DNA of 64,000 nucleotides, taken from contig NZ_WUWG01000001.1 in NCBI RefSeq assembly GCF_009833495.1, positions 744,001 through 808,000 of the forward strand, read 5' to 3'. Position 1 is the stretch's first letter. Each line of letters starts with the position of its first letter. This document shows, in pieces, positions 1 to 64,000 of the stretch. The position numbers and the translations under genes were made by a program. The notes under the pieces were generated by a model. It was not told where the DNA came from, did not search any database, and was given only the letters and a program-made list of their open reading frames with translations. Source of the DNA: Oceanomicrobium pacificus (GTDB lineage Bacteria > Pseudomonadota > Alphaproteobacteria > Rhodobacterales > Rhodobacteraceae).

Positions 1-688
1 CCGCCTGTCGTTCGGCCTCCGATCCCGCCGCGCGGAGGGCCTCGTAAGCCTCCAGCGGGAATTTCGAATCGATGACGATGGGACCTGGCGGTTTCGGTAG
101 GTGGATCAGGCAATCCGCCCGTTTGCCGTTTCCGAGCACCGCCTGGAACGCGTAGCTGTCGGCGGGCAGCGCTTTCGAGACGATGTCATTCAGCTGGATT
201 TCCCCGAACGCGCCACGGGTCTGCTTGTTGGACAGGATATCCTGCAGGCTCAGAACGTCGCCCGACAGTTTCTCGATATTGGACTGGGCGCGGTCGATCA
301 CTTCGAGCCGTTGCTGCAACTCGCCCAGCGAGCGCGCGGTCCGGGTGGAACTGCCATGCAGCGTCTCTGCCATGCCGCGCTGCACCTCTTCGAGCCGCCT
401 GTCGATATTCTGCTGCAAATGGCTTTGCGCACGGGTCTGCGCTTCGGCCACCTGCTGCAATCCTCCCGCCAGTTGCTGCTGGCCCATCGACAGGCTGCGG
501 ACCGTCTCGCCCAGCGCCTGCATCTGCGCCTGCATCTCGCCCTGCATCGGCGTGAGCACAGAGGTGGCACGGATCTGCGCGCGCAGAACGAGCCAGACCA
601 TCAGGAACAGCAACAAAAGGACCGCCCCGCCAAGCGTGAGCGCGGCCAGCACCGGATCGGCCCGCATCATGTCCAGGACCCCCGTCAT
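1..688 (-). CDS. rmuC: DNA recombination protein RmuC, C-terminal end cut by window edge
   Basis: About 229 codons are present; the 3' end lies beyond base 1. RmuC is a nuclease-like protein that limits recombination between inverted repeats. The N-terminus has one membrane segment (about residues 10-30, rich in Leu/Val), followed by a long Gln/Glu/Arg-rich coiled coil (about 35-140). The start of the conserved RmuC domain follows, with [17 protein letters not shown] and [20 protein letters not shown]. The start ATG (686-688) overlaps the mutL stop as ATGA, so the gene is probably translated by coupling behind mutL. Confidence 0.9.
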
Positions 689-2568
689 CCGCTGCGCCCG
701 AACAGTCGCTCGATATCCGCAAGGCCCAGCGTCACATAAGTCGGGCGCCCGTGATTGCACTGGCCCGATTTCGGCGTCGCCTCCATGGCGCGCAGAAGCG
801 CGTTCATCTCGTCGGCGCTCATCCGGCGGCCCGACCGCACTGATCCGTGGCAGGCAATCCGGCTCAACACCGCGTCGATCCGGTCCGACAGGAGCTGGCT
901 GCGGCCCGCATCGGCCAGTTCATCCGCCATGTCGCGCAGAAGCGCTCCCGCGTCGACCTTGCCGAGGAGCGCCGGCACCGACTGGACGCAGACCGCGCCG
1001 CCGCCGAACGGCTCGACCTGAAGGCCGAGCGCGGCCAACTCTTCCGCATGATCGAGAATCCGTGTCCGGTCGGCCTCCGGCAGGTCGACGATCTCGGGGA
1101 TGAGCAGCGCCTGCGCGGCGATGCCATGCTCCGCCCGCTGGGCTTTCAGCCGTTCGTAGACGAGCCGCTCATGCGCGGCATGCTGGTCGACAATGACCAT
1201 ACCGTCCGGCGTCTGGGCGATGATGTAATTTTCGTGGATCTGCGCCCGCGCTGCGCCGAGCGGACGGGCCTCCGCATCCGTATCCGGCACCGCTTCGTCC
1301 GCGCCGTCCGGCTCTACGCGCGCGGACCAGAGCGCCGCGCCATCGCCGAAGCCCGGCATGTCCTCGCGCACGGGGCGGAGCGGGGCTGCACGGCGCTCCT
1401 GAGCCGCCAGCGGCATCTGGTAGCGGCGCGGCGCCGTGTCCGGATGGTCGTCCGCTTGCGGCGCGGCGGATGGTTCCTGCCGCATCGCGCCCAGCATCGC
1501 GGTGCCGACCGTGCTCGATGCGCGGTGACCCGCGTCTGCCAGCGCCGCACGCACCCCGTTGATGAGCAGGCTGCGCACCAAAGCGGCATCGCGGAAGCGC
1601 ACTTCCGACTTGGCCGGGTGGACATTCACATCGACCCGCTCGGGATCGACCGTCACGAACAGCGCCGCCGCGGGATGGCGGTCGCGGCTCAGCACGTCGG
1701 AATAGGCGGCCCGCAACGCGCCGAGCAGCAGCCGGTCCTTCACCGGGCGGCCATTGACGAAGAGGAACTGCGACACGGCTGCCCCGCGCGAATAGGTGGG
1801 CAGCGCCGCGAAGCCGGTCAGGCGCACCCCGTCGCGCTCGGCATCGACCCGAACCGCATTGTCGGCAAATTCCGGGCCAAGCACCTGCCGCAGCCGGCCG
1901 TGCAGCGCGGAGAAAAGATCTCCCGTCTCCGGGTCTGCGCGGAACAGCGTGCGGTTGGAGCCCCGATCGCGCAGCGTGAAGCCGACACCCGGCTCCGCCA
2001 TGGCGAGCCGCCGCACCACATCGCCGATCGCCTGCGCTTCGGCCCGGTCGGTGCGCAGGAACTTCAGCCGGGCCGGCGTGGCATGGAAAAGGTCGCGCAA
2101 CTCCACGACAGTGCCCGGATTGCCCGCTGCCGGCAGCACGTCCGACATGCGCCCGCCATCCACCGTGATCCGGCAGGCCGACGCCGCGCCCGGCGGGCGC
2201 GAGGTGATGCCGAGCCGGCCGACAGCGCCGAGCGAGGGCAGCGCCTCCCCCCGGAAACCGAATGTGTGGATGTTCAGAAGGTCCGTTCCGTCGATCTTGG
2301 AGGTGGCGTGCCGCGACAGCGCAAGCGGCAATTCCTCGGCCGGTATCCCGGTGCCGTCATCGCTCACCCGGATCAGCGTCTTGCCGCCATCGGCATAGTC
2401 GACCGAAATGCGCCGCGCGCCGGCATCGAGCGCATTCTCCACCAGTTCCTTGACCGCCGAGGCCGGCCGCTCGACCACTTCACCGGCCGCAATCCGGTTC
2501 GCCGCCGCTTCGTCAAGCTGGCGGATCGGGGCGCGGGAAACCTCTATCTTGTGGGTGGATGCGTTCAT
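685..2568 (-). CDS. mutL: DNA mismatch repair protein MutL
   Basis: A 627-residue MutL. The N-terminal GHKL ATPase shows [10 protein letters not shown] (41-50), DDGTGIP (70-76) and GFRGEAL (104-110). The C-terminal dimerisation domain carries [12 protein letters not shown] starting near 461, which fits the DQHA(X)2E(X)4E endonuclease motif, plus ACHGSVRSG and GQCNHGRPT. The protein is therefore expected to nick DNA itself, as in bacteria without MutH, coupling mismatch recognition by MutS to strand removal. The linker (about 350-440) is low-complexity. The stop overlaps rmuC by 4 bases. Confidence 0.97.
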
Positions 2569-2639
2569 TCCACAAGAATTAGCATGGGATCATGCGATTC
2601 TGAAATCTCTTTCTGGGTCGCGTACGACCCGCAGCCCGC

Positions 2640-3173
2640 TTAGCGCGACGAGGGCGGGGCGGCTGGCGTGTAGACGCCCAGCGCCCGGAGGCGGGCCAGT
2701 TCGGCCACCGGATCGAGCGCCATATCGCGATAGATTTCATATTCGTCATAGGTGCTGAAGAGCCGGTTCAGCACGCGGCCCGGATTGTCGCGACGATAGG
2801 CCTGATCCTCGACCGCCGTCACCTGACGGATGTTGGTCCCGACACCGTTCCGGCTGGCGGCAGCGACGAAAGCCGCATCGGCAGACGTGCCCGCGATGGG
2901 CCGCGCCGGCGCGCCCGACAGGGCCGACTGGGCCAGCGCGATCGGGTCGATATCGGCGCGATTCTGCGCCCCCGGTCGCGGCGGCGGCAGGCGGGTCAGG
3001 TCGGCGGGGATTTCCAGCGGTTTCTGCGGCATCACAAGGAACTCGTCCGGCGAATTGTCCTCCGCGCCGCGGAATTTCAGGAATCGCTTGTTGTTGGGGT
3101 CGTTGCGGTCGCAGCCCGACAGGATAAGGGTCGCCCCCACCAGTATCAGCCCCAAGAGCTTCGCGCCGCGCAT
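2640..3173 (-). CDS. DUF3035 family lipoprotein
   Basis: A 177-residue predicted lipoprotein: the signal peptide ends in the lipobox LSGC, with the acylated Cys at 21. The rest is Pro/Ala-rich and probably periplasmic, anchored to a membrane. It resembles the DUF3035 proteins of Rhodobacterales, whose function I do not know. The ATG at 3171-3173 is chosen because GGAGGAGAAGG lies just upstream and the signal peptide begins there; an ATG nine codons further upstream has no such site. It directly follows lspA, the peptidase that would mature it. Confidence 0.85.
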   Translation of the reverse strand: MRGAKLLGLILVGATLILSGCDRNDPNNKRFLKFRGAEDNSPDEFLVMPQKPLEIPADLTRLPPPRPGAQNRADIDPIALAQSALSGAPARPIAGTSADAAFVAAASRNGVGTNIRQVTAVEDQAYRRDNPGRVLNRLFSTYDEYEIYRDMALDPVAELARLRALGVYTPAAPPSSR

Positions 3174-3229
3174 GCCGCCTTCTCCTCCGCGTTCCAGCAT
3201 GGAAGCTTTAGTGCCTTTTGCGCCCGAGG

Positions 3230-3730
3230 TCACGCCCCCTTCGCCTCCTTGCCGGAAAAGAGGATCAGACCTGCGGCGCCGGCGAAGATCGCGATATCGG
3301 CAATGTTGAACGCGTAAGGGTTGGAAATGCCGCAGCAGCTCATGTTGAGGAAATCCGCCACCGCGCCATAGACAATCCGGTCCCAGACATTGCCGATCGC
3401 TCCGCCCACCACGAGCCCGATCGAGAGCGGCACAAGCCAGCCCCGGACCGAGCGCGCCCAGACCAGAAGCACGGCGGTGATCGCCAGCGCAACGCCGATC
3501 AGGATCCAGCGTCCCATATCGCCGTCCGAATCGAACAGGCCGAAATTGATCCCCCGGTTCCAGGCCATGGTGAAGCGCAGGTAGGGCGGCCAGACGTCGA
3601 TCACGCCGAACCGGTCCAGTTCCATCCATTCCACGACCCAGAGTTTCGTGATCCGGTCGGCCACGAGGATGAAGAGGGCCATCAGGCCGATGCGCAGATA
3701 GGGGCGTTCAGGACGGTCGGAGCGGGACAT
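3230..3730 (-). CDS. lspA: Lipoprotein signal peptidase (signal peptidase II)
   Basis: A 166-residue inner-membrane aspartyl protease that removes the signal peptide of diacylated prolipoproteins. Four hydrophobic segments are visible. The family motifs NVWDRIVYGAVADF and FNIADIAI are present, giving the catalytic aspartates D126 and D145. The start MSRSDRPERP is preferred over an ATG 18 codons upstream because it matches the usual family length and because the extension is Arg/Pro-rich. The DUF3035 lipoprotein gene follows 56 bp downstream. Confidence 0.95.
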   Translation of the reverse strand: MSRSDRPERPYLRIGLMALFILVADRITKLWVVEWMELDRFGVIDVWPPYLRFTMAWNRGINFGLFDSDGDMGRWILIGVALAITAVLLVWARSVRGWLVPLSIGLVVGGAIGNVWDRIVYGAVADFLNMSCCGISNPYAFNIADIAIFAGAAGLILFSGKEAKGA

Positions 3731-3797
3731 GGCGCGCACGCTAGCGGTGGCTGGCGGGGCCCGCAAGCCCCGCCGCATGGTCAATCAGGCACACCGG

Positions 3798-6700
3798 TCA
3801 GGCGCTGCCTGAGGCCGGGCTTGTGTCCGCAGCAGTCGCCTCGGCCTGTGGTGTCTCGGGCGGCGTCTTGCCACCGCCCTTTACCCATTCGCGTGCGGAC
3901 TGCATCACCACATAGAGGACCGGGATCAGGATCACGCCCACGACGGTCGCAAGCAGCATGCCGCCGAACACGGCAATGCCGATGGACTTCTGGCTCGCCG
4001 CCCCCGCGCCGTTGGCGGCCAGAAGCGGCACCACGCCGAGCAGGAAGGACAGGGCTGTCATCATCACCGCCCGGAACCGCTGTTCCGCCGCCATGGCCGC
4101 GGCCTCCGCGATGCTCAGCCCCTCGCGCCGGCGCTCCATCGCAAACTCCACGATCAGGATCGCGTTCTTCGCGCCCAGCCCCACCAGCATGATCATCCCG
4201 ATCTGCGTATAGAGGTTGATGTCGCTGCCGGTGACCGCCACCGCCGCCACCGCTCCGAACAGCGCCACCGTCACCGAAAGCAGGATCGCCACCGGCATGG
4301 TCCAGCTCTCATATTGCGCGACGAGGAACAGATAGCCGAAGAGGATCGCCAACCCGAGGATGATCGTGACCAGCCCCGCCGATTCCAGCTGCTGCTGCGC
4401 GGTGCCGGTCCATTCATAGCCATAGCCCGGCGGCAGCGCAGTCTCGGCCTCCTCCTGCAGGACGGTGATCGCATCGCCCGTGGAATAGCCCTCCGCCGGA
4501 ACCGCCGTCACCGTCGAGGCGCGGAACATGTTGTAGCGGTTGAGCAGCATCGGCCCGAGCACCCGTTCCACGTTGATGAGCGTGGACAGGGGCACCATCT
4601 CGCCTGTCGTGCTGCGGGCATAGAGGTTGCCGATATCCTCGATCTTGTCGCGATAGGTGCCGTCGGCCTGGATCATCACCTTGTAGACGCGGCCGAACAG
4701 GTTGAAATCGTTCACGTAGACGGACCCAAGATGCGCCTGCATCGTCTGGAACACTTCGGACACGCTCACGTTCAGCGTCTTGGCCTTCTCCCGGTCGAGG
4801 TCGACGAAGACCTGCGGCACGTTCGCCCGGAAGGTGGCATAGGCATGGCTGATCTCGGGACGCTGGTTCACCGCATAGACAAGCGAGCCCAGCGCGGCGG
4901 ACAGATCCTGTGCCGTGCCGCCGCCGGTCTGCTGCACCTTCATTTCCACGCCCGCGCTCATCCCGAGTCCGGGAATGGGCGGCGGGTTGAAGGCAATGAT
5001 GCTCGCGGCGACCTCCTGATTGGCGAGCCCCAGTATCTGCATCAGAATCCCGTCGGCCGACAGTTCGGGCGTCTGGCGTTCCTCCCACGGGATCAGCGAC
5101 ACGATGGTCATCCCGCCATTGGATCCCGACCCGTTCAACAGGCTGAACCCGTTCACCGTCACCGTCGTCTTGACGCCCGGAATCTGCAGGATCCTTTCCT
5201 CGACCCGCGCGGTCACTTCCTCGGTCCGGCCGAGCGAAGCCGCATCGGGCAACTGGTAGTCGACGAAGAGATACCCGTTATCCTCCAGCGGCAGGAAGCC
5301 GGCCGGCGTGGCTTTCATCAGCCCGCCCATGGCCGCGACCACGACCCCGATCGCCACGAGCGACAAAATCGCCACGCGCACGAAACGGGTGACGATGCCG
5401 ACATAGCCGCGGCGCACGAAGCTGATCCCGTCCTCGAACTTGGCGAGCAAGCCGGTCGGCGGCCCGGAGCGCGGCTTCAGCACCAGCGCGCAGAGCGCCG
5501 GCGACAGGGTCAGCGCGTTGATCGAGGAAATGACAACCGCGGTGGAGATGGTGACGGCAAATTGCGAGAAGAGCCGCCCGGTGATCCCCGGCATGAATGT
5601 GACGGGCACGAAAACCGCGAGCAGCACCAGCGTGGTCGCGATCACCGGTCCGGTGATCTGGCCCATTGCCTTGCGTGTGGCATCGGCCGGTGACAGCCCC
5701 TCCTCGGCAATGATCCGCTCCACGTTTTCCACCACCACGATCGCGTCATCGACGACGATCCCGATGGCCAGCACCAACGCGAAGAGCGAGATGGTGTTGA
5801 GCGACATGCCGAAGAGCAGAAGGAAGGCAAATGTCCCGATCAGGGACACGGGAATGGCCACGGCCGGGATGACGGTCGCACGCAGCGAGCCAAGGAAGAT
5901 GAACACCACCGCGACCACCAGCGTGAAGGTCATGATCAGCGTGGTGACAACATCGTTCAGCGATGCCTCGACGAAATCGGTCGTGTTGAACGGCACCTCG
6001 TAGGTCACATCATCAGGGAAGGCGATGGAGAGCCGTTCCAGTTCGGCCAGCACACCTTCGGAGACGGCGAGCGCATTCTCCCCCGGCGCCTGATAGATGG
6101 CGAGCACGGTGGAAGGCTTGCCCTGATAGCGGCCCGAAGCATCGTAATAGTTGGCGCCCAGTTCGACCCGGGCAATGTCGCGCACCCGCACGATCGAGCC
6201 CGCATCGCCGGTCCGGATCACGATATCGCCGAATTCCTCGGCCGTGGTCAGACGGCCCTTCGACTTGATCGTATATTGGAACTGCTGCCCTTCGGGCGCG
6301 GGATTGGAACCGAGCTGACCCGCCGACACTTCGATGTTCTGTTCGCGGATCGCCGATATCACGTCGCCCGGCGAGATCCCGAGCGAGGTCATCTTGTCGG
6401 GGTTCATCCACATGCGCATCGCATAGGCGAAGTTGGTCATCACGTCGGCGCGGCCGACGCCTTTCACGCGGGCCAGCGCATCCTTGAGGTTGATGGATGC
6501 GTAATTCGACAGGAAAACCTCGTCATAGGTGCCCTCGGGCGAGGTCAGAACGACGATCAGCAGCATGTTGGTCGAGCTTTTCTGCGTCACGACGCCGTTC
6601 GCCGTCACCTCCGAGGGCAGGGTCGCCATGGCCTGCGCCACGCGGTTCTGCACATTGACGGAGGCAATATCCGCATTGGTGCCGACCTCGAATGTGACGT

Positions 6701-6974
6701 TGAGCGAATAGCTGCCATTCGCGGAACTGTCCGACGACATGTAGATCATGTCGTCCACCCCGTTGACCTGCGCCTCGATCGGCGCGGCCACGGTATTTTC
6801 CACGGTTTCCGCGTTGGCGCCGGTATAGTTGGCGCTCACATTGACCACGGGCGGGGTGATTTCGGGGAACTGCTCGACCGGCAGGACGATATAGGCGATC
6901 GCCCCCATGATCGAGAGCACCAGCGAGATGACCAGAGCCGTCTTCGGGCGCGAGATGAAGATCGAGGAGAACAT
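3798..6974 (-). CDS. RND multidrug efflux permease (HAE1/AcrB family)
   Basis: A 1058-residue proton-driven inner-membrane pump component, full length for the hydrophobe/amphiphile efflux-1 family. The N-terminus MFSSIFISRPKTALVISLV is typical. The proton-relay aspartates lie in GIVVDDAIVVVENVERI. Twelve membrane segments in two halves flank two large periplasmic loops. It follows its adaptor gene by 5 bp and is almost certainly co-transcribed. No outer-membrane factor gene is adjacent, so a TolC-type channel encoded elsewhere is implied. The substrate cannot be read from sequence. Confidence 0.95.
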   Translation of the reverse strand: MFSSIFISRPKTALVISLVLSIMGAIAYIVLPVEQFPEITPPVVNVSANYTGANAETVENTVAAPIEAQVNGVDDMIYMSSDSSANGSYSLNVTFEVGTNADIASVNVQNRVAQAMATLPSEVTANGVVTQKSSTNMLLIVVLTSPEGTYDEVFLSNYASINLKDALARVKGVGRADVMTNFAYAMRMWMNPDKMTSLGISPGDVISAIREQNIEVSAGQLGSNPAPEGQQFQYTIKSKGRLTTAEEFGDIVIRTGDAGSIVRVRDIARVELGANYYDASGRYQGKPSTVLAIYQAPGENALAVSEGVLAELERLSIAFPDDVTYEVPFNTTDFVEASLNDVVTTLIMTFTLVVAVVFIFLGSLRATVIPAVAIPVSLIGTFAFLLLFGMSLNTISLFALVLAIGIVVDDAIVVVENVERIIAEEGLSPADATRKAMGQITGPVIATTLVLLAVFVPVTFMPGITGRLFSQFAVTISTAVVISSINALTLSPALCALVLKPRSGPPTGLLAKFEDGISFVRRGYVGIVTRFVRVAILSLVAIGVVVAAMGGLMKATPAGFLPLEDNGYLFVDYQLPDAASLGRTEEVTARVEERILQIPGVKTTVTVNGFSLLNGSGSNGGMTIVSLIPWEERQTPELSADGILMQILGLANQEVAASIIAFNPPPIPGLGMSAGVEMKVQQTGGGTAQDLSAALGSLVYAVNQRPEISHAYATFRANVPQVFVDLDREKAKTLNVSVSEVFQTMQAHLGSVYVNDFNLFGRVYKVMIQADGTYRDKIEDIGNLYARSTTGEMVPLSTLINVERVLGPMLLNRYNMFRASTVTAVPAEGYSTGDAITVLQEEAETALPPGYGYEWTGTAQQQLESAGLVTIILGLAILFGYLFLVAQYESWTMPVAILLSVTVALFGAVAAVAVTGSDINLYTQIGMIMLVGLGAKNAILIVEFAMERRREGLSIAEAAAMAAEQRFRAVMMTALSFLLGVVPLLAANGAGAASQKSIGIAVFGGMLLATVVGVILIPVLYVVMQSAREWVKGGGKTPPETPQAEATAADTSPASGSA

Positions 6975-6979
6975 CGCGC

Positions 6980-8140
6980 CTACTCCGTCGGGGTCGCGTT
7001 GAGGACAGTCTCGACCGGCACGCCGGGCCGCACGCGCTGCAGGCCTTCGACGATGACGCTTTCACCCTCCTGCAGGCCGTTGCGCACGACGCTGTTGGTC
7101 TCCACCTGGCCGCCAAGCTCGACATAGCGCTGCTCGACGATCTGCTGCTGGTTCACGACCAGAACGAAATCGCCCTTCTGGTCGCGCTGCACCGCCGCCT
7201 GCGGCACAAGGAGCTTGGTCTCCGGCTCGATCGCCTGGATCGAGACATTGAGGAAGCTGCCGTCAACGATAAGCCCGCGATCGTTCTCGAACTGTGCACG
7301 GATGGAAATCGTCCCGGTCTGCGGGTCGATCCGGTTGTCGGCGAATACGACCTTGCCGGCCTCGTCCAGAAGCGAGCCGTTGGGCAATGTGACGAACACA
7401 TCCGGCTGGGCGCGGTTCGTATGCAGGTCCGCCAGTTCCACGTCGAGCTGTTCGAGCACGGTGGTCAGCTGTTTTTCCGACAAGGAGAAAGTGACGTAGA
7501 TCGGCGCCTCGCGGACAATCGAGATGAGCGGGCCGGAGGTCGGGCTGACAATATCGCCGACACTGTGCTGCGCGCGGCCAAGCCGCCCGTCAAAGGGCGC
7601 GACGATCTCGGTATAGGAGAGGTCGAGCTTGGCCTGATCGATGGCGGCCTGCGCGGCCAGAATATCGGCCTCGGCCCCTTTTTCGTTGGCGCGCGCGACA
7701 TCCAATTCGCTTTCGGGCGCGGCCCCCTTGCTCACCAGTTGCTGCTTGCGGTCCAGTTCGATCCCGGCAAGGTCGAGATTGGCTTCGGCCCGGGCCAGAT
7801 CGGCCTCGCGCGCGGTGAGCGTCGCCTCATACTGGTCGCGCTCGATCCGGAAAATGGGCTCGCCACGCTTGATATATTCGCCCTCGATGCCGGGCTGTTC
7901 GAGGATGAACCCTTCCACGCGGGCCACGATATCAACCGCATCGATCGCCTCCCCGCGGCCGATGAAGCTCATCTGTTCGTTCACGTCCTGGGTGTACGCG
8001 GCCGCGATCGTCACTTTCGGCGGCGCGGCTTCTTCCTGCTGGGCACTGTCATCCTCGCCATCGCAAGCGGCAAGTGTAAAGGCAAGCAATCCGGCGCTGG
8101 CCAGCCCGGCAATCCTGTTCCGCATCTTCCTGAATCCCAT
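6980..8140 (-). CDS. RND efflux periplasmic adaptor (membrane fusion protein)
   Basis: A 386-residue lipoprotein adaptor: the signal sequence ends in LAAC (Cys26) and is followed by an acidic linker. The biotinyl-lipoyl half motif sits around VEGFILEQPGIEGEYIKRG. A helical hairpin rich in Ala/Glu/Leu follows (about 100-170), then the second lipoyl half (VAPFDGRLGRAQHSVGDIV), a beta-barrel and the membrane-proximal domain. It would bridge the permease encoded 5 bp downstream to a TolC-like channel. An ATG five codons in (MRNRIAG) is an alternative start. Confidence 0.94.
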   Translation of the reverse strand: MGFRKMRNRIAGLASAGLLAFTLAACDGEDDSAQQEEAAPPKVTIAAAYTQDVNEQMSFIGRGEAIDAVDIVARVEGFILEQPGIEGEYIKRGEPIFRIERDQYEATLTAREADLARAEANLDLAGIELDRKQQLVSKGAAPESELDVARANEKGAEADILAAQAAIDQAKLDLSYTEIVAPFDGRLGRAQHSVGDIVSPTSGPLISIVREAPIYVTFSLSEKQLTTVLEQLDVELADLHTNRAQPDVFVTLPNGSLLDEAGKVVFADNRIDPQTGTISIRAQFENDRGLIVDGSFLNVSIQAIEPETKLLVPQAAVQRDQKGDFVLVVNQQQIVEQRYVELGGQVETNSVVRNGLQEGESVIVEGLQRVRPGVPVETVLNATPTE

Positions 8141-8201
8141 CCCCGTCAGTCTGGCCGAAATTGCGACCGTTCGGGGTGGAGTCTAACGGTTCAGGCAGGT
8201 T

Positions 8202-8246
8202 TGCGGCCAGACTTTTCCGCCCCGAGGCGCGAAAAAGCTGGCCGCA
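8202..8246 (-). other. Strong interrupted hairpin without U-tract
   Basis: Arms TGCGGCCAG (8202-8210) and CTGGCCGCA (8238-8246) pair over 9 bp. After a 2x2 internal loop come TTTTC/GAAAA (5 bp) and CGCC/GGCG (4 bp) capped by CCGA. It lies 26 bp past the stop of the YbaY/META gene and 61 bp upstream of the RND adaptor start, both on the minus strand. No run of T follows on that strand, so it is not a standard intrinsic terminator. It may stop transcription with Rho, or protect mRNA 3' ends. Confidence 0.6.
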
Positions 8247-8272
8247 TCAGTCGATTGCACGCCGAGCGTCCG

Positions 8273-9052
8273 TCAGTTCATCTTGGTGAACCGGCCGATT
8301 TCCGTGCCGTTCGGGGCCAGAAGCTTCATGTAGGGACCGTCCATGACGATCCGGTTGGCCGCACCCAGCACCTTCATGAACCGCTGTTCCTGCTCGCCCA
8401 CGGCCGGAATACAGGCTTTCTGGGTCAGCGCCATCGGGCCGGCGCGGAAGGTCGCGCCCTCGATATCCACGTCACCCCGGAACCGGTTGCAGCCGGCCAG
8501 ACCGCCAACCGTGCCATCGGCCTGGATTTCCAGGGTGCTTTGCAGATTGTCGATCACGCCCTGACCCATCAGATCCTCGGCCAGCCAGGTGCCGGCAAAG
8601 TCGGCGGCCGAACCGGCCGCGGCATCAGTTTCAGGTGCAGGTGCGCTGGCCTTCACGAGCAGCAGATCCACTTCCTCGCCAGCATCGCGAGTGATGACGG
8701 GATAGACCGTGTCGGTGCGGAACAGGACCTGCCCGTCATGGGACAGCGTCGCGCTCACCGCATAGGAATGGCGGTCATTGATGAGCCGCGTATCATAGGG
8801 CAGCTTGAAAGCGATCGGCACCCGCCCGTCGGTATAGACGGTCTGCGCCGCGATCAGCGTGGACGGCGCGTCGGCCTTCGACACGTCGCGCAACTCGACC
8901 CGCAGGAGCGACTCCGGCGGCAGGGCGATCCGCTCGCGATAGGCAGCGCTGCCGGTGATCTCGCTCATTTCCGCAAGCGCCGGGACGGCGGTCGCGCCCA
9001 GTCCGGCCAGCGCGATACAGGCGCCGCGCAACAGGTTCGATATCCGTTTCAT
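8273..9052 (-). CDS. Secreted YbaY-like / META (HslJ-like) two-domain protein
   Basis: A 259-residue protein with a signal peptide (MKRISNLLRGACIALAGLG, cleaved near ALA-EM). The first half resembles the YbaY-type 'type III secretion system lipoprotein chaperone' fold: GSAAYRERIALPPESLLRVEL, then PYDTRLINDRHSYAVSA. The second half is a META/HslJ domain, with FAGTWLAED, a GCNRFRGDVDIEG core and the AFxxxMxxTxxxC-like GPMALTQKACIP. The role is probably envelope stress or heat-resistance related; nothing proves it. ATG 9050-9052 is chosen for the upstream GGAGGAG. Confidence 0.8.
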   Translation of the reverse strand: MKRISNLLRGACIALAGLGATAVPALAEMSEITGSAAYRERIALPPESLLRVELRDVSKADAPSTLIAAQTVYTDGRVPIAFKLPYDTRLINDRHSYAVSATLSHDGQVLFRTDTVYPVITRDAGEEVDLLLVKASAPAPETDAAAGSAADFAGTWLAEDLMGQGVIDNLQSTLEIQADGTVGGLAGCNRFRGDVDIEGATFRAGPMALTQKACIPAVGEQEQRFMKVLGAANRIVMDGPYMKLLAPNGTEIGRFTKMN

Positions 9053-9204
9053 CTGCATCTCCTCCATCTTGGCTCCGGTGTCGGTCCCGGGCCAGTCTGC
9101 CAGAATAGCTGTGGGCGCGGCCATGAAATTCAAGCTCTTGCAGCCGATCGCGGCGTGGCATTACTGTGCGCTCCCGAACCACAGGCCATCCGAGGAGCAG
9201 CCCG

Positions 9205-10107
9205 ATGATCCATGCGCTGGGATCGATCAATGTCGATATCGTCACCCGCGTCGACCATCTTCCGGGACCGGGAGAGACCGTTTCGGGCAGCGATTATCGC
9301 CTGATCCCGGGCGGCAAGGGCGCCAATCAGGTCGTCGCGGCGGCCCGCGCAGGCGGCGACGTGCGGTTTGCCGGTGCGGTCGGGCAGGATGCGTTCGCGG
9401 ACATCGCCCTGTCGCTGCTGGAACAGTCCGGCGCCGATCTCGGCGCGGTCGCGCGGGTCGATGCGCCGACCGGTATCGCGCTCATCCCGGTTGCCGCATC
9501 GGGGGAGAATTCCATCGTTGTCGCGCCCGGCGCGAATGCCCATGTGGCCGCCAGCCAGCTTGACCTGTCCGCTGCAGGCGAGGGCGACATTCTGATGATC
9601 CAGAACGAAGTGCCGGAGGCGGAGATCGGCAAGGCGCTGGCGCTGGCCCGCGATGCAGGGCTGACGGTTGTGCACAATGCAGCGCCGGCCAAGGCGCTCG
9701 ACCCCGCGATCTACGATCTAGTCAATGTGCTGATCGTCAACGAGACCGAAGGCCAGCAGGTCGCCGCGCAACTGGGTCTGGAGACCGGCGCGCCCGATGC
9801 GGTGGCCGCAGCGCTGTCGCGGCGGCTCGGCGCGGCCATCGTGATGACCCTCGGGCCGGAGGGCGCGCTTCTGGCGCAAAACGGCGCGCTGACGCCTTTC
9901 CCCGCCCCCACGATCACACCGGTGGACACAACGGGCGCAGGCGACGCGTTCGTCGGTGCGCTCTGCGCGACGCTCAGCAGCGGTGCGGGACTGGAGGAGG
10001 CGATCCGCACCGGCATCATCGGCGGCAGCCTTGCCTGCCTCACCGAAGGCGCGCAGACCTCCAGCCCGACGGCGGGCCAGATCGCCGCCCAGCGCGCCGC
10101 AGGCTGA
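9205..10107 (+). CDS. rbsK: Ribokinase
   Basis: A 300-residue PfkB-family sugar kinase that phosphorylates D-ribose to ribose 5-phosphate. The N-terminal signature GGKGANQVVAAARAGG (about 36-51) binds the sugar. The C-terminal DTTGAGDAFVGAL holds the catalytic Asp and the anion hole. The start MIHALGSIN is preferred because GAGGAG sits 8 bp upstream; an earlier in-frame ATG would add 13 residues of non-family sequence. It is a single gene with no ribose transporter nearby, divergent from the YbaY/META gene and convergent with the aminotransferase gene (3-bp gap). Confidence 0.9.
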   Translation: MIHALGSINVDIVTRVDHLPGPGETVSGSDYRLIPGGKGANQVVAAARAGGDVRFAGAVGQDAFADIALSLLEQSGADLGAVARVDAPTGIALIPVAASGENSIVVAPGANAHVAASQLDLSAAGEGDILMIQNEVPEAEIGKALALARDAGLTVVHNAAPAKALDPAIYDLVNVLIVNETEGQQVAAQLGLETGAPDAVAAALSRRLGAAIVMTLGPEGALLAQNGALTPFPAPTITPVDTTGAGDAFVGALCATLSSGAGLEEAIRTGIIGGSLACLTEGAQTSSPTAGQIAAQRAAG

Positions 10108-10110
10108 TCG

Positions 10111-11436
10111 TCAGGCCGACAGGGCGGCCTCTATTCCCGCCGCGAGCTTGTCCACCAGTTCGTCGATCTCCGTATCCGAGATGATGTAGGGCGGTGCGAG
10201 CAGAACATGATCGCCGCGCTTGCCGTCGATCGTTCCGGGCATCGGGTAGCAGACGAGCCCGCCGTCGAAACAGGTGGACTTGATCCGCGCGGCGATCCGC
10301 CGAGCAGGGTCGAACGGCGCCTTGGTCTCCCGGTCCTCGACCAGTTCCAGTCCGCGGAAGAGCCCGCGGCCGCGAATATCGCCCACATGCGGGTGCTGGC
10401 CGAACCGGTCCTCCAGAGCTGCTTGCAGCCGTGCGCCCTGCGTCTGCACACGGTCGAGCAGCCCACGTTCCTCGATCGCCTGCACCACAGCAAGACCGCA
10501 GGCTGCCGCCGTGGGATGCCCCTGATAGGTGTGGCCGTGCTGGAAGAAGCCCGACCCGTCACGGATCGTGTCGTAGATCGTGCCCGAGCAGAGCATCGCC
10601 CCGATCGGCTGGTAGCCCGCCCCGAGGCCCTTGGCCATGCACAGGATGTCGGGCCGGATCCCGTCCTGCTCGCAGGCATAGAGCGTGCCGGTGCGTCCCA
10701 TGCCGCACATCACCTCGTCGAGGATCAGCAGAAGCCCGTGCCGGTCGCAGATCTCCCGGATGCGGGCAAAATAGCCCGGTGCGGGCGGCACCGCACCTGC
10801 GGTGGCCCCCACGACCGGCTCGGCGATGAACCCGATCACATTCTCGGGGCCAAGGCGCTGAACCTCGGCTTCCAGCTCGTCGGCGGCGCGGCGGCCATAA
10901 TCCTCGGCACGCTCGTCCGGCCGCTGGTCACGATAGGCGTAGCACGGCGCGATGTGCCGCACGTCGATCAGGAGCGGCGAGAATTGCGCGCGGCGCCATT
11001 CATTGCCGCCCGCGGCCAGCGCGCCGAGCGTGTTACCGTGATAAGACTGGCGCCGCGCGATCAGATGCCGCCGGTCCGGCTCGCCGCGCTCGACCCAATA
11101 TTGCCGTGCCAGTTTCAGCGCCGCCTCGATCGCCTCCGACCCGCCGGAGACGAAATAGACCCGCTCCAGCCCCTCGGGCGCGCGGGCGATCAGATGGTCG
11201 GCGAGCGCCTCGGCCGGCTCGGAGGTGAAAAAGCCGGTATGGGCGTAGGCCAGCGCGTCGAGCTGCGCCTTGATCGCGTCCAGCACGGCCCTGTCGCCGT
11301 GGCCGAGGCAGGAGACGGCAGCGCCGCCCGAACCATCGAGCCAGCGCCGTCCTGCGGCATCATGGATGTAGCAGCCCGCGCCGCCCGTGGCGGCCGGCAG
11401 GTCGGCATGGCAATGGCGTGGAAAGACGTGGCTCAT
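10111..11436 (-). CDS. Class III (omega/diaminobutyrate-type) PLP aminotransferase
   Basis: A 441-residue fold-type I aminotransferase. The PLP features are SGGSEAIEAALKLARQY, the SYHGNTLGA loop, the Asp in LILDEVMCGMGRTG, and the Schiff-base Lys in CMAKGLGAGYQPIG. Databases usually label such enzymes 'aspartate aminotransferase family'; they use omega-amino groups such as diaminobutyrate, GABA or beta-alanine. It is last in the minus-strand block after the TAXI-TRAP transporter and the stress protein, so it probably degrades the imported compound. With the ectoine-hydrolase-like gene upstream, a DoeD-like role is possible but unproven. Confidence 0.85.
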   Translation of the reverse strand: MSHVFPRHCHADLPAATGGAGCYIHDAAGRRWLDGSGGAAVSCLGHGDRAVLDAIKAQLDALAYAHTGFFTSEPAEALADHLIARAPEGLERVYFVSGGSEAIEAALKLARQYWVERGEPDRRHLIARRQSYHGNTLGALAAGGNEWRRAQFSPLLIDVRHIAPCYAYRDQRPDERAEDYGRRAADELEAEVQRLGPENVIGFIAEPVVGATAGAVPPAPGYFARIREICDRHGLLLILDEVMCGMGRTGTLYACEQDGIRPDILCMAKGLGAGYQPIGAMLCSGTIYDTIRDGSGFFQHGHTYQGHPTAAACGLAVVQAIEERGLLDRVQTQGARLQAALEDRFGQHPHVGDIRGRGLFRGLELVEDRETKAPFDPARRIAARIKSTCFDGGLVCYPMPGTIDGKRGDHVLLAPPYIISDTEIDELVDKLAAGIEAALSA

Positions 11437-11474
11437 GGGCTGCGCCCCTCCCCCGGGCGCGGAGGCCCCGACGC

Positions 11475-11906
11475 TCAGTCGCGCACGACAAGCACCGAGA
11501 CGGGCGAGCGGCGCGCAATCCGGTCGGCATGGCTGCCGACGCGCAACTCGCGATGATGGTCCGGATGGTGGGCCGACATGACGATCAGGTCGACGCCAAG
11601 TTCGGCAGCCTTGGCCATGATCCGCTCAGGGATCGAGCCGTGGCCGATATGGACCGTGTAGTCGACACCATCGGGAATGTTCTGCGCCGCCAGTTCGGCC
11701 AGTTGCTCCTTGGCGTGGCGCAGCGCGTCTTCCTCGAAATTCTTGGGGAAGAAGTCGCGCACGATGGTCATGCCGAAATCAGGCACGATCGAGAAGACCC
11801 GGAGCGTGCCACCGCCTGCGCGGGTCAGATCGACCGCGATGGGCAAGGCCTTGTCCCAGCTTTCCTCATGCGTCAGGTCGAGTGCGAGCAGGATATCCTT
11901 GAACAT
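11475..11906 (-). CDS. Universal stress protein, UspA family
   Basis: A 143-residue single Usp domain. The N-terminal strand MFKDILLALDLTHEESW and the C-terminal VLVV are typical. The usual ATP-binding pattern G-2x-G-9x-G(S/T) is only partly kept: SAHHPDHHRELRVGSHADRI retains the final GS but has His/Pro where the first glycines are expected. ATP binding is therefore doubtful. It lies 12 bp after the TRAP permease, a common placement. In Halomonas the Usp protein TeaD modulates the ectoine TRAP transporter, so a similar regulatory role is a reasonable guess. Confidence 0.88.
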   Translation of the reverse strand: MFKDILLALDLTHEESWDKALPIAVDLTRAGGGTLRVFSIVPDFGMTIVRDFFPKNFEEDALRHAKEQLAELAAQNIPDGVDYTVHIGHGSIPERIMAKAAELGVDLIVMSAHHPDHHRELRVGSHADRIARRSPVSVLVVRD

Positions 11907-11918
11907 GCGATCCCTCCC

Positions 11919-14663
11919 TCAGGCTGCGGCCGCGTCAGACCGCGGCGTGGCGGCCACCCGCCGCCGCTGCATCCAGATGATGAGCGCCAGCACCAGAAGC
12001 GCAGGCAGGAACATCAGGTATTTGCTTGGCTGGTCGACCGGGCGCAACACCTGAAGCACCTCCTGGTCCCAGTCGAACCCGGCCTTGGCAGCGGGCGAAT
12101 CGAAGGCCACATCGTCGATGAACATCTGGTCGCCTTCCTCCCGCAGAAGGATGCCGGCTGCGTCGATTTTTTCTTCGCCCGTCGCGCCGTCGGAAATCGG
12201 CAGGATCGCCACGAACTCGATCGGCTCCCCGACATCGTCCACACCGGCCACGCGGATGCGCAGGTCCGAACCGGCCGGCGTGTCGGCAGCGGTCTGGACC
12301 AGTTCGACCGGATCCTCCTCGGAATAGGGCGGCGAAACCATGTCCATCCAGAAGCCGGGACGGAAGAAGGTGAAGGCGATGAGCAGCAGCGCCACCGTCT
12401 CCCAGATCCGGTTGCGGGCGAAGAAGAAGCCCTGTGTGGCGGCGGCAAAGAGCAGCATCGCCACCGTGGCCACGATGAAGACGAAAATGCCCTGCACCCA
12501 TCCGACCCCGATCAGCAGCAGTTCGGTGTTGAAGATGAAGAGGAAGGGCAGCGCCGCGGTGCGCAGCGAATAGAAGAAGGCCACGAGACCCGTGCGGATC
12601 GGATCGCCGCCGGAGACGGCGGCCGCGGCGAAACTCGCCAGACCCACGGGCGGGGTCACATCCGCCATGATGCCGAAATAGAAGACGAAGAGATGCACCG
12701 CGATGAGCGGCACGATCAGCCCGTTCTGCTGGCCGAGCGTCACGATCACCGGCGCGAGCAGGGCCGAGACGACGATATAGTTCGCCGTTGTCGGCAGCCC
12801 CATGCCAAGGATCAGAGACAGGATCGCGGTCAGGAAGAGGATGGCAAGGATGTTGCCGCCCGACAGGACCTCCACCACATCGGCAAGCGCGGAACCGACG
12901 CCGGTCTGGCTGACCACGCCGACGATGATGCCTGCTGTTGCCGTGGCAATGCCGATGCCGATCATGTTGCGGGCGCCGGCGACCAGCCCTTCGAGCAGAT
13001 CGCGCATCCCTTCCATCACATCCGCGCCAAAGGACATGTCGCCCCGGAAGAGCGCCAGAAGCGGGCGCTGGGTCACGAGGATGAAGATCATGTAGGCTGC
13101 GGCCCAGAAGGCCGAGAGACCGGGCGACAGACGGTCGACCATCAGCGCCCAGACCAGCACCACGACCGGCAGCAGGAAATGCAGGCCGGAACGCACCGTC
13201 GGGCCGGGCAGCGGCAGGGCGGTCACCGGCTCGTTGGGATCGTCGAGTTCCAGCGGCTCCTCGCGGCTCGCCACATAGAGCAGGCCGACATAGACCGCGG
13301 TCAGGATCGCGAAGATGATATAGGGCGCGGCCGCCCCGAAGGTCGGTCGGATCCAGCCCATCCCGTAATAGACGCCGAAAGACAGGGCGCAGATGACGGC
13401 AACCGCGAACGCGATCCCGATCAGGCGCTGCAAGATGGGTTTGGGTTCATAGGCCCGCGGCAACCCTTCCAGCCCGGCCTTCATCGCCTCCAGATGGACG
13501 ATATAGACGAGCGCGATATAGGAGATGACGGCGGGCAGGAATGCGTGTTTGACCACGTCGAAATAGGGAATGCCGACATATTCCACCATCAGGAAGGCCG
13601 CGGCCCCCATCACGGGCGGCATGATCTGCCCGTTGACGGAGGAGGCCACTTCGACCGCGCCCGCCTTCTCGGACGAAAAGCCCACGCGTTTCATAAGTGG
13701 AATGGTGAATGTGCCGGTGGTCACCACATTGGCGATGGATGAGCCGGAGATCAGGCCGGTCATGGCCGAGGAAACGACCGCCGCCTTGGCCGGGCCACCG
13801 CGAAGGTGCCCCATCAGCGAGAAGGCGACCTGGATGAAGTAGTTGCCGGCCCCCGCCTTGTCGAGCAGCGACCCGAACAGGACGAAGAGGAAGACGAAGC
13901 TCGTCGAAACACCCAGCGCGATGCCGAAGACGCCCTCGGTCGTGATCCACTGGTGGTTCACCACCTCAGACAGGCTGTTGCCCTTGTGAGCGATGATCGA
14001 GGGCATGTTCGGGCCGAGAAACGTATAGGCAAGGAACACCGAGGCCACGATCATCAGCGCCGGCCCGAGCGAACGGCGGGTGGCTTCGAGCAGCAGCATC
14101 AGCCCCGCCACGGCCACGACGAAATCCTGCGGGATGGGCGCACCGACGCGGCCCGAAATCTCGCGGTAGAAGACATAGAGATAGAGCGCACAGCCTGCCC
14201 CCGCGATGGCGAGCAGCCATTCCCAGGGCGCGATCTTGTCATGCGGGGAACCGAGGATGACGGCGGCCACCATCAGGAGCGAGATGACCGGTATCCACCA
14301 GGTCGAGACCCCGTCCTTGGCACCGATCATGAAAAGGATGCCGAGCACGACCGGGACGGTGATGCCAAGCACAAGCTGGCCGCGGCTGCGGACCGCCGGA
14401 TAGGCGCAGAAGGCAAGGAAGATGGCGAATGCCAGATGGATCGACCGGGCCTCTGTGTCGTTGAAGACGCCGAACCCGACCATGAACGGGATGGGCGAGG
14501 CGAACCAGAGCTGGAACAGCGACCAGGCCAGCGCCACCAGCATGATGAAGGTGCCGATCGGCCCCGAGGGCGACCGCCCGCCAGTGTCGGAGGCCGCAAC
14601 CAGTTCGTCCAGTTCCTCCTGCGTGAGCTGCCCGTCCTTGGAATGGTCGGTCGTGTCCTGCAT
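11919..14663 (-). CDS. TRAP transporter permease, fused 4TM/12TM (DctQM type) with DUF3394
   Basis: A 914-residue inner-membrane protein. The N-terminal cytoplasmic segment (MQDTTDHSKDGQLTQEELDELVAASD) is followed by the small-subunit (DctQ-like) helices, then the DctM-type domain (SSAMTGLISGSSIANVVTTGTFTIPLMKR, GMGLPTTANYIVVSALLAPV). Near the C-terminus a soluble DUF3394/PDZ-like domain (about 790-870, LRIRVAGVDDVGEPIEFVAILPISDG) lies between two hydrophobic segments. Fused permeases of this kind pair with TAXI-type binding proteins, as here. Transport uses a sodium or proton gradient; the substrate is unknown, with organic acids and amino-acid-like solutes the likely classes. Confidence 0.94.
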   Translation of the reverse strand: MQDTTDHSKDGQLTQEELDELVAASDTGGRSPSGPIGTFIMLVALAWSLFQLWFASPIPFMVGFGVFNDTEARSIHLAFAIFLAFCAYPAVRSRGQLVLGITVPVVLGILFMIGAKDGVSTWWIPVISLLMVAAVILGSPHDKIAPWEWLLAIAGAGCALYLYVFYREISGRVGAPIPQDFVVAVAGLMLLLEATRRSLGPALMIVASVFLAYTFLGPNMPSIIAHKGNSLSEVVNHQWITTEGVFGIALGVSTSFVFLFVLFGSLLDKAGAGNYFIQVAFSLMGHLRGGPAKAAVVSSAMTGLISGSSIANVVTTGTFTIPLMKRVGFSSEKAGAVEVASSVNGQIMPPVMGAAAFLMVEYVGIPYFDVVKHAFLPAVISYIALVYIVHLEAMKAGLEGLPRAYEPKPILQRLIGIAFAVAVICALSFGVYYGMGWIRPTFGAAAPYIIFAILTAVYVGLLYVASREEPLELDDPNEPVTALPLPGPTVRSGLHFLLPVVVLVWALMVDRLSPGLSAFWAAAYMIFILVTQRPLLALFRGDMSFGADVMEGMRDLLEGLVAGARNMIGIGIATATAGIIVGVVSQTGVGSALADVVEVLSGGNILAILFLTAILSLILGMGLPTTANYIVVSALLAPVIVTLGQQNGLIVPLIAVHLFVFYFGIMADVTPPVGLASFAAAAVSGGDPIRTGLVAFFYSLRTAALPFLFIFNTELLLIGVGWVQGIFVFIVATVAMLLFAAATQGFFFARNRIWETVALLLIAFTFFRPGFWMDMVSPPYSEEDPVELVQTAADTPAGSDLRIRVAGVDDVGEPIEFVAILPISDGATGEEKIDAAGILLREEGDQMFIDDVAFDSPAAKAGFDWDQEVLQVLRPVDQPSKYLMFLPALLVLALIIWMQRRRVAATPRSDAAAA

Positions 14664-14695
14664 CGCCTGTCTCCTGCTTGGCTGGCTGGTCGACT

Positions 14696-14762
14696 GCGGT
14701 GCGGCGGCCGGTCAGAGCCGCCGCACCGCGTGATGCTGGCCGGACCGCGCCTGCGGTCCGGC
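14696..14762 (-). other. Two tandem perfect hairpins between TAXI and permease genes
   Basis: The first hairpin on the minus strand (14739-14762) pairs GCCGGACCGC with GCGGTCCGGC over 10 bp around a GCCT loop, starting 8 nt after the binding-protein stop. The second (14696-14729) pairs GCGGTGCGGCGGC with its complement over 13 bp around an 8-nt loop. Neither has a U-tract. In binding-protein transporters such hairpins commonly allow more binding protein than permease to be made, through 3'-end protection or partial termination. Confidence 0.7.
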
Positions 14763-14770
14763 GGCGCGGC

Positions 14771-15733
14771 TTACATCCAGCCGCGCTCCTTGTAATATTT
14801 CTCCGCACCCGGATGCAGCGGTGCGGACAGGCCGTCGGCGATCATTTCCTCTTCCTTGAGGTTCTCGAAGGCCGGGTGCAGGCGCTTGAACCGGTCGAAA
14901 TTGTCGAAGACCGCTTTCACCACCTGATAGACAACTTCCTCATCCACATCGGCGGAGGTGACGAAGGTCGCCTTCACACCGAAGGTCTGCACATCCTCGT
15001 CGGACCCTTTGTACATGCCGCCCGGAATGGTTGCGGTGGCATAGTAGGGATTGTCGGCCACGAGCGTGTCGATCGCCGCGCCGGTCACCGGCACGAGCGT
15101 CGCGTCGACGGTCGTCGTGGCTTCCTGGATGGACCCGTTCGGATGGCCGACCGTGTAGATGATCGCGTCCACCTTGTTGTCGCCGAGCGCGGCCGACTGT
15201 TCCGCCGGTTTCAGCTCGGAAGCGAGCGAGAAATCGTCCATCGACCAGCCGAGCGCATCGAGCACGACTTCCATGGTCGCCCGCTGGCCGGAGCCCGGGT
15301 TGCCCACGTTCACGCGCTTGCCCTTCAGGTCGTCGAAGCTGGAAATGCCGGCATCGGCACGGGCCACGACGGTGAACGGCTCGCCATGCACGGAGAAGAC
15401 CGCGCGCAGCTTGTCGAACTTGTCGCCCTCGAACTGCGAGCTGCCATTATAGGCATGGAACTGCCAGTCGGACTGGGCCACGCCCATATCCTGATCGCCG
15501 GCCTTGATTGCGTTGATATTGGCGATCGACCCGCCGGTCGACGGTGCGGTGCATTTCAGCCCGTGCTCCGCCGTGCCCCGGTTGACGAGGCGGCAGATCG
15601 ACTGGCCGACGACGAAATAGACGCCCGTCTGGCCGCCTGTGCCGATAGTGATGAACTTTTCCTGCGCCGAAACGGCCGTGCTGGACACGGCCAATGTGGT
15701 CGCGAGGGCGAGTGATTTCAGATGCTTCATCAT
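14771..15733 (-). CDS. TAXI family TRAP transporter solute-binding protein
   Basis: A 320-residue periplasmic binding protein with signal peptide [25 protein letters not shown]. The family signature [23 protein letters not shown] follows, then [30 protein letters not shown]. It captures the solute for the fused TRAP permease encoded downstream. TAXI proteins bind varied ligands, glutamate among the known ones, and the ligand here cannot be read. It is the first gene of a TAXI-permease-usp-aminotransferase block, and two hairpins separate it from the permease. Confidence 0.94.
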
Positions 15734-15959
15734 TCTCTCTCCTGCAATTTATGTTCGGTCTTGGAAGTCATGCGGCGAAAGACCGTGTGCCCCGCGGGGC
15801 GCGCCGGTCGCCTGTTCGGATTCTCGTGATCCGCATCCCCCTGTTGTGTCACGCCCGGTCTGCGCCGGGTCAGAGATTCCTGCGTCAGCCGCAGATGACC
15901 TTACGTTAGAAGCCTTTAGCCGCCCGATCAAGTGACGTGAAATGCCCCGTCGGGCCGCT
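15734..15959. promoter_or_regulatory. 226-bp gap upstream of the TAXI-TRAP block
   Basis: No convincing ORF is present. The gap presumably carries the promoter of the TRAP block (minus strand). A 6-bp inverted repeat GGTCTT/AAGACC lies at about 15756-15783 with a 16-bp spacer. I see no clear -35/-10 pair, terminator with a U-tract, or riboswitch-like fold. Confidence 0.35.
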
Positions 15960-17141
15960 TTACTTCACAAAAAGCGCACGTGGCCGGTCGCAGAGCGCCT
16001 CCGCCGGGCCGTCCTCGCGGATCAGGATGGTTTCGGTGATCTCCAGCCCCCAACTGTCGCTCCAGACACCGGGCATGAAATGGAAGGTCATGCCGGGTTC
16101 AAGCACCGTTCCGTCGCCACGCCGGAACGATGCTGTCCGCTCCCCCCAGTCGGGCGGATAGGACAGGCCGACGGGATAGCCGCAGCGGCTGTCCTTCTCG
16201 ATCCCGTGGGCGGCGAACGTGTCGAAAAGCGCGGCGGCCACGTCACCTGCGGTCGCCCCCGGACGCGCCGCTGCAATGCCGGCCTCCAGCCCGGCCACCA
16301 CGGCCGCTTCGGCGCGGCGCATCTCGTCAGGCGGCGTGCCGAAATAGAGCGTGCGCGACAGCGGCGCGTGATAGCGGCGGTAGCAGCCCGACAGTTCGAA
16401 GAATGTGGCCTCATCCGGCTGCAATGCGGCCCCGTTCCACGTCAGATGCGGTGCGGCGGCATCGGCCCCGCTCGGCAGCATCGGCACGATGGCGGCATAG
16501 TCGCCCCAGTGCCCGTCCGCGCCGCGGACCGCATCCGACAGGATGCCCGCAACCAGATCGTTCTTCGCCATGCCCGGTTCGGCACGGTCCAGCCAGCCAT
16601 CGACCATATGTTCGCTGATCGCCGCCGCCCGGCGCATGAAGGTGATTTCGGCCGGCGATTTCACCAGCCTCTGCCAGTTCACCAGCCCCGTCGCGTCCAC
16701 CAGCACCGCATTCGGCAGGTCGCGCTGCAGGGTCAGGAAGGCGCGGGCGGAGAAATAGTAATTGTCCATTTCCACCCCGATCCGCGCCGCCGACAGGCCC
16801 AGATCGTGGATGCGTGCAGCCAGATCCTCCATCGCGTGTTTGGACGGGTTCTGCACATGGCTGTCATCATAGCCCGCGATACATTCCTCCCCCATCCAGA
16901 CGGTGCGCCGCGCGCCGGCTGCATCCATCGCGCGGCCCCACCAGATCGGGTTGCCGGTCCGGCGGACGATCACGCCCTGATGGACATAGAAGGACCAGCC
17001 GTCGTAGCCGGTGAGCCAGGCCATGTTGGACGGGTCCTCGATGAACAGGAGGTCCAGTTCGCGCGCTTCCATCTCGGCCCGCACAAGGCGCAGGCGGCGG
17101 TTGTATTCCGGACGGTCGAACGGCAGATCGGGCGCAGTCAC
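15960..17141 (-). CDS. M24-family hydrolase of the ectoine hydrolase/creatinase type (DoeA/EutD-like)
   Basis: A 393-residue creatinase-fold protein. It matches my recollection of ectoine hydrolase DoeA along its length: DPSNMAWLTGYDGWSFYVHQ, IGVEMDNYYFSA, DATGLVNWQRLVKS, GCYRRYHAPLSRT, YPVGLSYPPDWGERT, LEPGMTFHFMPG. Both Asp metal ligands of M24 peptidases are replaced (FELSG for the VDxG-type site, APLSRT for DxTRT). It is therefore an amidohydrolase-like enzyme and not a metallopeptidase. GTG 17139-17141 is chosen for GGAG 9 bp upstream; TTG at 17156 would add five residues. The substrate is ectoine or a related cyclic amide by inference; doeB is not in the window. Confidence 0.75.
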   Translation of the reverse strand: MTAPDLPFDRPEYNRRLRLVRAEMEARELDLLFIEDPSNMAWLTGYDGWSFYVHQGVIVRRTGNPIWWGRAMDAAGARRTVWMGEECIAGYDDSHVQNPSKHAMEDLAARIHDLGLSAARIGVEMDNYYFSARAFLTLQRDLPNAVLVDATGLVNWQRLVKSPAEITFMRRAAAISEHMVDGWLDRAEPGMAKNDLVAGILSDAVRGADGHWGDYAAIVPMLPSGADAAAPHLTWNGAALQPDEATFFELSGCYRRYHAPLSRTLYFGTPPDEMRRAEAAVVAGLEAGIAAARPGATAGDVAAALFDTFAAHGIEKDSRCGYPVGLSYPPDWGERTASFRRGDGTVLEPGMTFHFMPGVWSDSWGLEITETILIREDGPAEALCDRPRALFVK

Positions 17142-17154
17142 TGGCGTGGGCTCC

Positions 17155-17185
17155 AAAGAAAAAGGCCGGGCATTTCTGCCCAGCC
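17155..17185 (-). terminator. Intrinsic terminator of the xyl operon
   Basis: On the minus strand GGC-T-GGGC pairs with GCCC-G-GCC (one T/G mismatch) around AGAAAT, followed directly by TTTTTCTTT. It lies 31 bp past the xylA stop and just before the start of the ectoine-hydrolase-like gene, separating the two units. Confidence 0.75.
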
Positions 17186-17216
17186 TATTCCGCTGTTTGC
17201 CGTTCGCCTAGTCGCT

Positions 17217-18524
17217 TTAGCAGAAGCGGTTGACGATATTTTCCAGATATTCCTGTTTTCCGGATTTCGGCTCGGGATTGATCCCTTCGGCATGAACACG
17301 GTCGGCGATTTCCTCGAACCCGTGGGTGCCGTCGAGCATCTTCTGTGCCTCCGGGCTCTGCCAGCCGGCATAGCGGTCCTCGACGAAACGCGGGAAAGTG
17401 CCGTCCTCGATCATGGCCGCGGCAGCCGTGAGCGCCTGCGCGCAGACATCCATGCCGCCGATATGGCCGAGGATCAGATCCTCCGCGTCGAGCGACTGGC
17501 GCCGCAGCTTGGCATCGAAGTTGAACCCGCCGGTGGTGAAGCCGCCGCCCTGCAGGATGTAATACATGGCCAGCGTCATTTCCGGCACGTTGTTGGGGAA
17601 CTGGTCGGTGTCCCAGCCCGACTGGTAGTCGTTGCGGTTCGCATCCACCGACCCGAAGATCCCGAGCGCCTGCGCGGTCGCGATCTCATGCTCGAAGCTA
17701 TGGTTGGCGAGCACGGCATGGCCGACCTCGATATTGACCTTCACCTCATCCTCGAGGCCTGCGCGTTTCAGCAGCCCGTAGACCGTTGCCACGTCGAAAT
17801 CATACTGGTGCTTGGACGGTTCCTGCGGCTTCGGCTCGATCAGGATCGTGCCCTCGAAACCGATCTTGTGCTTGTACTCGACGACCATCTGCAGGAAGCG
17901 GCCCATATGGTCGAGTTCGGCCTGCATGTTGGTATTGAGGAGCGTCTCGTAGCCTTCGCGGCCGCCCCAGAGCACATAGTTCTCGCCGCCCAGCTTGTGG
18001 GTCATGTCCATCGCATGTTTCACCTGCGCGGCGGCATAGGCGAACACGTCCGGGTCGGGGTTTGTCGCGGCGCCAGCCATGAACCGGCGGTGGGAGAACA
18101 TGTTGGCCGTGCCCCAGAGGAGCTTCAGCCCGGTCTCGTCCATCTTCTCGCCGAACAGGTCGACAATCTCGGCCACGTTGCGGTTGCTCTCGGCCAGCGT
18201 CGCGCCTTCGGGTGCGATATCGCGGTCATGCCAGCAGAAATAGGGGGCGCCCAGCGTGGTGAACATGTCGAACGCGACATCGGCCTTCAGCTTGGCGGCC
18301 TCCATCGTGTCGTCGAACCACGGCCGCTCGAAGGTCTGGCCGCCGAACGGGTCGCTGCCCGGCCAGCAGAAATTGTGCCAGTAGCAGATCGCGAAGCGCA
18401 GATGGTCTTCCATCCGCTTGCCCATGACCACCCGGTCCGGATCGTAGTGGCGGAAGGCCATCGGATTGCTGCTGTCCGGGCCTTCATATTTGATCGGGTC
18501 GATGCCCTTGAAGAAGTCGCTCAT
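17217..18524 (-). CDS. xylA: Xylose isomerase
   Basis: A 435-residue TIM-barrel enzyme converting D-xylose to D-xylulose, of the longer class II type. Visible signatures are [12 protein letters not shown] (catalytic His), [12 protein letters not shown], the metal-binding [17 protein letters not shown], and [19 protein letters not shown]. The start overlaps the xylG stop as ATGA and has its own GGAGG inside xylG. It ends the xylFHGA operon, and an intrinsic terminator follows. Xylulokinase (xylB), the next pathway step, is not in the window. Confidence 0.97.
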
Positions 18525-19291
18525 GTCGCCGGTTCCTCCGTTTTTCTGTTCTTGTCCGGTTGTTTGCCAAGAATGATCATGCCGAGCACATCATCCTCGG
18601 TCACGTCTTCCACCCGCTCGGTCCCGACGAGCTGGCCGTTCTTCATCACGGAAACGCGGTCACAGAGTTTGAACACGTCCTGAATGTCGTGGCTGATGAG
18701 GAAGATGCCGATCCCCTCCGCCTTCAGCTGTTCGATCAGTTCCGCCACCATCTGCGTCTCGTGCACGCCGAGCGCGGCAGTGGGTTCGTCCATGATCAGG
18801 ATGCGCGCATCGAAATAGACCGCGCGCGCGATCGCGACCGACTGGCGCTGCCCGCCGGACAGGGCCGAGACCGGGGCCGAGAACTTCTCGAAGTTCGGGT
18901 TGAGCCGGCCCATGATCTCGCGCGTTTCGGCTTCCATCTTGTCATCGTCTACAAAACCGAGCGGGGTGACGATCTCGCGCCCCAAAAAGAGGTTCGATGC
19001 CGCGTCGAGATTGTCCGCCAGAGCAAGCGTCTGGTAGATCGTCTCGATATTGTAGGCGCGGGCGTCGCGGGGCGAATTGATCACGGCCTTCTCGCCGTTG
19101 ATCAGGATCTCGCCGCCATCGGCCTTGTAGGCGCCGGACAGGATCTTGATCAGCGTCGACTTGCCCGCGCCATTATGGCCCAGGAGGCCCACGACCTCGC
19201 CCGGATAAAGATCGACCGAGACGTGATCGACCGCCTTGATCCCGCCGAACGAGATCTGCATGTCGCGCATTTCTACGAGTGGTGTCGCCAT
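18521..19291 (-). CDS. xylG: Sugar ABC transporter ATP-binding protein, single-domain
   Basis: A 256-residue ATPase with Walker [13 protein letters not shown], signature [16 protein letters not shown] and Walker [13 protein letters not shown], plus the H-loop LISHD. Many ribose/xylose-class (CUT2) importers use a tandem ATPase of about 500 residues. This one is a single domain, like FrcA of rhizobia, and must work as a homodimer. The start ATG is 19289-19291, immediately after the permease stop; a longer open frame upstream only repeats the permease in another frame. Its place with xylA and xylF suggests xylose; naming it xylG rests on context. Confidence 0.85.
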
Positions 19292-19292
19292 G

Positions 19293-20561
19293 TCAGCCTC
19301 CGGTGCGCTTGCGATAGACAATGTCGATGAAGACGGCGAGCACCAGCACGACGCCCACGACGATGGACTGGAGCGGCGCATCGACGCCGACCATGGCCAT
19401 ACCCGATTGCAGGGACTGCATGATGAGCGCCCCGATGATCGCGCCGTAGATGGTGCCGATCCCGCCCGAGAGCGCCGTGCCGCCGATGACCGCCGCCGCG
19501 ATGACGCGCAGTTCGTCAAGCGTGCCTAGGTCGTTGCCGACCGCGCCGAGGCGGGCCGAGGCGATCACCGACGCGACGGCGGTCAGCGCGCCCATCAGCG
19601 CGAAGATCTTGACCGTCAGGAATTTGGTGTTGATGCCCGACAGTTCCGCCGCATCCGGATTGCCGCCGGTGGCAAACACATAGCGGCCGAACCGGGTCCG
19701 CCTTGCAACCACGGTCATGGCGATGGCGATGACGAGCAGGATGACCACCGGAATGGCGATCCCGTGCACCAGCGTCGGCCCGCCCTCGGGGATCACCTCG
19801 CCGCGTGCTTCCATCATCCGGATCGCGGCGCGTTCGGGGATCGGGTAGCTGTTCATCACGAAGGCAAAGCCGAGGATCACCGCGACGCTGACCCCGGCCA
19901 GCACATATTCCGCCCAGAGCGGCTTGACGGCGAACCCGTGGGTCGACTTGCGCCGCCGCGACAGGAAGATCAGCACGACCGCAACCACCGCCGCGATGAT
20001 CGCGAGGATCCAGCTGCCGGTGGCGCCGAGCGTGCCTTCAGCCCCGCCGCCGAGCAGTTTGAAGGTCGGGTCGAGCGGCGCCACCGTCTGGCCGGAGGTG
20101 ACCCACCAGGCCGCGCCGCGCCAGACCAGAAGCCCGCCCAGTGTCACGATGAAGGCCGGGATCGCCAGATAGCCGATCAGCCAGCCCTGGAAGGCGCCGA
20201 CAAGAGCGCCGACCGCGATGCCCACAAGGCAGGTGATGATCCAGATGCTCCAGTGACCGGAGCCGACAATGTCGGGCAGGATATTGAGCTGCAGCGTGCC
20301 CATGATCATGCCGAGCAGTCCGAGAAGCGAGCCGACGGAAAGGTCGATATGGCGGGTGACGATCACGAAGACCATGCCGGTGGCCATCACGGCCACGGAC
20401 GCGGTCTGGACCGACAGGTTAAAGAGGTTGCGGGGCGTCAGGAAGCGCCCGCCGGTGACGAGATCGAACAGGATCCAGAGCACCACGAGGGCGCCGACCA
20501 TGCCGAGCAGGCGCGTGTCGATCTGAAGCTGCCGGAAAAAGGATTTGAGGCCGCGCGCCAT
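19293..20561 (-). CDS. xylH: Sugar ABC transporter permease (xylose type)
   Basis: A 422-residue inner-membrane permease of the CUT2/BPD_transp_2 family with roughly 11-14 hydrophobic segments. It has the conserved [27 protein letters not shown] and, near the end, [28 protein letters not shown]. The long middle (about 160-260) with extra helices and a periplasmic loop is usual for XylH. GGAGG lies 8 bp before the start. It is separated from xylF by 178 bp containing two stable hairpins and is nearly contiguous with the ATPase gene. Confidence 0.9.
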
Positions 20562-20625
20562 GAATTGTTCCTCCGCCTGTGGCTGGGGTCTGCACCGGGG
20601 TGCGTCGCGCTAGATTCTGATAGTG

Positions 20626-20726
20626 ACGCAGGGACGGACGGGTCCGGTCCGGGAGGTTGGCCCGGTCGGATCCCGCCGCGCCCTGCGTAAGCGGTCCCTG
20701 CCCGATTTGGCCCTGGGCAGGGACCG
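20626..20726 (-). other. Paired hairpins between xylF and xylH
   Basis: Starting 13 nt after the xylF stop, CGGTCCCTGCCC (20692-20703) pairs perfectly over 12 bp with 20715-20726 around an 11-nt loop. A second, longer stem follows: ACGCAGGG (20626-20633) with CCCTGCGT (20681-20688), enclosing an inner CCGGTCCGGG/CCCGGTCGG stem. No U-tract follows either. The likely effect is more xylF than xylHG product. Confidence 0.7.
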
Positions 20727-20739
20727 GAGGTTCAGCGGA

Positions 20740-21771
20740 TCAGCCGCAGACTTCGACCGTACCGGCCGGAACACCGGCGCAGAGCGCGTCTTTGGAAATC
20801 CAGCCGGCATCCACCACGACATTGAGGTTGTCGCGGGTGATCGGGTTCGGCGCCAGGAAGCGCGCGGTCAGCTGGTTGCCGCCCGGCGACACGAATTTCA
20901 CCGTGTTGTCCATCTCGGTGATCTGCGTGCCTTTGGCCAGTTCGACAGCAATCTCGCCGGCCTGACGGCCCAGTTCACGGGCGTCTTTCCAGACCGACAC
21001 GGTCTGGGTGCCGAGCGCCACGCGGTTCAGGGCGGCATGGTCGCCATCCTGACCGGAGACCGGAATGCCTTCCATGCCCTGCGCGGTCAGCGCAGCGACA
21101 ACGCCACCGGCGGTGCCGTCATTGGAGGCCACGACCGCATCGACATTATTGTCCTGCGCGGTCAGGATCTGCTCCATGTTGCGCTGGGCGTTGGCCGGCA
21201 GCCAGCCGTCCGTATAGGCTTCGGCCACGATGTTGACCTTGCCGGCATCAATGGCCTCCTGCAGCACTTCCTGCTGACCGCCACGCAGGAAGTCCGCGTT
21301 CGGGTCGGTCGGAGAGCCCTTGATCATGACATAGTTGCCTTCCGGCGCCGCTTCGAGCACGGCAGCAGCCTGCAGGCGGCCCACTTCGACATTGTCGAAG
21401 GTCAGGTAGAAGGTGCGCAGATCCTCGATCAGGCGGTCATAGGCAACCACCGGAATGCCTTCGTTGGCAGCGGCATCCATGGCCGGGCCGATCGCGGCGC
21501 TGTCCTGCGCGAGGATGATCAGCGCATCGGCCCCGCGGGAGATGAGCGATTCCACATCGGACAGCTGCTTGGCGGACGAGCTCTGCGCATCGGCGGAGAT
21601 ATACTCGGCGCCGGCGGCTTCCAGTGCGGCCTTGATGGCGGCTTCATCGGTCTTCCAGCGTTCTTCCTGGAAATTCGACCAGCTCACGCCGACGGTGATA
21701 TCCTGGGCGAACGCAGCCGTAGCCACAGCGCCCGACAGCATGGCTGCTGCCAGAAACTTCAGGGATTTCAT
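20740..21771 (-). CDS. xylF: Xylose ABC transporter substrate-binding protein
   Basis: A 343-residue periplasmic protein with signal peptide [24 protein letters not shown]. It belongs to the Peripla_BP_4 (ribose/xylose) family. Typical XylF features are [59 protein letters not shown] and [13 protein letters not shown]. It delivers xylose to the permease encoded downstream. The ATG at 21769-21771 is preceded by GGAGG; an upstream in-frame ATG would run into the promoter. It is the first gene of the operon, transcribed from the regulated region at 21854-21885. Confidence 0.95.
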
Positions 21772-21853
21772 GTTTGTTCCTCCAGTTGCGATAATCGCGA
21801 CGGCAATGCTTCGGACCTTCTTTCGAATCTGTATTCTGCATTGCTGCGGCACC

Positions 21854-21920
21854 TAGCATGCGCCATTTAATTTGGTTGTCAAATTTATTTTGACCTTGCG
21901 TCGGTTCCGGCGCTAGTCTT
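21854..21920. promoter_or_regulatory. Divergent xyl promoters with shared palindromic operator
   Basis: A 17-bp palindrome AATTTG-GTTGT-CAAATT lies at 21869-21885, resembling ROK/NagC-type operators. On the minus strand a perfect -35 TTGACA (21882-21877) sits inside it; 17-18 bp further on is only a weak -10 (ATGCTA/TGCTAG, about 21854-21859). On the plus strand TTGACC (21890-21895) and TAGTCT (21914-21919), 18 bp apart, could drive the FG-GAP and ROK genes. A repressor bound here would block RNA polymerase at xylF and lie just upstream of the other promoter. Confidence 0.65.
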
Positions 21921-21969
21921 GATCGGAGACCGGGGCATCGAACCCCGGCAGACCGGGAGGACCGACAGC

Positions 21970-23643
21970 GTGGCCAGAGGGGGACACTCGCTGCAAAAGG
22001 AATGGCGTGCGCAGGCGCGTGCGGGCCGCGCCCGCAGGACGGCCTTGCTGTCGCTTGCGCTGTGCGCAACCCTCTCAACGCCCGGATCGGCCAATGAGGA
22101 CACGGCCGGCACGCTCTATGCCGTGCCCCACTATGTCGATGCTACGGGCGTCGCAGGTCTGTCCCATAGCTACAGCGGCAGCACCGACTATGTGGTCGGC
22201 GGCGGCGCGGCGGCGTTCGATTGCGACGATGACGGTCGCGCGGACCTCGCGCTGGCGGGCGCCGAGGAACCGCTCGCGCTTTATCGCAACGCATCCGCGC
22301 CCGGCCGCCCGGCCTTCACGCGGCTCGACCGTGCCCTGCGCCGCCCGGTGACGGGGGCGACCGGCGTCTATCCGCTCGACATGGACAGCGACGGCAAGCT
22401 CGACCTGTTCGTGCTGCGCTTCGGGCAGAACATGATCTTGCACGGGCTCGGCAACTGCCGTTTTACCGATGCGACATCGGCATTCGGCCTGCCCGATCGC
22501 GCCGACTGGACGACGGCCTTTGCCGCGCACTGGTTCGGCGACGACCGGATGCCGACGCTCTTTATCGGCAACTATGTGCCCCGCGACCGCCCGCTTCAGA
22601 AGAGCGGCAATTGCGAGGAAAACTACCTGCTGCGCCCGTCGGGACCGGACGCTGCGACCTACGGCGCGCCCGAACCGCTCGGCCCCGGTGCCTGCACGCT
22701 CTCGGCGCTCTTTGTGGACTGGAGCGGGACCGGCCGGTTCGACCTGCGGCTCGCCAATGACCGCGAATATTACGACCGCGGCCTGAGCGAACAGCTCTGG
22801 ACGGTCGAGGGCGGCACCGCGCGCGCCTTCGGCAAGGCAGAGGGCTGGGACGATGTCTCGCTCTGGGGCATGGGCATCGCGGCGGACGACCTGACCGGTG
22901 ACGGCCGGCCCGAGATGCTCGTCACCTCGATGGCCGACAACCGGCTGGAGGCGCTGACAAGTCCCGACTCCGGCCAGCCCAAGTTCGAGAATATCGCCCG
23001 CGACCTCAACAGCACCGCCCAGCGCCCCTATGCCGGACCCGATGCGCGCCCCTCCACCGCCTGGCACACGGCCTTCGGCGACGCGAACAATGACGGATAC
23101 TCGGACCTGTTCATCGTGAAGGGCAATGTGGACGAAATGCCGAAGATGGCCAATTTCGACCCGGACAACCTTCTGCTCGGCGGACCGGACGGGTTTGTTG
23201 AGGCCGGCTTCGAGGCTGGCATTGCCGTCGATACGAAAGGGCGCGGCGGGCTTTTCGAGGATCTGACGGGCAACGGCGCGCTCGACATTCTGACGGTGAA
23301 CCGCAACCAGCCGGTGCGCTTCTTCGCCAACCGGACAGCGTTGGGCAACTGGATTGCCATCGACCCGCGCCAGACCGGGACCAACCCGTTCGCGGTGAGC
23401 GCGCGGGTGGAGGTTGAAACGGCGCTCGGACCGCGCAGCCGGACCCGCCTTGTCGGCGGGGGCCATGCGGGCGGCAGCCTATTGCCGCTGCATATCGGGT
23501 TGGGCGACGCACGGTCGGCACGCCTGCGGATCCGCTGGCCCGACGGGACATTTGGCGACTGGGTGGAACTGGAGGCCGGACAGGTCCATCGGATTGACAA
23601 GCGTGCAGCACCCGACGGCGCGAAACAGGCGGTGTCCCAGTGA
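21970..23643 (+). CDS. Secreted FG-GAP/VCBS repeat protein with ASPIC/UnbV domain (CRTAC1-like)
   Basis: A 557-residue exported protein. After a signal sequence (TALLSLALCATLSTPGSA) come several FG-GAP/VCBS calcium-binding loops: FDCDDDGRADLALAG, LDMDSDGKLDLFVLRFG, DLTGDGRPEMLVTS, GDANNDGYSDLFIVKG, DLTGNGALDILTV. A C-terminal ASPIC/UnbV domain follows (LPLHIGLGDARSARLRIRWPDG). This points to a beta-propeller in the periplasm or outside the cell; no enzyme function is evident. GTG 21970 is chosen because GGGAGG lies 9-10 bp upstream. It overlaps the ROK gene as GTGA and is divergent from xylF, so it probably belongs to the xylose regulon. Confidence 0.8.
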   Translation: MARGGHSLQKEWRAQARAGRARRTALLSLALCATLSTPGSANEDTAGTLYAVPHYVDATGVAGLSHSYSGSTDYVVGGGAAAFDCDDDGRADLALAGAEEPLALYRNASAPGRPAFTRLDRALRRPVTGATGVYPLDMDSDGKLDLFVLRFGQNMILHGLGNCRFTDATSAFGLPDRADWTTAFAAHWFGDDRMPTLFIGNYVPRDRPLQKSGNCEENYLLRPSGPDAATYGAPEPLGPGACTLSALFVDWSGTGRFDLRLANDREYYDRGLSEQLWTVEGGTARAFGKAEGWDDVSLWGMGIAADDLTGDGRPEMLVTSMADNRLEALTSPDSGQPKFENIARDLNSTAQRPYAGPDARPSTAWHTAFGDANNDGYSDLFIVKGNVDEMPKMANFDPDNLLLGGPDGFVEAGFEAGIAVDTKGRGGLFEDLTGNGALDILTVNRNQPVRFFANRTALGNWIAIDPRQTGTNPFAVSARVEVETALGPRSRTRLVGGGHAGGSLLPLHIGLGDARSARLRIRWPDGTFGDWVELEAGQVHRIDKRAAPDGAKQAVSQ

Positions 23644-24842
23644 GCCCGCGCACCGACACGCGCGGGTCGCGCCGCACCATTCTGGCGCATATCCGCGCGC
23701 GCTCGGGCATTGCCCGCGTCGATATTGCCCGTGACACAGGCATCAGCCCGGCCACGGTGACGACGGTCACCGCAGAACTGCTTGCTAAGGGGCTGGTGGC
23801 CGAGGTTCTGGCCGAACCGGACAGCGGCACCAAGCGCGGCCGGCCGCGTGTGCTGCTCGCCCTCAACTCGGACGCCTTTCTGCTCGCAGGGGCCAAAATC
23901 TCGAACAACCATATCACCGTCGCCGTGATCGATTTCGGCGGCGAATTGGTGGCCGACCATGTGATGCCCCTGCCCCGGGCACGCGGCACCGCGCGCGATA
24001 TGGCCGATTACGTCCACGCCGCCCTGACAGAGACGCTGGCGCCCATCGGCAAGGATGTGGCCGACCTTGCCAGCATCGGGGTCGGCCTGTCAGGCTTCGT
24101 CGATGCCGAAAGCGGCGAGGTTCACTGGAGCCCGACGCTCAGCACCCGCAACGTGCCCTTCCGCGACGTTCTGACCGACCGGCTCGGTGTGCCGGTCCAG
24201 ATCGACAATGACGCCAACCTCGCCGCGCTGGCGGAACTGTGGTTCGGGGCCGGACGCGGCATGTCGGATTTCATCGTACTGACGATCGAGGAAGGCGTCG
24301 GCATGGGGATCGTGCTCGACAACCGCCTGTTCCGCGGCACGCGCGGCATTGGGGCCGAGTTCGGCCATATCAAGGTGCAACTGGACGGCGCGCTCTGCCG
24401 CTGCGGCCAGCGCGGATGCCTGGAGGCCTACATTGCCGATTATGCCCTTTTGCGCGAGGCGGGGGCGGCCATCGGTGCCGACCAGATGGATGGCACCGGC
24501 GCGCCGCAACAGATCGACAGCCTGATCGCACTGGCCGAGAGCGGCAACCACGCCGCCCAGTCGATCATCGACCGCGCGGGGCGAATGTTCTCGCTCGGGG
24601 TCGCCAATGTGATCAATATCTTTGATCCCGAACTGATCATCCTGTCGGGCGAACGGATGCGCTTCTTCAGCTATTTCGAGGAGACGTTCCGCCAGCGGCT
24701 GGCACAGAACATCATCGATATCGACCGCGATCCGGCGCGGATCACCGTGCACACATGGGAAGATCTGCTCTGGGCCAAAGGGGCTGCCGCGCTCGCCATG
24801 GAGGGGCTGACCGACCGGATCCTGCAGGAGCCCGCCGGCTGA
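23640..24842 (+). CDS. ROK family transcriptional regulator (XylR-like)
   Basis: A 400-residue regulator. The N-terminal winged helix-turn-helix is RSGIARVDIARDTGISPATVTTVTAELLAKGLV. The ROK sugar-binding domain follows, with GVGLSGFVD, DNDANLAALAELWFG, GIGAEFGHIKV and the zinc site CRCGQRGCLEAY. The sugar-kinase phosphate motif DxGxT is absent from the start of the ROK domain (VIDFGGELV), fitting a sensor and not a kinase. Placed divergently from xylFHGA with an AATTTG-N5-CAAATT palindrome between, it is most likely the xylose-responsive repressor. The start GTG overlaps the preceding stop. Confidence 0.9.
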   Translation: MSPRTDTRGSRRTILAHIRARSGIARVDIARDTGISPATVTTVTAELLAKGLVAEVLAEPDSGTKRGRPRVLLALNSDAFLLAGAKISNNHITVAVIDFGGELVADHVMPLPRARGTARDMADYVHAALTETLAPIGKDVADLASIGVGLSGFVDAESGEVHWSPTLSTRNVPFRDVLTDRLGVPVQIDNDANLAALAELWFGAGRGMSDFIVLTIEEGVGMGIVLDNRLFRGTRGIGAEFGHIKVQLDGALCRCGQRGCLEAYIADYALLREAGAAIGADQMDGTGAPQQIDSLIALAESGNHAAQSIIDRAGRMFSLGVANVINIFDPELIILSGERMRFFSYFEETFRQRLAQNIIDIDRDPARITVHTWEDLLWAKGAAALAMEGLTDRILQEPAG

Positions 24843-24970
24843 ACAATGCCCCGGCGCGGTCAGTGCCGCAGCCTGCCACAGGTTGAACCGGCCGCACGAA
24901 AGCCCTTAATAGACCGGACCGTCCGGCAGATTGGACCGCCGGACGCCCTTTTGGAACAGGAAGGCTGCGC

Positions 24971-26785
24971 GTGGCCCCGACGGATCGCCCCAAATTGATG
25001 GACACCGGTTTCCGGCAGACCGTGATGCGGCTGTTGCGCGAAAACATGCCCGCCCACAAACGCAATTATGCGCTGGCTGTGGTGGCCATGGTTCTCATCG
25101 CGGCCTCCACATCCGCGCTGGCGCTGCTGACGCGGGAAATCGTCAATGACGTGTTCGTGGCGCAAAACAAGGCCGCGATCGGCGGTGTGGTGGGGGCCGT
25201 GATCGGCCTGTCGATCATCCGCGGTTTCGCGACCTACGGCCAGACCGTGCTGATGACAAAGATCAGGGCGGCCATCGTCGCCAGCCTGCAGGAACGCCAG
25301 TTCGCCGCCTATCTCGCACAGAGCGCATCTGTCTTCTCGGGCGCCAGCCCGGCTCAGTTCATGGCCAAGATCAACCTGTCGGCCGCCTCGGCCAGCACGG
25401 TCCTGATGACGGTGACGACAAACCTCGTGCGCGACGGGCTGACGCTTGCGGGGCTGATCGCGGTGATGGTGTCGCAGGACCCGATCATGTCGGTCTTCGC
25501 ACTTGTGATCGCGCCGCTGGTGATGGGCGGCCTGTCGCGGATCATGAAACGGATCAAGCAGCTGGCCGCTGCCCAGCGCGATCTGGAAGCCAATGTGATC
25601 TCTTCGGCCACCGAAGGGCTGCAGGGCATCCGCGTGGTCAAGAGCTTCCTTCTGGAAAGCGAGGTGATGCGCCGCGTGGGCAAGGCGATCCGAGCGCGCG
25701 AGGCGCGGATCAACAAGCTCGCCCGGACCGAGGCGATTTCCAGCCCGCTGATGGAAACCTTGGGCGGCATCCTGATCGCGGCCTTCATCGTCTATGCGGC
25801 CTGGCAGAGCCTGACGCTCGGCAAGAGCCCCGGCGAGTTTGTCGCCTTCATCACCGCTTTCCTGCTCGCCTATGAACCGGCCAAGCGGCTGGCGCGCATG
25901 AACCTTCAGGTGCAGAAGGCCATCGTGCCGGTGCAGCAGATGTATGAGGTGCTCGACACGATGGAGCCGGAAGCGGCGCTTGCGGGCACAGCGGAACTGC
26001 AGGTCCCCGAAGGTGCGATCCGCTTCGAGAATGTGTCCTTCACCTATCCCGGCCAGAGCGCGGTGCTGACCGATGTGAGCTTCGACATCGCACCCGGCGA
26101 ACGCGTGGCGCTCGTCGGGCGGTCGGGCGCGGGGAAAACCACGATCGTGAACCTGCTTCTGCATATGATGCAGGATTATGCGGGCACCATTTCCATCGAC
26201 GGCACCGATATCCATACGGTCACGCTCGACAGCTTGCGCCGGTCCACGGCTTTCGTGGCACAGCACACGTTTCTGTTCTCAGGCACGGTGCGCGAGAACA
26301 TCCGCTTCGGGCGGCCGGACGCAACAGACGCAGAGGTGGAAGCCGCTGCAAAGGCCGCCAACGCACATGATTTCATCGAACGCCTGCCGGGCGGCTATGA
26401 TGCGGAAGTGGGCGACAGCGGCGACCTTCTGTCGGGCGGCCAACGGCAGCGGATCTCCATCGCGCGCGCGCTCATCAAGGATGCGCCGATCCTCCTGATG
26501 GACGAGGCCACGTCCGCGCTCGACGGCGAATCGGAAACCGCCGTGATGGGCGCGCTCGACAGCCTGATGGAAAACCGCACCACCGTGGTGGTCGCGCATC
26601 GCCTGTCCACGATCGAGAAGGCCGACAAGATCATCGTGCTCGATGCGGGGCGCATCGTGGCGACGGGCACCCATGCGGAACTGTCGGAACGCTCGCCCCT
26701 CTATGCGTCGCTCTTCCTCGGACTGGCCGAGGCGGAAACGGGCGCGGAACCGGCGGCCGACACGAAAACGGCGCCGGAGGCCTGA
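24971..26785 (+). CDS. ABC exporter, fused membrane and ATPase domains (MsbA/multidrug type)
   Basis: A 604-residue half-transporter that should act as a homodimer in the inner membrane. Six transmembrane helices lie in about 30-330. The ATPase domain follows, with Walker A VGRSGAGKTTIVN, signature DLLSGGQRQRISIARAL, Walker B ILLMDEATSALD and H-loop VVAHRLST. It resembles MsbA and other lipid or drug flippases, but no lipid A gene (lpxK, waaA) is next to it, so the substrate is open. It starts with GTG, with AGGAAGG about 6 bp upstream, and is convergent with fpr (35-bp gap). Confidence 0.9.
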   Translation: MAPTDRPKLMDTGFRQTVMRLLRENMPAHKRNYALAVVAMVLIAASTSALALLTREIVNDVFVAQNKAAIGGVVGAVIGLSIIRGFATYGQTVLMTKIRAAIVASLQERQFAAYLAQSASVFSGASPAQFMAKINLSAASASTVLMTVTTNLVRDGLTLAGLIAVMVSQDPIMSVFALVIAPLVMGGLSRIMKRIKQLAAAQRDLEANVISSATEGLQGIRVVKSFLLESEVMRRVGKAIRAREARINKLARTEAISSPLMETLGGILIAAFIVYAAWQSLTLGKSPGEFVAFITAFLLAYEPAKRLARMNLQVQKAIVPVQQMYEVLDTMEPEAALAGTAELQVPEGAIRFENVSFTYPGQSAVLTDVSFDIAPGERVALVGRSGAGKTTIVNLLLHMMQDYAGTISIDGTDIHTVTLDSLRRSTAFVAQHTFLFSGTVRENIRFGRPDATDAEVEAAAKAANAHDFIERLPGGYDAEVGDSGDLLSGGQRQRISIARALIKDAPILLMDEATSALDGESETAVMGALDSLMENRTTVVVAHRLSTIEKADKIIVLDAGRIVATGTHAELSERSPLYASLFLGLAEAETGAEPAADTKTAPEA

Positions 26786-26820
26786 CCCCGACGCCGTCCG
26801 ATTGCCGGTCCTGCCCGCCG

Positions 26821-27633
26821 TCAGCCGACGAAGGCTTTTTCCAGAACGAATCCGCCCGGCTGGCTGTTGGACCCTTCCTCCAGTCCGGCCGCCTCGCAGA
26901 TCGCTTTCACTTCGGTATTGAGCCCCATCGAGCCGCAGATCATCACCCGGTCTTCCGCCGACAGGGGCGGCAGGCCCAGATCGTCGAAGAGTTTGCCCGA
27001 CCGCATCAGGTCGGTCACGCGGCCGCGCACCGCGCTGTCTTCCTGCGTGGTCGTGGGATAGTAGCGGAGCTTCTCGGCCGCTTCCTCACCGATAAGCGGG
27101 TCATCTGCGATCCGGTCCATCAGGCTGCGCCCGTAGGCCAGTTCGTCACCCGTGCGGCAGGTGTGGGTCAGGATGACCTCGTCGAACCGCTCGTAAATGT
27201 CAGGATCGCGCATCAGCGAGGCAAAGGGCGCAATGCCGGTGCCGGTTGCGACCAGATAGACGCGTTGCGCGGGCAGGAGCGCGTCGAGCACCAGCGTGCC
27301 CACGGGCTTTGGCCGCACGATCACCTGATCGCCGACCGCGATTTTCTGGAGCTTCGAGGTGAGCGGCCCGTCCGGCACCTTGATCGAGTAGAATTCCAGT
27401 TCCTCGTCCCAGGCGGGCGAGGCGATGGAATAGGCGCGCAGGAGCGGTTTGCCGTCGTCCTTCAGAAGGCCGATCATCACGAACTCGCCCGAGCGGAACC
27501 GCAGGCTGCGCGGGCGTGTCACGCGGAAGGAAAAGAGCCGGTCGGTCCAGTGGGTGACTTCCGTCACGGTCTGGGCATCGGGCAATACGGGCTGCGGCCG
27601 CGCGGCTGCGGCGATCGGGGTCTGGTCGTTCAT
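26821..27633 (-). CDS. fpr: Ferredoxin/flavodoxin--NADP(+) reductase
   Basis: A 270-residue FAD enzyme moving electrons between NADPH and ferredoxin or flavodoxin. FAD binding is seen in LRAYSIASPAW and KVPDGPLTSKL, NADP binding in YLVATGTGIAPFASLMRD and VMICGSMGLNTEV. The C-terminus SQPGGFVLEKAFVG matches bacterial subclass I. ATG 27631-27633 follows AAGGA; an earlier ATG adds 11 residues. It is last in the sulfate-assimilation operon, where it probably supplies reduced ferredoxin to the sulfite reductase. Confidence 0.93.
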   Translation of the reverse strand: MNDQTPIAAAARPQPVLPDAQTVTEVTHWTDRLFSFRVTRPRSLRFRSGEFVMIGLLKDDGKPLLRAYSIASPAWDEELEFYSIKVPDGPLTSKLQKIAVGDQVIVRPKPVGTLVLDALLPAQRVYLVATGTGIAPFASLMRDPDIYERFDEVILTHTCRTGDELAYGRSLMDRIADDPLIGEEAAEKLRYYPTTTQEDSAVRGRVTDLMRSGKLFDDLGLPPLSAEDRVMICGSMGLNTEVKAICEAAGLEEGSNSQPGGFVLEKAFVG

Positions 27634-27687
27634 CTGATGCGTCCTTGCTTGCGCGGGGCGTGTCATTCGGATCTGGCGGAGCGGCGC

Positions 27688-28143
27688 TCAGACCGCGCGG
27701 CCCACCACATCCTGATAGCTGGTGCGGTCCCAGTCGGACCGGGCGAGCCACTGGTCCTGCGGCGCGCGTTTGGCCAGATCGTCGGAGATTTCCACCTCGT
27801 CGAAGCCGCAGCGCCGGGCCATCGGATACTGGTCGGGGATCACGTGGCCCACGGCGCGCAACCGGCCCTGATAGCCCAGCGCCCGCAACTGGCGCGCAAG
27901 GCTGAATCCGCGCCCGTCGGCAAAGCTCGGGAAGGGAATGTGGATAGTGTCCGCGCGGTCGAACACATCGACCAGCTCGGCGGCCGGGGTGGCATTGTCG
28001 ACGATCACGCCGAACGGTGCCTCCACCTTGGCGCGGTTCGCGGCCTTCACCTCTTCGAGCGGCACCAGAAGATAGGCGCCCGCTTCCGTCGCGGCGGCCA
28101 GATTGTCGTCATGGAACCCGTCGTCCCGTACGATGATGCTCAT
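27688..28143 (-). CDS. DUF934 family protein of the sulfate assimilation operon
   Basis: A 151-residue cytoplasmic protein of the DUF934 family, which is almost always encoded beside cysI and cysH. Visible conserved stretches are FADGRGFSLARQLRALGYQGRLRAVGHVIPDQY and RRCGFDEVEI. No catalytic motif is recognisable. By genomic association it is a helper of assimilatory sulfate/sulfite reduction. ATG 28141-28143 is preceded by GAGGAG. Confidence 0.88.
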   Translation of the reverse strand: MSIIVRDDGFHDDNLAAATEAGAYLLVPLEEVKAANRAKVEAPFGVIVDNATPAAELVDVFDRADTIHIPFPSFADGRGFSLARQLRALGYQGRLRAVGHVIPDQYPMARRCGFDEVEISDDLAKRAPQDQWLARSDWDRTSYQDVVGRAV

Positions 28144-28174
28144 CGTCTTGCTCCTCGTCTCGTGCGCCGCGGCC

Positions 28175-28918
28175 TCAGGCCGCCGGACGCACGACTTTCC
28201 CGTTTTCGTCGAAATGGATGCCGCATTCGGTCTTGTCGCTGCCCGCCCAGCGCCCAGCGCGCGGGTCCTCGCCCTCGGCCACGGGCCGCGTGCAGGGCGC
28301 GCAGCCGATGGACGCAAAGCCCCGGCGGGTCAGCGGATGGCGCGGTAGGTCATGCGCGTCCATATAGGCGCGCAAATCTTCGGGCTGCCAGAAGGCGAGC
28401 GGATTGACCTTGATGCGGCGGCCGTTCTCATCCTCGAAAAGGTCCATGTTCCGGCGCGCATCCGTCTGGTGGCGCTTGCGGCCGGTGATCCAGGCATCGA
28501 ACCCATCCAGAGCGGCGTCGAGCGGCGCCACCTTGCGCAACGCGCAGCAGGCATCCGTGTCCTTCAGGTGCAGGCGTCCGAACACATCGTCGCGACGCAC
28601 GGCTTCGCTGTCCGGCGTGATGCGGCGGATATCCGTCAGCCCGAAGGCTTCCGCCAGTTCCAGCTGGTAGTCGAGCGTTTCCTGAAAGAGCATCCGCGTG
28701 TCCACGAAGATGACCGGCACATCCTTGCGCAGGCGCGAGGCCAGATGCAGGAGCACGGCCGATTCCGCCCCGAAAGAGGAGACAAGCGCCACCCGACCAA
28801 CCGCGTTGCCGTTCAGCACTTCGTCGAGCCGCTGCAGCGCGGTCTCTTCCTTGGCCTTCAGGTTCAGCGCGGCGACGCGGTCCGCGACCGGCGTTTCCAA
28901 TTGTGTATCACGCGGCAT
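28175..28918 (-). CDS. cysH: Adenylyl-sulfate (APS/PAPS) reductase
   Basis: A 247-residue thioredoxin-dependent reductase making sulfite from activated sulfate. The nucleotide loop is SSFGAESAVLLHLA. The cysteine pattern C124-C125 ... C206-x2-C209 (DACCALRK and GCAPC) ligates a [4Fe-4S] cluster and marks the plant/bacterial APS-using type. The catalytic cysteine is C232 in KTECGIHF. Its start overlaps the cysI 3' end by 11 bp, and DUF934 follows 31 bp downstream. Confidence 0.95.
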   Translation of the reverse strand: MPRDTQLETPVADRVAALNLKAKEETALQRLDEVLNGNAVGRVALVSSFGAESAVLLHLASRLRKDVPVIFVDTRMLFQETLDYQLELAEAFGLTDIRRITPDSEAVRRDDVFGRLHLKDTDACCALRKVAPLDAALDGFDAWITGRKRHQTDARRNMDLFEDENGRRIKVNPLAFWQPEDLRAYMDAHDLPRHPLTRRGFASIGCAPCTRPVAEGEDPRAGRWAGSDKTECGIHFDENGKVVRPAA

Positions 28919-30581
28919 GGCTCTTCACTCCCTGATCGGGGTAGAGCGCCGCCTTGAACGGCGCGGCGCCGAGGCGGCGATAGGCCTGAAGGAAGGTTTC
29001 CTCGGGGCTTTCACGCTCTGCCAGATAGGTGTTCACGACCGTTTCGATGGCCGGCACGATCGCCTCCGCCGAGAAACCGGGACCGACCCGTTCCCCGATG
29101 GCGGTTGTTTCCGTCCCGTCGCCGCCGAGCGTGATCTGGTAGTTTTCCACGCCTGCACGATCGAGGCCGAGGATGCCGATATGGCCGACATGATGGTGAC
29201 CGCAGGCATTGATGCAGCCCGAGATCTTGATCTTCAGCGGACCGATATCCTGTTCCAGTTTCAACTCGTCGAACCGCTGCGAAATCTCCTGCGCGACCGG
29301 AATGGAGCGCGCCGTGGCCAGAGCGCAGTAATCCATGCCTGGGCAGGCGATAATGTCCGACACCAGCCCGATATTGGCGGTTGCGAGCCCCGCTTCGCGC
29401 AGCGCGGCGTGGACCGCGGGAATGTCGGCGCGGCGCACATGCGGCAGGATGATGTTCTGCTCGTGGCTCACGCGAAGCTCGTCATGGCTGTAGCGCTCGG
29501 CCAGATCGGCGAGCACGCGCATCTGGTCCGACGTGGCATCGCCCGGCGTGCCGCCGACCGGTTTCAGGGACACGGTGACGATGCCATAGGCCGGGTTCTT
29601 GTGCTCGGCCACATTCGTGTCGACGAAGCTGCGCAGGATCGCGTCGCTGTTGAGCGCCTCCTCCAGCGTTGCAGAGCGCGTATTGTCGAACTCCGGCGGC
29701 TCGAATGCGGCTTCGATATCGGCCAGCAGGTCGGCCGGCGGACCGGTGAACACGTCGCGATTGCGGGCAAACACCTCTTCGACCTGGGCGCGGATCTTGT
29801 CGATGCCGTTTTCGTGCACCGTGATCTTGATGCGGGCCTTGTATTTGTTATCGCGGCGCCCGTTGAGGTTGTAGACCTGCAGGATCGCTTCGAGATAGGG
29901 CAGAAGGTCCGCCTTGGGCAGGAACTCGCGGATCGTCTTGCCCACCATCGGCGTGCGGCCGAGTCCGCCACCCACGATCACCTCGTAGCCCGGATTGCCC
30001 TGATCATCACGCTTCAGCACGAGGCCGATATCATGGGCGCGCGTCACGGCGCGGTCCTCGGACGCGCCGGAGACGGCGATCTTGAACTTGCGCGGCAGGA
30101 ACTGGAATTCGGGATGGTCGGTGGACCACTGGCGCAACAGTTCCGCGGTCGGGCGCGGGTCTTCGACCTCATCGGCCGCGGCACCGGCGAAATGGTCCGC
30201 GGTGACGTTGCGGATGCAGTTGCCCGAGGTCTGGATGGCGTGCATCTCGACATCGGCGAGCGCGTCCAGAATCTCTGGCACATCCTTCAGTTTCGGCCAG
30301 TTGAACTGGATGTTCTGGCGCGTCGTGAAATGGCCATAGCCCTTGTCCCACGTGTCCGCGATATAGGCGAACTGGCGCATCTGGCGGCCGTTGAGCGTGC
30401 CATAGGGCACGGCAATCCGCAGCATGTAGGCATGAAGCTGGAGATAGAGACCGTTCATCAGCCGCAGCGGCTTGAACTCGTCCTCGGTCAGCGACCCGTC
30501 AAGGCGGCGCTCCACCTGCGAGCGGAATTGGTCGACACGGGTGCGGACGAAATCATGGTCGAAATCATTGTAGCGATACAT
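28908..30581 (-). CDS. cysI: Ferredoxin-type sulfite/nitrite reductase, siroheme [4Fe-4S]
   Basis: A 557-residue reductase taking sulfite to sulfide with six electrons. Two ferredoxin-like/sulfite-reductase repeats are present. The siroheme-cluster ligands are C413 and C419 (CPGMDYC) and C456 and C460 (CINAC). HHHVGHIGILG follows. Neighbours cysH and DUF934 indicate assimilatory sulfite reduction rather than nitrite. The siroheme synthase gene (cysG), often first in this operon in Rhodobacterales, is missing here. Confidence 0.93.
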   Translation of the reverse strand: MYRYNDFDHDFVRTRVDQFRSQVERRLDGSLTEDEFKPLRLMNGLYLQLHAYMLRIAVPYGTLNGRQMRQFAYIADTWDKGYGHFTTRQNIQFNWPKLKDVPEILDALADVEMHAIQTSGNCIRNVTADHFAGAAADEVEDPRPTAELLRQWSTDHPEFQFLPRKFKIAVSGASEDRAVTRAHDIGLVLKRDDQGNPGYEVIVGGGLGRTPMVGKTIREFLPKADLLPYLEAILQVYNLNGRRDNKYKARIKITVHENGIDKIRAQVEEVFARNRDVFTGPPADLLADIEAAFEPPEFDNTRSATLEEALNSDAILRSFVDTNVAEHKNPAYGIVTVSLKPVGGTPGDATSDQMRVLADLAERYSHDELRVSHEQNIILPHVRRADIPAVHAALREAGLATANIGLVSDIIACPGMDYCALATARSIPVAQEISQRFDELKLEQDIGPLKIKISGCINACGHHHVGHIGILGLDRAGVENYQITLGGDGTETTAIGERVGPGFSAEAIVPAIETVVNTYLAERESPEETFLQAYRRLGAAPFKAALYPDQGVKSHAA

Positions 30582-30584
30582 GGG

Positions 30585-30887
30585 TCAGACCTCCGCCTGC
30601 TTGCCGTGGAAATAGTTGGACGGGCCGCGGGTGCGGAAGGCTTCGCGGAAATGGACCGGGCTCGGCCGGCCGTCGGATCCGACCGACACTTCAGCCAGAT
30701 AGGCGCCGACGACGCGGGAATGCTGGCTTTCCGCTGTTGCAAGCATTCGGCGCGCCACCTCTTCCTCGGCGGCGACGAACGCCTCCTCGATGTCACCGGT
30801 CCAGCCGCAATCCGCGGTCAGGTAGACAACGTCCCCTTCCAGAAGGTCATTGGCGGTGATGACGGCGGGCTTGAATGCGCGGGCCAT
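30585..30887 (-). CDS. DUF2849 family protein
   Basis: A 100-residue small cytoplasmic protein, first gene of the cys operon, 3 bp before cysI. The N-terminus KPAVITANDLLEGDVVYLTADCGWT is typical of DUF2849, found mostly in alphaproteobacterial sulfite-reductase operons. Its function is unknown to me; an accessory role for sulfite reductase is inferred from position only. Confidence 0.88.
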   Translation of the reverse strand: MARAFKPAVITANDLLEGDVVYLTADCGWTGDIEEAFVAAEEEVARRMLATAESQHSRVVGAYLAEVSVGSDGRPSPVHFREAFRTRGPSNYFHGKQAEV

Positions 30888-30904
30888 GGCGGGTCCTCGG
30901 AAAT

Positions 30905-30990
30905 GCTCTTGTTCAGTCCCTCAGATATAGAACTTTGTTCCGAATCTTTCACCATATCGGCCTTGAATAAGCAGATTTGTTCTGGGATAA
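30905..30990. promoter_or_regulatory. cys operon / Lrp intergenic region with repeated TTGTTC sites
   Basis: Three TTGTTC copies on the plus strand start at 30909, 30935 and 30977. The latter two are TTTGTTC, 42 bp (four helical turns) apart. They lie in imperfect palindromes GAAC-TTT-GTTC (30930-30940) and CAGA-TTTGT-TCTG (30972-30984). On the minus strand TATATC (30928-30923) could be the -10 of the cys operon, adjacent to the first palindrome. This fits binding of the neighbouring Lrp-type regulator. Confidence 0.5.
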
Positions 30991-31034
30991 GCCGGAAAAG
31001 AAAACACAGTTCTCAAATACGGCGGAGCCGCACA

Positions 31035-31496
31035 ATGGAAGTCTCACTCGACGCGATCGACAGGAAAATCCTCTCGGAACTGCAGCAGGATGCCAGCCTG
31101 CCGCTCGACGAGATCGCCCGCCGGGTGGGGGCCTCCAAGACCCCGGTCTGGAACCGGATTCGCAAGATGCGCAATCAGGGTGTGATCCGCAAGCAGACGG
31201 TCATCCTCGACCCGGACCTGCTGGGGTTCGAGAGCTGCTTCTTCGTGCTGATCCGGACCTCGGAGCATGAGGAGGGGTGGCAGGACAAGTTCTTGAATGT
31301 CATAAGGAATCGCCCCGAAGTGATGGAAGCGCACCGGCTGGCGGGCGACATTGACTATATCCTGAAAGTGCGGGTGCCGAACGCCAAGGGCTATGACGAA
31401 TTCTACCAGAAACTCATCTCCGAGGTGAAGCTCTTCAACGTCACCGCAACCCTGTCGATGGAAGAGATCAAGTCGACCACCGCCCTGCCGCTCTGA
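31035..31496 (+). CDS. Lrp/AsnC family transcriptional regulator of sulfur assimilation
   Basis: A 153-residue regulator. The helix-turn-helix is SLPLDEIARRVGASKTPVWNRIRKMRNQGVI, near residues 20-50. The C-terminal RAM effector domain includes VMEAHRLAGDIDYILKVRV. It is divergent from the DUF2849-cysI-cysH operon (147-bp gap), the usual place for a cysteine- or sulfur-responsive Lrp member (CuyR/CysB substitute in Rhodobacterales). The ATG at 31035 is the natural family start; the much longer frame around it is a shadow. Confidence 0.9.
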   Translation: MEVSLDAIDRKILSELQQDASLPLDEIARRVGASKTPVWNRIRKMRNQGVIRKQTVILDPDLLGFESCFFVLIRTSEHEEGWQDKFLNVIRNRPEVMEAHRLAGDIDYILKVRVPNAKGYDEFYQKLISEVKLFNVTATLSMEEIKSTTALPL

Positions 31497-31504
31497 CGCG
31501 GCGC

Positions 31505-31795
31505 TCAGCCGGGGTGCAACTGCCCCGCGAGCGGGTGATTCTTCAGCCAGCCCGCATGGTGGCGGTCCGCGACATAGCAGATCCGCAGATCGGCGAAATC
31601 ATTGTGGTCGGAGAAATGCACGGCCGTCTTGGCCGAGATGCGGCTCGGCAGGAAACACCAGAGCCCCTCGTCATTCATCGCCGCCGCCTGGCTCGTGTCG
31701 CGATAGACGAGCAGGTCGGCCAGCGCCGGTTCATCCACCACTTTCACCGTGAAATCCGCGTAATTCGGATTGGATACCGCGCAGACCAATGTCAT
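31505..31795 (-). CDS. DUF6150-like small protein
   Basis: A 96-residue protein with several short beta-type repeats of the form ADLLVYRDTSQAA, ISAKTAVHFSDHNDFADLRICYV, HHAGW. This resembles DUF6150 proteins, whose repeats carry a hydrophobic-acidic pattern. There is no signal peptide and no catalytic motif. The start ATG 31793-31795 follows a G-rich stretch; a longer frame adds 25 Arg-rich residues. It is convergent with the Lrp gene (8-bp gap), with no terminator seen between. Confidence 0.65.
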   Translation of the reverse strand: MTLVCAVSNPNYADFTVKVVDEPALADLLVYRDTSQAAAMNDEGLWCFLPSRISAKTAVHFSDHNDFADLRICYVADRHHAGWLKNHPLAGQLHPG

Positions 31796-31938
31796 CCGTT
31801 TCCCCCCTATGCTCGCCGGGTCGACACGCTGCCTCGGGGGAAGGGTAACACGGGACCGCGCTCGCGCCAAAACGGACCGGATCGGCGCTCGGATTCTGCT
31901 CGGGGGCCTATGTCTCGTGTGCGGGACGCGGCGGACGT

Positions 31939-32499
31939 TTACGGCTCGACCTTGAGGATCAGCGGCGTTTCGGTTTTCGCGTCCACATCGAAGGTTGAGC
32001 GCCCCGTATGGTTCAGGTGGCGGCCATAGGTATGAAGCGAAACCGCCACTTTGTCCCCGTTGTTGACCACGCTGTGTATGTCTTCGGGCAGACAGCAGAC
32101 TGCGGTTCCGGGATAGAGCGTCTCTTCCTTGGTCGGAACAAGATCCGCGAAACCGGGTTTGGAACCATCGTCGAGCCGCTTGTAGTTGATTTCATGTTCC
32201 TGGCCTTCGATCCCGGACACGACGGCCCAGGTCTTGTGATTATGGGCTTCGACGCCGCGACCCGGTGCCCATGCGATGGCGAAGACCGCAAGGTCGTGAT
32301 TGTCCTCTTCATGCAGAAGGTGCAGCCCAACGCCCTGTTCAGGGTCGGTGAAGCGGTACTTGTCCTTGAACCAGCTTCGATCGGACGCGAGCCGCAAAGC
32401 GAGAGGCTTGATCTTCTCGGTGATCACGCCGACTTCCGTCTCTTCCGCGACGATGGCGCGAATGTCCTCGACATAATCCTGAACCGAATATGCAGGCAT
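31939..32499 (-). CDS. Cysteine dioxygenase-like cupin protein
   Basis: A 186-residue cupin of the cysteine dioxygenase/3-mercaptopropionate dioxygenase type. The expected three-histidine iron site is H and H in GVEAHNHKTWAVVSG and H in EDIHSVVNNGDKVAVSLHTYG. Such enzymes oxidise thiols to sulfinates with O2. The exact substrate cannot be decided by eye. GGGGAGGAG precedes the start. A perfect 14-bp palindrome lies 28 bp upstream. Nearness to the cys operon suggests thiol balance, but it is a separate unit. Confidence 0.8.
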   Translation of the reverse strand: MPAYSVQDYVEDIRAIVAEETEVGVITEKIKPLALRLASDRSWFKDKYRFTDPEQGVGLHLLHEEDNHDLAVFAIAWAPGRGVEAHNHKTWAVVSGIEGQEHEINYKRLDDGSKPGFADLVPTKEETLYPGTAVCCLPEDIHSVVNNGDKVAVSLHTYGRHLNHTGRSTFDVDAKTETPLILKVEP

Positions 32500-32527
32500 G
32501 AACGCTCCTCCCCCTTTGGAACGCCCA

Positions 32528-32541
32528 TCAGGGTACCCTGA
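32528..32541. promoter_or_regulatory. Perfect palindrome upstream of the cysteine dioxygenase-like gene
   Basis: TCAGGGTACCCTGA is a perfect 14-bp palindrome 28 bp from the start codon, a likely operator. Further upstream, on the minus strand, TTGCTC and AAATTC (within 32607-32639, 17 bp apart) could form the promoter. The same segment is also an imperfect inverted repeat GAATTT...AAATTC. Confidence 0.5.
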
Positions 32542-32687
32542 AACCCACGAAAACCAATGCCGGCGCTCGCGGCCTTCGCGCTGTCGGGCGCTCTTGGAGC
32601 AATCCCGAATTTCCCACACCTCGGGATGTGAGCAAATTCGACCTTCTCCACCACCGGCGACTGCAACCGGTTTGCGGGCCGTTTCGC

Positions 32688-33617
32688 TCAGCCGTCGAAA
32701 AAGCCCGGTCCGGCGCGCCCGCGCAACGCGGCGGCCAGATCCGCCCCGAGACGTGCTGCATCCGCAACAGGCGCAGCCCCGCTTTCCGTCAAGCATTCGG
32801 ACCCGTCGGGGCGGATGATCTCGCCGCGCAAGTGCACCTGGTCGCCATCGAGCACCGCCAGCCCGCCGATCGGCGTCTGGCAACTGCCGTCGAGACCGGC
32901 TAGGAACGCGCGTTCCGCGGCCAGACGGTGGCCCGTCGGCGTGTCATGAATCGCCGCCAGCAGCGTGGCGATACGGGTATCGTCCTGCCGCCGCTCGATT
33001 CCGATTGCGCCTTGTGCGACCGCCGGCAGCATGTCCGTCACCTCGATCGGCGCGGCCGGCACATCGCTGAGGCCCAGCCGGTTCAGACCCGCCATGGCAA
33101 GGAAGGTGGCTTCGGCCACACCGTCGGCCAGTTTGCGCATGCGCGTCTGCACATTGCCGCGAAACTCGACGACCTTCAGGTCGGGCCGCCGGTGCAAAAG
33201 CTGCGCGCGCCGCCGCAAAGACGAGGTCCCGACCGTCGCGCCCTGCGCCAGATCGGAAATCGCGCCGGCATGCGGCGCGACAAACGCATCGCGCACATCC
33301 TCACGCGGGAGGTAGCAGTCGAGCAACAGCCCCGCGGGCTGCGCGACCGGCATGTCCTTCATCGAATGGACCGCCAGATCGATCTCGCCCGCCAGCAGCG
33401 CATCCTCGATTTCCTTGGTGAAGAGCCCCTTGCCGCCGATCTCGCCCAAGGGGCGGTCAAGGACGCGGTCGCCGGTCGTCTTGATGACGACGATCTCAAA
33501 CGCCTCTTGCGGAATGTCATGGGCGGCCATCAGCCGGTCGCGGGTCTCGTGCGCCTGGGCGAGCGCCAGCGGCGATCCGCGCGTGCCGATGCGCAATATG
33601 TCGGGTCGGTCGGTCAT
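32688..33617 (-). CDS. hemC: Porphobilinogen deaminase (hydroxymethylbilane synthase)
   Basis: A 309-residue tetrapyrrole enzyme that polymerises four porphobilinogens. The N-terminus is LRIGTRGSPLALAQA. The catalytic Asp80 is in GEIDLAVHSMKDMP. The dipyrromethane cofactor is bound at C246 (AGLDGSCQTPIGG). The start ATG 33615-33617 gives the usual family length. It is divergent from hemE (145-bp gap), so two consecutive heme/siroheme-pathway steps share a regulatory region. Confidence 0.97.
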   Translation of the reverse strand: MTDRPDILRIGTRGSPLALAQAHETRDRLMAAHDIPQEAFEIVVIKTTGDRVLDRPLGEIGGKGLFTKEIEDALLAGEIDLAVHSMKDMPVAQPAGLLLDCYLPREDVRDAFVAPHAGAISDLAQGATVGTSSLRRRAQLLHRRPDLKVVEFRGNVQTRMRKLADGVAEATFLAMAGLNRLGLSDVPAAPIEVTDMLPAVAQGAIGIERRQDDTRIATLLAAIHDTPTGHRLAAERAFLAGLDGSCQTPIGGLAVLDGDQVHLRGEIIRPDGSECLTESGAAPVADAARLGADLAAALRGRAGPGFFDG

Positions 33618-33762
33618 GGCGCGGACCCTAGACGCGCCACCGCCAAGCGGCAATGGGCTATCACGCCGCAAGGCCGGGCGGGGAAGTCTGCGCCCAATCT
33701 CCCCTTTTGCCCGCGCGGCGCAACAGGTAGGGTCCGGCCCGACATGATATGGGGAGCCGCCG

Positions 33763-34797
33763 ATGAAGAGCGCCGACAAGACCCTTCTGAGAGCCCTGCG
33801 CGGGGAAACGCTGCCGGTGCCGCCGGTCTGGATGATGCGTCAGGCCGGGCGCTACCTGCCGGAATATCGCGCCACGCGGCAACAGGCCGGGTCCTTCCTC
33901 GATCTGTGCTACAACCCCGATCTCGCGACCGAGGTGACGCTCCAGCCGATCCGCCGTTACGGGTTCGACGCGGCGATCCTCTTTGCCGACATCCTGCTGA
34001 TCCCGCAGGCGCTCGGGGCCGACCTGACTTTCGTGCAAGGCGAAGGCCCGCGCCTGTCCACCATCACCGGCAAGGCCGACATGGACCAGCTGCGCGGCGT
34101 CGACACGATCGACGAGACCTTGTCACCGATCTACGAGACCGTGTCGAACCTGCGCGCGGCCCTGCCTGCGGAGACCGCGCTCATCGGCTTCGCCGGCGCG
34201 CCCTGGACCGTGGCCACGTACATGATTGCAGGCCGCGGCACGCCCGATCAGGCCCCCGCGCGGCGGATGATCTATGGCGATCCGGAAACGTTCGACCGGC
34301 TGATCGACCGGATCACGGATGCGACGATCGAATATCTGTCACGCCAGATCGCGGCAGGTGCGGAAGTGGTGAAGATCTTCGACAGCTGGGCCGGCACCAT
34401 GCCCGGCCGCCATTTCGCGCGCTACTGCGTGGAGCCCGTGGCGCGGATCACGCGCGAACTGAAAGCGCGGCATGCCGATGTGCCCGTGATCGGATTTCCG
34501 CGTGGTGCGGGCGGGCATGCGATCGGCTTTGCCGAAGCCACAGGGGTCGACGGGCTGGCGCTCGACACGAGCGTCGATCCGGCATGGGCTGCGGCGACGC
34601 TCCAGCCCCATGTCTGCGTGCAGGGCAATCTCGACCCGCTTCTGATGGTGGAAGGCGGCGACGCGCTCCGCCGCGAAACCCGCGCCATCGTGGACGCTTT
34701 CTCCGGCGGTCCGCATATTTTCAACCTTGGTCACGGGATCACGCCCGACGCCGATCCCGACCATGTCTCCATCATGCTGGAAACCATCCGGGGGTAG
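33763..34797 (+). CDS. hemE: Uroporphyrinogen decarboxylase
   Basis: A 344-residue cytoplasmic enzyme converting uroporphyrinogen III to coproporphyrinogen III. Signature 1 [16 protein letters not shown] is near residue 20 and signature 2 ([14 protein letters not shown]) near 145. The catalytic Asp is in [13 protein letters not shown]. It is divergent from hemC. The SDR gene follows after 3 bp and is probably co-transcribed. Confidence 0.97.
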
Positions 34798-34800
34798 GTC

Positions 34801-35607
34801 ATGCCGCAGTTCAATCGTATTCTCCTGACCGGCGCGGCCGGCAGCCTCGGCCGCGAATTGCGGTCCGGTCTGGCGCATCTGACCACCCACCTGCGTCTGG
34901 CCGACCGGGCCGACATGGGCACGGCCGCCGCGCATGAGGAACTCGTCCAGTGCGACCTGTCTGACCCGGAGGTCGGGATGGAGATCACCCGCGACGTGGA
35001 CGCGATCGTCCATTTTGCCGGTGTCGCGCGCGAGCAGAGCTTCAACGAGATCATGACCGACACGATTCCTGGCACCTACAACATGTTCGAGGGCGCCCGG
35101 AAGAACGGCGTGAAGCGGGTCATCTTCGCAAGCTCCATCCATGCGGTCGGCTATTACCGGCTGGAAGAGGTGCCCGACACGCGCCAGCCGCACCGGCCTG
35201 ACAGTTTCTACGGCATGGCCAAATGTTTCGGAGAGGATCTGGCAAGCCTCTACTGGAACAAGTTCGGCGTGGAATCGGTCTGTCTGCGCATCTGCTCGGC
35301 GCTCGATGCTCCGAAAGAGCGGCGCAATCTCTGGTCCTGGCTCAGCTTCCCCGACACGGTGCGGCTGGTGGAACGGTCGCTGACCGCGCCGCGCACGGGC
35401 CATTCGATCATCTTCGGCACCTCGGCCAACAGCATGCAGGCCGTGTCGAACGCGCACGCGACCCATATCGGCTACGACCCGCAGGACACTGCCGACGCGT
35501 TCCGGGACGAGATCGAGGCCCAGCCGCTGGCCGACCATGAGAGCGACCTCGTGCGCAATGTGGGCGGTTTCTTCACCAACTTCCCGCATCCCGACGACGC
35601 GGAGTGA
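34801..35607 (+). CDS. NAD(P)-dependent SDR, uronate dehydrogenase-like
   Basis: A 268-residue extended-type short-chain dehydrogenase. The Rossmann motif LLTGAAGSLGRELR is at the N-terminus, the catalytic Ser in FASSIHAVGYY and the Tyr/Lys pair in YGMAKCFGED. The pattern VQCDLSD, IVHFAGV, GTYNMFEGARKNGVKRVIFASS, SFYGMAKCFGE and LRICS resembles bacterial uronate dehydrogenase (galacturonate/glucuronate to aldarolactone). No uronate pathway genes are nearby; it sits 3 bp behind hemE. The substrate assignment is therefore tentative. Confidence 0.75.
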   Translation: MPQFNRILLTGAAGSLGRELRSGLAHLTTHLRLADRADMGTAAAHEELVQCDLSDPEVGMEITRDVDAIVHFAGVAREQSFNEIMTDTIPGTYNMFEGARKNGVKRVIFASSIHAVGYYRLEEVPDTRQPHRPDSFYGMAKCFGEDLASLYWNKFGVESVCLRICSALDAPKERRNLWSWLSFPDTVRLVERSLTAPRTGHSIIFGTSANSMQAVSNAHATHIGYDPQDTADAFRDEIEAQPLADHESDLVRNVGGFFTNFPHPDDAE

Positions 35608-35644
35608 GCGACAGGGCCGGCCACACCTGCATAGGGCGCCGCGC

Positions 35645-36814
35645 ATGAGCGGCGCACCCGACATTGTCATTGTCGGCGGTGCGATCACCGGAAGCGCGAC
35701 GGCCTGGTTCCTGGCCTGCGAACAGGGCTATCGCGGGCGGATCACGGTGCTGGAGCCCGACCCGACCTATGCCCGCGCGGCCACCGCGCTCAGCGCGAGC
35801 GGGCTGCGGCAGCAGTTTTCCCAGCCCGTCAATGTCGCGATCGGGGTCTTCGGGCGCGACTTCCTGCGCGCAGCGCCGGAGCGGCTCGGTCAGGACCTGA
35901 TGTTCCACGAAAACGGCTACCTGACGCTGGCCGCGACAGAGGCGGGCGCGGACCTGCTGCGCGCGAACCATCGCGTGCAGACGGCGCATGGCGGCGACAT
36001 TCGCTTGCTCGAGCCGGACAGGATCGCCGCCTGTTGGCCACATATGAATGTTGCGGATATCCGGCTTGGCGCCTGGGGCGCGACGGGCGAGGGCTGGTTC
36101 GACAATATGGGGCTGCTGTCGCTCTTCCGCACACAGGCCCGCGCCGCCGGCGTCACCTACCTGAAGGACAGCGCCACAGGGATCACCCTGCGCGGCGGGC
36201 GGGCCGTGTCCGTCACGCGGGACGGCGGCGCTGCGCTCGACTGCGGCCAGGTTCTGGTCGCGGCGGGTGCGGCATCCGCCGCACTGCTGGCGCCGCTTGG
36301 CATCGACCTGCCGGTCAGGCGCCGCAAACGCACCAATTTCCTCGTCACCTGCCCCGATCCGGTGCCCGCCGGCTTGCCGCTCATCGTCGATCCGTCGGGC
36401 ACTTTCGTGCGGCCGGAAGGCACGGGATTCCTGTGCGGCACCGCGCCCGATCCGGACCCGGATGTGGCAGCGGACGATTTCGATCCGGACTGGGACCAGT
36501 TCGAGGCAGCCATCTGGCCCGCGCTGGCCCACCGGATCCCGACTTTCGAGCGGCTGCGCGTCGCCTCGGGTTGGGCCGGGCATTACGACATGTGCACGGC
36601 GGATGCGAATGCGCTGGTCGGACCTCTGGCGGAGGTGCCGAACCTCTATGTCGCCTGCGGCTTCTCCGGCCACGGGTTGCAGCAGGCACCGGCCGTCGGC
36701 CGCGGGCTTGCGGAACATCTGGCGACCGGCACCTGGCAGAGCCTCGATCTGTCGCCGCTCCGCCCCGACCGGATTGCGGCGGGCGACCTGCTCGTGGAGC
36801 GCAACATCATCTGA
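35645..36814 (+). CDS. FAD-dependent oxidoreductase (DAO/DadA family)
   Basis: A 389-residue flavoprotein of the D-amino-acid oxidase/sarcosine oxidase superfamily. The dinucleotide fold is IVIVGGAITGSATAWFLA. C-terminal FAD contacts are seen in VASGWAGHYDMCTADANALVG and YVACGFSGHGLQQAPAVGRGLAE. It probably oxidises an N-methyl or D-amino acid; the substrate is unknown. The ATG at 35645 is chosen because a longer frame reads through the end of the SDR gene. Confidence 0.85.
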   Translation: MSGAPDIVIVGGAITGSATAWFLACEQGYRGRITVLEPDPTYARAATALSASGLRQQFSQPVNVAIGVFGRDFLRAAPERLGQDLMFHENGYLTLAATEAGADLLRANHRVQTAHGGDIRLLEPDRIAACWPHMNVADIRLGAWGATGEGWFDNMGLLSLFRTQARAAGVTYLKDSATGITLRGGRAVSVTRDGGAALDCGQVLVAAGAASAALLAPLGIDLPVRRRKRTNFLVTCPDPVPAGLPLIVDPSGTFVRPEGTGFLCGTAPDPDPDVAADDFDPDWDQFEAAIWPALAHRIPTFERLRVASGWAGHYDMCTADANALVGPLAEVPNLYVACGFSGHGLQQAPAVGRGLAEHLATGTWQSLDLSPLRPDRIAAGDLLVERNII

Positions 36815-36865
36815 ACCGCAGATGCGGGCTGATTTTGTCGCATCCCGCAGCGCGCAGATGGTGCT

Positions 36866-36893
36866 TTGCAACATGGCAAACGCGGCATAACAT
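36866..36893 (+). promoter_or_regulatory. Candidate promoter for the leader ORF and GNAT operon
   Basis: TTGCAA (36866-36871) and TAACAT (36888-36893) are separated by 16 bp. A small palindrome TTTGC-AACATG-GCAAA (36865-36880) overlaps the -35 box and could be an operator. Confidence 0.4.
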
Positions 36894-36919
36894 CAGGGAA
36901 AAACGCAAGGATCATCGTC

Positions 36920-36976
36920 ATGTGCGACGTGATGCACACCGCCAAGGGACGCGGCCCGCGCCGCCGCCGGGCCTGA
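36920..36976 (+). CDS. Putative 18-residue Arg-rich leader peptide
   Basis: A short ORF reading MCDVMHTAKGRGPRRRRA, with AAGGA 9 bp upstream. It ends one base before the ATG of the acetyltransferase gene, which itself has no visible ribosome-binding site. This arrangement suggests the acetyltransferase is translated by reinitiation after the leader. The C-terminal RGPRRRRA run could slow or stall ribosomes when Arg-tRNA is short. Its reality rests on position, ribosome-binding site and coupling only. Confidence 0.5.
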   Translation: MCDVMHTAKGRGPRRRRA

Positions 36977-36977
36977 C

Positions 36978-37727
36978 ATGGCACCGACGCCCCAAGAACT
37001 GTATCGCGCCGTGGACCGGACCTGGGCGCCGGCTGACGTGATCACCGAAGGCCCCTGGACGATCCGGCGCGGCGAAGGCGGCGGCAAACGTGTTTCCGCC
37101 GCGACGCTGAACCGCCGCGATATCGATGACCTGAGCCGCGCGATCGAACAGGCCGAAGAGGCCATGTCCGGCATCGGTCAGGAACCGCTCTTCATGATCC
37201 GCGACGGCGATGCGCTGCTGGACGCGCGGCTGGGCGCGATCGGCTATCGCATCGTCGATCCGGTCACGCTTTTCGTGGCCAGTGCCGACCGGCTGTCGCG
37301 GATGGACCATCCCGATCACAGCGTGATCCGCTGCGACGCGCCTTTGGCGATCCAGCGCGATATCTGGGCCGCGGGCGGTGTCGGGCCGGAACGGATCGCC
37401 GCGATGGAGCGGGTGACCGCGCCGAAAACCTTCCTGCTGGCGCGGTGCGACAACCAGCCCGCCGCCTGCGCCTTCATCGCTGCCGATGGCGACGTGACCA
37501 TGCTTCACGCGATGGAGGTCGCGCCGCGGTTCCGCCGCCGCGGGCTGGGGCGTCTGGTGACCGCCGCCGCAGCAGAATGGGCGATGGAGCAGGGATCGGG
37601 CTGGCTCAGCCTGCTGGCAACACGCGCCAACACCGCCGCCAACGGGCTCTACCGGGCGATGGGGATGGAAGCGGCGGCCCAGTACCACTATCGTCAGCGC
37701 CAGACGCAACCGCCCCGGGACCGATGA
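36978..37727 (+). CDS. GNAT family N-acetyltransferase
   Basis: A 249-residue acetyltransferase. The acetyl-CoA loop is MEVAPRFRRRGLGRLVTAAA, followed by LLATRANTAANGLYRAMGM typical of the family C-terminus. The N-terminal 150 residues form a second, degenerate GNAT-like half. The substrate is unknown. The start codon lies one base after the leader ORF stop and lacks its own ribosome-binding site. The stop overlaps the next gene as ATGA, so three genes (GNAT, AhpD-like, OmpA) are chained. Confidence 0.85.
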   Translation: MAPTPQELYRAVDRTWAPADVITEGPWTIRRGEGGGKRVSAATLNRRDIDDLSRAIEQAEEAMSGIGQEPLFMIRDGDALLDARLGAIGYRIVDPVTLFVASADRLSRMDHPDHSVIRCDAPLAIQRDIWAAGGVGPERIAAMERVTAPKTFLLARCDNQPAACAFIAADGDVTMLHAMEVAPRFRRRGLGRLVTAAAAEWAMEQGSGWLSLLATRANTAANGLYRAMGMEAAAQYHYRQRQTQPPRDR

Positions 37728-38299
37728 CCGACCGCCTGACGACCGCCCTAGATCTGCCGCCGCTCGACCCGCTTCCGCCGGAGACGCAGGCCTATTTCGA
37801 CCTCTGCGCCGAGAAACTGGGGCTGGTGCCGAACGTGCTGCGCGCCTATGCGCATGACATCGCGCAACTGGACGGGTTCACCGCGCTCTACAATGCGCTG
37901 ATGCTGGGCGACAGCCCGCTCAGCAAACTGGAACGCGAGATGATCGCGGTCGTCGTTTCGGCGGAGAACCACTGCCATTACTGCCTTGTGGCCCATGGTG
38001 CGGCGGTGCGGGGCCTGTCGGGCGACCCGGTTCTTGGCGAGACACTGGCCACCAACTACCGGATGGCCGACCTGAACACTCGCCAGAAGGCGATGCTCGA
38101 TTTCGCGGTGCTGGTGACCCGCGCCTCGGCCACGATCGAGGAAGCGGATCGCGCGCGCCTGCGCGAGGCCGGCCTGTCCGACCGGGAGATCTGGGACGTG
38201 GCCAATGTGGCGGGCTTCTTCAACATGTCGAACCGCGTTGCCTCTGCAACCGCCATGCGCCCGAACCGCGACTATCACGCCGAGGCACGGACCACGTGA
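37724..38299 (+). CDS. AhpD-like peroxidase-related protein (carboxymuconolactone decarboxylase fold)
   Basis: A 191-residue all-helical protein. The redox motif is VSAENHCHYCLVAHGAAV, the E-x(n)-CxxC-x3-H pattern of alkylhydroperoxidase AhpD. LDFAVLVTRASATIEEAD and WDVANVAGFFNMSNRVA place it in the 'uncharacterised peroxidase-related' subfamily. It may reduce peroxides with a thiol partner. It overlaps the genes on both sides by 4 bases, indicating tight translational coupling. Confidence 0.88.
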   Translation: MTDRLTTALDLPPLDPLPPETQAYFDLCAEKLGLVPNVLRAYAHDIAQLDGFTALYNALMLGDSPLSKLEREMIAVVVSAENHCHYCLVAHGAAVRGLSGDPVLGETLATNYRMADLNTRQKAMLDFAVLVTRASATIEEADRARLREAGLSDREIWDVANVAGFFNMSNRVASATAMRPNRDYHAEARTT

Positions 38300-39246
38300 C
38301 GCGCCATCGCGCGGCACTGGCGCGGGGGCTGGCGGGTCTGGCCGCCGCCCTGACCTGCGGGCTTCTTGCAGCTGTCGGTCCGGTCCGGGCTCAGGATTTT
38401 CGGCCCGTGGAAGGGTCAGTCCAGACATGGTCCCATGACAGCGGGCTCGACAGCTACGCGCTCGCTACCGGCCCGTTCGAGGCCGGCACGCTTCCGCGGG
38501 AACGGGTCGAGGGCCAGACCCTGCGCCGCATCTGGCGCCGAGAGGGCGGCGACGGATCCACGCTCTCGGCGCTGCAATATGCCCGGCACGAGGCCCGGGT
38601 GCTCGGCTACGAGATCCTTTTCGAATGTGACACGGAAAATTGCGGCGGATTCGATTTCCGTTTCGCACTCGACGTGGAATCGCCGCCGCGGTTCGAGAGC
38701 GACATATCCGATTTCCGCTACCTGAGCGCGAAGCGTCCCTTTGCGGGCGGCACATCCTATCTGGAAGTGGTCATCAGCCGCTCTCCCCGCGGGATTTACA
38801 CGCAGGCGACCGAGATCCGACCGCAGGCCGTGCAAACCCTGCCGCTTGCCGACACGGCCCCGGCGGAGGTCGAAACACCGACGCTCGACCAGCAGCTGGC
38901 GCGCGACGGATTTGCCGTGCTCGAAGGGCTGGCATTCATCGCCGGAGAAGCGCTGCGCTTCGATGATCCGGAGGACCGGCTCGGCGCGGTGGCCGCGTGG
39001 CTCGAAGCCAATCCCGATGCGCGGCTCCTGCTGGTCGGTCATTCCGACAATCAGGGCGGGCTGGAGCAGAATATCGCCTTGTCGCGCGCCCGGGCCGAGG
39101 CCGTGCGGCGCGCCCTGATCGAGGATCACGGGATCGATGGCGCGCGGCTCGACGCGCAAGGGGCAGGATTCCTGTCGCCGGTGGCCAGCAATGCAACGGA
39201 CGCGGGCCGCGCCCGCAACCGGCGTGTGGAGATCGTCGTCAGATAG
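38296..39246 (+). CDS. OmpA family protein with N-terminal DUF4892-like domain
   Basis: A 316-residue exported protein; the signal peptide spans about residues 1-32 (LAAALTCGLLAAVGPVRA-QD). The first domain (about 40-180), with LGYEILFECDTENCGGFDFRF, resembles DUF4892 of pseudomonads. The C-terminal OmpA peptidoglycan-binding domain reads LLLVGHSDNQGGLEQNIALSRARAEAVRRAL and ends NRRVEIVVR. It would tether the outer membrane or a periplasmic complex to the cell wall. It starts with GTG overlapping the previous stop. Its 3' end overlaps the convergent LysR gene by 8 bp. Confidence 0.85.
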   Translation: MTRHRAALARGLAGLAAALTCGLLAAVGPVRAQDFRPVEGSVQTWSHDSGLDSYALATGPFEAGTLPRERVEGQTLRRIWRREGGDGSTLSALQYARHEARVLGYEILFECDTENCGGFDFRFALDVESPPRFESDISDFRYLSAKRPFAGGTSYLEVVISRSPRGIYTQATEIRPQAVQTLPLADTAPAEVETPTLDQQLARDGFAVLEGLAFIAGEALRFDDPEDRLGAVAAWLEANPDARLLLVGHSDNQGGLEQNIALSRARAEAVRRALIEDHGIDGARLDAQGAGFLSPVASNATDAGRARNRRVEIVVR

Positions 39247-40156
39247 GCATGAACCAGTCGCAGGGCGTCCGGCCTTTGAACGCCGCGGCCAGATGGTCGA
39301 TGAAGACCCGCAGCTTCGGTTGCACAAACTGGCCCGCCGGATAGACCGCATAGATGCTGATCAGCGGGTTGGCGAGGTCGGGCAGAACCTGCACGAGCTT
39401 GCCGGTCTGCAGCGCATCGCCAAGGATGAAACTCGGCTGCATGGCGATGCCGAGGCCCGCCTCGGCCGCGATCCGCAGCGCCGTGCCGTTGTTCGCGGTG
39501 AGCGGACCGCCGACCCGGACCTGCCGTTCCTCGCCTGTGGGCGAGGTCAGGCGCCAGAAATTGCCGGTCGACATGTTGGAATAGTGCAGCAGCGTATGCG
39601 AGGCGAGGTCCTCGATCCGTTCCGGCGCACCGTGCTTTTCAATGTAGGAGGGCGCCGCGACGAGCAGGCCGCCCGCCTCACCGAGCTTGCGGGCGCGCAG
39701 GCTGCTGTCGGGCAGGCTGCCGATCCGGATCGCGAGGTCAAACCCCTCGTCCACCAGATCGACGAACTTGTCGCTCAGCTCCATGTTGATCTTCATTTCC
39801 GGATGGTCGAGCAGGAACTGCCCGACAAGCGGCGCGATGTGGCTGGTGCCGAAGGACACCGGTGCCGAGAGACGGAGCGTCCCGCGCGGCGCTTCCTGCA
39901 GGGCGGTGACGACATCGTCGGCCTCCTGCGCGTGGTTGAGGACGCTCATCGCACGGTCATAATAGATGAGGCCGATCTCCGTCGGGCTGACGCGGCGCGT
40001 GGTCCGGTTGAGAAGCCGCGCGCCGAGCCGGTCCTCCAGCGAAGCGACATGTTTGGATACGGCGCTCTTCGACATGCCGAGCCGCCGCGCGGCCTCGGTG
40101 AAGCCGCCCTGATCCACCACGGAAACGAAGGCTTCCATCTCGCTCAAACGGTCCAT
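39239..40156 (-). CDS. LysR family transcriptional regulator
   Basis: A 305-residue regulator. The helix-turn-helix GGFTEAARRLGMSKSAVSKHVASLEDRLGARLLNRTTRRV lies at about 17-57. An effector domain of the CrgA/YafC-like group follows (LRLSAPVSFGTSHIAPLVGQFLLDHPEMKI). The target genes are not evident: the divergent neighbour is a tiny membrane protein. Convergent overlap with the OmpA gene is 8 bp, with no terminator visible. Confidence 0.92.
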   Translation of the reverse strand: MDRLSEMEAFVSVVDQGGFTEAARRLGMSKSAVSKHVASLEDRLGARLLNRTTRRVSPTEIGLIYYDRAMSVLNHAQEADDVVTALQEAPRGTLRLSAPVSFGTSHIAPLVGQFLLDHPEMKINMELSDKFVDLVDEGFDLAIRIGSLPDSSLRARKLGEAGGLLVAAPSYIEKHGAPERIEDLASHTLLHYSNMSTGNFWRLTSPTGEERQVRVGGPLTANNGTALRIAAEAGLGIAMQPSFILGDALQTGKLVQVLPDLANPLISIYAVYPAGQFVQPKLRVFIDHLAAAFKGRTPCDWFMPI

Positions 40157-40294
40157 GCTTAGCCTTTCGTTTCCATCATGGCGTCAACATGGTTTCGAGC
40201 GGCCTATTGTCAACCGACGACAACCGTCGCGGAAGATGAAATCTTGGTGAATTTTTTCTTGCCAGAGGGCGGCGGTGCGACTCATGCTGCCTGC

Positions 40295-40540
40295 ATGTGC
40301 CGTTTCGTGACCATTGCCTATCTCGTGATTTCCGCTGTTGCGGTGGCCCTGATCTTCATTGATCCGGGCGATGATCCGCTGTCGGCCATCTTTGCCGTGA
40401 CCGTGGCCATGCCCTGGACAATCCTTCTGTCCGATGTGCTCGGCGACAATGTGATCGTCAACACGGCGGCGATCGGCGGCTGCATCCTGCTGAACGCGCT
40501 CATCCTCTTCGGCGTGTGCAACTTCTTCCGCCGGAGCTGA
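40295..40540 (+). CDS. Small two-helix membrane protein
   Basis: An 81-residue hypothetical protein with two hydrophobic segments, FVTIAYLVISAVAVALIFI and TAAIGGCILLNALILFGVC, joined by an acidic/Pro turn. It resembles small conserved membrane proteins of unknown role in proteobacteria. The start MCRFVT lacks a good ribosome-binding site; the open frame continues 39 codons upstream, so the N-terminus is uncertain. Confidence 0.5.
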   Translation: MCRFVTIAYLVISAVAVALIFIDPGDDPLSAIFAVTVAMPWTILLSDVLGDNVIVNTAAIGGCILLNALILFGVCNFFRRS

Positions 40541-40579
40541 TCCCCGGCGGTTCCCGTCACCTGACGCCCTGCGACCGGC

Positions 40580-41149
40580 TCAACCGTTGCAATAGTTGAG
40601 CTGGGTTCCGTACATCACCGCCCGATCCTGCACGCTGCGCGCCACGTTGATCAGCCAGCGCTGGTTGCGATAGCTGCCGCGGGCATAGCCTGCGTGACCC
40701 TGGTGATATGCAAGATACTGATTATAGGCATCATTCTTGGCGATGCCGTTCTTTTCCCAGCTCTTGTGCATATACCAGCCGATGAAGTCGGAGGAATCGG
40801 AAAAGTCGGTCCGTTTCGCGCGCCGCTTGCCGGTATCGTCCTGATACCAGTCCCACGTCCCGTCGATGGCCTGCGAGAAGCCATAGGCCGTGGACCGCCG
40901 CCCGTTGGGAATGAACCCGAGCACATATTTGCGCGGCGTGCGCGCATCATGCACATATTTCGATTCCTGATAGAGGGTCGCCATCTGGACCTCGACCGGC
41001 ACGCCCCATTTGCGTTCCGTCCGGGTCATAGCCTTGTGCCAGCCAGGTCGCTCGTCCTTGATGGCACATGCATTGTCCAGATTGCTCGGTGGACCGGATG
41101 CGCCACAGGATGCGAGGGCAAGCACCAGAAGGATTGCCATGCGTCGCAT
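40580..41149 (-). CDS. Lytic transglycosylase (SLT domain) lipoprotein
   Basis: A 189-residue predicted lipoprotein: the lipobox LASC ends at Cys15. The SLT-type lysozyme-like domain has catalytic Glu62 in MATLYQESKYVHDA, followed by GRRSTAYGFSQAIDGTWDWYQ. It would cleave peptidoglycan with 1,6-anhydro product formation. It is a single gene, with an inverted repeat TGCCTCA/TGAGGCA (41156-41192) just upstream that could hold its promoter or operator. Confidence 0.85.
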   Translation of the reverse strand: MRRMAILLVLALASCGASGPPSNLDNACAIKDERPGWHKAMTRTERKWGVPVEVQMATLYQESKYVHDARTPRKYVLGFIPNGRRSTAYGFSQAIDGTWDWYQDDTGKRRAKRTDFSDSSDFIGWYMHKSWEKNGIAKNDAYNQYLAYHQGHAGYARGSYRNQRWLINVARSVQDRAVMYGTQLNYCNG

Positions 41150-41228
41150 GTCATCTGCCTCAATTATTGCTCGATGTTCTTTTTATGAGGCAATTGTGCG
41201 GAAAAGCGGCTGACGAATCAAGCCTGTG

Positions 41229-42113
41229 TCAGATCAACAGTCCGAGTATGAGCGGCAGGGCCACAATCGACATGAGCGTGGAGACGACGACAAGGCTCGC
41301 CACATCCCGTGATCCGGCCCCGTATTTCGCCGCCAGCATGTAGGAGGTGACCGCCACCGGCGTCGACATTTGCAAGACCAGCGCGCCGAAAGCGAGGTCC
41401 GGCAGATCGAACCAGCGCCCGACAAACACGGCGGCCGAGAAACAGAGCAGCAGCTTCAGGGGCGCGATCAGAAGCGCAAGCCCCGAGGCGCGCATCTCCA
41501 TCCGCGCCAGCGCCACCCCGAGCGTCACCAGCATCAGCGGAATGCCCATCTGCCCGATCAGGTCGAGCGCGTTCATTGACCATGTCGGCAGGCCCGTGCC
41601 GGTGAACATGAAGCCCAGCCCGAGCACGGTGGTCCAGACCATCGGTTCACGCAGCGCCGGCCGGATCGATCCGCCGCCCGACACGATCCAGACGCCGATG
41701 GTGAAGGAATAGATCGCCATGAGCGCGAAGATCACCACCGCATAGTCGAGCCCTGCCGGCCCGAAGGCAAAAAGCGCCAGCGGCAGGCCGATATTGCCGG
41801 TATTGCCGAAAATGACAGGCGGCAGGAATGTCGGAATGTCGAGCCGCGCCAGCCGGACAAGCAGAAGCGCCCCCACCGTCACCAGCCCGTAGCCCGCGAT
41901 AGTGGCATAGATCGTGGCTTGCAGAGCGGCAGGGTCGATCTCGGTCCGGATGAGCGCGGTCAGGATCAGGCAGGGCACCGCCACGGTCATCGAGAGCCGG
42001 GTGACGAAGGCCACATCATAGTCCCAGCCGAGCTTCACCCAGCCCACGCCAAGGCCCGCCAGCACCAGCACGGGGGCCACGATTTCAAGGACCTGAAGAA
42101 AGAGTGCCAGCAT
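41229..42113 (-). CDS. AEC family transporter (auxin efflux carrier type)
   Basis: A 294-residue inner-membrane transporter with about ten helices in two inverted halves, including PPVIFGNTGNIGLPLALFAFG and LQMSTPVAVTSYMLAAKYGAGSRDVASLVVVSTLMS. Bacterial members move dicarboxylates such as malonate or malate, but the substrate here is unknown. The ATG at 42111-42113 is chosen over a longer frame that runs through the hspQ promoter. It is divergent from hspQ. Confidence 0.88.
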   Translation of the reverse strand: MLALFLQVLEIVAPVLVLAGLGVGWVKLGWDYDVAFVTRLSMTVAVPCLILTALIRTEIDPAALQATIYATIAGYGLVTVGALLLVRLARLDIPTFLPPVIFGNTGNIGLPLALFAFGPAGLDYAVVIFALMAIYSFTIGVWIVSGGGSIRPALREPMVWTTVLGLGFMFTGTGLPTWSMNALDLIGQMGIPLMLVTLGVALARMEMRASGLALLIAPLKLLLCFSAAVFVGRWFDLPDLAFGALVLQMSTPVAVTSYMLAAKYGAGSRDVASLVVVSTLMSIVALPLILGLLI

Positions 42114-42136
42114 GCGTCCGCCCTGTTCGCCACCCG

Positions 42137-42165
42137 TTGGAATCCCGCGTTGTGGACAATATGTC
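42137..42165 (+). promoter_or_regulatory. Candidate hspQ promoter
   Basis: TTGGAA (42137-42142) and TATGTC (42160-42165) are 17 bp apart, about 50 bp before the hspQ start. This looks like a housekeeping sigma promoter; I do not see a clear heat-shock (CTTGAA/CCCCAT-type) promoter. TTGTGGACAA inside the spacer resembles a single DnaA box. Confidence 0.45.
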
Positions 42166-42213
42166 AACCAGCGGATAAGTAGGCAGGTCGAAGAAGGAAG
42201 GTCCTGAATAGAA

Positions 42214-42540
42214 ATGCTGAAAACACGGGCAAAATTCAGAATCGGTGACGTGGTCAAGCACCGCGTGCACCCGTTCCGTGGCGTCATCTTCGACGTGGAC
42301 CCGGAGTTCAACAACACCGAGGAATGGTGGGAGTCGATCCCCGAGGAAATCCGCCCGCACAAGGACCAGCCCTTCTACCACCTGCTCGCGGAGAACGAGA
42401 CGAGCTACTACATCGCCTATGTGTCGGAGCAGAACCTGCTGCCCGACCCGTCGGGCGAGCCGGTGGAACATCCCGAGGTCGAAGAACTGTTCGGGGAGAT
42501 GGCCGGCGGCCACTACAATTCGTCGACCCTTTACCACTGA
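42214..42540 (+). CDS. hspQ: Heat shock protein HspQ
   Basis: A 108-residue small cytoplasmic protein of the HspQ/YccV family, which in E. coli binds hemimethylated DNA and acts as a specificity factor for Lon. Family stretches FRIGDVVKHRVHPFRGVIFDVDPEFNN and QPFYHLLAENETSYYIAYVSEQNLLPD are complete. AAGGAAGG lies upstream. It stands alone, divergent from the AEC transporter. Confidence 0.95.
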   Translation: MLKTRAKFRIGDVVKHRVHPFRGVIFDVDPEFNNTEEWWESIPEEIRPHKDQPFYHLLAENETSYYIAYVSEQNLLPDPSGEPVEHPEVEELFGEMAGGHYNSSTLYH

Positions 42541-42577
42541 CCTGCAACTGGCCAGTCTGGACGGGCGGTGATGCCTG

Positions 42578-43039
42578 TCAGAGCGGCTTGCGGAAGAACA
42601 CCCTGTCGAATCCTTCATCCTCGCGCCGGGCGATGGCCGTGTAGCCGAGGCGGGCATAGAGCGCGCGGTTCTCTGTCATTCGTGCATGCGTGTAGAGCGT
42701 GACGGCCGGACAGCCCGCGTCCCGCGCGGCCGTTTCGCAAGCGGCGATCATCTGCCGCCCACGCCCCTGACCACGGGCGTCGGGATGCACGGCCACATTT
42801 TCAAGCAGCATGTCTCCATCAGGCTGGACATGCCAGGTGATGAAGCCGAGCGGCCGCCCGTCCGGTCCGTCCAGCACGCGCAGCTCGCCCGCCGCCACCT
42901 GCGCGGCATAGTCGATATCGAGCGGCTTGGGGCGTTGGCCGATCCGCGCCACATAGGGCGTGTAGGCGGCCTCGGCTATGGCCAGAACGGCCGCCAGATC
43001 AGCCGGTCCCGCCACCCGCAATTCAGCCGCGCCCGCCAT
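42578..43039 (-). CDS. GNAT family N-acetyltransferase
   Basis: A 153-residue acetyltransferase. The acetyl-CoA-binding loop is ENVAVHPDARGQGRGRQMIAACE, and RALYARLGYTAIARREDEGFDRVFFRKPL ends the fold. Its start (ATG 43037-43039) overlaps the ggt stop by one base (TGATG), so it is translated behind gamma-glutamyltransferase. The substrate is unknown. Confidence 0.9.
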   Translation of the reverse strand: MAGAAELRVAGPADLAAVLAIAEAAYTPYVARIGQRPKPLDIDYAAQVAAGELRVLDGPDGRPLGFITWHVQPDGDMLLENVAVHPDARGQGRGRQMIAACETAARDAGCPAVTLYTHARMTENRALYARLGYTAIARREDEGFDRVFFRKPL

Positions 43040-44622
43040 CAGTAGCCCAGCGCGCAACCGTCCTTGCGCGGGTCGGAGGCGCCGCTGAGCAGGCCGGTAT
43101 CGGGATCGATCCAGATCGCCTGCGCGCCGCCGAGCGCCACCTCGGGAATGGTCACCGAGTGGCCCATGGCTTCCAACTGTTCGCGCACGCTCTCGGGATA
43201 GCCGCGCTCGACCTCCATCGACCCGTCGCGGTTGAAGCTGCGCGGCGCATCGACCGCTTCCTGCAATTCCATACCGTAATCGACAAGGTTGGACAGAAGC
43301 CGGACATGCCCGTTCGGCTGGTAGGCCCCGCCCATCACGCCGAACGGCATCAGAAGCTTGCCTTCCTTGCGCAGCATCGCAGGGATGATCGTGTGCAGCG
43401 GCCGCTTGCCGCCGCCCGCCTCGTTCGGGTGGCCCTGCTCCAGCGTGAAGCCCGCGCCGCGGTTCTGGAAGCCGATGCCGAACCTCTCCGACGCGAGGCA
43501 GGAGCCGAAACTGTGGAAGATGGAATAGATGAGTGACACGGCCATCCGGTCCGCATCCACAACCGTCAGATAGACCGTATCCTTGTGCACCTGTTCGGAA
43601 AGCGCAGCCGGCGACCGCATGGCGCGTTCGGGGTCGATGAGCCCTGCCAAAGCCTTGGCTGTGTCTTCCGACAGCAGGTGATCGAGCCGCGCGCCCGGTG
43701 CGTCGGCCTCGGCCATGAACCGGTTGCGGGCGTCATAGGCGAGCTTCGCCGCCTCGGCTTCGATATGGGCGCGGCGGGCGCCAAGCGGCGGCAGCGACCC
43801 GATATCGAACTGCTTGAGGATATTTGCCATCAGGATCGCCGTCGCGCCCTGTCCGTTCGGCGGCAGTTCGACAAGTTCATAACCGCGATAGTCGCCGCTC
43901 ACCGGTTCCACATAGTCGCACGCCGTCGCCGCGAAATCGTCAAGCGTGTGGGTGCCGCCGAGCGCACGCAGCGAATTGACCATATCGTCGGCCACCTCGC
44001 CCTCATAGAAACCGGCGCGCCCGTCCATGGCGATCTTTTCCAGAACCTCGGCCTGTTTCGGGGCGCGGAAGAGCGTGCCGACCTTCGGCACCGCACCGTC
44101 CACCAGATAGAAATCCCGCGCCGCGCCCTTCAGGTCCGGCGCCGCCAGCGCCCAGTCGAACGCCGTCCGCGGGCCGACCGGCACGCCGGCGCGGGCATAG
44201 TGGATGGCGGGCGCCAGCGCCGTCTTCAGACCGAGCCGCCCCCAATCTGCCGAGAGCCGCACGAAAGCATCCACCGCGCCCGGCACGGTGACGGCATCGG
44301 CCGAAAAGGCCGGCATGGTCGTGTGGGCGGCGTCCCGCAGCCGTGCGGCGTCGAGCCCGGCCGGTGCGCGGCCCGACCCGTTCAGCCCGACGATCCGGTC
44401 CTCCCCCGCGGGCTGGACAAGTGCGAAAAGGTCGCCGCCGATCCCGGTCATCTGCGGTTCGCAAAAGCCCAGAAGCACCGCAGCCGCAATGGCCGCATCC
44501 ATGGCGTTGCCGCCCTGCTCCATCATCTGGACTGCGACCTTGGCCGCAAGAGGGTGGGAAGTGGCGCACATGCCGTTGGTGGACAGGACGACGGAACGTC
44601 CAGGGAGGTGGAAATCACGCAT
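43039..44622 (-). CDS. ggt: Gamma-glutamyltransferase family protein
   Basis: A 527-residue Ntn-hydrolase precursor. The N-terminal half carries GNAMDAAIAAAVLLGFCEPQMTGIGGD. The autoprocessing site and nucleophile Thr is expected at Thr349 in KDTVYLTVVDADRMAVSLIYSIFHSFGS, giving large and small subunits. GVMGGAYQPNGH is the usual oxyanion region. No signal peptide is visible, so this member is probably cytoplasmic. It may hydrolyse gamma-glutamyl compounds or another amide. The 583-bp gap upstream is unusually rich in structure. Confidence 0.9.
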   Translation of the reverse strand: MRDFHLPGRSVVLSTNGMCATSHPLAAKVAVQMMEQGGNAMDAAIAAAVLLGFCEPQMTGIGGDLFALVQPAGEDRIVGLNGSGRAPAGLDAARLRDAAHTTMPAFSADAVTVPGAVDAFVRLSADWGRLGLKTALAPAIHYARAGVPVGPRTAFDWALAAPDLKGAARDFYLVDGAVPKVGTLFRAPKQAEVLEKIAMDGRAGFYEGEVADDMVNSLRALGGTHTLDDFAATACDYVEPVSGDYRGYELVELPPNGQGATAILMANILKQFDIGSLPPLGARRAHIEAEAAKLAYDARNRFMAEADAPGARLDHLLSEDTAKALAGLIDPERAMRSPAALSEQVHKDTVYLTVVDADRMAVSLIYSIFHSFGSCLASERFGIGFQNRGAGFTLEQGHPNEAGGGKRPLHTIIPAMLRKEGKLLMPFGVMGGAYQPNGHVRLLSNLVDYGMELQEAVDAPRSFNRDGSMEVERGYPESVREQLEAMGHSVTIPEVALGGAQAIWIDPDTGLLSGASDPRKDGCALGY

Positions 44623-44739
44623 GGGTCGGGCATCCTTGAAAAATCGCGCTCACCGTATCGGCGCGGGCGGGCGATTTCCAGACGCGAAACACACCGAAGC
44701 GTCGGCGCAGTGAAGACCGGCAACAGGCGCTTATCGGCA

Positions 44740-44767
44740 GGGGGGTGTGGGGGAGGGGGTTGGGGGG
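44740..44767 (+). other. Strong G-quadruplex motif
   Basis: Four long G-tracts in the order G6-TGT-G5-A-G5-TT-G6. Loops are 3, 1 and 2 nt. This is among the strongest quadruplex-forming arrangements possible and lies in the gap between ggt and the DUF2794 gene. Confidence 0.8.
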
Positions 44768-44877
44768 TAATTCCGGCGTCGTGACGTTTAGGGTGGGGGC
44801 AAAAACGAAACGACGCCGGTGCAGAAAACTGCTTGGAAAGTTATTGCGTTCAATCAGGACCGAACCGCGCCGAAATT

Positions 44878-44927
44878 GTGGTCATTTTGTGGTCGCAGGT
44901 GAACGCAGCGTGAACCTGACAGTGTTC
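44878..44927 (+). repeat. Five helically phased GTGnnC repeats
   Basis: GTGGTC at 44878 and 44889, GTGAAC at 44899 and 44910, and GTGTTC at 44922. Start-to-start spacings are 11, 10, 11 and 12 bp, so all copies face the same side of the helix. This is the layout of direct-repeat operators for OmpR-type regulators. Confidence 0.5.
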
Positions 44928-44940
44928 TCAGGTCTTTTTT
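44914..44940 (+). terminator. Intrinsic terminator in ggt-DUF2794 gap
   Basis: ACCTGA (44914-44919) pairs with TCAGGT (44928-44933) around an 8-nt loop, followed by CTTTTTT. The 5' arm could instead pair with CAGGT at 44896-44900, so an antiterminator form is possible. Confidence 0.6.
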
Positions 44941-44949
44941 GCCCAATTT

Positions 44950-45039
44950 CCGGTAATTCCTGCCCCAAGCGGGGCTGAAACGGGGACTGCGAATCTATTG
45001 GGAATCAATAGCCGCAGTCGCGCCCAAGAAATTACCCGG
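44950..45039 (+). ncRNA. Three-way-junction fold of unknown type
   Basis: The closing stem CCGGTAATT (44950-44958) pairs with AATTACCCGG (45030-45039) with one bulged C. Inside are hairpin GCCCC-AAGC-GGGGC (44962-44975) and a second hairpin: GACTGCG (44985-44991)/CGCAGTC (45013-45019) plus CTATTG/CAATAG with loop GGAAT. A closed three-way junction upstream of a gene start resembles a riboswitch or leader RNA, but I cannot match it to a known class. Confidence 0.4.
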
Positions 45040-45205
45040 TGCCTGCCAGTCAAGGTGGGGGCTGACGGCGGACACCGGGTCTGAAGCTTTAAAAGCTACA
45101 GGCCAAACTGGTACAGCCACGGATTCCGGCTGTCATCGGCAAAAATCCAGTCTTTCCAAACTGATCGGAAGGCGCGGCAAAGCTGCAACAGATGTTGACC
45201 TTGCA

Positions 45206-45586
45206 ATGACGCGGCGCATTCCGCACACTTCGATCATGCATCACGGAACAACAGGCACCGTCAGCACATTTCCTTCCGCGCCCCTGCCGGTCAGTTTTCA
45301 CAGAACGGAACTGGCGGTGATCCTCGGGCTTTATGGCCGCATGGTCGCCGCCGGGGAATGGCGCGACTACGGGATTTCCGCCCTGCGGGACGTGGCGATC
45401 TTCTCCATCTTCCGGCACACGGCGGAACATCCGATCTACCGGATCGAGAAACGCCCCAAACTTGCGCAGCGGCAGGGCATCTATGCGGTGATCGGGATGG
45501 ACGGGCGGATCCTGAAGCGCGGCCACGATCTGCCGACCGTCCTGCGCGTGCTGGAACGCAAGCTGATCCGCGCCGTCGCGGACTGA
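45206..45586 (+). CDS. DUF2794 family protein
   Basis: A protein of up to 126 residues, conserved in alphaproteobacteria. The core VSFHRTELAVILGLYGRMVAAGEWRDYGISALRDVAIFSIFRHTAEHPIYRIEKRPKLAQRQGIYAV is typical of DUF2794. It is rich in Arg and hydrophobics, probably cytoplasmic, function unknown. Start uncertain: ATG 45206 or ATG 45236. TTGACC at 45195-45200 as a -35 box would favour the latter with an almost leaderless transcript. It follows the structured 583-bp gap. Confidence 0.85.
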   Translation: MTRRIPHTSIMHHGTTGTVSTFPSAPLPVSFHRTELAVILGLYGRMVAAGEWRDYGISALRDVAIFSIFRHTAEHPIYRIEKRPKLAQRQGIYAVIGMDGRILKRGHDLPTVLRVLERKLIRAVAD

Positions 45587-45593
45587 GGGCCGC

Positions 45594-46436
45594 TCAAGGC
45601 CGCCGGACCGCCGTCACGTCGCCCTCTCCCGCATCCCTGATCCGCGCCATCGCATCCCGCAGCGGCTCGAAACTGACGGCCATCGCGTGGGCATTGGCGT
45701 GGAGCAGCGTCCTGTCGTCCGCCATCCAGCCGACATGACCGCGCCAGAAGACGAGATCGCCGCGCCGCAGCGGCGCGTCCGGGTCAAGACGCACACCTAC
45801 CGCCGCTTCCTGCTGGTCGGCATCGCGTGGGCCGTCCCGCCCGACCATCGCGAGCGCCAGCTGGACAAGCCCCGAACAGTCTATGCCGAAGGCCGATGTC
45901 CCGCCCCAGAGATAGGGCGTGCCGACAAGACGCTCCGCCACCGTGACGGGATCGCTGTCGGGAAGCGCGCCCATGGGCGCCAGATGCTGGCGTGGCACGT
46001 GGCCGAAGCCCGTGCGCAGGAAATCCCCTTCTTCCCCCACCACCGTCACGGCAGCCCCGAGACTGAGCGCAAGGGCGGGCCGCCGCTTCATATTCGCTTC
46101 GGGATAGGCATGGGTCTGGCGGACATGGACAATGTGGGTCGGTTCCACTGGCACGCCGAGCGCGGTCCGGTCCAGATAGCCGACATAACTGTCCGCCCCC
46201 GCCTGAACCCATGCCATGCCGGTGCTTTCATCCTCCTCGTAGACCGTCACCATCGCACCGGCGCGAAGCTGGCTCGACAGGGCGGGCGCGTCGGGCCGGT
46301 CCCGCAGATCGGCAAGCGGCACCGTCACCATTGCAGGGCGTCCCGTGACGTAGCGGTCGGCGTCGACCAGCCCGCGCAGGCTGGCCGCGGCGAGGTCCGG
46401 CCGCGCGACCGTCAGGCGCGGGTCACTGCCGGCCAT
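45594..46436 (-). CDS. NlpC/P60 (C40) peptidase with SH3-type domains
   Basis: A 280-residue cell-wall peptidase. Bacterial SH3-like segments occupy about 35-150 (VTVPLADLRDRPDAPALSSQLRAGAMVTVYEED, then LGAAVTVVGEEGDFLRTGFGHVPRQHL). The catalytic NlpC/P60 domain follows, with Cys in FGIDCSGLVQLALAM, His in WRGHVGWM and a third polar residue at HANAHAM. It cleaves gamma-D-Glu-diamino acid links in muropeptides. It has no signal peptide, so it may recycle muropeptides in the cytoplasm. It overlaps the aminopeptidase gene by 14 bp. Confidence 0.9.
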   Translation of the reverse strand: MAGSDPRLTVARPDLAAASLRGLVDADRYVTGRPAMVTVPLADLRDRPDAPALSSQLRAGAMVTVYEEDESTGMAWVQAGADSYVGYLDRTALGVPVEPTHIVHVRQTHAYPEANMKRRPALALSLGAAVTVVGEEGDFLRTGFGHVPRQHLAPMGALPDSDPVTVAERLVGTPYLWGGTSAFGIDCSGLVQLALAMVGRDGPRDADQQEAAVGVRLDPDAPLRRGDLVFWRGHVGWMADDRTLLHANAHAMAVSFEPLRDAMARIRDAGEGDVTAVRRP

Positions 46437-47814
46437 AGGTGGCGTCCAGATGGTGCAGGATCGCGCGCGCCGCCTGGCTCGCGCCGCCGCGCGGGCGCCC
46501 GGGCGCGGCCGCGGGCGTCCAGCCGTAAATGTCGAGATGGGCGAACCGTTCGGCCCGCTCGACGAACCGGCGCAGGAAAAGCGCGGCCGTCACCGATCCA
46601 GCCATCCCGCCCTTTGGCGCATTGTCGAGATCGGCAATGTCGGGCTCGATCATCGGCTCGTACGGATCCCAGAAGGGCATCCGCCAGAGCGGGTCGGCCA
46701 CCGCGCGCGATGCCGCGCCGAGTGCATCGGCCAGCCCCTCATCATCGGTGTAGAAGGGCATAAGATCCGGCCCGAGCGCGACCCGCGCGGCACCTGTCAG
46801 CGTGGCGAGGCAGAAGATCGCAGCGGGCGCTTCCTCGTCTGCCAGCGCCAGCGCATCGGCGAGCACCAGCCGTCCCTCGGCATCGGTATTGTTGATCTCG
46901 ACCGTCAGCCCCTTGCGCGACATGAGCACATCGCCCGGACGGAACGCGCCTGCCGAGACGCTGTTCTCCACCGCCGGCACAAGCAACCTCAGCCGCAGGT
47001 TCAGCCGCAGCGCCATGATCATCCGCGCCAGACCGATCGCGTTCGCAGCCCCGCCCATGTCCTTCTTCATCAACGCCATCGAGCCGCCGGGCTTGAGGTT
47101 CAGCCCGCCGGTGTCGAAACAGACGCCCTTGCCGACGAGCGTGACCTTCGGCGCGTCCTCCGGCCCCCATTGCAGGTCCAGAAGCCGCGGCTCCACGTCC
47201 GAGGCCCGTCCGACCGCGTGGATCATCGGGAAGTTTTCAGTCAGGAGCGCATCGCCGCTGGTGACCGCGCAGGTGGCGCCGAATTCGGACGCGAGCGATG
47301 TCACGGCGTCCTCCAGTGCGGCCGGCGTCATCTGGTTGGCAGGCGTGTTGATCAGATCGAAGCTGAGCATCGCCGCAGCGGCGATCGCCTCGGTCTCGGC
47401 CGCATTGACACCGTCCGGCGCGACGAGCCGTGCAGGCGCCGGCTTGGCCTGCTTGTAGCGGGTAAACCGGTAGCTCGACAGAAGCCAGCCGAGCGCAATC
47501 TCGCGCGCCAGTGCCGCATCCTCGACGCCGCCCAGCGCATAGGTGCCCTCGGGCAGGCTGTTGGCCAGATCGGCGAGCGGAAAGCGGCTCCGCGCCCGTG
47601 CCGCCGCATCGCCGAGACCAGCCAGCACACCGGCAATCCCGCCATCGGGCGCGGGCAGCACGATCCGGCTGCCGGGCGTTGCGGTGAAGCCGCTTGCACG
47701 GACCCATGCGGCTTGCGTGTCAGGTGCCTCTGCCAGCCAACCGTCCAGCGCATCGGGCGCCAGCGCGGTGAGGGGGATCGCGTCCGCGGATGCCGGTGCG
47801 AATGTCGGGGTCAT
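46423..47814 (-). CDS. Leucyl aminopeptidase family (M17) protein
   Basis: A 463-residue two-metal aminopeptidase. Metal-binding and catalytic signatures are GKGVCFDTGGLNLKPGGSMALMKKDMGGAA and NTDAEGRLVLADALALA. The N-terminal domain (about 1-150) is divergent from PepA, and the protein fits the 'M17 family metallopeptidase' subgroup common in alphaproteobacteria. It is probably a cytoplasmic hexamer. Co-transcription with the NlpC/P60 peptidase (14-bp overlap) suggests a joint role in muropeptide or peptide turnover. Confidence 0.92.
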   Translation of the reverse strand: MTPTFAPASADAIPLTALAPDALDGWLAEAPDTQAAWVRASGFTATPGSRIVLPAPDGGIAGVLAGLGDAAARARSRFPLADLANSLPEGTYALGGVEDAALAREIALGWLLSSYRFTRYKQAKPAPARLVAPDGVNAAETEAIAAAAMLSFDLINTPANQMTPAALEDAVTSLASEFGATCAVTSGDALLTENFPMIHAVGRASDVEPRLLDLQWGPEDAPKVTLVGKGVCFDTGGLNLKPGGSMALMKKDMGGAANAIGLARMIMALRLNLRLRLLVPAVENSVSAGAFRPGDVLMSRKGLTVEINNTDAEGRLVLADALALADEEAPAAIFCLATLTGAARVALGPDLMPFYTDDEGLADALGAASRAVADPLWRMPFWDPYEPMIEPDIADLDNAPKGGMAGSVTAALFLRRFVERAERFAHLDIYGWTPAAAPGRPRGGASQAARAILHHLDATYGRQ

Positions 47815-47976
47815 GCTTCTCTCCTGAGCCGTTCGCGCCGACAGTATCTGCTCCGGCGGGGATTGAAAATCCGCATCACGACAGCGCGCGGAGCGCCGGA
47901 CCGGCCTTGAAAACCCTTGTCACGGGGCTTTACTTCGCCCAACAAGAACCGACTTCAATACAGGGACCCGTGCACC

Positions 47977-48630
47977 ATGCATCATGCAAAACCGCTGCCT
48001 CGCTTCCTCGTCCAGCGCTACAAGGGCTGGAAGGCCACGCAATTCGAAGAGAACAAGTCCTGGTACTCGCGACTTGCCGACGAGGGGCAGCGCCCGCGCA
48101 CGATGATCATTTCCTGCTGTGACAGCCGGGTGCATGTGACCTCCATCTTCGGCGCCGACAGCGGTGAGTTCTTCATCCACCGCAACATCGCCAACCTTGT
48201 CCCGCCGTTCGAGGTGAGCAAGACGATCCACGGCACCTCTGCCGCGATCGAATATGCGGTGACGGCGCTCAAGGTGTCGAACCTCGTGGTGCTCGGCCAT
48301 TCCAAATGCGGCGGCGTGCAGGGCTGCTACGAGATGTGCACCGGCGAGGCACCGCAATTGCAGGAAGCAAGCAGTTTCGTCGGCCGCTGGATGGACATCC
48401 TCAAACCCGGTTTCGAGCGGATCGAGAAGAACGAGGGCGACAAGCAGGCGAAGCTGACGGCGCTGGAGCATGAAAGCATCCTCGTCAGCCTCGAGAATCT
48501 GATGACCTTCCCCTTCGTGAAGGAGGCCGTGGAATCAGGCCAGCTGTCGCTCCACGGGCTCTGGCATGAAATCGGATCCGGCAGCCTTGAATGCTACGAT
48601 GCCGACAAGAAGGAATTTACGCGCGTCTGA
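47977..48630 (+). CDS. Beta-class carbonic anhydrase
   Basis: A 217-residue zinc enzyme interconverting CO2 and bicarbonate. Zinc ligands by motif are Cys47 or Cys48 (ISCCDSRV, with the Asp49-Arg51 dyad), His108 and Cys111 (LGHSKCGGV). The start MHHAKPLP is chosen because CAGGGA precedes it; a longer frame adds 20 residues. It is divergent from the aminopeptidase and convergent with asd, with a bidirectional terminator between. Confidence 0.95.
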   Translation: MHHAKPLPRFLVQRYKGWKATQFEENKSWYSRLADEGQRPRTMIISCCDSRVHVTSIFGADSGEFFIHRNIANLVPPFEVSKTIHGTSAAIEYAVTALKVSNLVVLGHSKCGGVQGCYEMCTGEAPQLQEASSFVGRWMDILKPGFERIEKNEGDKQAKLTALEHESILVSLENLMTFPFVKEAVESGQLSLHGLWHEIGSGSLECYDADKKEFTRV

Positions 48631-48654
48631 CGCCCGGCGACATGACGACACGAA

Positions 48655-48681
48655 AAAAGGCGGCCGATGGGGCCGCCTTTT
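48655..48681. terminator. Bidirectional intrinsic terminator
   Basis: AAAAGGCGGCC (48655-48665) pairs with GGCCGCCTTTT (48671-48681) around GATGG. It has a U-tract on both strands and serves the convergent carbonic anhydrase and asd genes. It is one of very few classical terminators in the window. Confidence 0.9.
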
Positions 48682-48703
48682 GCATTGGTACGGCTGACAC
48701 ACG

Positions 48704-49726
48704 TCAGCCTTTCTTCAGGACCTCGCGGCCAAGCAGTTCGGCGATCTGCACCGCGTTCAGCGCCGCGCCCTTGCGCAGGTTGTCCGACACGCACCAGAGG
48801 TTCAGGCCATTGTCGATCGTGCTGTCCTGACGGATGCGGCTGATGAAGGTCGCATAGTCGCCCACACATTCGACAGGCGTGATGTAGCCGCCGTCCTCGC
48901 GCTTGTCGACGACGAGGATACCGGGCGCCTCGCGCAGGATGTCGCGGGCCTCGTCCTCGTCGAGGAAATCCTCGAACTCGATGTTCACGGCCTCGGAATG
49001 GCCGACAAAGACGGGCACACGCACGCAGGTTGCCGTGACCTTGATCGACGGGTCGACGATCTTCTTGGTCTCGGCCACCATCTTCCACTCTTCCTTGGTC
49101 GAGCCGTCGTCCATGAAGACGTCGATATGCGGAATGACGTTGAAGGCGATCTGCTTGGTGTAGACGTCGGGCTCGACCTCCTGGCCGGGGACATATTTGC
49201 CTTTGGTCTGGTTCCACAACTCGTCCATCGCGCCCTTGCCCGAGCCGGAGACCGACTGGTAGGTCGACACGACGACGCGCTTGATCCGCGCCCGGTCATG
49301 GAGCGGCTTCAGCGCCACGACCATCTGTGCGGTCGAACAGTTGGGGTTGGCGATGATGTTCTTCTTGGCATAGCCGTGCACGGCCTGCGGGTTCACCTCG
49401 GGCACGATCAGCGGCACATCCGGATCGTAGCGGTAGAGCGAGCTGTTATCGATCACCACGCACCCGGCGGCCGCGGCCTTCGGGGCATATTTCTTCGTCG
49501 CTTCCGAGCCGACCGCGAACAGCGCCATGTCCCAGCCGGTGAAGTCGAAGGTGTCCAGGTCTTCGGTCTTCAGGGTGGTCTCGCCAAAGCTGCATTCGGT
49601 GCCCAGCGACTTGCGCGACGCAAGCACGGCAATCTCGTCGACCGGGAACGCGCGTTCCGACAGAATGTTCAGCATTTCGCGGCCCACATTGCCCGTGGCG
49701 CCCGCGATGACGATTCGGTAACCCAT
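48704..49726 (-). CDS. asd: Aspartate-semialdehyde dehydrogenase
   Basis: A 340-residue NADPH enzyme reducing aspartyl phosphate to the semialdehyde for Lys, Met, Thr and diaminopimelate synthesis. The Rossmann motif is IVIAGATGNVGREML, the catalytic Cys130 is in IANPNCSTAQM, and GKGAMDEL with the conserved His further on complete the site. Length and motifs are standard. It is a single gene ending at a strong terminator. Confidence 0.97.
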   Translation of the reverse strand: MGYRIVIAGATGNVGREMLNILSERAFPVDEIAVLASRKSLGTECSFGETTLKTEDLDTFDFTGWDMALFAVGSEATKKYAPKAAAAGCVVIDNSSLYRYDPDVPLIVPEVNPQAVHGYAKKNIIANPNCSTAQMVVALKPLHDRARIKRVVVSTYQSVSGSGKGAMDELWNQTKGKYVPGQEVEPDVYTKQIAFNVIPHIDVFMDDGSTKEEWKMVAETKKIVDPSIKVTATCVRVPVFVGHSEAVNIEFEDFLDEDEARDILREAPGILVVDKREDGGYITPVECVGDYATFISRIRQDSTIDNGLNLWCVSDNLRKGAALNAVQIAELLGREVLKKG

Positions 49727-49849
49727 CTCCGTTTTCTCCTGAAATAAGGGTTTTGGACGCGCGCTTCTAACCTATCCTTTCGCGATTGTGAAATGCGCTC
49801 GGGTGACGCAAGGGCAAGTTCGGTCCATAGTGGGGGCGGAGGTGCCGAA

Positions 49850-50209
49850 ATGAGACAATTCCTGGCCGCCGCAATTCTGGCGGCAACGGGCACCGCCTGC
49901 CTTGCCGACACGGTCCGCATCCTAGACGCATCCGCCAAGCGGCAGGGTGCCGGCTGGACCATTTCCGTCACCCTTGAACATGCCGATACGGGCTGGGACC
50001 ATTATGCCGATGCGTGGCGCGTCGAAGCGCCCGACGGCACCGGGCTCGGCCAGCGCAAGCTCCTGCACCCGCATGTGGACGAACAGCCCTTCACCCGGTC
50101 GCTGATCGGCGTGATGGTGCCCGACGGGGCCGACCATCTGATCATCCGCGCCCGCGACACGGTCCACGGCTGGGCGGAAGAAAGCTTCCGCCTGACCCTG
50201 CCCGACTGA
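49850..50209 (+). CDS. Small secreted protein of unknown function
   Basis: A 119-residue exported protein with signal peptide MRQFLAAAILAATGTACLA-DT. The mature part is beta-rich (WTISVTLEHADTGWDHYADAWRVEAPDG, LIGVMVPDGADHLIIRARDTVHGWAEESFRL) and looks like an immunoglobulin-like or cupredoxin-like sandwich. No family assignment is possible by eye. GGAGGTG precedes the start. It is divergent from asd. Confidence 0.7.
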   Translation: MRQFLAAAILAATGTACLADTVRILDASAKRQGAGWTISVTLEHADTGWDHYADAWRVEAPDGTGLGQRKLLHPHVDEQPFTRSLIGVMVPDGADHLIIRARDTVHGWAEESFRLTLPD

Positions 50210-50242
50210 CACCTGCCCCATCGCACTGGACAACGACCACGG

Positions 50243-50280
50243 TTGACTTTGGCGGGTTTTTTATATAACCGTATGGTTAT
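50243..50280 (+). promoter_or_regulatory. ArsR-type promoter/operator overlapping the start codon
   Basis: TTGACT (50243-50248) and TATAAC (50264-50269) can act as promoter (15-bp spacer). ATAACC-GTAT-GGTTAT (50265-50280) is an inverted repeat typical of ArsR-SRPBCC operons and overlaps both the -10 and the start codon at 50279. Confidence 0.65.
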
Positions 50281-50656
50281 GAATAGCGGAAGCCATCACA
50301 AGAAGGACGACCAGCTCGACGCTGTTTTCGCGGCGCTGGCCGACCCGACGCGGCGCGCGCTCCTGCAACGTCTTGCCCGCGGCAGCGCCAGCGTCAGCGA
50401 ACTGGCCGCGCCGTTGCCGATGAGCCAGCCGGCTGTATCCAAACATCTCAAGGTGCTGGAAGGAGCCGGCCTCGTGACCCGCGGGCAGGACCGTCAGCGC
50501 CGCCCCGCGACACTCGATGCCGCACCGCTCGTGCCCGCCATCGGCTGGATCGAGGCGCTGGAGCGGGTCTGGACCGGCCGGCTCGACCGGCTCGATGACC
50601 TGCTTGAAGAACTGAAGGCAACAACCGACCCGACCGAGGAAGGAACAGGGACATGA
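50279..50656 (+). CDS. ArsR family transcriptional regulator (winged helix)
   Basis: A 125-residue repressor. The winged helix is FAALADPTRRALLQRLARGSASVSELAAPLPMSQPAVSKHLKVLEGAGLV. No metal-binding cysteines are present, as usual for the subgroup paired with SRPBCC proteins. The start (ATG 50279, or ATG 50273) lies within the operator palindrome, so the transcript is probably leaderless or nearly so. It overlaps the SRPBCC gene by 4 bases. Confidence 0.92.
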   Translation: MNSGSHHKKDDQLDAVFAALADPTRRALLQRLARGSASVSELAAPLPMSQPAVSKHLKVLEGAGLVTRGQDRQRRPATLDAAPLVPAIGWIEALERVWTGRLDRLDDLLEELKATTDPTEEGTGT

Positions 50657-51147
50657 CCGACGTGCCGACCTATGTGCTTGAACGGAATTTCGACGCGCCG
50701 CGGGCGCTGGTCTGGAAAGCCTGGACCGATCCGGAACTGCTCGCCCGCTGGTACGGGCCGGGGGTGGAGACGATCATCCATGCGCTTTCGGTGCGCGAGG
50801 GTGGTGCGTGGCTTTGCGAGATGCGCTGGGGCGACAATGCCAATTTCCAGCGTGCGGACTATACCGAAGTGGTGGAGCCCGAACGGCTCGTCTGGCTGCA
50901 CACGGTGACGGATGCCGACTGGCAGCCCGCGCCGAACCCGATGATGCCCGACTGGCCCCGCACCCTCCTGACGGTCGTCACCTTCGAAGCACGCGGCGAC
51001 AAGACCTTCCTGCGCCTGACCTGGACACCGCATAAGGCCACAGACGCCGAAATCGCCTGCTTCGCCGGCGCCATGTCCGGCCTCGACCAGGGCTGGGGCA
51101 AAGGGATGGAGATCTTGGCGGACGTTCTGGCGGAGTTGATGGAGTAA
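50653..51147 (+). CDS. SRPBCC domain protein (AHSA1-like)
   Basis: A 164-residue START/Bet v1-fold protein. Conserved parts are LERNFDAPRALVWKAWTDPELLARWYGP, FQRADYTEVVEPERLVWLHT and the C-terminal LDQGWGKGMEILADVLAEL. It has a hydrophobic ligand cavity; its ligand is unknown. It is co-translated with the ArsR gene, a very common pair in which the regulator probably senses the same small molecule. Confidence 0.9.
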   Translation: MTDVPTYVLERNFDAPRALVWKAWTDPELLARWYGPGVETIIHALSVREGGAWLCEMRWGDNANFQRADYTEVVEPERLVWLHTVTDADWQPAPNPMMPDWPRTLLTVVTFEARGDKTFLRLTWTPHKATDAEIACFAGAMSGLDQGWGKGMEILADVLAELME

Positions 51148-51153
51148 ACCCCC

Positions 51154-51624
51154 TCACCCCAGAAACGGCTCCTCCCGTTTCTCGCCAAACCCCAGCACCG
51201 TTTCCGCTCCGGTCCAGAGCGCAACCTCGCCTTCCATCCCGTCGGGATCCGTGAAGGTGATCAGGCGCACCGCGCCGAAATCGGTGATCTTCCCGTCCGA
51301 AGCACCGGCCTCCACCAGCCGGCGGCGCAGGGTCTGCAGGCTCTCCTCGTCATCGACCTTGAGCGCCAGATGGTCGATATGGCCGCGCCGGCCAAGTTCC
51401 GTCGAGCCGGCCTCGAAACCGGTCGGCTGCGGCATCTGGAACGGATGCAGCGCAAACCCTTGCCCGAGGTCGATGAGCGCATGGCGCACCGCTGCGCCAC
51501 CCGGCCCGGGCTCCGATATGTCGAAGCGCGTCTCGGCGTCGAAATGGGTCTCGTAGAAGGCGATCAGCCGCCCGATATCGGCGGTGAAGAGCGTCAGGTG
51601 ATGCGCGCCGCTGGTGATGGCCAT
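51154..51624 (-). CDS. VOC family (glyoxalase/bleomycin resistance type) protein
   Basis: A 156-residue vicinal-oxygen-chelate protein with two beta-alpha-beta-beta-beta halves: GAHHLTLFTADIGRLIAFYETHF and GHIDHLALKVDDEESLQTLRRRLVEAG. Possible metal ligands are His and Glu at HHLTLF, HLALKV and PDGMEGEVAL. The substrate is unknown. GGAGG precedes ATG 51622-51624. It is convergent with the SRPBCC gene. Confidence 0.85.
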   Translation of the reverse strand: MAITSGAHHLTLFTADIGRLIAFYETHFDAETRFDISEPGPGGAAVRHALIDLGQGFALHPFQMPQPTGFEAGSTELGRRGHIDHLALKVDDEESLQTLRRRLVEAGASDGKITDFGAVRLITFTDPDGMEGEVALWTGAETVLGFGEKREEPFLG

Positions 51625-51742
51625 GGGATCCTCCGCAATTGCGTCCGGTCCATCCAGCATAGCGGAAAAGTGCGAACCCCGCGCAATCCCGCCGAAAGGC
51701 GATGATTGTATCGCCTGCGGAAACCCAACATGTCGAATGAAA

Positions 51743-51819
51743 TGGTCGGAGTGAGAGGATTCGAACCTCCGGCCCCTGCCTCCCGAAGACAGTGCTCTAC
51801 CAGGCTGAGCTACACTCCG
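51743..51819 (-). tRNA. tRNA-Pro (CGG)
   Basis: A 77-nt cloverleaf. Acceptor CGGAGTG pairs with CACTCCG, and ACCA is encoded at the 3' end. The D arm is GCTC...GAGC with CCTGGT in the loop. The anticodon stem CTGTC/GGCAG closes loop TTCGGGA, giving anticodon CGG. The T loop is GTTCGAATC. Confidence 0.97.
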
Positions 51820-51929
51820 TGACCGAGGCGAGCATCTACGCTGCTTTCGCCCCGAGTTCAATCCTCTTTTTGACCGGCCTGCGGATTCCTGTCAGCGGCC
51901 GCCCATGTCCCGCGCCCTGCAGGGCACAG

Positions 51930-51964
51930 GTGGCCAGAGCCGGCGCGATGCCGGCTCCGGCCAC
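51930..51964 (-). other. Hairpin without U-tract after leuB
   Basis: GTGGCC-A-GAGCCGGC (51930-51944) pairs with GCCGGCTC-C-GGCCAC (50-64 of the same hundred) over 14 bp with one A/C mismatch and loop GCGAT. It starts 8 nt after the leuB stop on the minus strand and has no U-tract. Confidence 0.65.
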
Positions 51965-51972
51965 ACTCCGTG

Positions 51973-53082
51973 TCAGAGGCTCGCGTCGAGCGCGGCGAGG
52001 ATCGCGTCGCCCATGCCGGTGGTCGAGACCGGGCTGCCGCCCTCGGCCTGCATCAGGTCTGCGGTCCGCACGCCATCGGCCAGAACCTTCTCCACCGCCG
52101 CTTCCAGCCGGTCGGCTTCCGCGCCCTGGTCGAAGGAATAGCGCAGCGCCATCGCGAAGCTGAGCACGCAGGCGATCGGATTGGCCTTGCCCTGGCCCGC
52201 AATGTCGGGCGCGGAGCCGTGTACCGGCTCGTAGAGCGCTTTGGGGCGACCGTTCTCCTGCGGCGCGCCGAGGCTGGCGGAGGGCAGCATCCCGAGGCTG
52301 CCTGTCAGCATCGCCGCGCAGTCGGACAGGATGTCGCCGAAGAGATTGTCGGTCACGATCACGTCGAACTGCTTGGGCCAGCGGACAAGCTGCATCGCGC
52401 CATTGTCGGCATACATGTGGCTCAGCTCGACATCGGGATATTCCTCGTCATGGACATGCTGCACTTCCTCGCGCCAGAGGATGCCGCTCTCCATCACATT
52501 GGCCTTCTCCATCGAGCAGACCTTGTTGTTGCGCCGCCGGGCCAGTTCGAACGCGGCCCGCGCCACGCGGCGGATCTCGTCCGTCGTGTACCGCTGGGTG
52601 TTGACGCCGATGCGTCCGCCCTCATTGTCGGGCGTGATGCCGCGCGGTTCGCCGAAATAGACGCCGGAGGTCAGTTCGCGCACGATCATGATGTCGAGCC
52701 CCGCCACCACATCGCGCTTCAGCGACGAAAAGTCGGCGAGCGCGTCGAAACATTGTGCCGGACGCAGGTTGGCGAACAGGTCCATTTCCTTGCGCAGCCG
52801 CAGAAGGCCGCGCTCGGGTTTCACGGAAAAGTCCAGTTCGTCATATTTCGGGCCGCCGACAGCGCCGAGCAGGACCGCGTCGGCCTCCTGCGCCTTGGCC
52901 ATCGTCTCGTCGGTCAGGGGCGTGCCATGCGCGTCATAGGCCGCGCCGCCCACAAGGTCCTCGGTCACATCGAAAGCAAGCCCCCGCTTGGCGCCGAACC
53001 AGTCGATCACGCGCCGAACCTCGGTCATGACTTCGGGTCCGATCCCGTCGCCGGGCAGGATCAGGAGGGAGGGGTTGCTCAT
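51973..53082 (-). CDS. leuB: 3-Isopropylmalate dehydrogenase
   Basis: A 369-residue NAD enzyme of leucine synthesis. The N-terminus is [13 protein letters not shown], and the active site includes [50 protein letters not shown] carries the catalytic Tyr/Lys region, and [30 protein letters not shown] binds metal and NAD. It is separated from leuC and leuD by about 4 kb of other genes on the same side of the chromosome. Confidence 0.97.
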
Positions 53083-53140
53083 GGGATGCCTCGTCAGCTG
53101 GACTAAGTTGCAAACCGCCTAGCCCGTCGCTCACGTCGGG

Positions 53141-54046
53141 TCAAGCCGCAGGCCCGCCTGACGCTCCCGTGCGCGCACACCAGGGCGCCAGACCGTCCGC
53201 CAGCGCATCGGCCACCGCGCGGATTCGCGGCACGTGGCGGAGCGGCTCGGGCAGGGTCAGCCATACGGGCAGCGGCGGGATGACCAGTTCCGGCAGAACC
53301 TGCTCGATCCCGTCGGTCCGCATCGCCACGCCGCTCTGGCAGGCGCCGATGCCGCAACCTGCCCGCACCAGTTCCCAATAGACGGTCTGGCTGTCGCAGC
53401 GCAGGCCGAAGAAGTTGCGGTCCACATTGAAGCCCATCGCGCGCATCCCGTCGATGATCAGCGTCGAGCGGTCGTAGCCGATCAGGTCATGGCCGGAGAG
53501 CGCCGCGGGGTCCTCGGGCCGTCCGCGCCGGTCCAGATAGGAGCGGTGCGCGAAGAGCCCCAGCGGCAGGTCGCCTAAGTGCCGTGCCACCACATCGAGT
53601 TGTGTCGGACGATACATGCGCAGCGCGATATCGGCCTCGCGGAACAGCAGGTTCTCCGAACTGTCGGACGGGGCGATTTCCAGCTCCAGCTCGGGCAGGG
53701 ACCGACGGATCCCGGCGACTACTGGCGGCAGGATATGGTGGGAGACGAAGACGCTCGCGGTGATCCGCACCGTTCCGGTCAGTGCCGTTTCGCGGCTTTC
53801 CGCCGCGCGCGCAAGCCGCGCCGCTGCATCCGCCATCCGGCGCGCCTGCGGCAGCAGATCGAGCGCTTCATCTGTCGGCGACAGGCCGCGTGCATGGCGG
53901 CGGAAGAGCGTGGTTCCGAGCCCCTGTTCCAGAGCGCGGACCTGCCGCCCGAGCGTCGGCTGGCTCACCCCGAGCCGCCGAGCCGCGCCCGAGAGCGACC
54001 CTTCGTCGAGAACGGCAAGGAAGGCCGGCACGAGATTCCAGTCCAT
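53141..54046 (-). CDS. LysR family transcriptional regulator
   Basis: A 301-residue regulator. The helix-turn-helix is GSLSGAARRLGVSQPTLGRQVRALEQGLGTTLFRRHARG, about 17-55. The effector domain begins TGTVRITASVFVSHHILPPVVAGI. ATG 54044-54046 is chosen for AGGAG 6 bp upstream. It is divergent from the NAD(P)H-binding protein gene (140-bp gap), which it probably regulates. It lies just upstream of leuB but is separated from it by 58 bp. Confidence 0.92.
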   Translation of the reverse strand: MDWNLVPAFLAVLDEGSLSGAARRLGVSQPTLGRQVRALEQGLGTTLFRRHARGLSPTDEALDLLPQARRMADAAARLARAAESRETALTGTVRITASVFVSHHILPPVVAGIRRSLPELELEIAPSDSSENLLFREADIALRMYRPTQLDVVARHLGDLPLGLFAHRSYLDRRGRPEDPAALSGHDLIGYDRSTLIIDGMRAMGFNVDRNFFGLRCDSQTVYWELVRAGCGIGACQSGVAMRTDGIEQVLPELVIPPLPVWLTLPEPLRHVPRIRAVADALADGLAPWCARTGASGGPAA

Positions 54047-54186
54047 CGCGGCTCCTATCGGCTCGTACTTATTCATTTCTGAATATCATATCGTCACATC
54101 ACGGCAATTTCTATTCTTGGATGAATGGACAACTCTGGATGTATCAGGTCGGGGGCAGCCCCGACGCTCATCAAGGGAGCCACACC

Positions 54187-55164
54187 ATGACCCGCAATGT
54201 CCTCATTCTCGGTGCTGCCGGCCGGTTCGGCCGTGCTACCACCCGCGCCTTTCTCGACGGCGGCTGGACCGTGACCGCACTCGTCCGCGACCCTGCCCGC
54301 GCATCGCTGCCCGCCGGGGTGTCGCCGGTCACGGCCGACGTCACGGACCTGCCGGCCCTTGCCCGCGCGGCGGCGGGTCAGGACGTGATCGTCCATGCGA
54401 TCAACCCGCCCTATCCCGCATGGGAACGTCAGATGCCCGCCATCACCGGAGCGGTGATCGCGGCCGCCCAGTCCAGCGGCGCGGCAGTGCTCATCCCCGG
54501 CAATGTCTACAATTTCGGCGCCGGGATGCCGGACCGGCTCGGACCGGACACGCCGCACGCCCCGACCACCCGCAAAGGACGTTTGCGCGTCGAGATGGAG
54601 GAGCGATTCCGCCGCGCGCCGGGCCTGCGCACACTCATCCTGCGCGCCGGTGACTTCATCGAGGCCGAGACCACAGGCAACTGGTTCGATTCGATCCTGA
54701 CCAAACAGATCGGCGCAGGCCGCTTCACCTATCCCGGACCGATGGGCCGCGCCCATGCCTGGGCCTATCTGCCAGATCTGGCCCGTGCCGCCGAAGCGCT
54801 GGCGCGCGATCATGCCGATTGGGCCCCTTTCACCGACATGCCGTTTGCGGGTTTCACGCTGACCGGGGAAGAATTGCGCGCGGCGCTCGAGGATGCCGCA
54901 GGGCGTCTGGTGCGGCGGCGCCTTTTCCCTTGGCCGGCGCTCTACGCGGCCGCGCCCTTCTCGCGGATGATGCGCGAAGTGCTGGAAATGCGCTATCTCT
55001 GGCGTGTGCCGCACCGCCTGTCGCCGGACCCGCTCGCCACTGCCCTGCCGGGGTTCCGCCCGACGCCCCTCGTCACGGCGTTGGCGGACGCGATTGCCCC
55101 GCGTCTCGACAGCGCGCCGGTCACGGAAGCACAAGATCGAGCCACAGGAGCCCGTGCCGCGTGA
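54187..55164 (+). CDS. NAD(P)H-binding (atypical SDR/epimerase-like) protein
   Basis: A 325-residue Rossmann protein. The dinucleotide motif is VLILGAAGRFGRATTRAFLDGGW. VIVHAINPPYPAWERQMPAITGAVIAAAQSSGAAVLIPGNVYNFG follows the NmrA/NAD-epimerase pattern. No Tyr-x3-Lys catalytic pair is obvious, so it may be a sensor or an atypical reductase. It is divergent from a LysR gene. Its last 44 bp overlap the convergent EEP gene. Confidence 0.8.
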   Translation: MTRNVLILGAAGRFGRATTRAFLDGGWTVTALVRDPARASLPAGVSPVTADVTDLPALARAAAGQDVIVHAINPPYPAWERQMPAITGAVIAAAQSSGAAVLIPGNVYNFGAGMPDRLGPDTPHAPTTRKGRLRVEMEERFRRAPGLRTLILRAGDFIEAETTGNWFDSILTKQIGAGRFTYPGPMGRAHAWAYLPDLARAAEALARDHADWAPFTDMPFAGFTLTGEELRAALEDAAGRLVRRRLFPWPALYAAAPFSRMMREVLEMRYLWRVPHRLSPDPLATALPGFRPTPLVTALADAIAPRLDSAPVTEAQDRATGARAA

Positions 55165-56236
55165 AACGCGGACCGGCATCGTCTGGTCTCGATGGCCAGA
55201 CGATGCCGCCCCCCGCCACGGACAGGCGACGGTCGGGCAGCACATAGTCGACCCGCAGCGCACCCGGTCCGTCCGGCGGTGCGGCCCAGCGCGCCGTGTC
55301 CCGGCGCGGATCGCCCGCATGGTCCTTGTCGGGTACCGCCGGTGGCGGCCCTTCCGGTCCGGCATCCTGAAGCCGCGCATGGCTCAGAAGGGCCTGCACC
55401 GCCGCGCGCTGGCCGGCCCCGTCCAGCGGGTCGAGATTGAGTTTTCCCGCAAGAATAACAGGTCCACCGTCCAATGGTGCCGTGCTGCCGGCATCATCGG
55501 GCACTGGCGCACCGTCGAGAATCTGCCGCAAGAGCGTCAGTTCGGCCGCATTGCGCCGCCCGTTCGCATCCTCCGGCCCGTCGAAGACCGGCGTGCTGGC
55601 AGAGATGCCAACCAGCGTCACCGGACCGGCCGGCAGGTCGATTTGCACCGTCCAGAGTCCGTTGGAACTGACCGGCAGCGCCTCGTCCGCTTCCGCAGTG
55701 AAAAACGGCGTCCCGTCCGCCTGCACCGGCATCGGCACATCCGGCAGATCGGCCCACCGGAAGGTCTGATAGCTGCGCAGGCTGCCCGCCACGAACGGAT
55801 GGCGCGACAGGAGCAGCATCCCGCCATGGCCGGGGAACCGCCCGTAGCCCCACCCGTCCGCCGCGCCGGTCACCGATCCGTCGCCGTCAAGATCATGGCC
55901 GCTTGGCACACCTGCATTGGGCGGCACGGACAGATGGACCGGAAAGCCCGCACGCCGGGCGATAAGCGCGGCGGCGCGACCTTCGAAATCATGATCCGTG
56001 CCGGTCAGAAGGAGAATGTCGGCCCCTGCCGTTTCGATCGTCTCGAAGAGCGCCGCCAGCGCGGGATTTTCATCGCGCTGGAGATCGCGGATCAAGCGCC
56101 CCGGTCCTGCGCGTGACAGGCCGGCATCGAACGTGGCGACGCGCAGCGTGTCGGCGCCGGCGTTGACCGGATCGATCGACAGGAGGAACGGTGCAAGCAG
56201 CAGGCCGCGCAGCAGATGCCCGACCCGCAGGACCAT
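55121..56236 (-). CDS. Exported endonuclease/exonuclease/phosphatase-fold protein with altered active site
   Basis: A 371-residue secreted protein (signal peptide about 1-27, ending NAGA). The EEP/DNase I-like fold is recognisable from LRVATFDAGLSRAGPG, GHGGMLLLSRHP, ILAGKLNLDPLDG and LRVDYVLPDRRLSVAGGGIVWP. The canonical catalytic residues are not: Asp37 replaces Asn in TFN, Gly79 occupies the position I expect for the Glu, Lys265 replaces Asp in GDxN, and Arg360-His361 replaces Asp-His. It is probably not a classical nuclease. The 3' end overlaps the convergent NAD(P)H-binding gene by 44 bp. Confidence 0.75.
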   Translation of the reverse strand: MVLRVGHLLRGLLLAPFLLSIDPVNAGADTLRVATFDAGLSRAGPGRLIRDLQRDENPALAALFETIETAGADILLLTGTDHDFEGRAAALIARRAGFPVHLSVPPNAGVPSGHDLDGDGSVTGAADGWGYGRFPGHGGMLLLSRHPFVAGSLRSYQTFRWADLPDVPMPVQADGTPFFTAEADEALPVSSNGLWTVQIDLPAGPVTLVGISASTPVFDGPEDANGRRNAAELTLLRQILDGAPVPDDAGSTAPLDGGPVILAGKLNLDPLDGAGQRAAVQALLSHARLQDAGPEGPPPAVPDKDHAGDPRRDTARWAAPPDGPGALRVDYVLPDRRLSVAGGGIVWPSRPDDAGPRFTRHGLLWLDLVLP

Positions 56237-56246
56237 CCGGGGCCGC

Positions 56247-57053
56247 CTAGCCGCCTGTCGGGCGCGACCGGCGCACCAGATAGCCGACTTTCAGCAGCGC
56301 CGCGCCACGGATCACGAGGCTCGCGGGCAGGAAGGACCAGATCGTGCAGCCCCAGATCAGCGGCTGGCTGTTGTCCAGCACCGACGGGTCGAACCAGCCC
56401 GATGCCCGCGAGACGAAAGCGGGAATCACATAGGGAAGGCCGATGCCGACGAGGATGTTGATCATCCCGTCGCGGTTCAATCGGCGCTCCACATCATGGC
56501 CCGAAGCCGGCTCGAATGTCGGCAGGTTGACCCACAGGTTGAAATTGTCGCGCCCGACCGGCCATTTGAAGAGCCAGAGCACCAGCGCGAAGAAGATCAT
56601 CGAGGAGAAGGCGACCGCATAGGACAGGGCCGCCGCCCGCTCGATCAGCAGGCGGAAATCGGCATCCCCGTCATCCCCCACCATCGCGACGGCAATGTTC
56701 ACGGGCGAGAGCGGGAAGTTCAGGAGCGAGGCGCACCAGTCGGCAAAGGCGATAATGTCGGGCGAGAACGGATCGAGCTCCATCGTCGCGCGGGCCAGAA
56801 ACACCAGCAGCAGCACCTGCAGCGAGAAGGTGAAGAAGCGGATCCGGTTGTAGGGCGGGGCAAAGCGGAAATCGACCAGACCCGGATGGGTCGAGGCATA
56901 TTCGAAAAGCGTGAATGCCGCGACGATCCCGCCGATGATGAGCGAGATTTCCTGCGCCGCACGGCTGATGTCCGGCAGCAGGAAGGCTGGCATCGACAGG
57001 ACGATGACCACCAGCACGGCGCGGGCAAATGCGCCCGGTAGACGCTTGAACAC
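56247..57053 (-). CDS. Integral membrane protein of unknown function
   Basis: A 268-residue protein with about six hydrophobic segments (for example ARAVLVVIVLSMPAFLLP, ISLIIGGIVAAFTLF, FTFSLQVLLLVFLA, AVAFSSMIFFALVLWLF and the C-terminal WSFLPASLVIRGAALL). No transporter or enzyme motif is visible. It lies between leuD (51 bp upstream) and the EEP-fold gene (10 bp downstream) on the same strand, so it may be co-transcribed with either. Confidence 0.75.
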   Translation of the reverse strand: MFKRLPGAFARAVLVVIVLSMPAFLLPDISRAAQEISLIIGGIVAAFTLFEYASTHPGLVDFRFAPPYNRIRFFTFSLQVLLLVFLARATMELDPFSPDIIAFADWCASLLNFPLSPVNIAVAMVGDDGDADFRLLIERAAALSYAVAFSSMIFFALVLWLFKWPVGRDNFNLWVNLPTFEPASGHDVERRLNRDGMINILVGIGLPYVIPAFVSRASGWFDPSVLDNSQPLIWGCTIWSFLPASLVIRGAALLKVGYLVRRSRPTGG

Positions 57054-57104
57054 CTGTCGCTCCCCATCCCTCGGGTCACGACAGGCGTTGTTGTCGCGAC
57101 CGGT

Positions 57105-57710
57105 TTACAGCCAGGGTGCCTGTTTGGCGTACTGAGCCTCGAACGCGTCGATCTGATCGACTTTTTGCAGGGTCAGACCGATATCGTCCAACCCGTTCAA
57201 CAGGCACTCTTTCTTGAAAGCGTCGACCTCGAAGGCAATTTCGCCACCGTCCGGCCCCTGAATCGTCTGGTTTTCCAGATCGACCGTCAGCACGGCGTTG
57301 GCGCCCCGTTCGGCATCCGCCATCAGCTTGTCCACCTCTTCCTGAGGAAGGACGATGGGTAAGATACCGTTCTTAAAGCAGTTATTAAAGAAGATATCCG
57401 CGAACGAGGGGGCAATGACACACCTGATGCCAAAATCCAACAGTGCCCAGGGCGCATGTTCACGCGAAGACCCGCACCCGAAATTCTCTCCGGCGACGAG
57501 TATTTGCGCATTACGGTATTGCGGCTTGTTGAGCACGAAATCGGGGATCTCGTTGCCGTCATCATCATAGCGCATCTCGTCAAAGAGATTCTTGCCCAGA
57601 CCCGAGCGCTTGATGGTTTTCAGGAACTGTTTGGGGATGATCATGTCGGTGTCGACATTGATCAGCGGCATCGGTGCCGCAACCCCGGTGAGCGTGGTGA
57701 ACTTGTCCAT
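57105..57710 (-). CDS. leuD: 3-Isopropylmalate dehydratase small subunit
   Basis: A 201-residue aconitase swivel-domain protein that works with LeuC to isomerise isopropylmalate in leucine synthesis. [17 protein letters not shown] and [46 protein letters not shown] are diagnostic. It is 12 bp behind leuC. Confidence 0.97.
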
Positions 57711-57722
57711 TTTCCGATCTCC

Positions 57723-59126
57723 TCAGAGCGCGCGAACGTCGGTCAGGCGACCGGTCAGGGCGGCGGCAGCGGCCATGGCGGGGCTGAGCAGATGCGTGCG
57801 TCCGCCCCGACCCTGCCGGCCCTCGAAATTGCGGTTGGAGGTGGAGGCGCAGCGCTCCCCCGGAGCCAGCTGGTCGGGGTTCATTGCTAGGCACATGGAA
57901 CAGCCGGCCATCCGCCATTCGAAGCCGGCCGATTTGAGGATCTCGGCAATGCCTTCCTCCTCGGCCTGCTGGCGCACGAGGCCGGATCCCGGCACGACCA
58001 TCGCGCGCAGCCCATCCTTGACCTTCTTGCCTTCCACGATCCGCGCCACTTCGCGCAGATCCTCGATCCGGCCATTGGTGCAGGACCCGATGAAGACGGT
58101 GTCGATGGCCACATCCTCGAGCGCGGTGCCCGGGGTCAGACCCATATATTCGAGCGACCGGGCCACGGCATCGCGCTTGCCGCCCTCGAAATCCTCGGGC
58201 GCGGGGATTTTCGCGGTGATCGGCAGCACATCCTCGGGGCTGGTGCCCCAGGTGACGACCGGCGCGATCTCTGCCGCGTCGAGCACCAGTTCGCGGTCAT
58301 ATTGTGCACCGCGATCGGAATAGAGCGTCTTCCAATAGGCCAGAGCCGCGTCCCAGTCGCTGCCCGACGGCGCGTGCGGACGGCCCTTCAGATAGTCGTA
58401 GGTCTTCTGGTCGGGCGCCACCAGACCGGCGCGGGCACCGCCCTCGATCGCCATGTTGCAGAGCGTCATGCGCCCTTCCATGGACAGGCCCTCGATGGCC
58501 TCGCCGCAATATTCGATCACATGACCGGTGCCGCCGGCCGTGCCGGTCGCGCCGATGATCGACAGGGTGATGTCCTTCGCGGTGACGCCTGCGGGCAACT
58601 CGCCCGTGACCTCGACCTTCATGTTCTTCGACTTTTTCTGGATCAGCGTCTGGGTCGCGAGCACATGCTCGACCTCCGAGGTGCCGATCCCGTGCGCCAG
58701 CGCGCCGAACGCGCCGTGGGTCGCGGTGTGGCTGTCGCCGCAGACGATGGTCATGCCGGGCTGGGTCCAGCCCTGCTCGGGGCCGATGATATGCACGATG
58801 CCCTGACGCACATCGTTCACGCCGTAATATTCGATGCCGAACTCTTCGGCATTCTTTTCCAGCGCTTCGACCTGGATGCGGCTTTCCTCATTGTCGATGC
58901 CGTTCACGCGATCGGGCGTGGTGGGCACGTTATGGTCGGGAACCGCGACGGTCTTCTCCGGTGCGCGGACCGGGCGGCCGGCCATCCGCAGACCTTCGAA
59001 GGCCTGCGGGCTGGTGACCTCATGCACGAGGTGGCGGTCGATATAGAGCAGACAGGTGCCGTCATCGGCTTCAGAGACGACATGCGCGTCCCAGATCTTG
59101 TCATAGAGGGTTTTCGGGCTGGACAT
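57723..59126 (-). CDS. leuC: 3-Isopropylmalate dehydratase large subunit
   Basis: A 467-residue aconitase-family [4Fe-4S] protein. The cluster cysteines lie in [14 protein letters not shown] and [61 protein letters not shown] is the substrate-binding signature. It is the first gene of leuCD. Its upstream gap has two stable hairpins. Confidence 0.97.
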
Positions 59127-59411
59127 GGAAGTCTCCGTGGAATCCGTGTGTCTTCTGGGTCAATCGGGATCGGATGCGCGCCCGCCATGGGCGCGCGACG
59201 CATCACGCACCGGCGAGGGGCGCCAGCCCCTGCGCATAGAACCGCCAAGGGAGCCGCTGCCTGTCATCAAGGTCAAATACCGGTCTCATGGGGATGATCT
59301 AGCGCCGTTTGGCCCTAGGGGCAAGCGGTCGCGCATGGCCGCGCAATTGACGCGGCGGGGGCTTTGGGCCATGCAGGACGGCAATCGACAACCTGACCGG
59401 AGCCGCGTCCT
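59127..59411. promoter_or_regulatory. Divergent leuC / mscS-type gap with two GC hairpins
   Basis: No convincing ORF. GCGCGCCC-GCCAT-GGGCGCGC (59176-59196, 8 bp) and GGGGC-GCCA-GCCCC (59217-59230, 5 bp) lie 49-104 bp upstream of leuC. They could take part in leader control of leucine genes, but I see no Leu-rich leader peptide and no U-tract. Confidence 0.35.
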
Positions 59412-61874
59412 GTGGTGCTTTTCCGCCTCTTCTGCCTGCTGATCATCCTTGCTGCCGGCGCGGGCTTTGCGCCGGAACGCGCCTCCGCCCAGATCCCGAT
59501 TCCCGGGCTCGACCAACTGACCGGCGGCGGTTCGCAATCCGGATCCGGCGATGGAGCGGGCGGCGAAAGCGGCAGCGGCAGCGCATCCGGGGATGGATCA
59601 GGCGACGGCGCATCGGGCGAGCTCGGATCGGGCGAGAGTGCCGCGACGCCGACCGAACAGCTGCTCGACATCCTCAAGGACGATCAGGCGCGGCAGGAAC
59701 TGATCAACGAGCTTGAACAGCAGACAAGTGACGGTTCCGGCTCCGGCGACGCAGCCGCCGGCGACTATGAGCCACCGGCAGAGAAGCTCTTCCGCAAGGT
59801 CGGCACCGTGCTGCGCGAACGGCTCTTTACGGCCCTGACGACAACAAGCGATGTCGTTACCGATGCGATCGCGACCCTGCTCGCCGCCCCGAAAGCCGCC
59901 GCCGATATCGTCAGCGAACTGAACGCGCAATTCTTCCAGGACACGCTGTCACGGCTCGGCCCGATGGCCCTCGCGGCTTTCGCGGTCTATTTTCCGCTGA
60001 CGCGGATCAACCGGCGCGCGCGGGCCTGGCTCAACGAGAAGGCGAAGAAGCACGGGATCATCATCACCTTCCTGATCAGCATCGTCGCGGCACTTCTGAC
60101 CGTGATTGCCGTGACGGTCGCGACGATGGCGGGATTCCTCGGCGCGCTCACCAATACGGACGCGAACGGCGACCTCTATCCGGTGCAGGTCCATTTCACG
60201 ATCGCCTTCTTCGTTGTCGAACTGATGCGGGCCTTCGCCCGCATGATCCTTGCGCCGTCGTTGCCGGGCCTGCGGCTCTTCACCATCCCCACCGCGGCGG
60301 CTTCGGTCCTGTTCCGGCTGGTGAGCCAGATGATCTACATCATGGGCTACACGCGGATGATGCTGGTCCCGTTCCTCAATGAACGCGGCCTGCCGCAGAC
60401 GGGACGCGGTGTGACCATCCTTGCCGGGCTCGTCGTCACCTTCATCGTGATGCAGCGGGTGCTGAAATACCGCGAGGATGTGGCGGCGTGGATGTCGCCG
60501 CGAAAGGTGGAGAAGCCGCAGGAAAAGCTGACCCACTGGTTCGCCACCCACTGGCACTGGTTCGCGCTGGCTTATCTGGTGGGTGGGGTCCTCATCATCC
60601 TCACCCAGTCCGACGAGGTGATCGGCAACATGATCGGGAACACGTTCACCAACCTGTTCCTTCTCATCATCGGTATCAACGTGCTGACCGCCATGACGAC
60701 ATGGATCGAGCGCGGCGTCCGCATCCCGCATACGGTCCGCGACGTGGCGCCCAATCTGGAGCGTCAGCTCAACTACCTGATCCCGCGCACGTTGCGCATC
60801 CTGCGGGCGGTCGTGCTTCTGCTGGTCTTCGGCATCGCGCTCGACGTGTTCGGGCTGATCGACCTCAGCGGCTGGCTTTCCTCGGCCATCGGCCAGAAAG
60901 TGTCGCGGTCGATCTTCAGCATTGCGATGATCCTGATCACGTCGCTGGCGATCTGGGCTGCGGTCAATGCCTTCATCGACGCGCGGCTGAACCCGTCTGA
61001 CGGGCATATCGTCTCCTCGCGACGGATGACGATCCTGAGCCTCGTGAAGAACGCGGCGACGATCACCATCGTCGTGCTCGCGCTCATGTCGATCATGTCG
61101 GAGATGGGCATCAACCTCGCGCCGCTCATTGCCTCGGCCGGTGTGCTGGGCCTCGCCATCGGTTTCGGTGCGCAGAAGCTGGTTCAGGACATCATCACCG
61201 GTGTGTTCATCCAGTTGGAAAACTCCATGAATGTGGGTGACGTGGTGCAGGTGGCCGGCATTACCGGCACGGTGGAACGGCTGACGGTGCGGTCGGTCAG
61301 CCTGCGCGACGTCGAAGGGGCCTTCCATATCATCCCCTTCTCGTCGGTCGACCTCGTGACCAACTTCACCAAGGACTTCTCCTATTTCCTCTGCGACATG
61401 GGCGTCGCCTATGGCGAGGAAGTGGACAATGTGAAGACCGCGATGATCGACGCGTTCCAGCACTTGCGCAACGACCCCGATGTCGGCAACGACATCCTCG
61501 ACGAAATGGAATGGTTTGGCCTGCAAACCTTCGGCGACAGCGCCGTGGTACTGCGGGCGCGCATCAAGACCGTACCCGGGCGGCAATGGGCTACGGGGCG
61601 GGCCTACAACGGCTGGCTGAAGAAGATATTCGACGAGCGCGGCATCGAAATCCCCTATCCGCACCGGACGATCTACTATCGCGCCGACGACAAGGACGCG
61701 ATGCCGCCGATCCCGATCCAGCTGGAAGCCCATCTGGCCGGCGATGGCGACGATCCGGCAACGGAGGTCACCGCCACCCAGCCGCGGCCCGGCAAGTCGA
61801 AGAAGCCGAATGTGTCGAAAGCGACCGACGCGCCGGGCGACGACGGTGGGGACGGGGGCGATGGCGGGCGCTAG
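59412..61874 (+). CDS. Large mechanosensitive ion channel (MscS family)
   Basis: An 820-residue membrane protein. After a signal sequence, about 50 residues are a Gly/Ser/Asp/Glu-rich low-complexity stretch. A periplasmic helical segment and about ten membrane helices follow. The MscS core is near 540-740: LIASAGVLGLAIGFGAQKLVQDIITGVFIQLENSMNVGDVVQVAGITGTVERLTVRSVSLRDVEG. It should open under membrane tension to release solutes on hypo-osmotic shock. The C-terminus is acidic and Gly-rich. It starts with GTG (a second GTG follows at once). Confidence 0.92.
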   Translation: MVLFRLFCLLIILAAGAGFAPERASAQIPIPGLDQLTGGGSQSGSGDGAGGESGSGSASGDGSGDGASGELGSGESAATPTEQLLDILKDDQARQELINELEQQTSDGSGSGDAAAGDYEPPAEKLFRKVGTVLRERLFTALTTTSDVVTDAIATLLAAPKAAADIVSELNAQFFQDTLSRLGPMALAAFAVYFPLTRINRRARAWLNEKAKKHGIIITFLISIVAALLTVIAVTVATMAGFLGALTNTDANGDLYPVQVHFTIAFFVVELMRAFARMILAPSLPGLRLFTIPTAAASVLFRLVSQMIYIMGYTRMMLVPFLNERGLPQTGRGVTILAGLVVTFIVMQRVLKYREDVAAWMSPRKVEKPQEKLTHWFATHWHWFALAYLVGGVLIILTQSDEVIGNMIGNTFTNLFLLIIGINVLTAMTTWIERGVRIPHTVRDVAPNLERQLNYLIPRTLRILRAVVLLLVFGIALDVFGLIDLSGWLSSAIGQKVSRSIFSIAMILITSLAIWAAVNAFIDARLNPSDGHIVSSRRMTILSLVKNAATITIVVLALMSIMSEMGINLAPLIASAGVLGLAIGFGAQKLVQDIITGVFIQLENSMNVGDVVQVAGITGTVERLTVRSVSLRDVEGAFHIIPFSSVDLVTNFTKDFSYFLCDMGVAYGEEVDNVKTAMIDAFQHLRNDPDVGNDILDEMEWFGLQTFGDSAVVLRARIKTVPGRQWATGRAYNGWLKKIFDERGIEIPYPHRTIYYRADDKDAMPPIPIQLEAHLAGDGDDPATEVTATQPRPGKSKKPNVSKATDAPGDDGGDGGDGGR

Positions 61875-61880
61875 GCCCGC

Positions 61881-61915
61881 CCGCCGGCCGGGCCCGGTCG
61901 ATCCGGGCCGGGCGG
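61881..61915 (+). other. GC-rich hairpin after the MscS-type gene
   Basis: CCGCC/GGCGG outer and GGCCCGG/CCGGGCC inner stems (12 bp with a bulge), loop TCGAT, beginning 6 nt after the stop. There is no U-tract. It lies between convergent genes. Confidence 0.5.
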
Positions 61916-61967
61916 CGCCCCGGTCAGGCTGACAGCACCCTTCCGGCAGCGCGTGCGGAACCGGATA

Positions 61968-63644
61968 TCAGCGGGCGAATTTCTTGTATTTGATCCGCTT
62001 GGGCTCGATCGAATCCGGCCCCAGTCGGCGGACCTTGTCGGCCTCGTAATCCTCGAAATTGCCCTCGAACCATTCGACCTGGCTGTCGCCCTCGAAGGCC
62101 AGCATGTGGGTGCAGATCCGGTCGAGGAAGAACCGGTCATGGCTGATGACAACCGCACAGCCCGCGAAATCCACCAGCGCATCTTCAAGCGCGCGCAGCG
62201 TTTCCACATCAAGATCGTTGGTCGGTTCATCGAGCAGGAGCACATTGCCGCCCGAGCGCAGCAGCTTGGCCATGTGCACGCGGTTGCGTTCACCGCCCGA
62301 CAGAAGGCCGATCGGTTTCTGCTGGTCGCCGCCCTTGAAGTTGAACGCCCCGCAATAGGCACGGCTGTTCATCTCCGCGTCGCCCAGCTTGATGATGTCC
62401 TGCCCGTCGGAAATCTCTTCCCAGACGGTTTTCTTGTCATCGAGCGCATCGCGCGACTGGTCGACATAGGACAGCTTCACCGTGTCGCCATAGCTGATCT
62501 CGCCGCTGTCGGGCGCGTCCTGCCCCGTGAGCATCCGGAAGAGCGTCGACTTGCCCGCGCCGTTCGGCCCGATCACGCCCACAATGCCACCGGGCGGCAG
62601 CGAGAAGGACAGGTCGTCGATCAGCAGGTTGCCACCGAACCCTTTGGAGAGGTTCTCCACCTCGATCACTTTGGAGCCGAGCCGCGGCCCGTTGGGGATG
62701 ACGATCTGCGCGCGGCCGACCTTCTCGCGTTCGGACTGGCTCGCCAGTTCGTTATAGGCGTTGATACGGGCCTTCTGCTTGGCCTGCCGCGCCTTAGCGC
62801 CCTGCCGGATCCAGGCCAGTTCGCGCTCCAGCGTTTTCTGGCGGGAACTGTCCTCGCGCGCTTCCTGCTCCAGCCGTTTGGCCTTCTGCTCCAGCCAGGC
62901 GGAATAGTTGCCCTCGTAGGGGATGCCGCGGCCACGGTCGAGTTCCAGAATCCAGCCGGTAATATCGTCGAGGAAATAGCGGTCGTGGGTCACGATCAGG
63001 CAGGTGCCCTTATAGTCGATCAGGTGCTTCTGCAGCCAGGCGATCGTTTCCGCATCCAGATGGTTGGTCGGTTCGTCGAGGAGCAGCATGTCAGGCGCTT
63101 CGAGGAGCAGCTTGCACAATGCGACGCGGCGTTTCTCACCGCCCGAAAGGGTCGAGACATCGGCATCATCAGGCGGGCAGCGCAGCGCTTCCATCGCGAT
63201 GTCGACATTGGCGTCGAGGTTCCACAGATCCTGCGCGTCGATCTCGTCCTGCAGCTTGCCCATCTCTTCCGCCGTTTCGTCGGAATAGTTCATCGCGAGC
63301 TCGTTGTAGCGGTCGAGCACCGCCTTCTTCTCGGCCACGCCGAGCATCACGTTCTCGCGCACATTCAGGCTCTCGTCGAGTTTCGGCTCCTGCGGCAGGT
63401 AGCCGACCTTTGCGCCTTCGGCGGCCCAGGCCTCGCCGGTGAAATCCTTGTCGAGCCCCGCCATGATCTTCATCAGGGTGGATTTACCCGCGCCGTTGAC
63501 GCCCACGACGCCGATCTTCACGCCGGGCAGGAAGGACAAGCGGATGTTCTCGAAGCATTTCTTGCCACCGGGATAGGTCTTGGAGACCCCGTCCATGTGA
63601 TAGACATACTGGTAAGCGGCCATGAAACTACGTCCTTTTGCCAT
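61968..63644 (-). CDS. ettA: Energy-dependent translational throttle protein EttA (ABC-F)
   Basis: A 558-residue soluble ABC-F protein with two ATPase domains. Walker A motifs are [15 protein letters not shown] and [15 protein letters not shown]. Signatures are [17 protein letters not shown] and [17 protein letters not shown]. Walker B/Glu are [12 protein letters not shown] and [12 protein letters not shown]. The charged linker (about 245-310) is the P-site tRNA-interacting motif. EttA gates entry of ribosomes into elongation according to the ADP/ATP ratio. It is a single gene, divergent from nadD. Confidence 0.96.
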
Positions 63645-63787
63645 GCGATCGGGTGAAGAAGTGGCCGCGTTTTAGCGAAAGCCACGCACGGGCGCAACGC
63701 GGCTGCGCATTGACAGCAGCCGCGGGGACCGTAAGAGGGGTTATCCGCCCATCGGCGGCACGAGACGAGAACCAGGGCGGACCCGTG

Positions 63788-64000
63788 ATGCACGGCTTTC
63801 CCATTGCTGAGCCGGGCCTGCGCGTGGGCCTATTGGGGGGATCTTTCGATCCGCCGCATTCGGGACATGTGCATATCACCCGCTGGGCGTTGCGGCGTTT
63901 CGATCTCGATCAGGTCTGGTGGCTCGTGTCACCCGGCAACCCGCTGAAAGCGGAAGGGCCGGCAAGCCTGGAGCGCCGGATGGCGGCCTGTCACGCGATC
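63788..64000 (+). CDS. nadD: Nicotinate-nucleotide adenylyltransferase, 3' end cut by window edge
   Basis: The first 71 codons. The nucleotidyltransferase motif [22 protein letters not shown] (from residue 14) and LVSPGNPLK are diagnostic of NadD, which adenylates nicotinate mononucleotide in NAD synthesis. ATG 63788 is chosen; a GTG lies one codon before. The gene continues beyond base 64000. Confidence 0.93.

Follow-up and report, generated by a model that had tools for sequence, protein, structure and literature searches.

The window, by which we mean the whole 64-kb stretch of DNA analysed, contains a gap (44623-45205) between ggt on the minus strand (43039-44622; gamma-glutamyltransferase, Pfam G_glu_transpept, 428 bits) and a DUF2794 gene on the plus strand (45206-45586; Pfam DUF2794, 135 bits). 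Within this gap lie two tandem copies of a hairpin RNA, both on the minus strand: copy A at 44773-44832 and copy B at 45034-45101. They share the strand of ggt, which lies downstream of copy A, and copy B stands head to head with the DUF2794 gene. The initial annotation had placed one RNA on the plus strand at 44773-44940; copy A does fall inside that interval, but the second copy lies beyond it. In relatives, many DUF2794 genes carry, as judged by eye, the motif CTTGATTT-N~12-GCGCAACTCT a few bases 5' of the ATG, which suggests a leaderless DUF2794 mRNA; by the same promoter-like motif, the DUF2794 start in the window may be 45235.

Each copy consists of a small hairpin followed by a hairpin of 13-14 bp with variable arms and a large loop containing GCCCCCACC. 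The long hairpin of copy A (44773-44819, minus strand), recovered by both covariance models described below and by folding, has 10+5 bp with a 2x2 internal loop, and its minus-strand loop reads UUUUUGCCCCCACCCUAAA. On its 5' side, the small hairpin GCAG-UUUU-CUGC (44821-44832, minus strand) appears in the fold and is placed as the small hairpin is in relatives. Copy B has a long hairpin (45035-45079, minus strand; loop GUCAGCCCCCACCUUGAC), present in the fold and in the model match at 45034-45101, which also covers the 5' end and small hairpin, CUGUAGCUUUUAAAGCUUCAGA (45080-45101, minus strand), where we find the GUAGC start of relatives. A C-rich tail, CCCCCCAACCCCCTCCCCCACACCCCCC (44740-44767, minus strand), read directly from the sequence and unpaired in the fold, lies 3' of copy A; on the plus strand the same interval reads GGGGGGTGTGGGGGAGGGGGTTGGGGGG, a four-tract G-quadruplex motif just 5' of ggt. 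Lying 3' of copy B, a third folded stem-loop, GACTGCG...CGCAGTC (44985-45019, minus strand), is without a U-tract and sits roughly at the terminator-hairpin position of some relatives.

The minus-strand folds of copy A (104 nt; z = -6.55) and copy B (127 nt; z = -6.94) were each more stable than all of 200 shuffled sequences (0/200 as stable). On the plus strand, the fold of 44765-44945 was moderately above chance (z = -2.4; 1/200 shuffles as stable). That fold yields the long hairpin of 10+5 bp with its 2x2 internal loop and the GCAG-AAAA-CTGC hairpin, both as first annotated, the latter being the small hairpin of copy A seen from the other strand. The long-range stem described along with them, of 7 bp with a 6x6 internal loop, also exists, but in the minimum free energy structure it has 9 bp and a 5x5 internal loop.

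DNA similarity of the gap, searched with blastn in 60 relatives, amounted to one exact 22-nt match (window 45011-45032, elsewhere in genome G029, locus L002; E 9e-4), and we therefore sought the family upstream of DUF2794 orthologues. We found such orthologues in 188 of the 198 family genomes, and among the listed regions 5' of 29 of them a hairpin recurred, with variable arms and the loop GGTGGGGGC (plus reading). It was by this route, and not by aligning the gap itself, that homologues were obtained. We built a covariance model, R1, from six hairpins at five relatives' loci, with the window left out. R1 matched 139 of the 198 family genomes at E 0.1, and in the window it ranked copies A (44772-44820; 25.5 bits) and B (21.2 bits) first and second, the next score being 13.7. 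Sixty further regions came from the listed R1 matches, chosen, with some exceptions, by rank of E-value; weaker matches on the list were left out. Alignment A4 holds 30 relatives' copies, aligned out of 33 chosen references, again with the window left out, and a second model, R2, was made from it, so that the window is absent from its seed. In the 64 kb, R2 placed copy B first (30.9 bits, E 1.2e-5, minus strand) and the long hairpin of copy A, which is all of that copy that its alignment covers, second (23.6 bits, E 8e-4), with the next match at 14.4; in the window's own genome copies B and A led again, the next score being 18.3. These scores are modest beside those of relatives, which reach 86.8 bits.

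The structure is conserved. In A4, the long hairpin has 14 pairs with 99.0% of cells paired; two are invariant and the other 12 have changed on both sides, which are the compensatory changes that the initial annotation had named as a test of its RNA. The small hairpin is paired in 84.2% of cells. The whole-structure score was 0.555, compared with 0.237 for shuffled alignments (0/500) and at most 0.118 for slid versions of the structure; for all five whole-structure measures, the observed value exceeded that of every slid version and was reached by 0/500 shuffles. The loop offers an accessible, conserved seed of the kind expected of an sRNA: GCCCCCA is invariant in 30/30 A4 rows, partly by construction, because candidates needed GTGGGGGC in the loop and loop variants were missed. 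The fold of one relative's copy (L135) consists of two hairpins and a terminator. A general closing helix, GUAG/CUAC, was considered and rejected: at least 5 pairs formed in 16/39 class II copies (27% with swapped partners) and in 42/130 class I copies (30% with swapped partners; classes defined below).

Which strand is selected can be read from the mismatches in the stem, as an A.C mismatch corresponds to G.U on the complementary strand. Using R1 matches from loci L071-L160 and the window, we set stem registers by Watson-Crick pairs only and kept 98 of 105 stems (92 distinct), the 7 weak ones that were dropped including window copy B. In the plus reading, the 98 stems contain 1248 Watson-Crick pairs, 67 A.C/C.A, 5 G.T/T.G and 7 other mismatches, counts that are not of independent events since the stem sequences are related. 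The selected molecule is thus the minus-strand RNA, with the loop GCCCCCACC. R1 was made in the plus reading and favours, if anything, G.T over A.C, so that its bias opposes this result. We conclude that the conserved structure and its assignment to the minus strand, both drawn from comparison of sequences, are well supported: secondary structure is conserved on one strand, as expected of an sRNA, and the structured RNA first annotated here stands, its main hairpin covarying, but on the opposite strand. More generally, a fold interpreted with no regard to the polarity of its G.U pairs may be placed on the wrong strand.

We split 171 copies into class I (130 copies, with GCAGCTAC beside the hairpin in the plus reading) and class II (41 copies, including the two in the window). 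A scan for the class I pattern found at least 119 stretches, and later counts use the 80 listed (L161-L240); as this pattern is specific to class I, the ratio of class I to class II carries no meaning. In class II, the DUF2794 gene stands head to head with the RNA in 35/41 copies, 5 of which also have ggt and 30 of which have DUF2794 only; the remainder comprises 5 with ggt only and 1 with neither. In class I, 109/130 copies have ggt downstream, on the same strand and no more than 500 nt away, with 70-371 nt (median 103) from the loop to the ggt ATG. Class I copies also follow an rbaW-like gene, which lies 5' on the same strand in 118/130 (4/41 in class II); among the class I copies without one, 7 had none although there was room and 5 were too short to judge. 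Tandem pairs occur 14 times in 157 loci, at a spacing of 180-262 nt. At locus L208, tandem class I copies without ggt lie tail to tail with a gene (9-1037, plus strand) that matches GCS2 (glutamate-cysteine ligase), a second glutathione gene beside the RNA.

The ends of the RNA differ between classes. A minus-strand terminator lies within 200 nt 3' of the hairpin in 16/41 class II copies (plus strand, 1/41; 0.3 expected), the other 25/41 having none by the rule used, and in 4/128 class I copies (plus strand, 6/128; 1.7 expected); both window copies lack a U-tract terminator. The stretch 3' of class I hairpins is C-rich and G-poor, averaging 11.5 C and 4.6 G per 30 nt; in 97/130 copies the C count is at least double that of G, and copy A, with its tail at 44740-44767, is extreme. 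Such a stretch would suit a Rho-dependent ending or a second pairing region. On the 5' side, the 130 class I copies carry, at -13 to -8 relative to GTAGC, a -10-like stretch with the consensus CATACA (44-62% conservation per position), and no clear -35 element was found in them. Upstream of class II lies a palindromic element, GGTCWTTTTGCGGCMAAAT, perhaps a regulator site: 17/41 copies have it at 15 or more of 19 positions (shuffles, 0), 16 of the 17 at 101-108 nt from the loop. It barely carries over to class I (3/129 at 15 of 19), and the best window matches, 88 and 73 nt from the loop, agree at 14 and 12 of the 19 positions, the better of them, at 44881-44899, being weak. At class II loci, e.g. 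L072, L098 and L142, a palindromic ATTTTGCnGCAAAAT stands at a near-fixed distance upstream, between the RNA start and the DUF2794 gene.

We think it probable, though far from assured, that the window holds two tandem minus-strand genes of one sRNA whose C-rich loop pairs in trans. Transcripts would start near GUAGC (45099) for copy B or AAGCAG (~44834) for copy A, from a promoter of their own, and would be made as RNAs of ~100 nt. Each would fold into a small 5' hairpin and then a 13-14 bp hairpin exposing the loop GCCCCCACC(C). A good part of class II RNAs, upstream of DUF2794, would end at an intrinsic terminator, and class I RNAs, between the rbaW-like gene and ggt, would, like copy A, run into the C-rich tail. 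The loop, and the tail, would then pair with G-rich mRNA sites in trans. In other alphaproteobacteria, sRNAs with C-rich loops pair with G-rich mRNA sites, and a conserved C-rich loop on a stem free to vary in sequence is how a base-pairing sRNA that carries its seed in the loop is built; GsrN and the CcsR RNAs use C-rich loops in this manner. By this analogy, the exposed loop suggests regulation of other messages. In the window's own genome, 30 of 36 GGTGGGGGC sites were examined as targets at start codons (two of the 30 being the RNA copies) and none was convincing, and GGTGGGGGC was not clearly enriched (36 sites, versus 28 for the reversed control).

The placement of class I copies also fits a cis-acting leader, a hairpin in the 5' untranslated region of ggt that regulates this gene. 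Most class I copies lie on the ggt strand about a hundred nucleotides from its start, both window copies point to ggt, and the near lack of terminators in class I means that a leader or an unterminated RNA is possible there. A constant place in the ggt 5' untranslated region was nevertheless not found: ggt lies within 500 nt downstream of 109/130 class I but 10/41 class II copies, and is missing from that distance in 21/130 class I copies. Class II argues further against it, as 30 of its 41 copies have DUF2794 only and 16 end at a terminator. Moreover, a separate promoter for ggt often seems to lie past the hairpin, where promoter-like hexamers had a mean best score of 6.47 versus 4.44 for shuffled sequence and reached at least 8 of 12 in 51/129 copies. 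We regard a ggt leader as an unlikely account of the family. Class I RNAs may act in trans, may control ggt in cis, or may do both.

The initial annotation's own reading, a plus-strand RNA of ~168 nt ending at 44940, drew on a terminator that we also find: the hairpin ACCTGA-N8-TCAGGT-CTTTTTT, with a T6 run, lies at 44914-44939 on the plus strand. Such terminators are, as was said, rare in the window, where a strict scan found 2 in 64 kb (44914, plus strand; 48660, minus strand) and expected 0.03 in front of the window's five T6 runs; given this rarity, the site cannot be put down to chance with confidence. Apart from the site at 44914, only 48660-48676 on the minus strand qualifies as a strict intrinsic terminator with a T6 run. 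With looser criteria applied to 2.5 kb, 3 terminators were found where 1.8 were expected. The rare terminator and the moderately stable plus-strand fold are what this reading has in its favour. The wobble asymmetry, in contrast, assigns the conserved stem to the minus strand, and the terminator lies upstream of the 5' end of copy A rather than at the end of the RNA, and the blastn search of 60 relatives gave no homologue of 44773-44940. Nor was a conserved plus-strand terminator found in relatives on either flank of the hairpin, where such sites are near chance: on the left, 1/41 in class II (0.3 expected) and 6/128 in class I (1.7 expected); on the right, 4/41 in class II including the window (1.9 expected) and 5/129 in class I (3.9 expected). 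We consider this reading very improbable; the terminator may end an unrelated plus-strand transcript.

Least probable, to our minds, is a DNA element (REP-like or a recombination hairpin) not used as RNA, which would fit the several loci and occasional tandem pairs, but for which a G.U-type strand asymmetry would be unexpected, and against which stand the recurring gene contexts and the 1 to 4 matches, rather than many dispersed copies, in each matched genome.

The position of class I copies bears on what a trans-acting sRNA might serve. By Pfam, the neighbours at locus L228 contain HATPase_c_2 and STAS domains, and that at L208 contains HATPase_c_2; from domains and gene order, we infer that the class I neighbours are orthologous to rbaV and rbaW. 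For R. capsulatus, passages of one report (PMC3999984) describe rbaV and rbaW as a predicted two-gene operon on which the loss of CtrA has an effect and near which no sigma gene was found. In this species, the RbaV-RbaW system reportedly influences both viability in stationary phase and the production of gene transfer agent. As 118/130 class I copies lie directly behind an rbaW-like gene, the RNA could be a missing output or feedback arm. A core Rhodobacteraceae regulatory RNA of the RbaV-RbaW partner-switching pathway is a tentative proposal, to which we give rather little weight. The window's genome would then be a derived case, its tandem pair lying beside ggt and DUF2794 and away from the rbaW homologue (33% identity), which is ~45 kb distant. 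From the siting of the RNA after rbaW-like genes and ahead of ggt, we hypothesize a role in stress or stationary phase and in glutathione use.

The RNA has a wide range within Rhodobacteraceae. At E 0.01, R2 matched 228/295 family genomes (one per genus), with no match in the other 67/295 under the stricter filters used in searches of more than 40 genomes, by which weak matches are lost. In the order sample, 133/149 genomes matched, and every listed genome belongs to Rhodobacteraceae. Among 289 genomes of the class, 263 of them unlisted and of unstated family membership, 6 matched; four of the six are Rhodobacteraceae (own genome included), and the two outside the family, at 27.8 bits (E 0.004) and 26.8 bits (E 0.007), are about as many as a search of this size would yield by chance. 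Most of the 80 class I pattern matches listed bear the names of roseobacters or their relatives (Roseovarius, Sulfitobacter, Phaeobacter, Ruegeria, Salipiger and Rhodobacter sp. SW2 among them), and a few are listed under other names, e.g. Enemella, Castellaniella and a Gallionellaceae MAG. As judged by model matches, the RNA is present in most sampled Rhodobacteraceae genera and almost nowhere else in the class sample. An RNA found in about three quarters of sampled genera, from photosynthetic Rhodobacter to marine roseobacters, is absent from Rfam 15; if the sRNA reading is true, it would be a conserved post-transcriptional regulator testable in laboratory species.

With Rfam 15, the window gave only a tRNA at the gathering threshold, and no family reached its threshold in the gap; the initial annotation had likewise recognised the RNA as none of 6S, SRP, RNase P or tmRNA. 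In 20 relatives' loci, no family reached threshold for the RNA, and the gathering scores of SorX, suhB, 6S, SRP RNA, RNase P RNA and tmRNA were not reached by it. In open-access literature, covered as listings and passages, we found no description of it; it may be an unnamed entry in RNA-seq lists, such as the Ruegeria trans-sRNAs of PMC4809877, or among those that Grull et al. 2017 listed for R. capsulatus, as cited in passages of PMC6348098. It is best read as a new Rhodobacteraceae sRNA family of a kind already known, the small regulatory RNA.

Several known sRNAs resemble it in part. SorX (RF02784), which in Rhodobacter derives from an ompR 3' UTR, is an sRNA that is likewise short and of Rhodobacteraceae, and at locus L071 (1743-1816, minus strand; 75.1 bits) it lies beside a class II copy. 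It differs in strand, being opposite to that copy, and in place, and its model does not match the RNA at gathering score. Two rhizobial families, suhB/mmgR (RF00519; 18.2 and 16.4 bits) and BjrC174 (RF02355; 18.3 and 16.6 bits), gave weak minus-strand scores with the copies at L135, far below their gathering scores of 41 and 45 bits and among 15 weak matches, which makes them a lead and not evidence of membership. GsrN of Caulobacter pairs with mRNA through a C-rich loop; its range and contexts differ, and it is set apart here by description rather than by sequence. In Rhodobacter sphaeroides, CcsR1-4 are homologous multi-copy sRNAs with C-rich loops and a CCUCCUCCC-type motif. They share with our RNA the bacterial family and the presence of several copies, but according to passages of PMC8307010 they are cotranscribed with ccaF1, whereas the contexts of our RNA are other than ccaF1. 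StsR of R. sphaeroides, described in passages of PMC8307010 and PMC11354728 as 72 nt long and controlled by RpoHI/RpoHII, is compared by description only; it is a regulatory sRNA of Rhodobacteraceae tied to stress and stationary phase.
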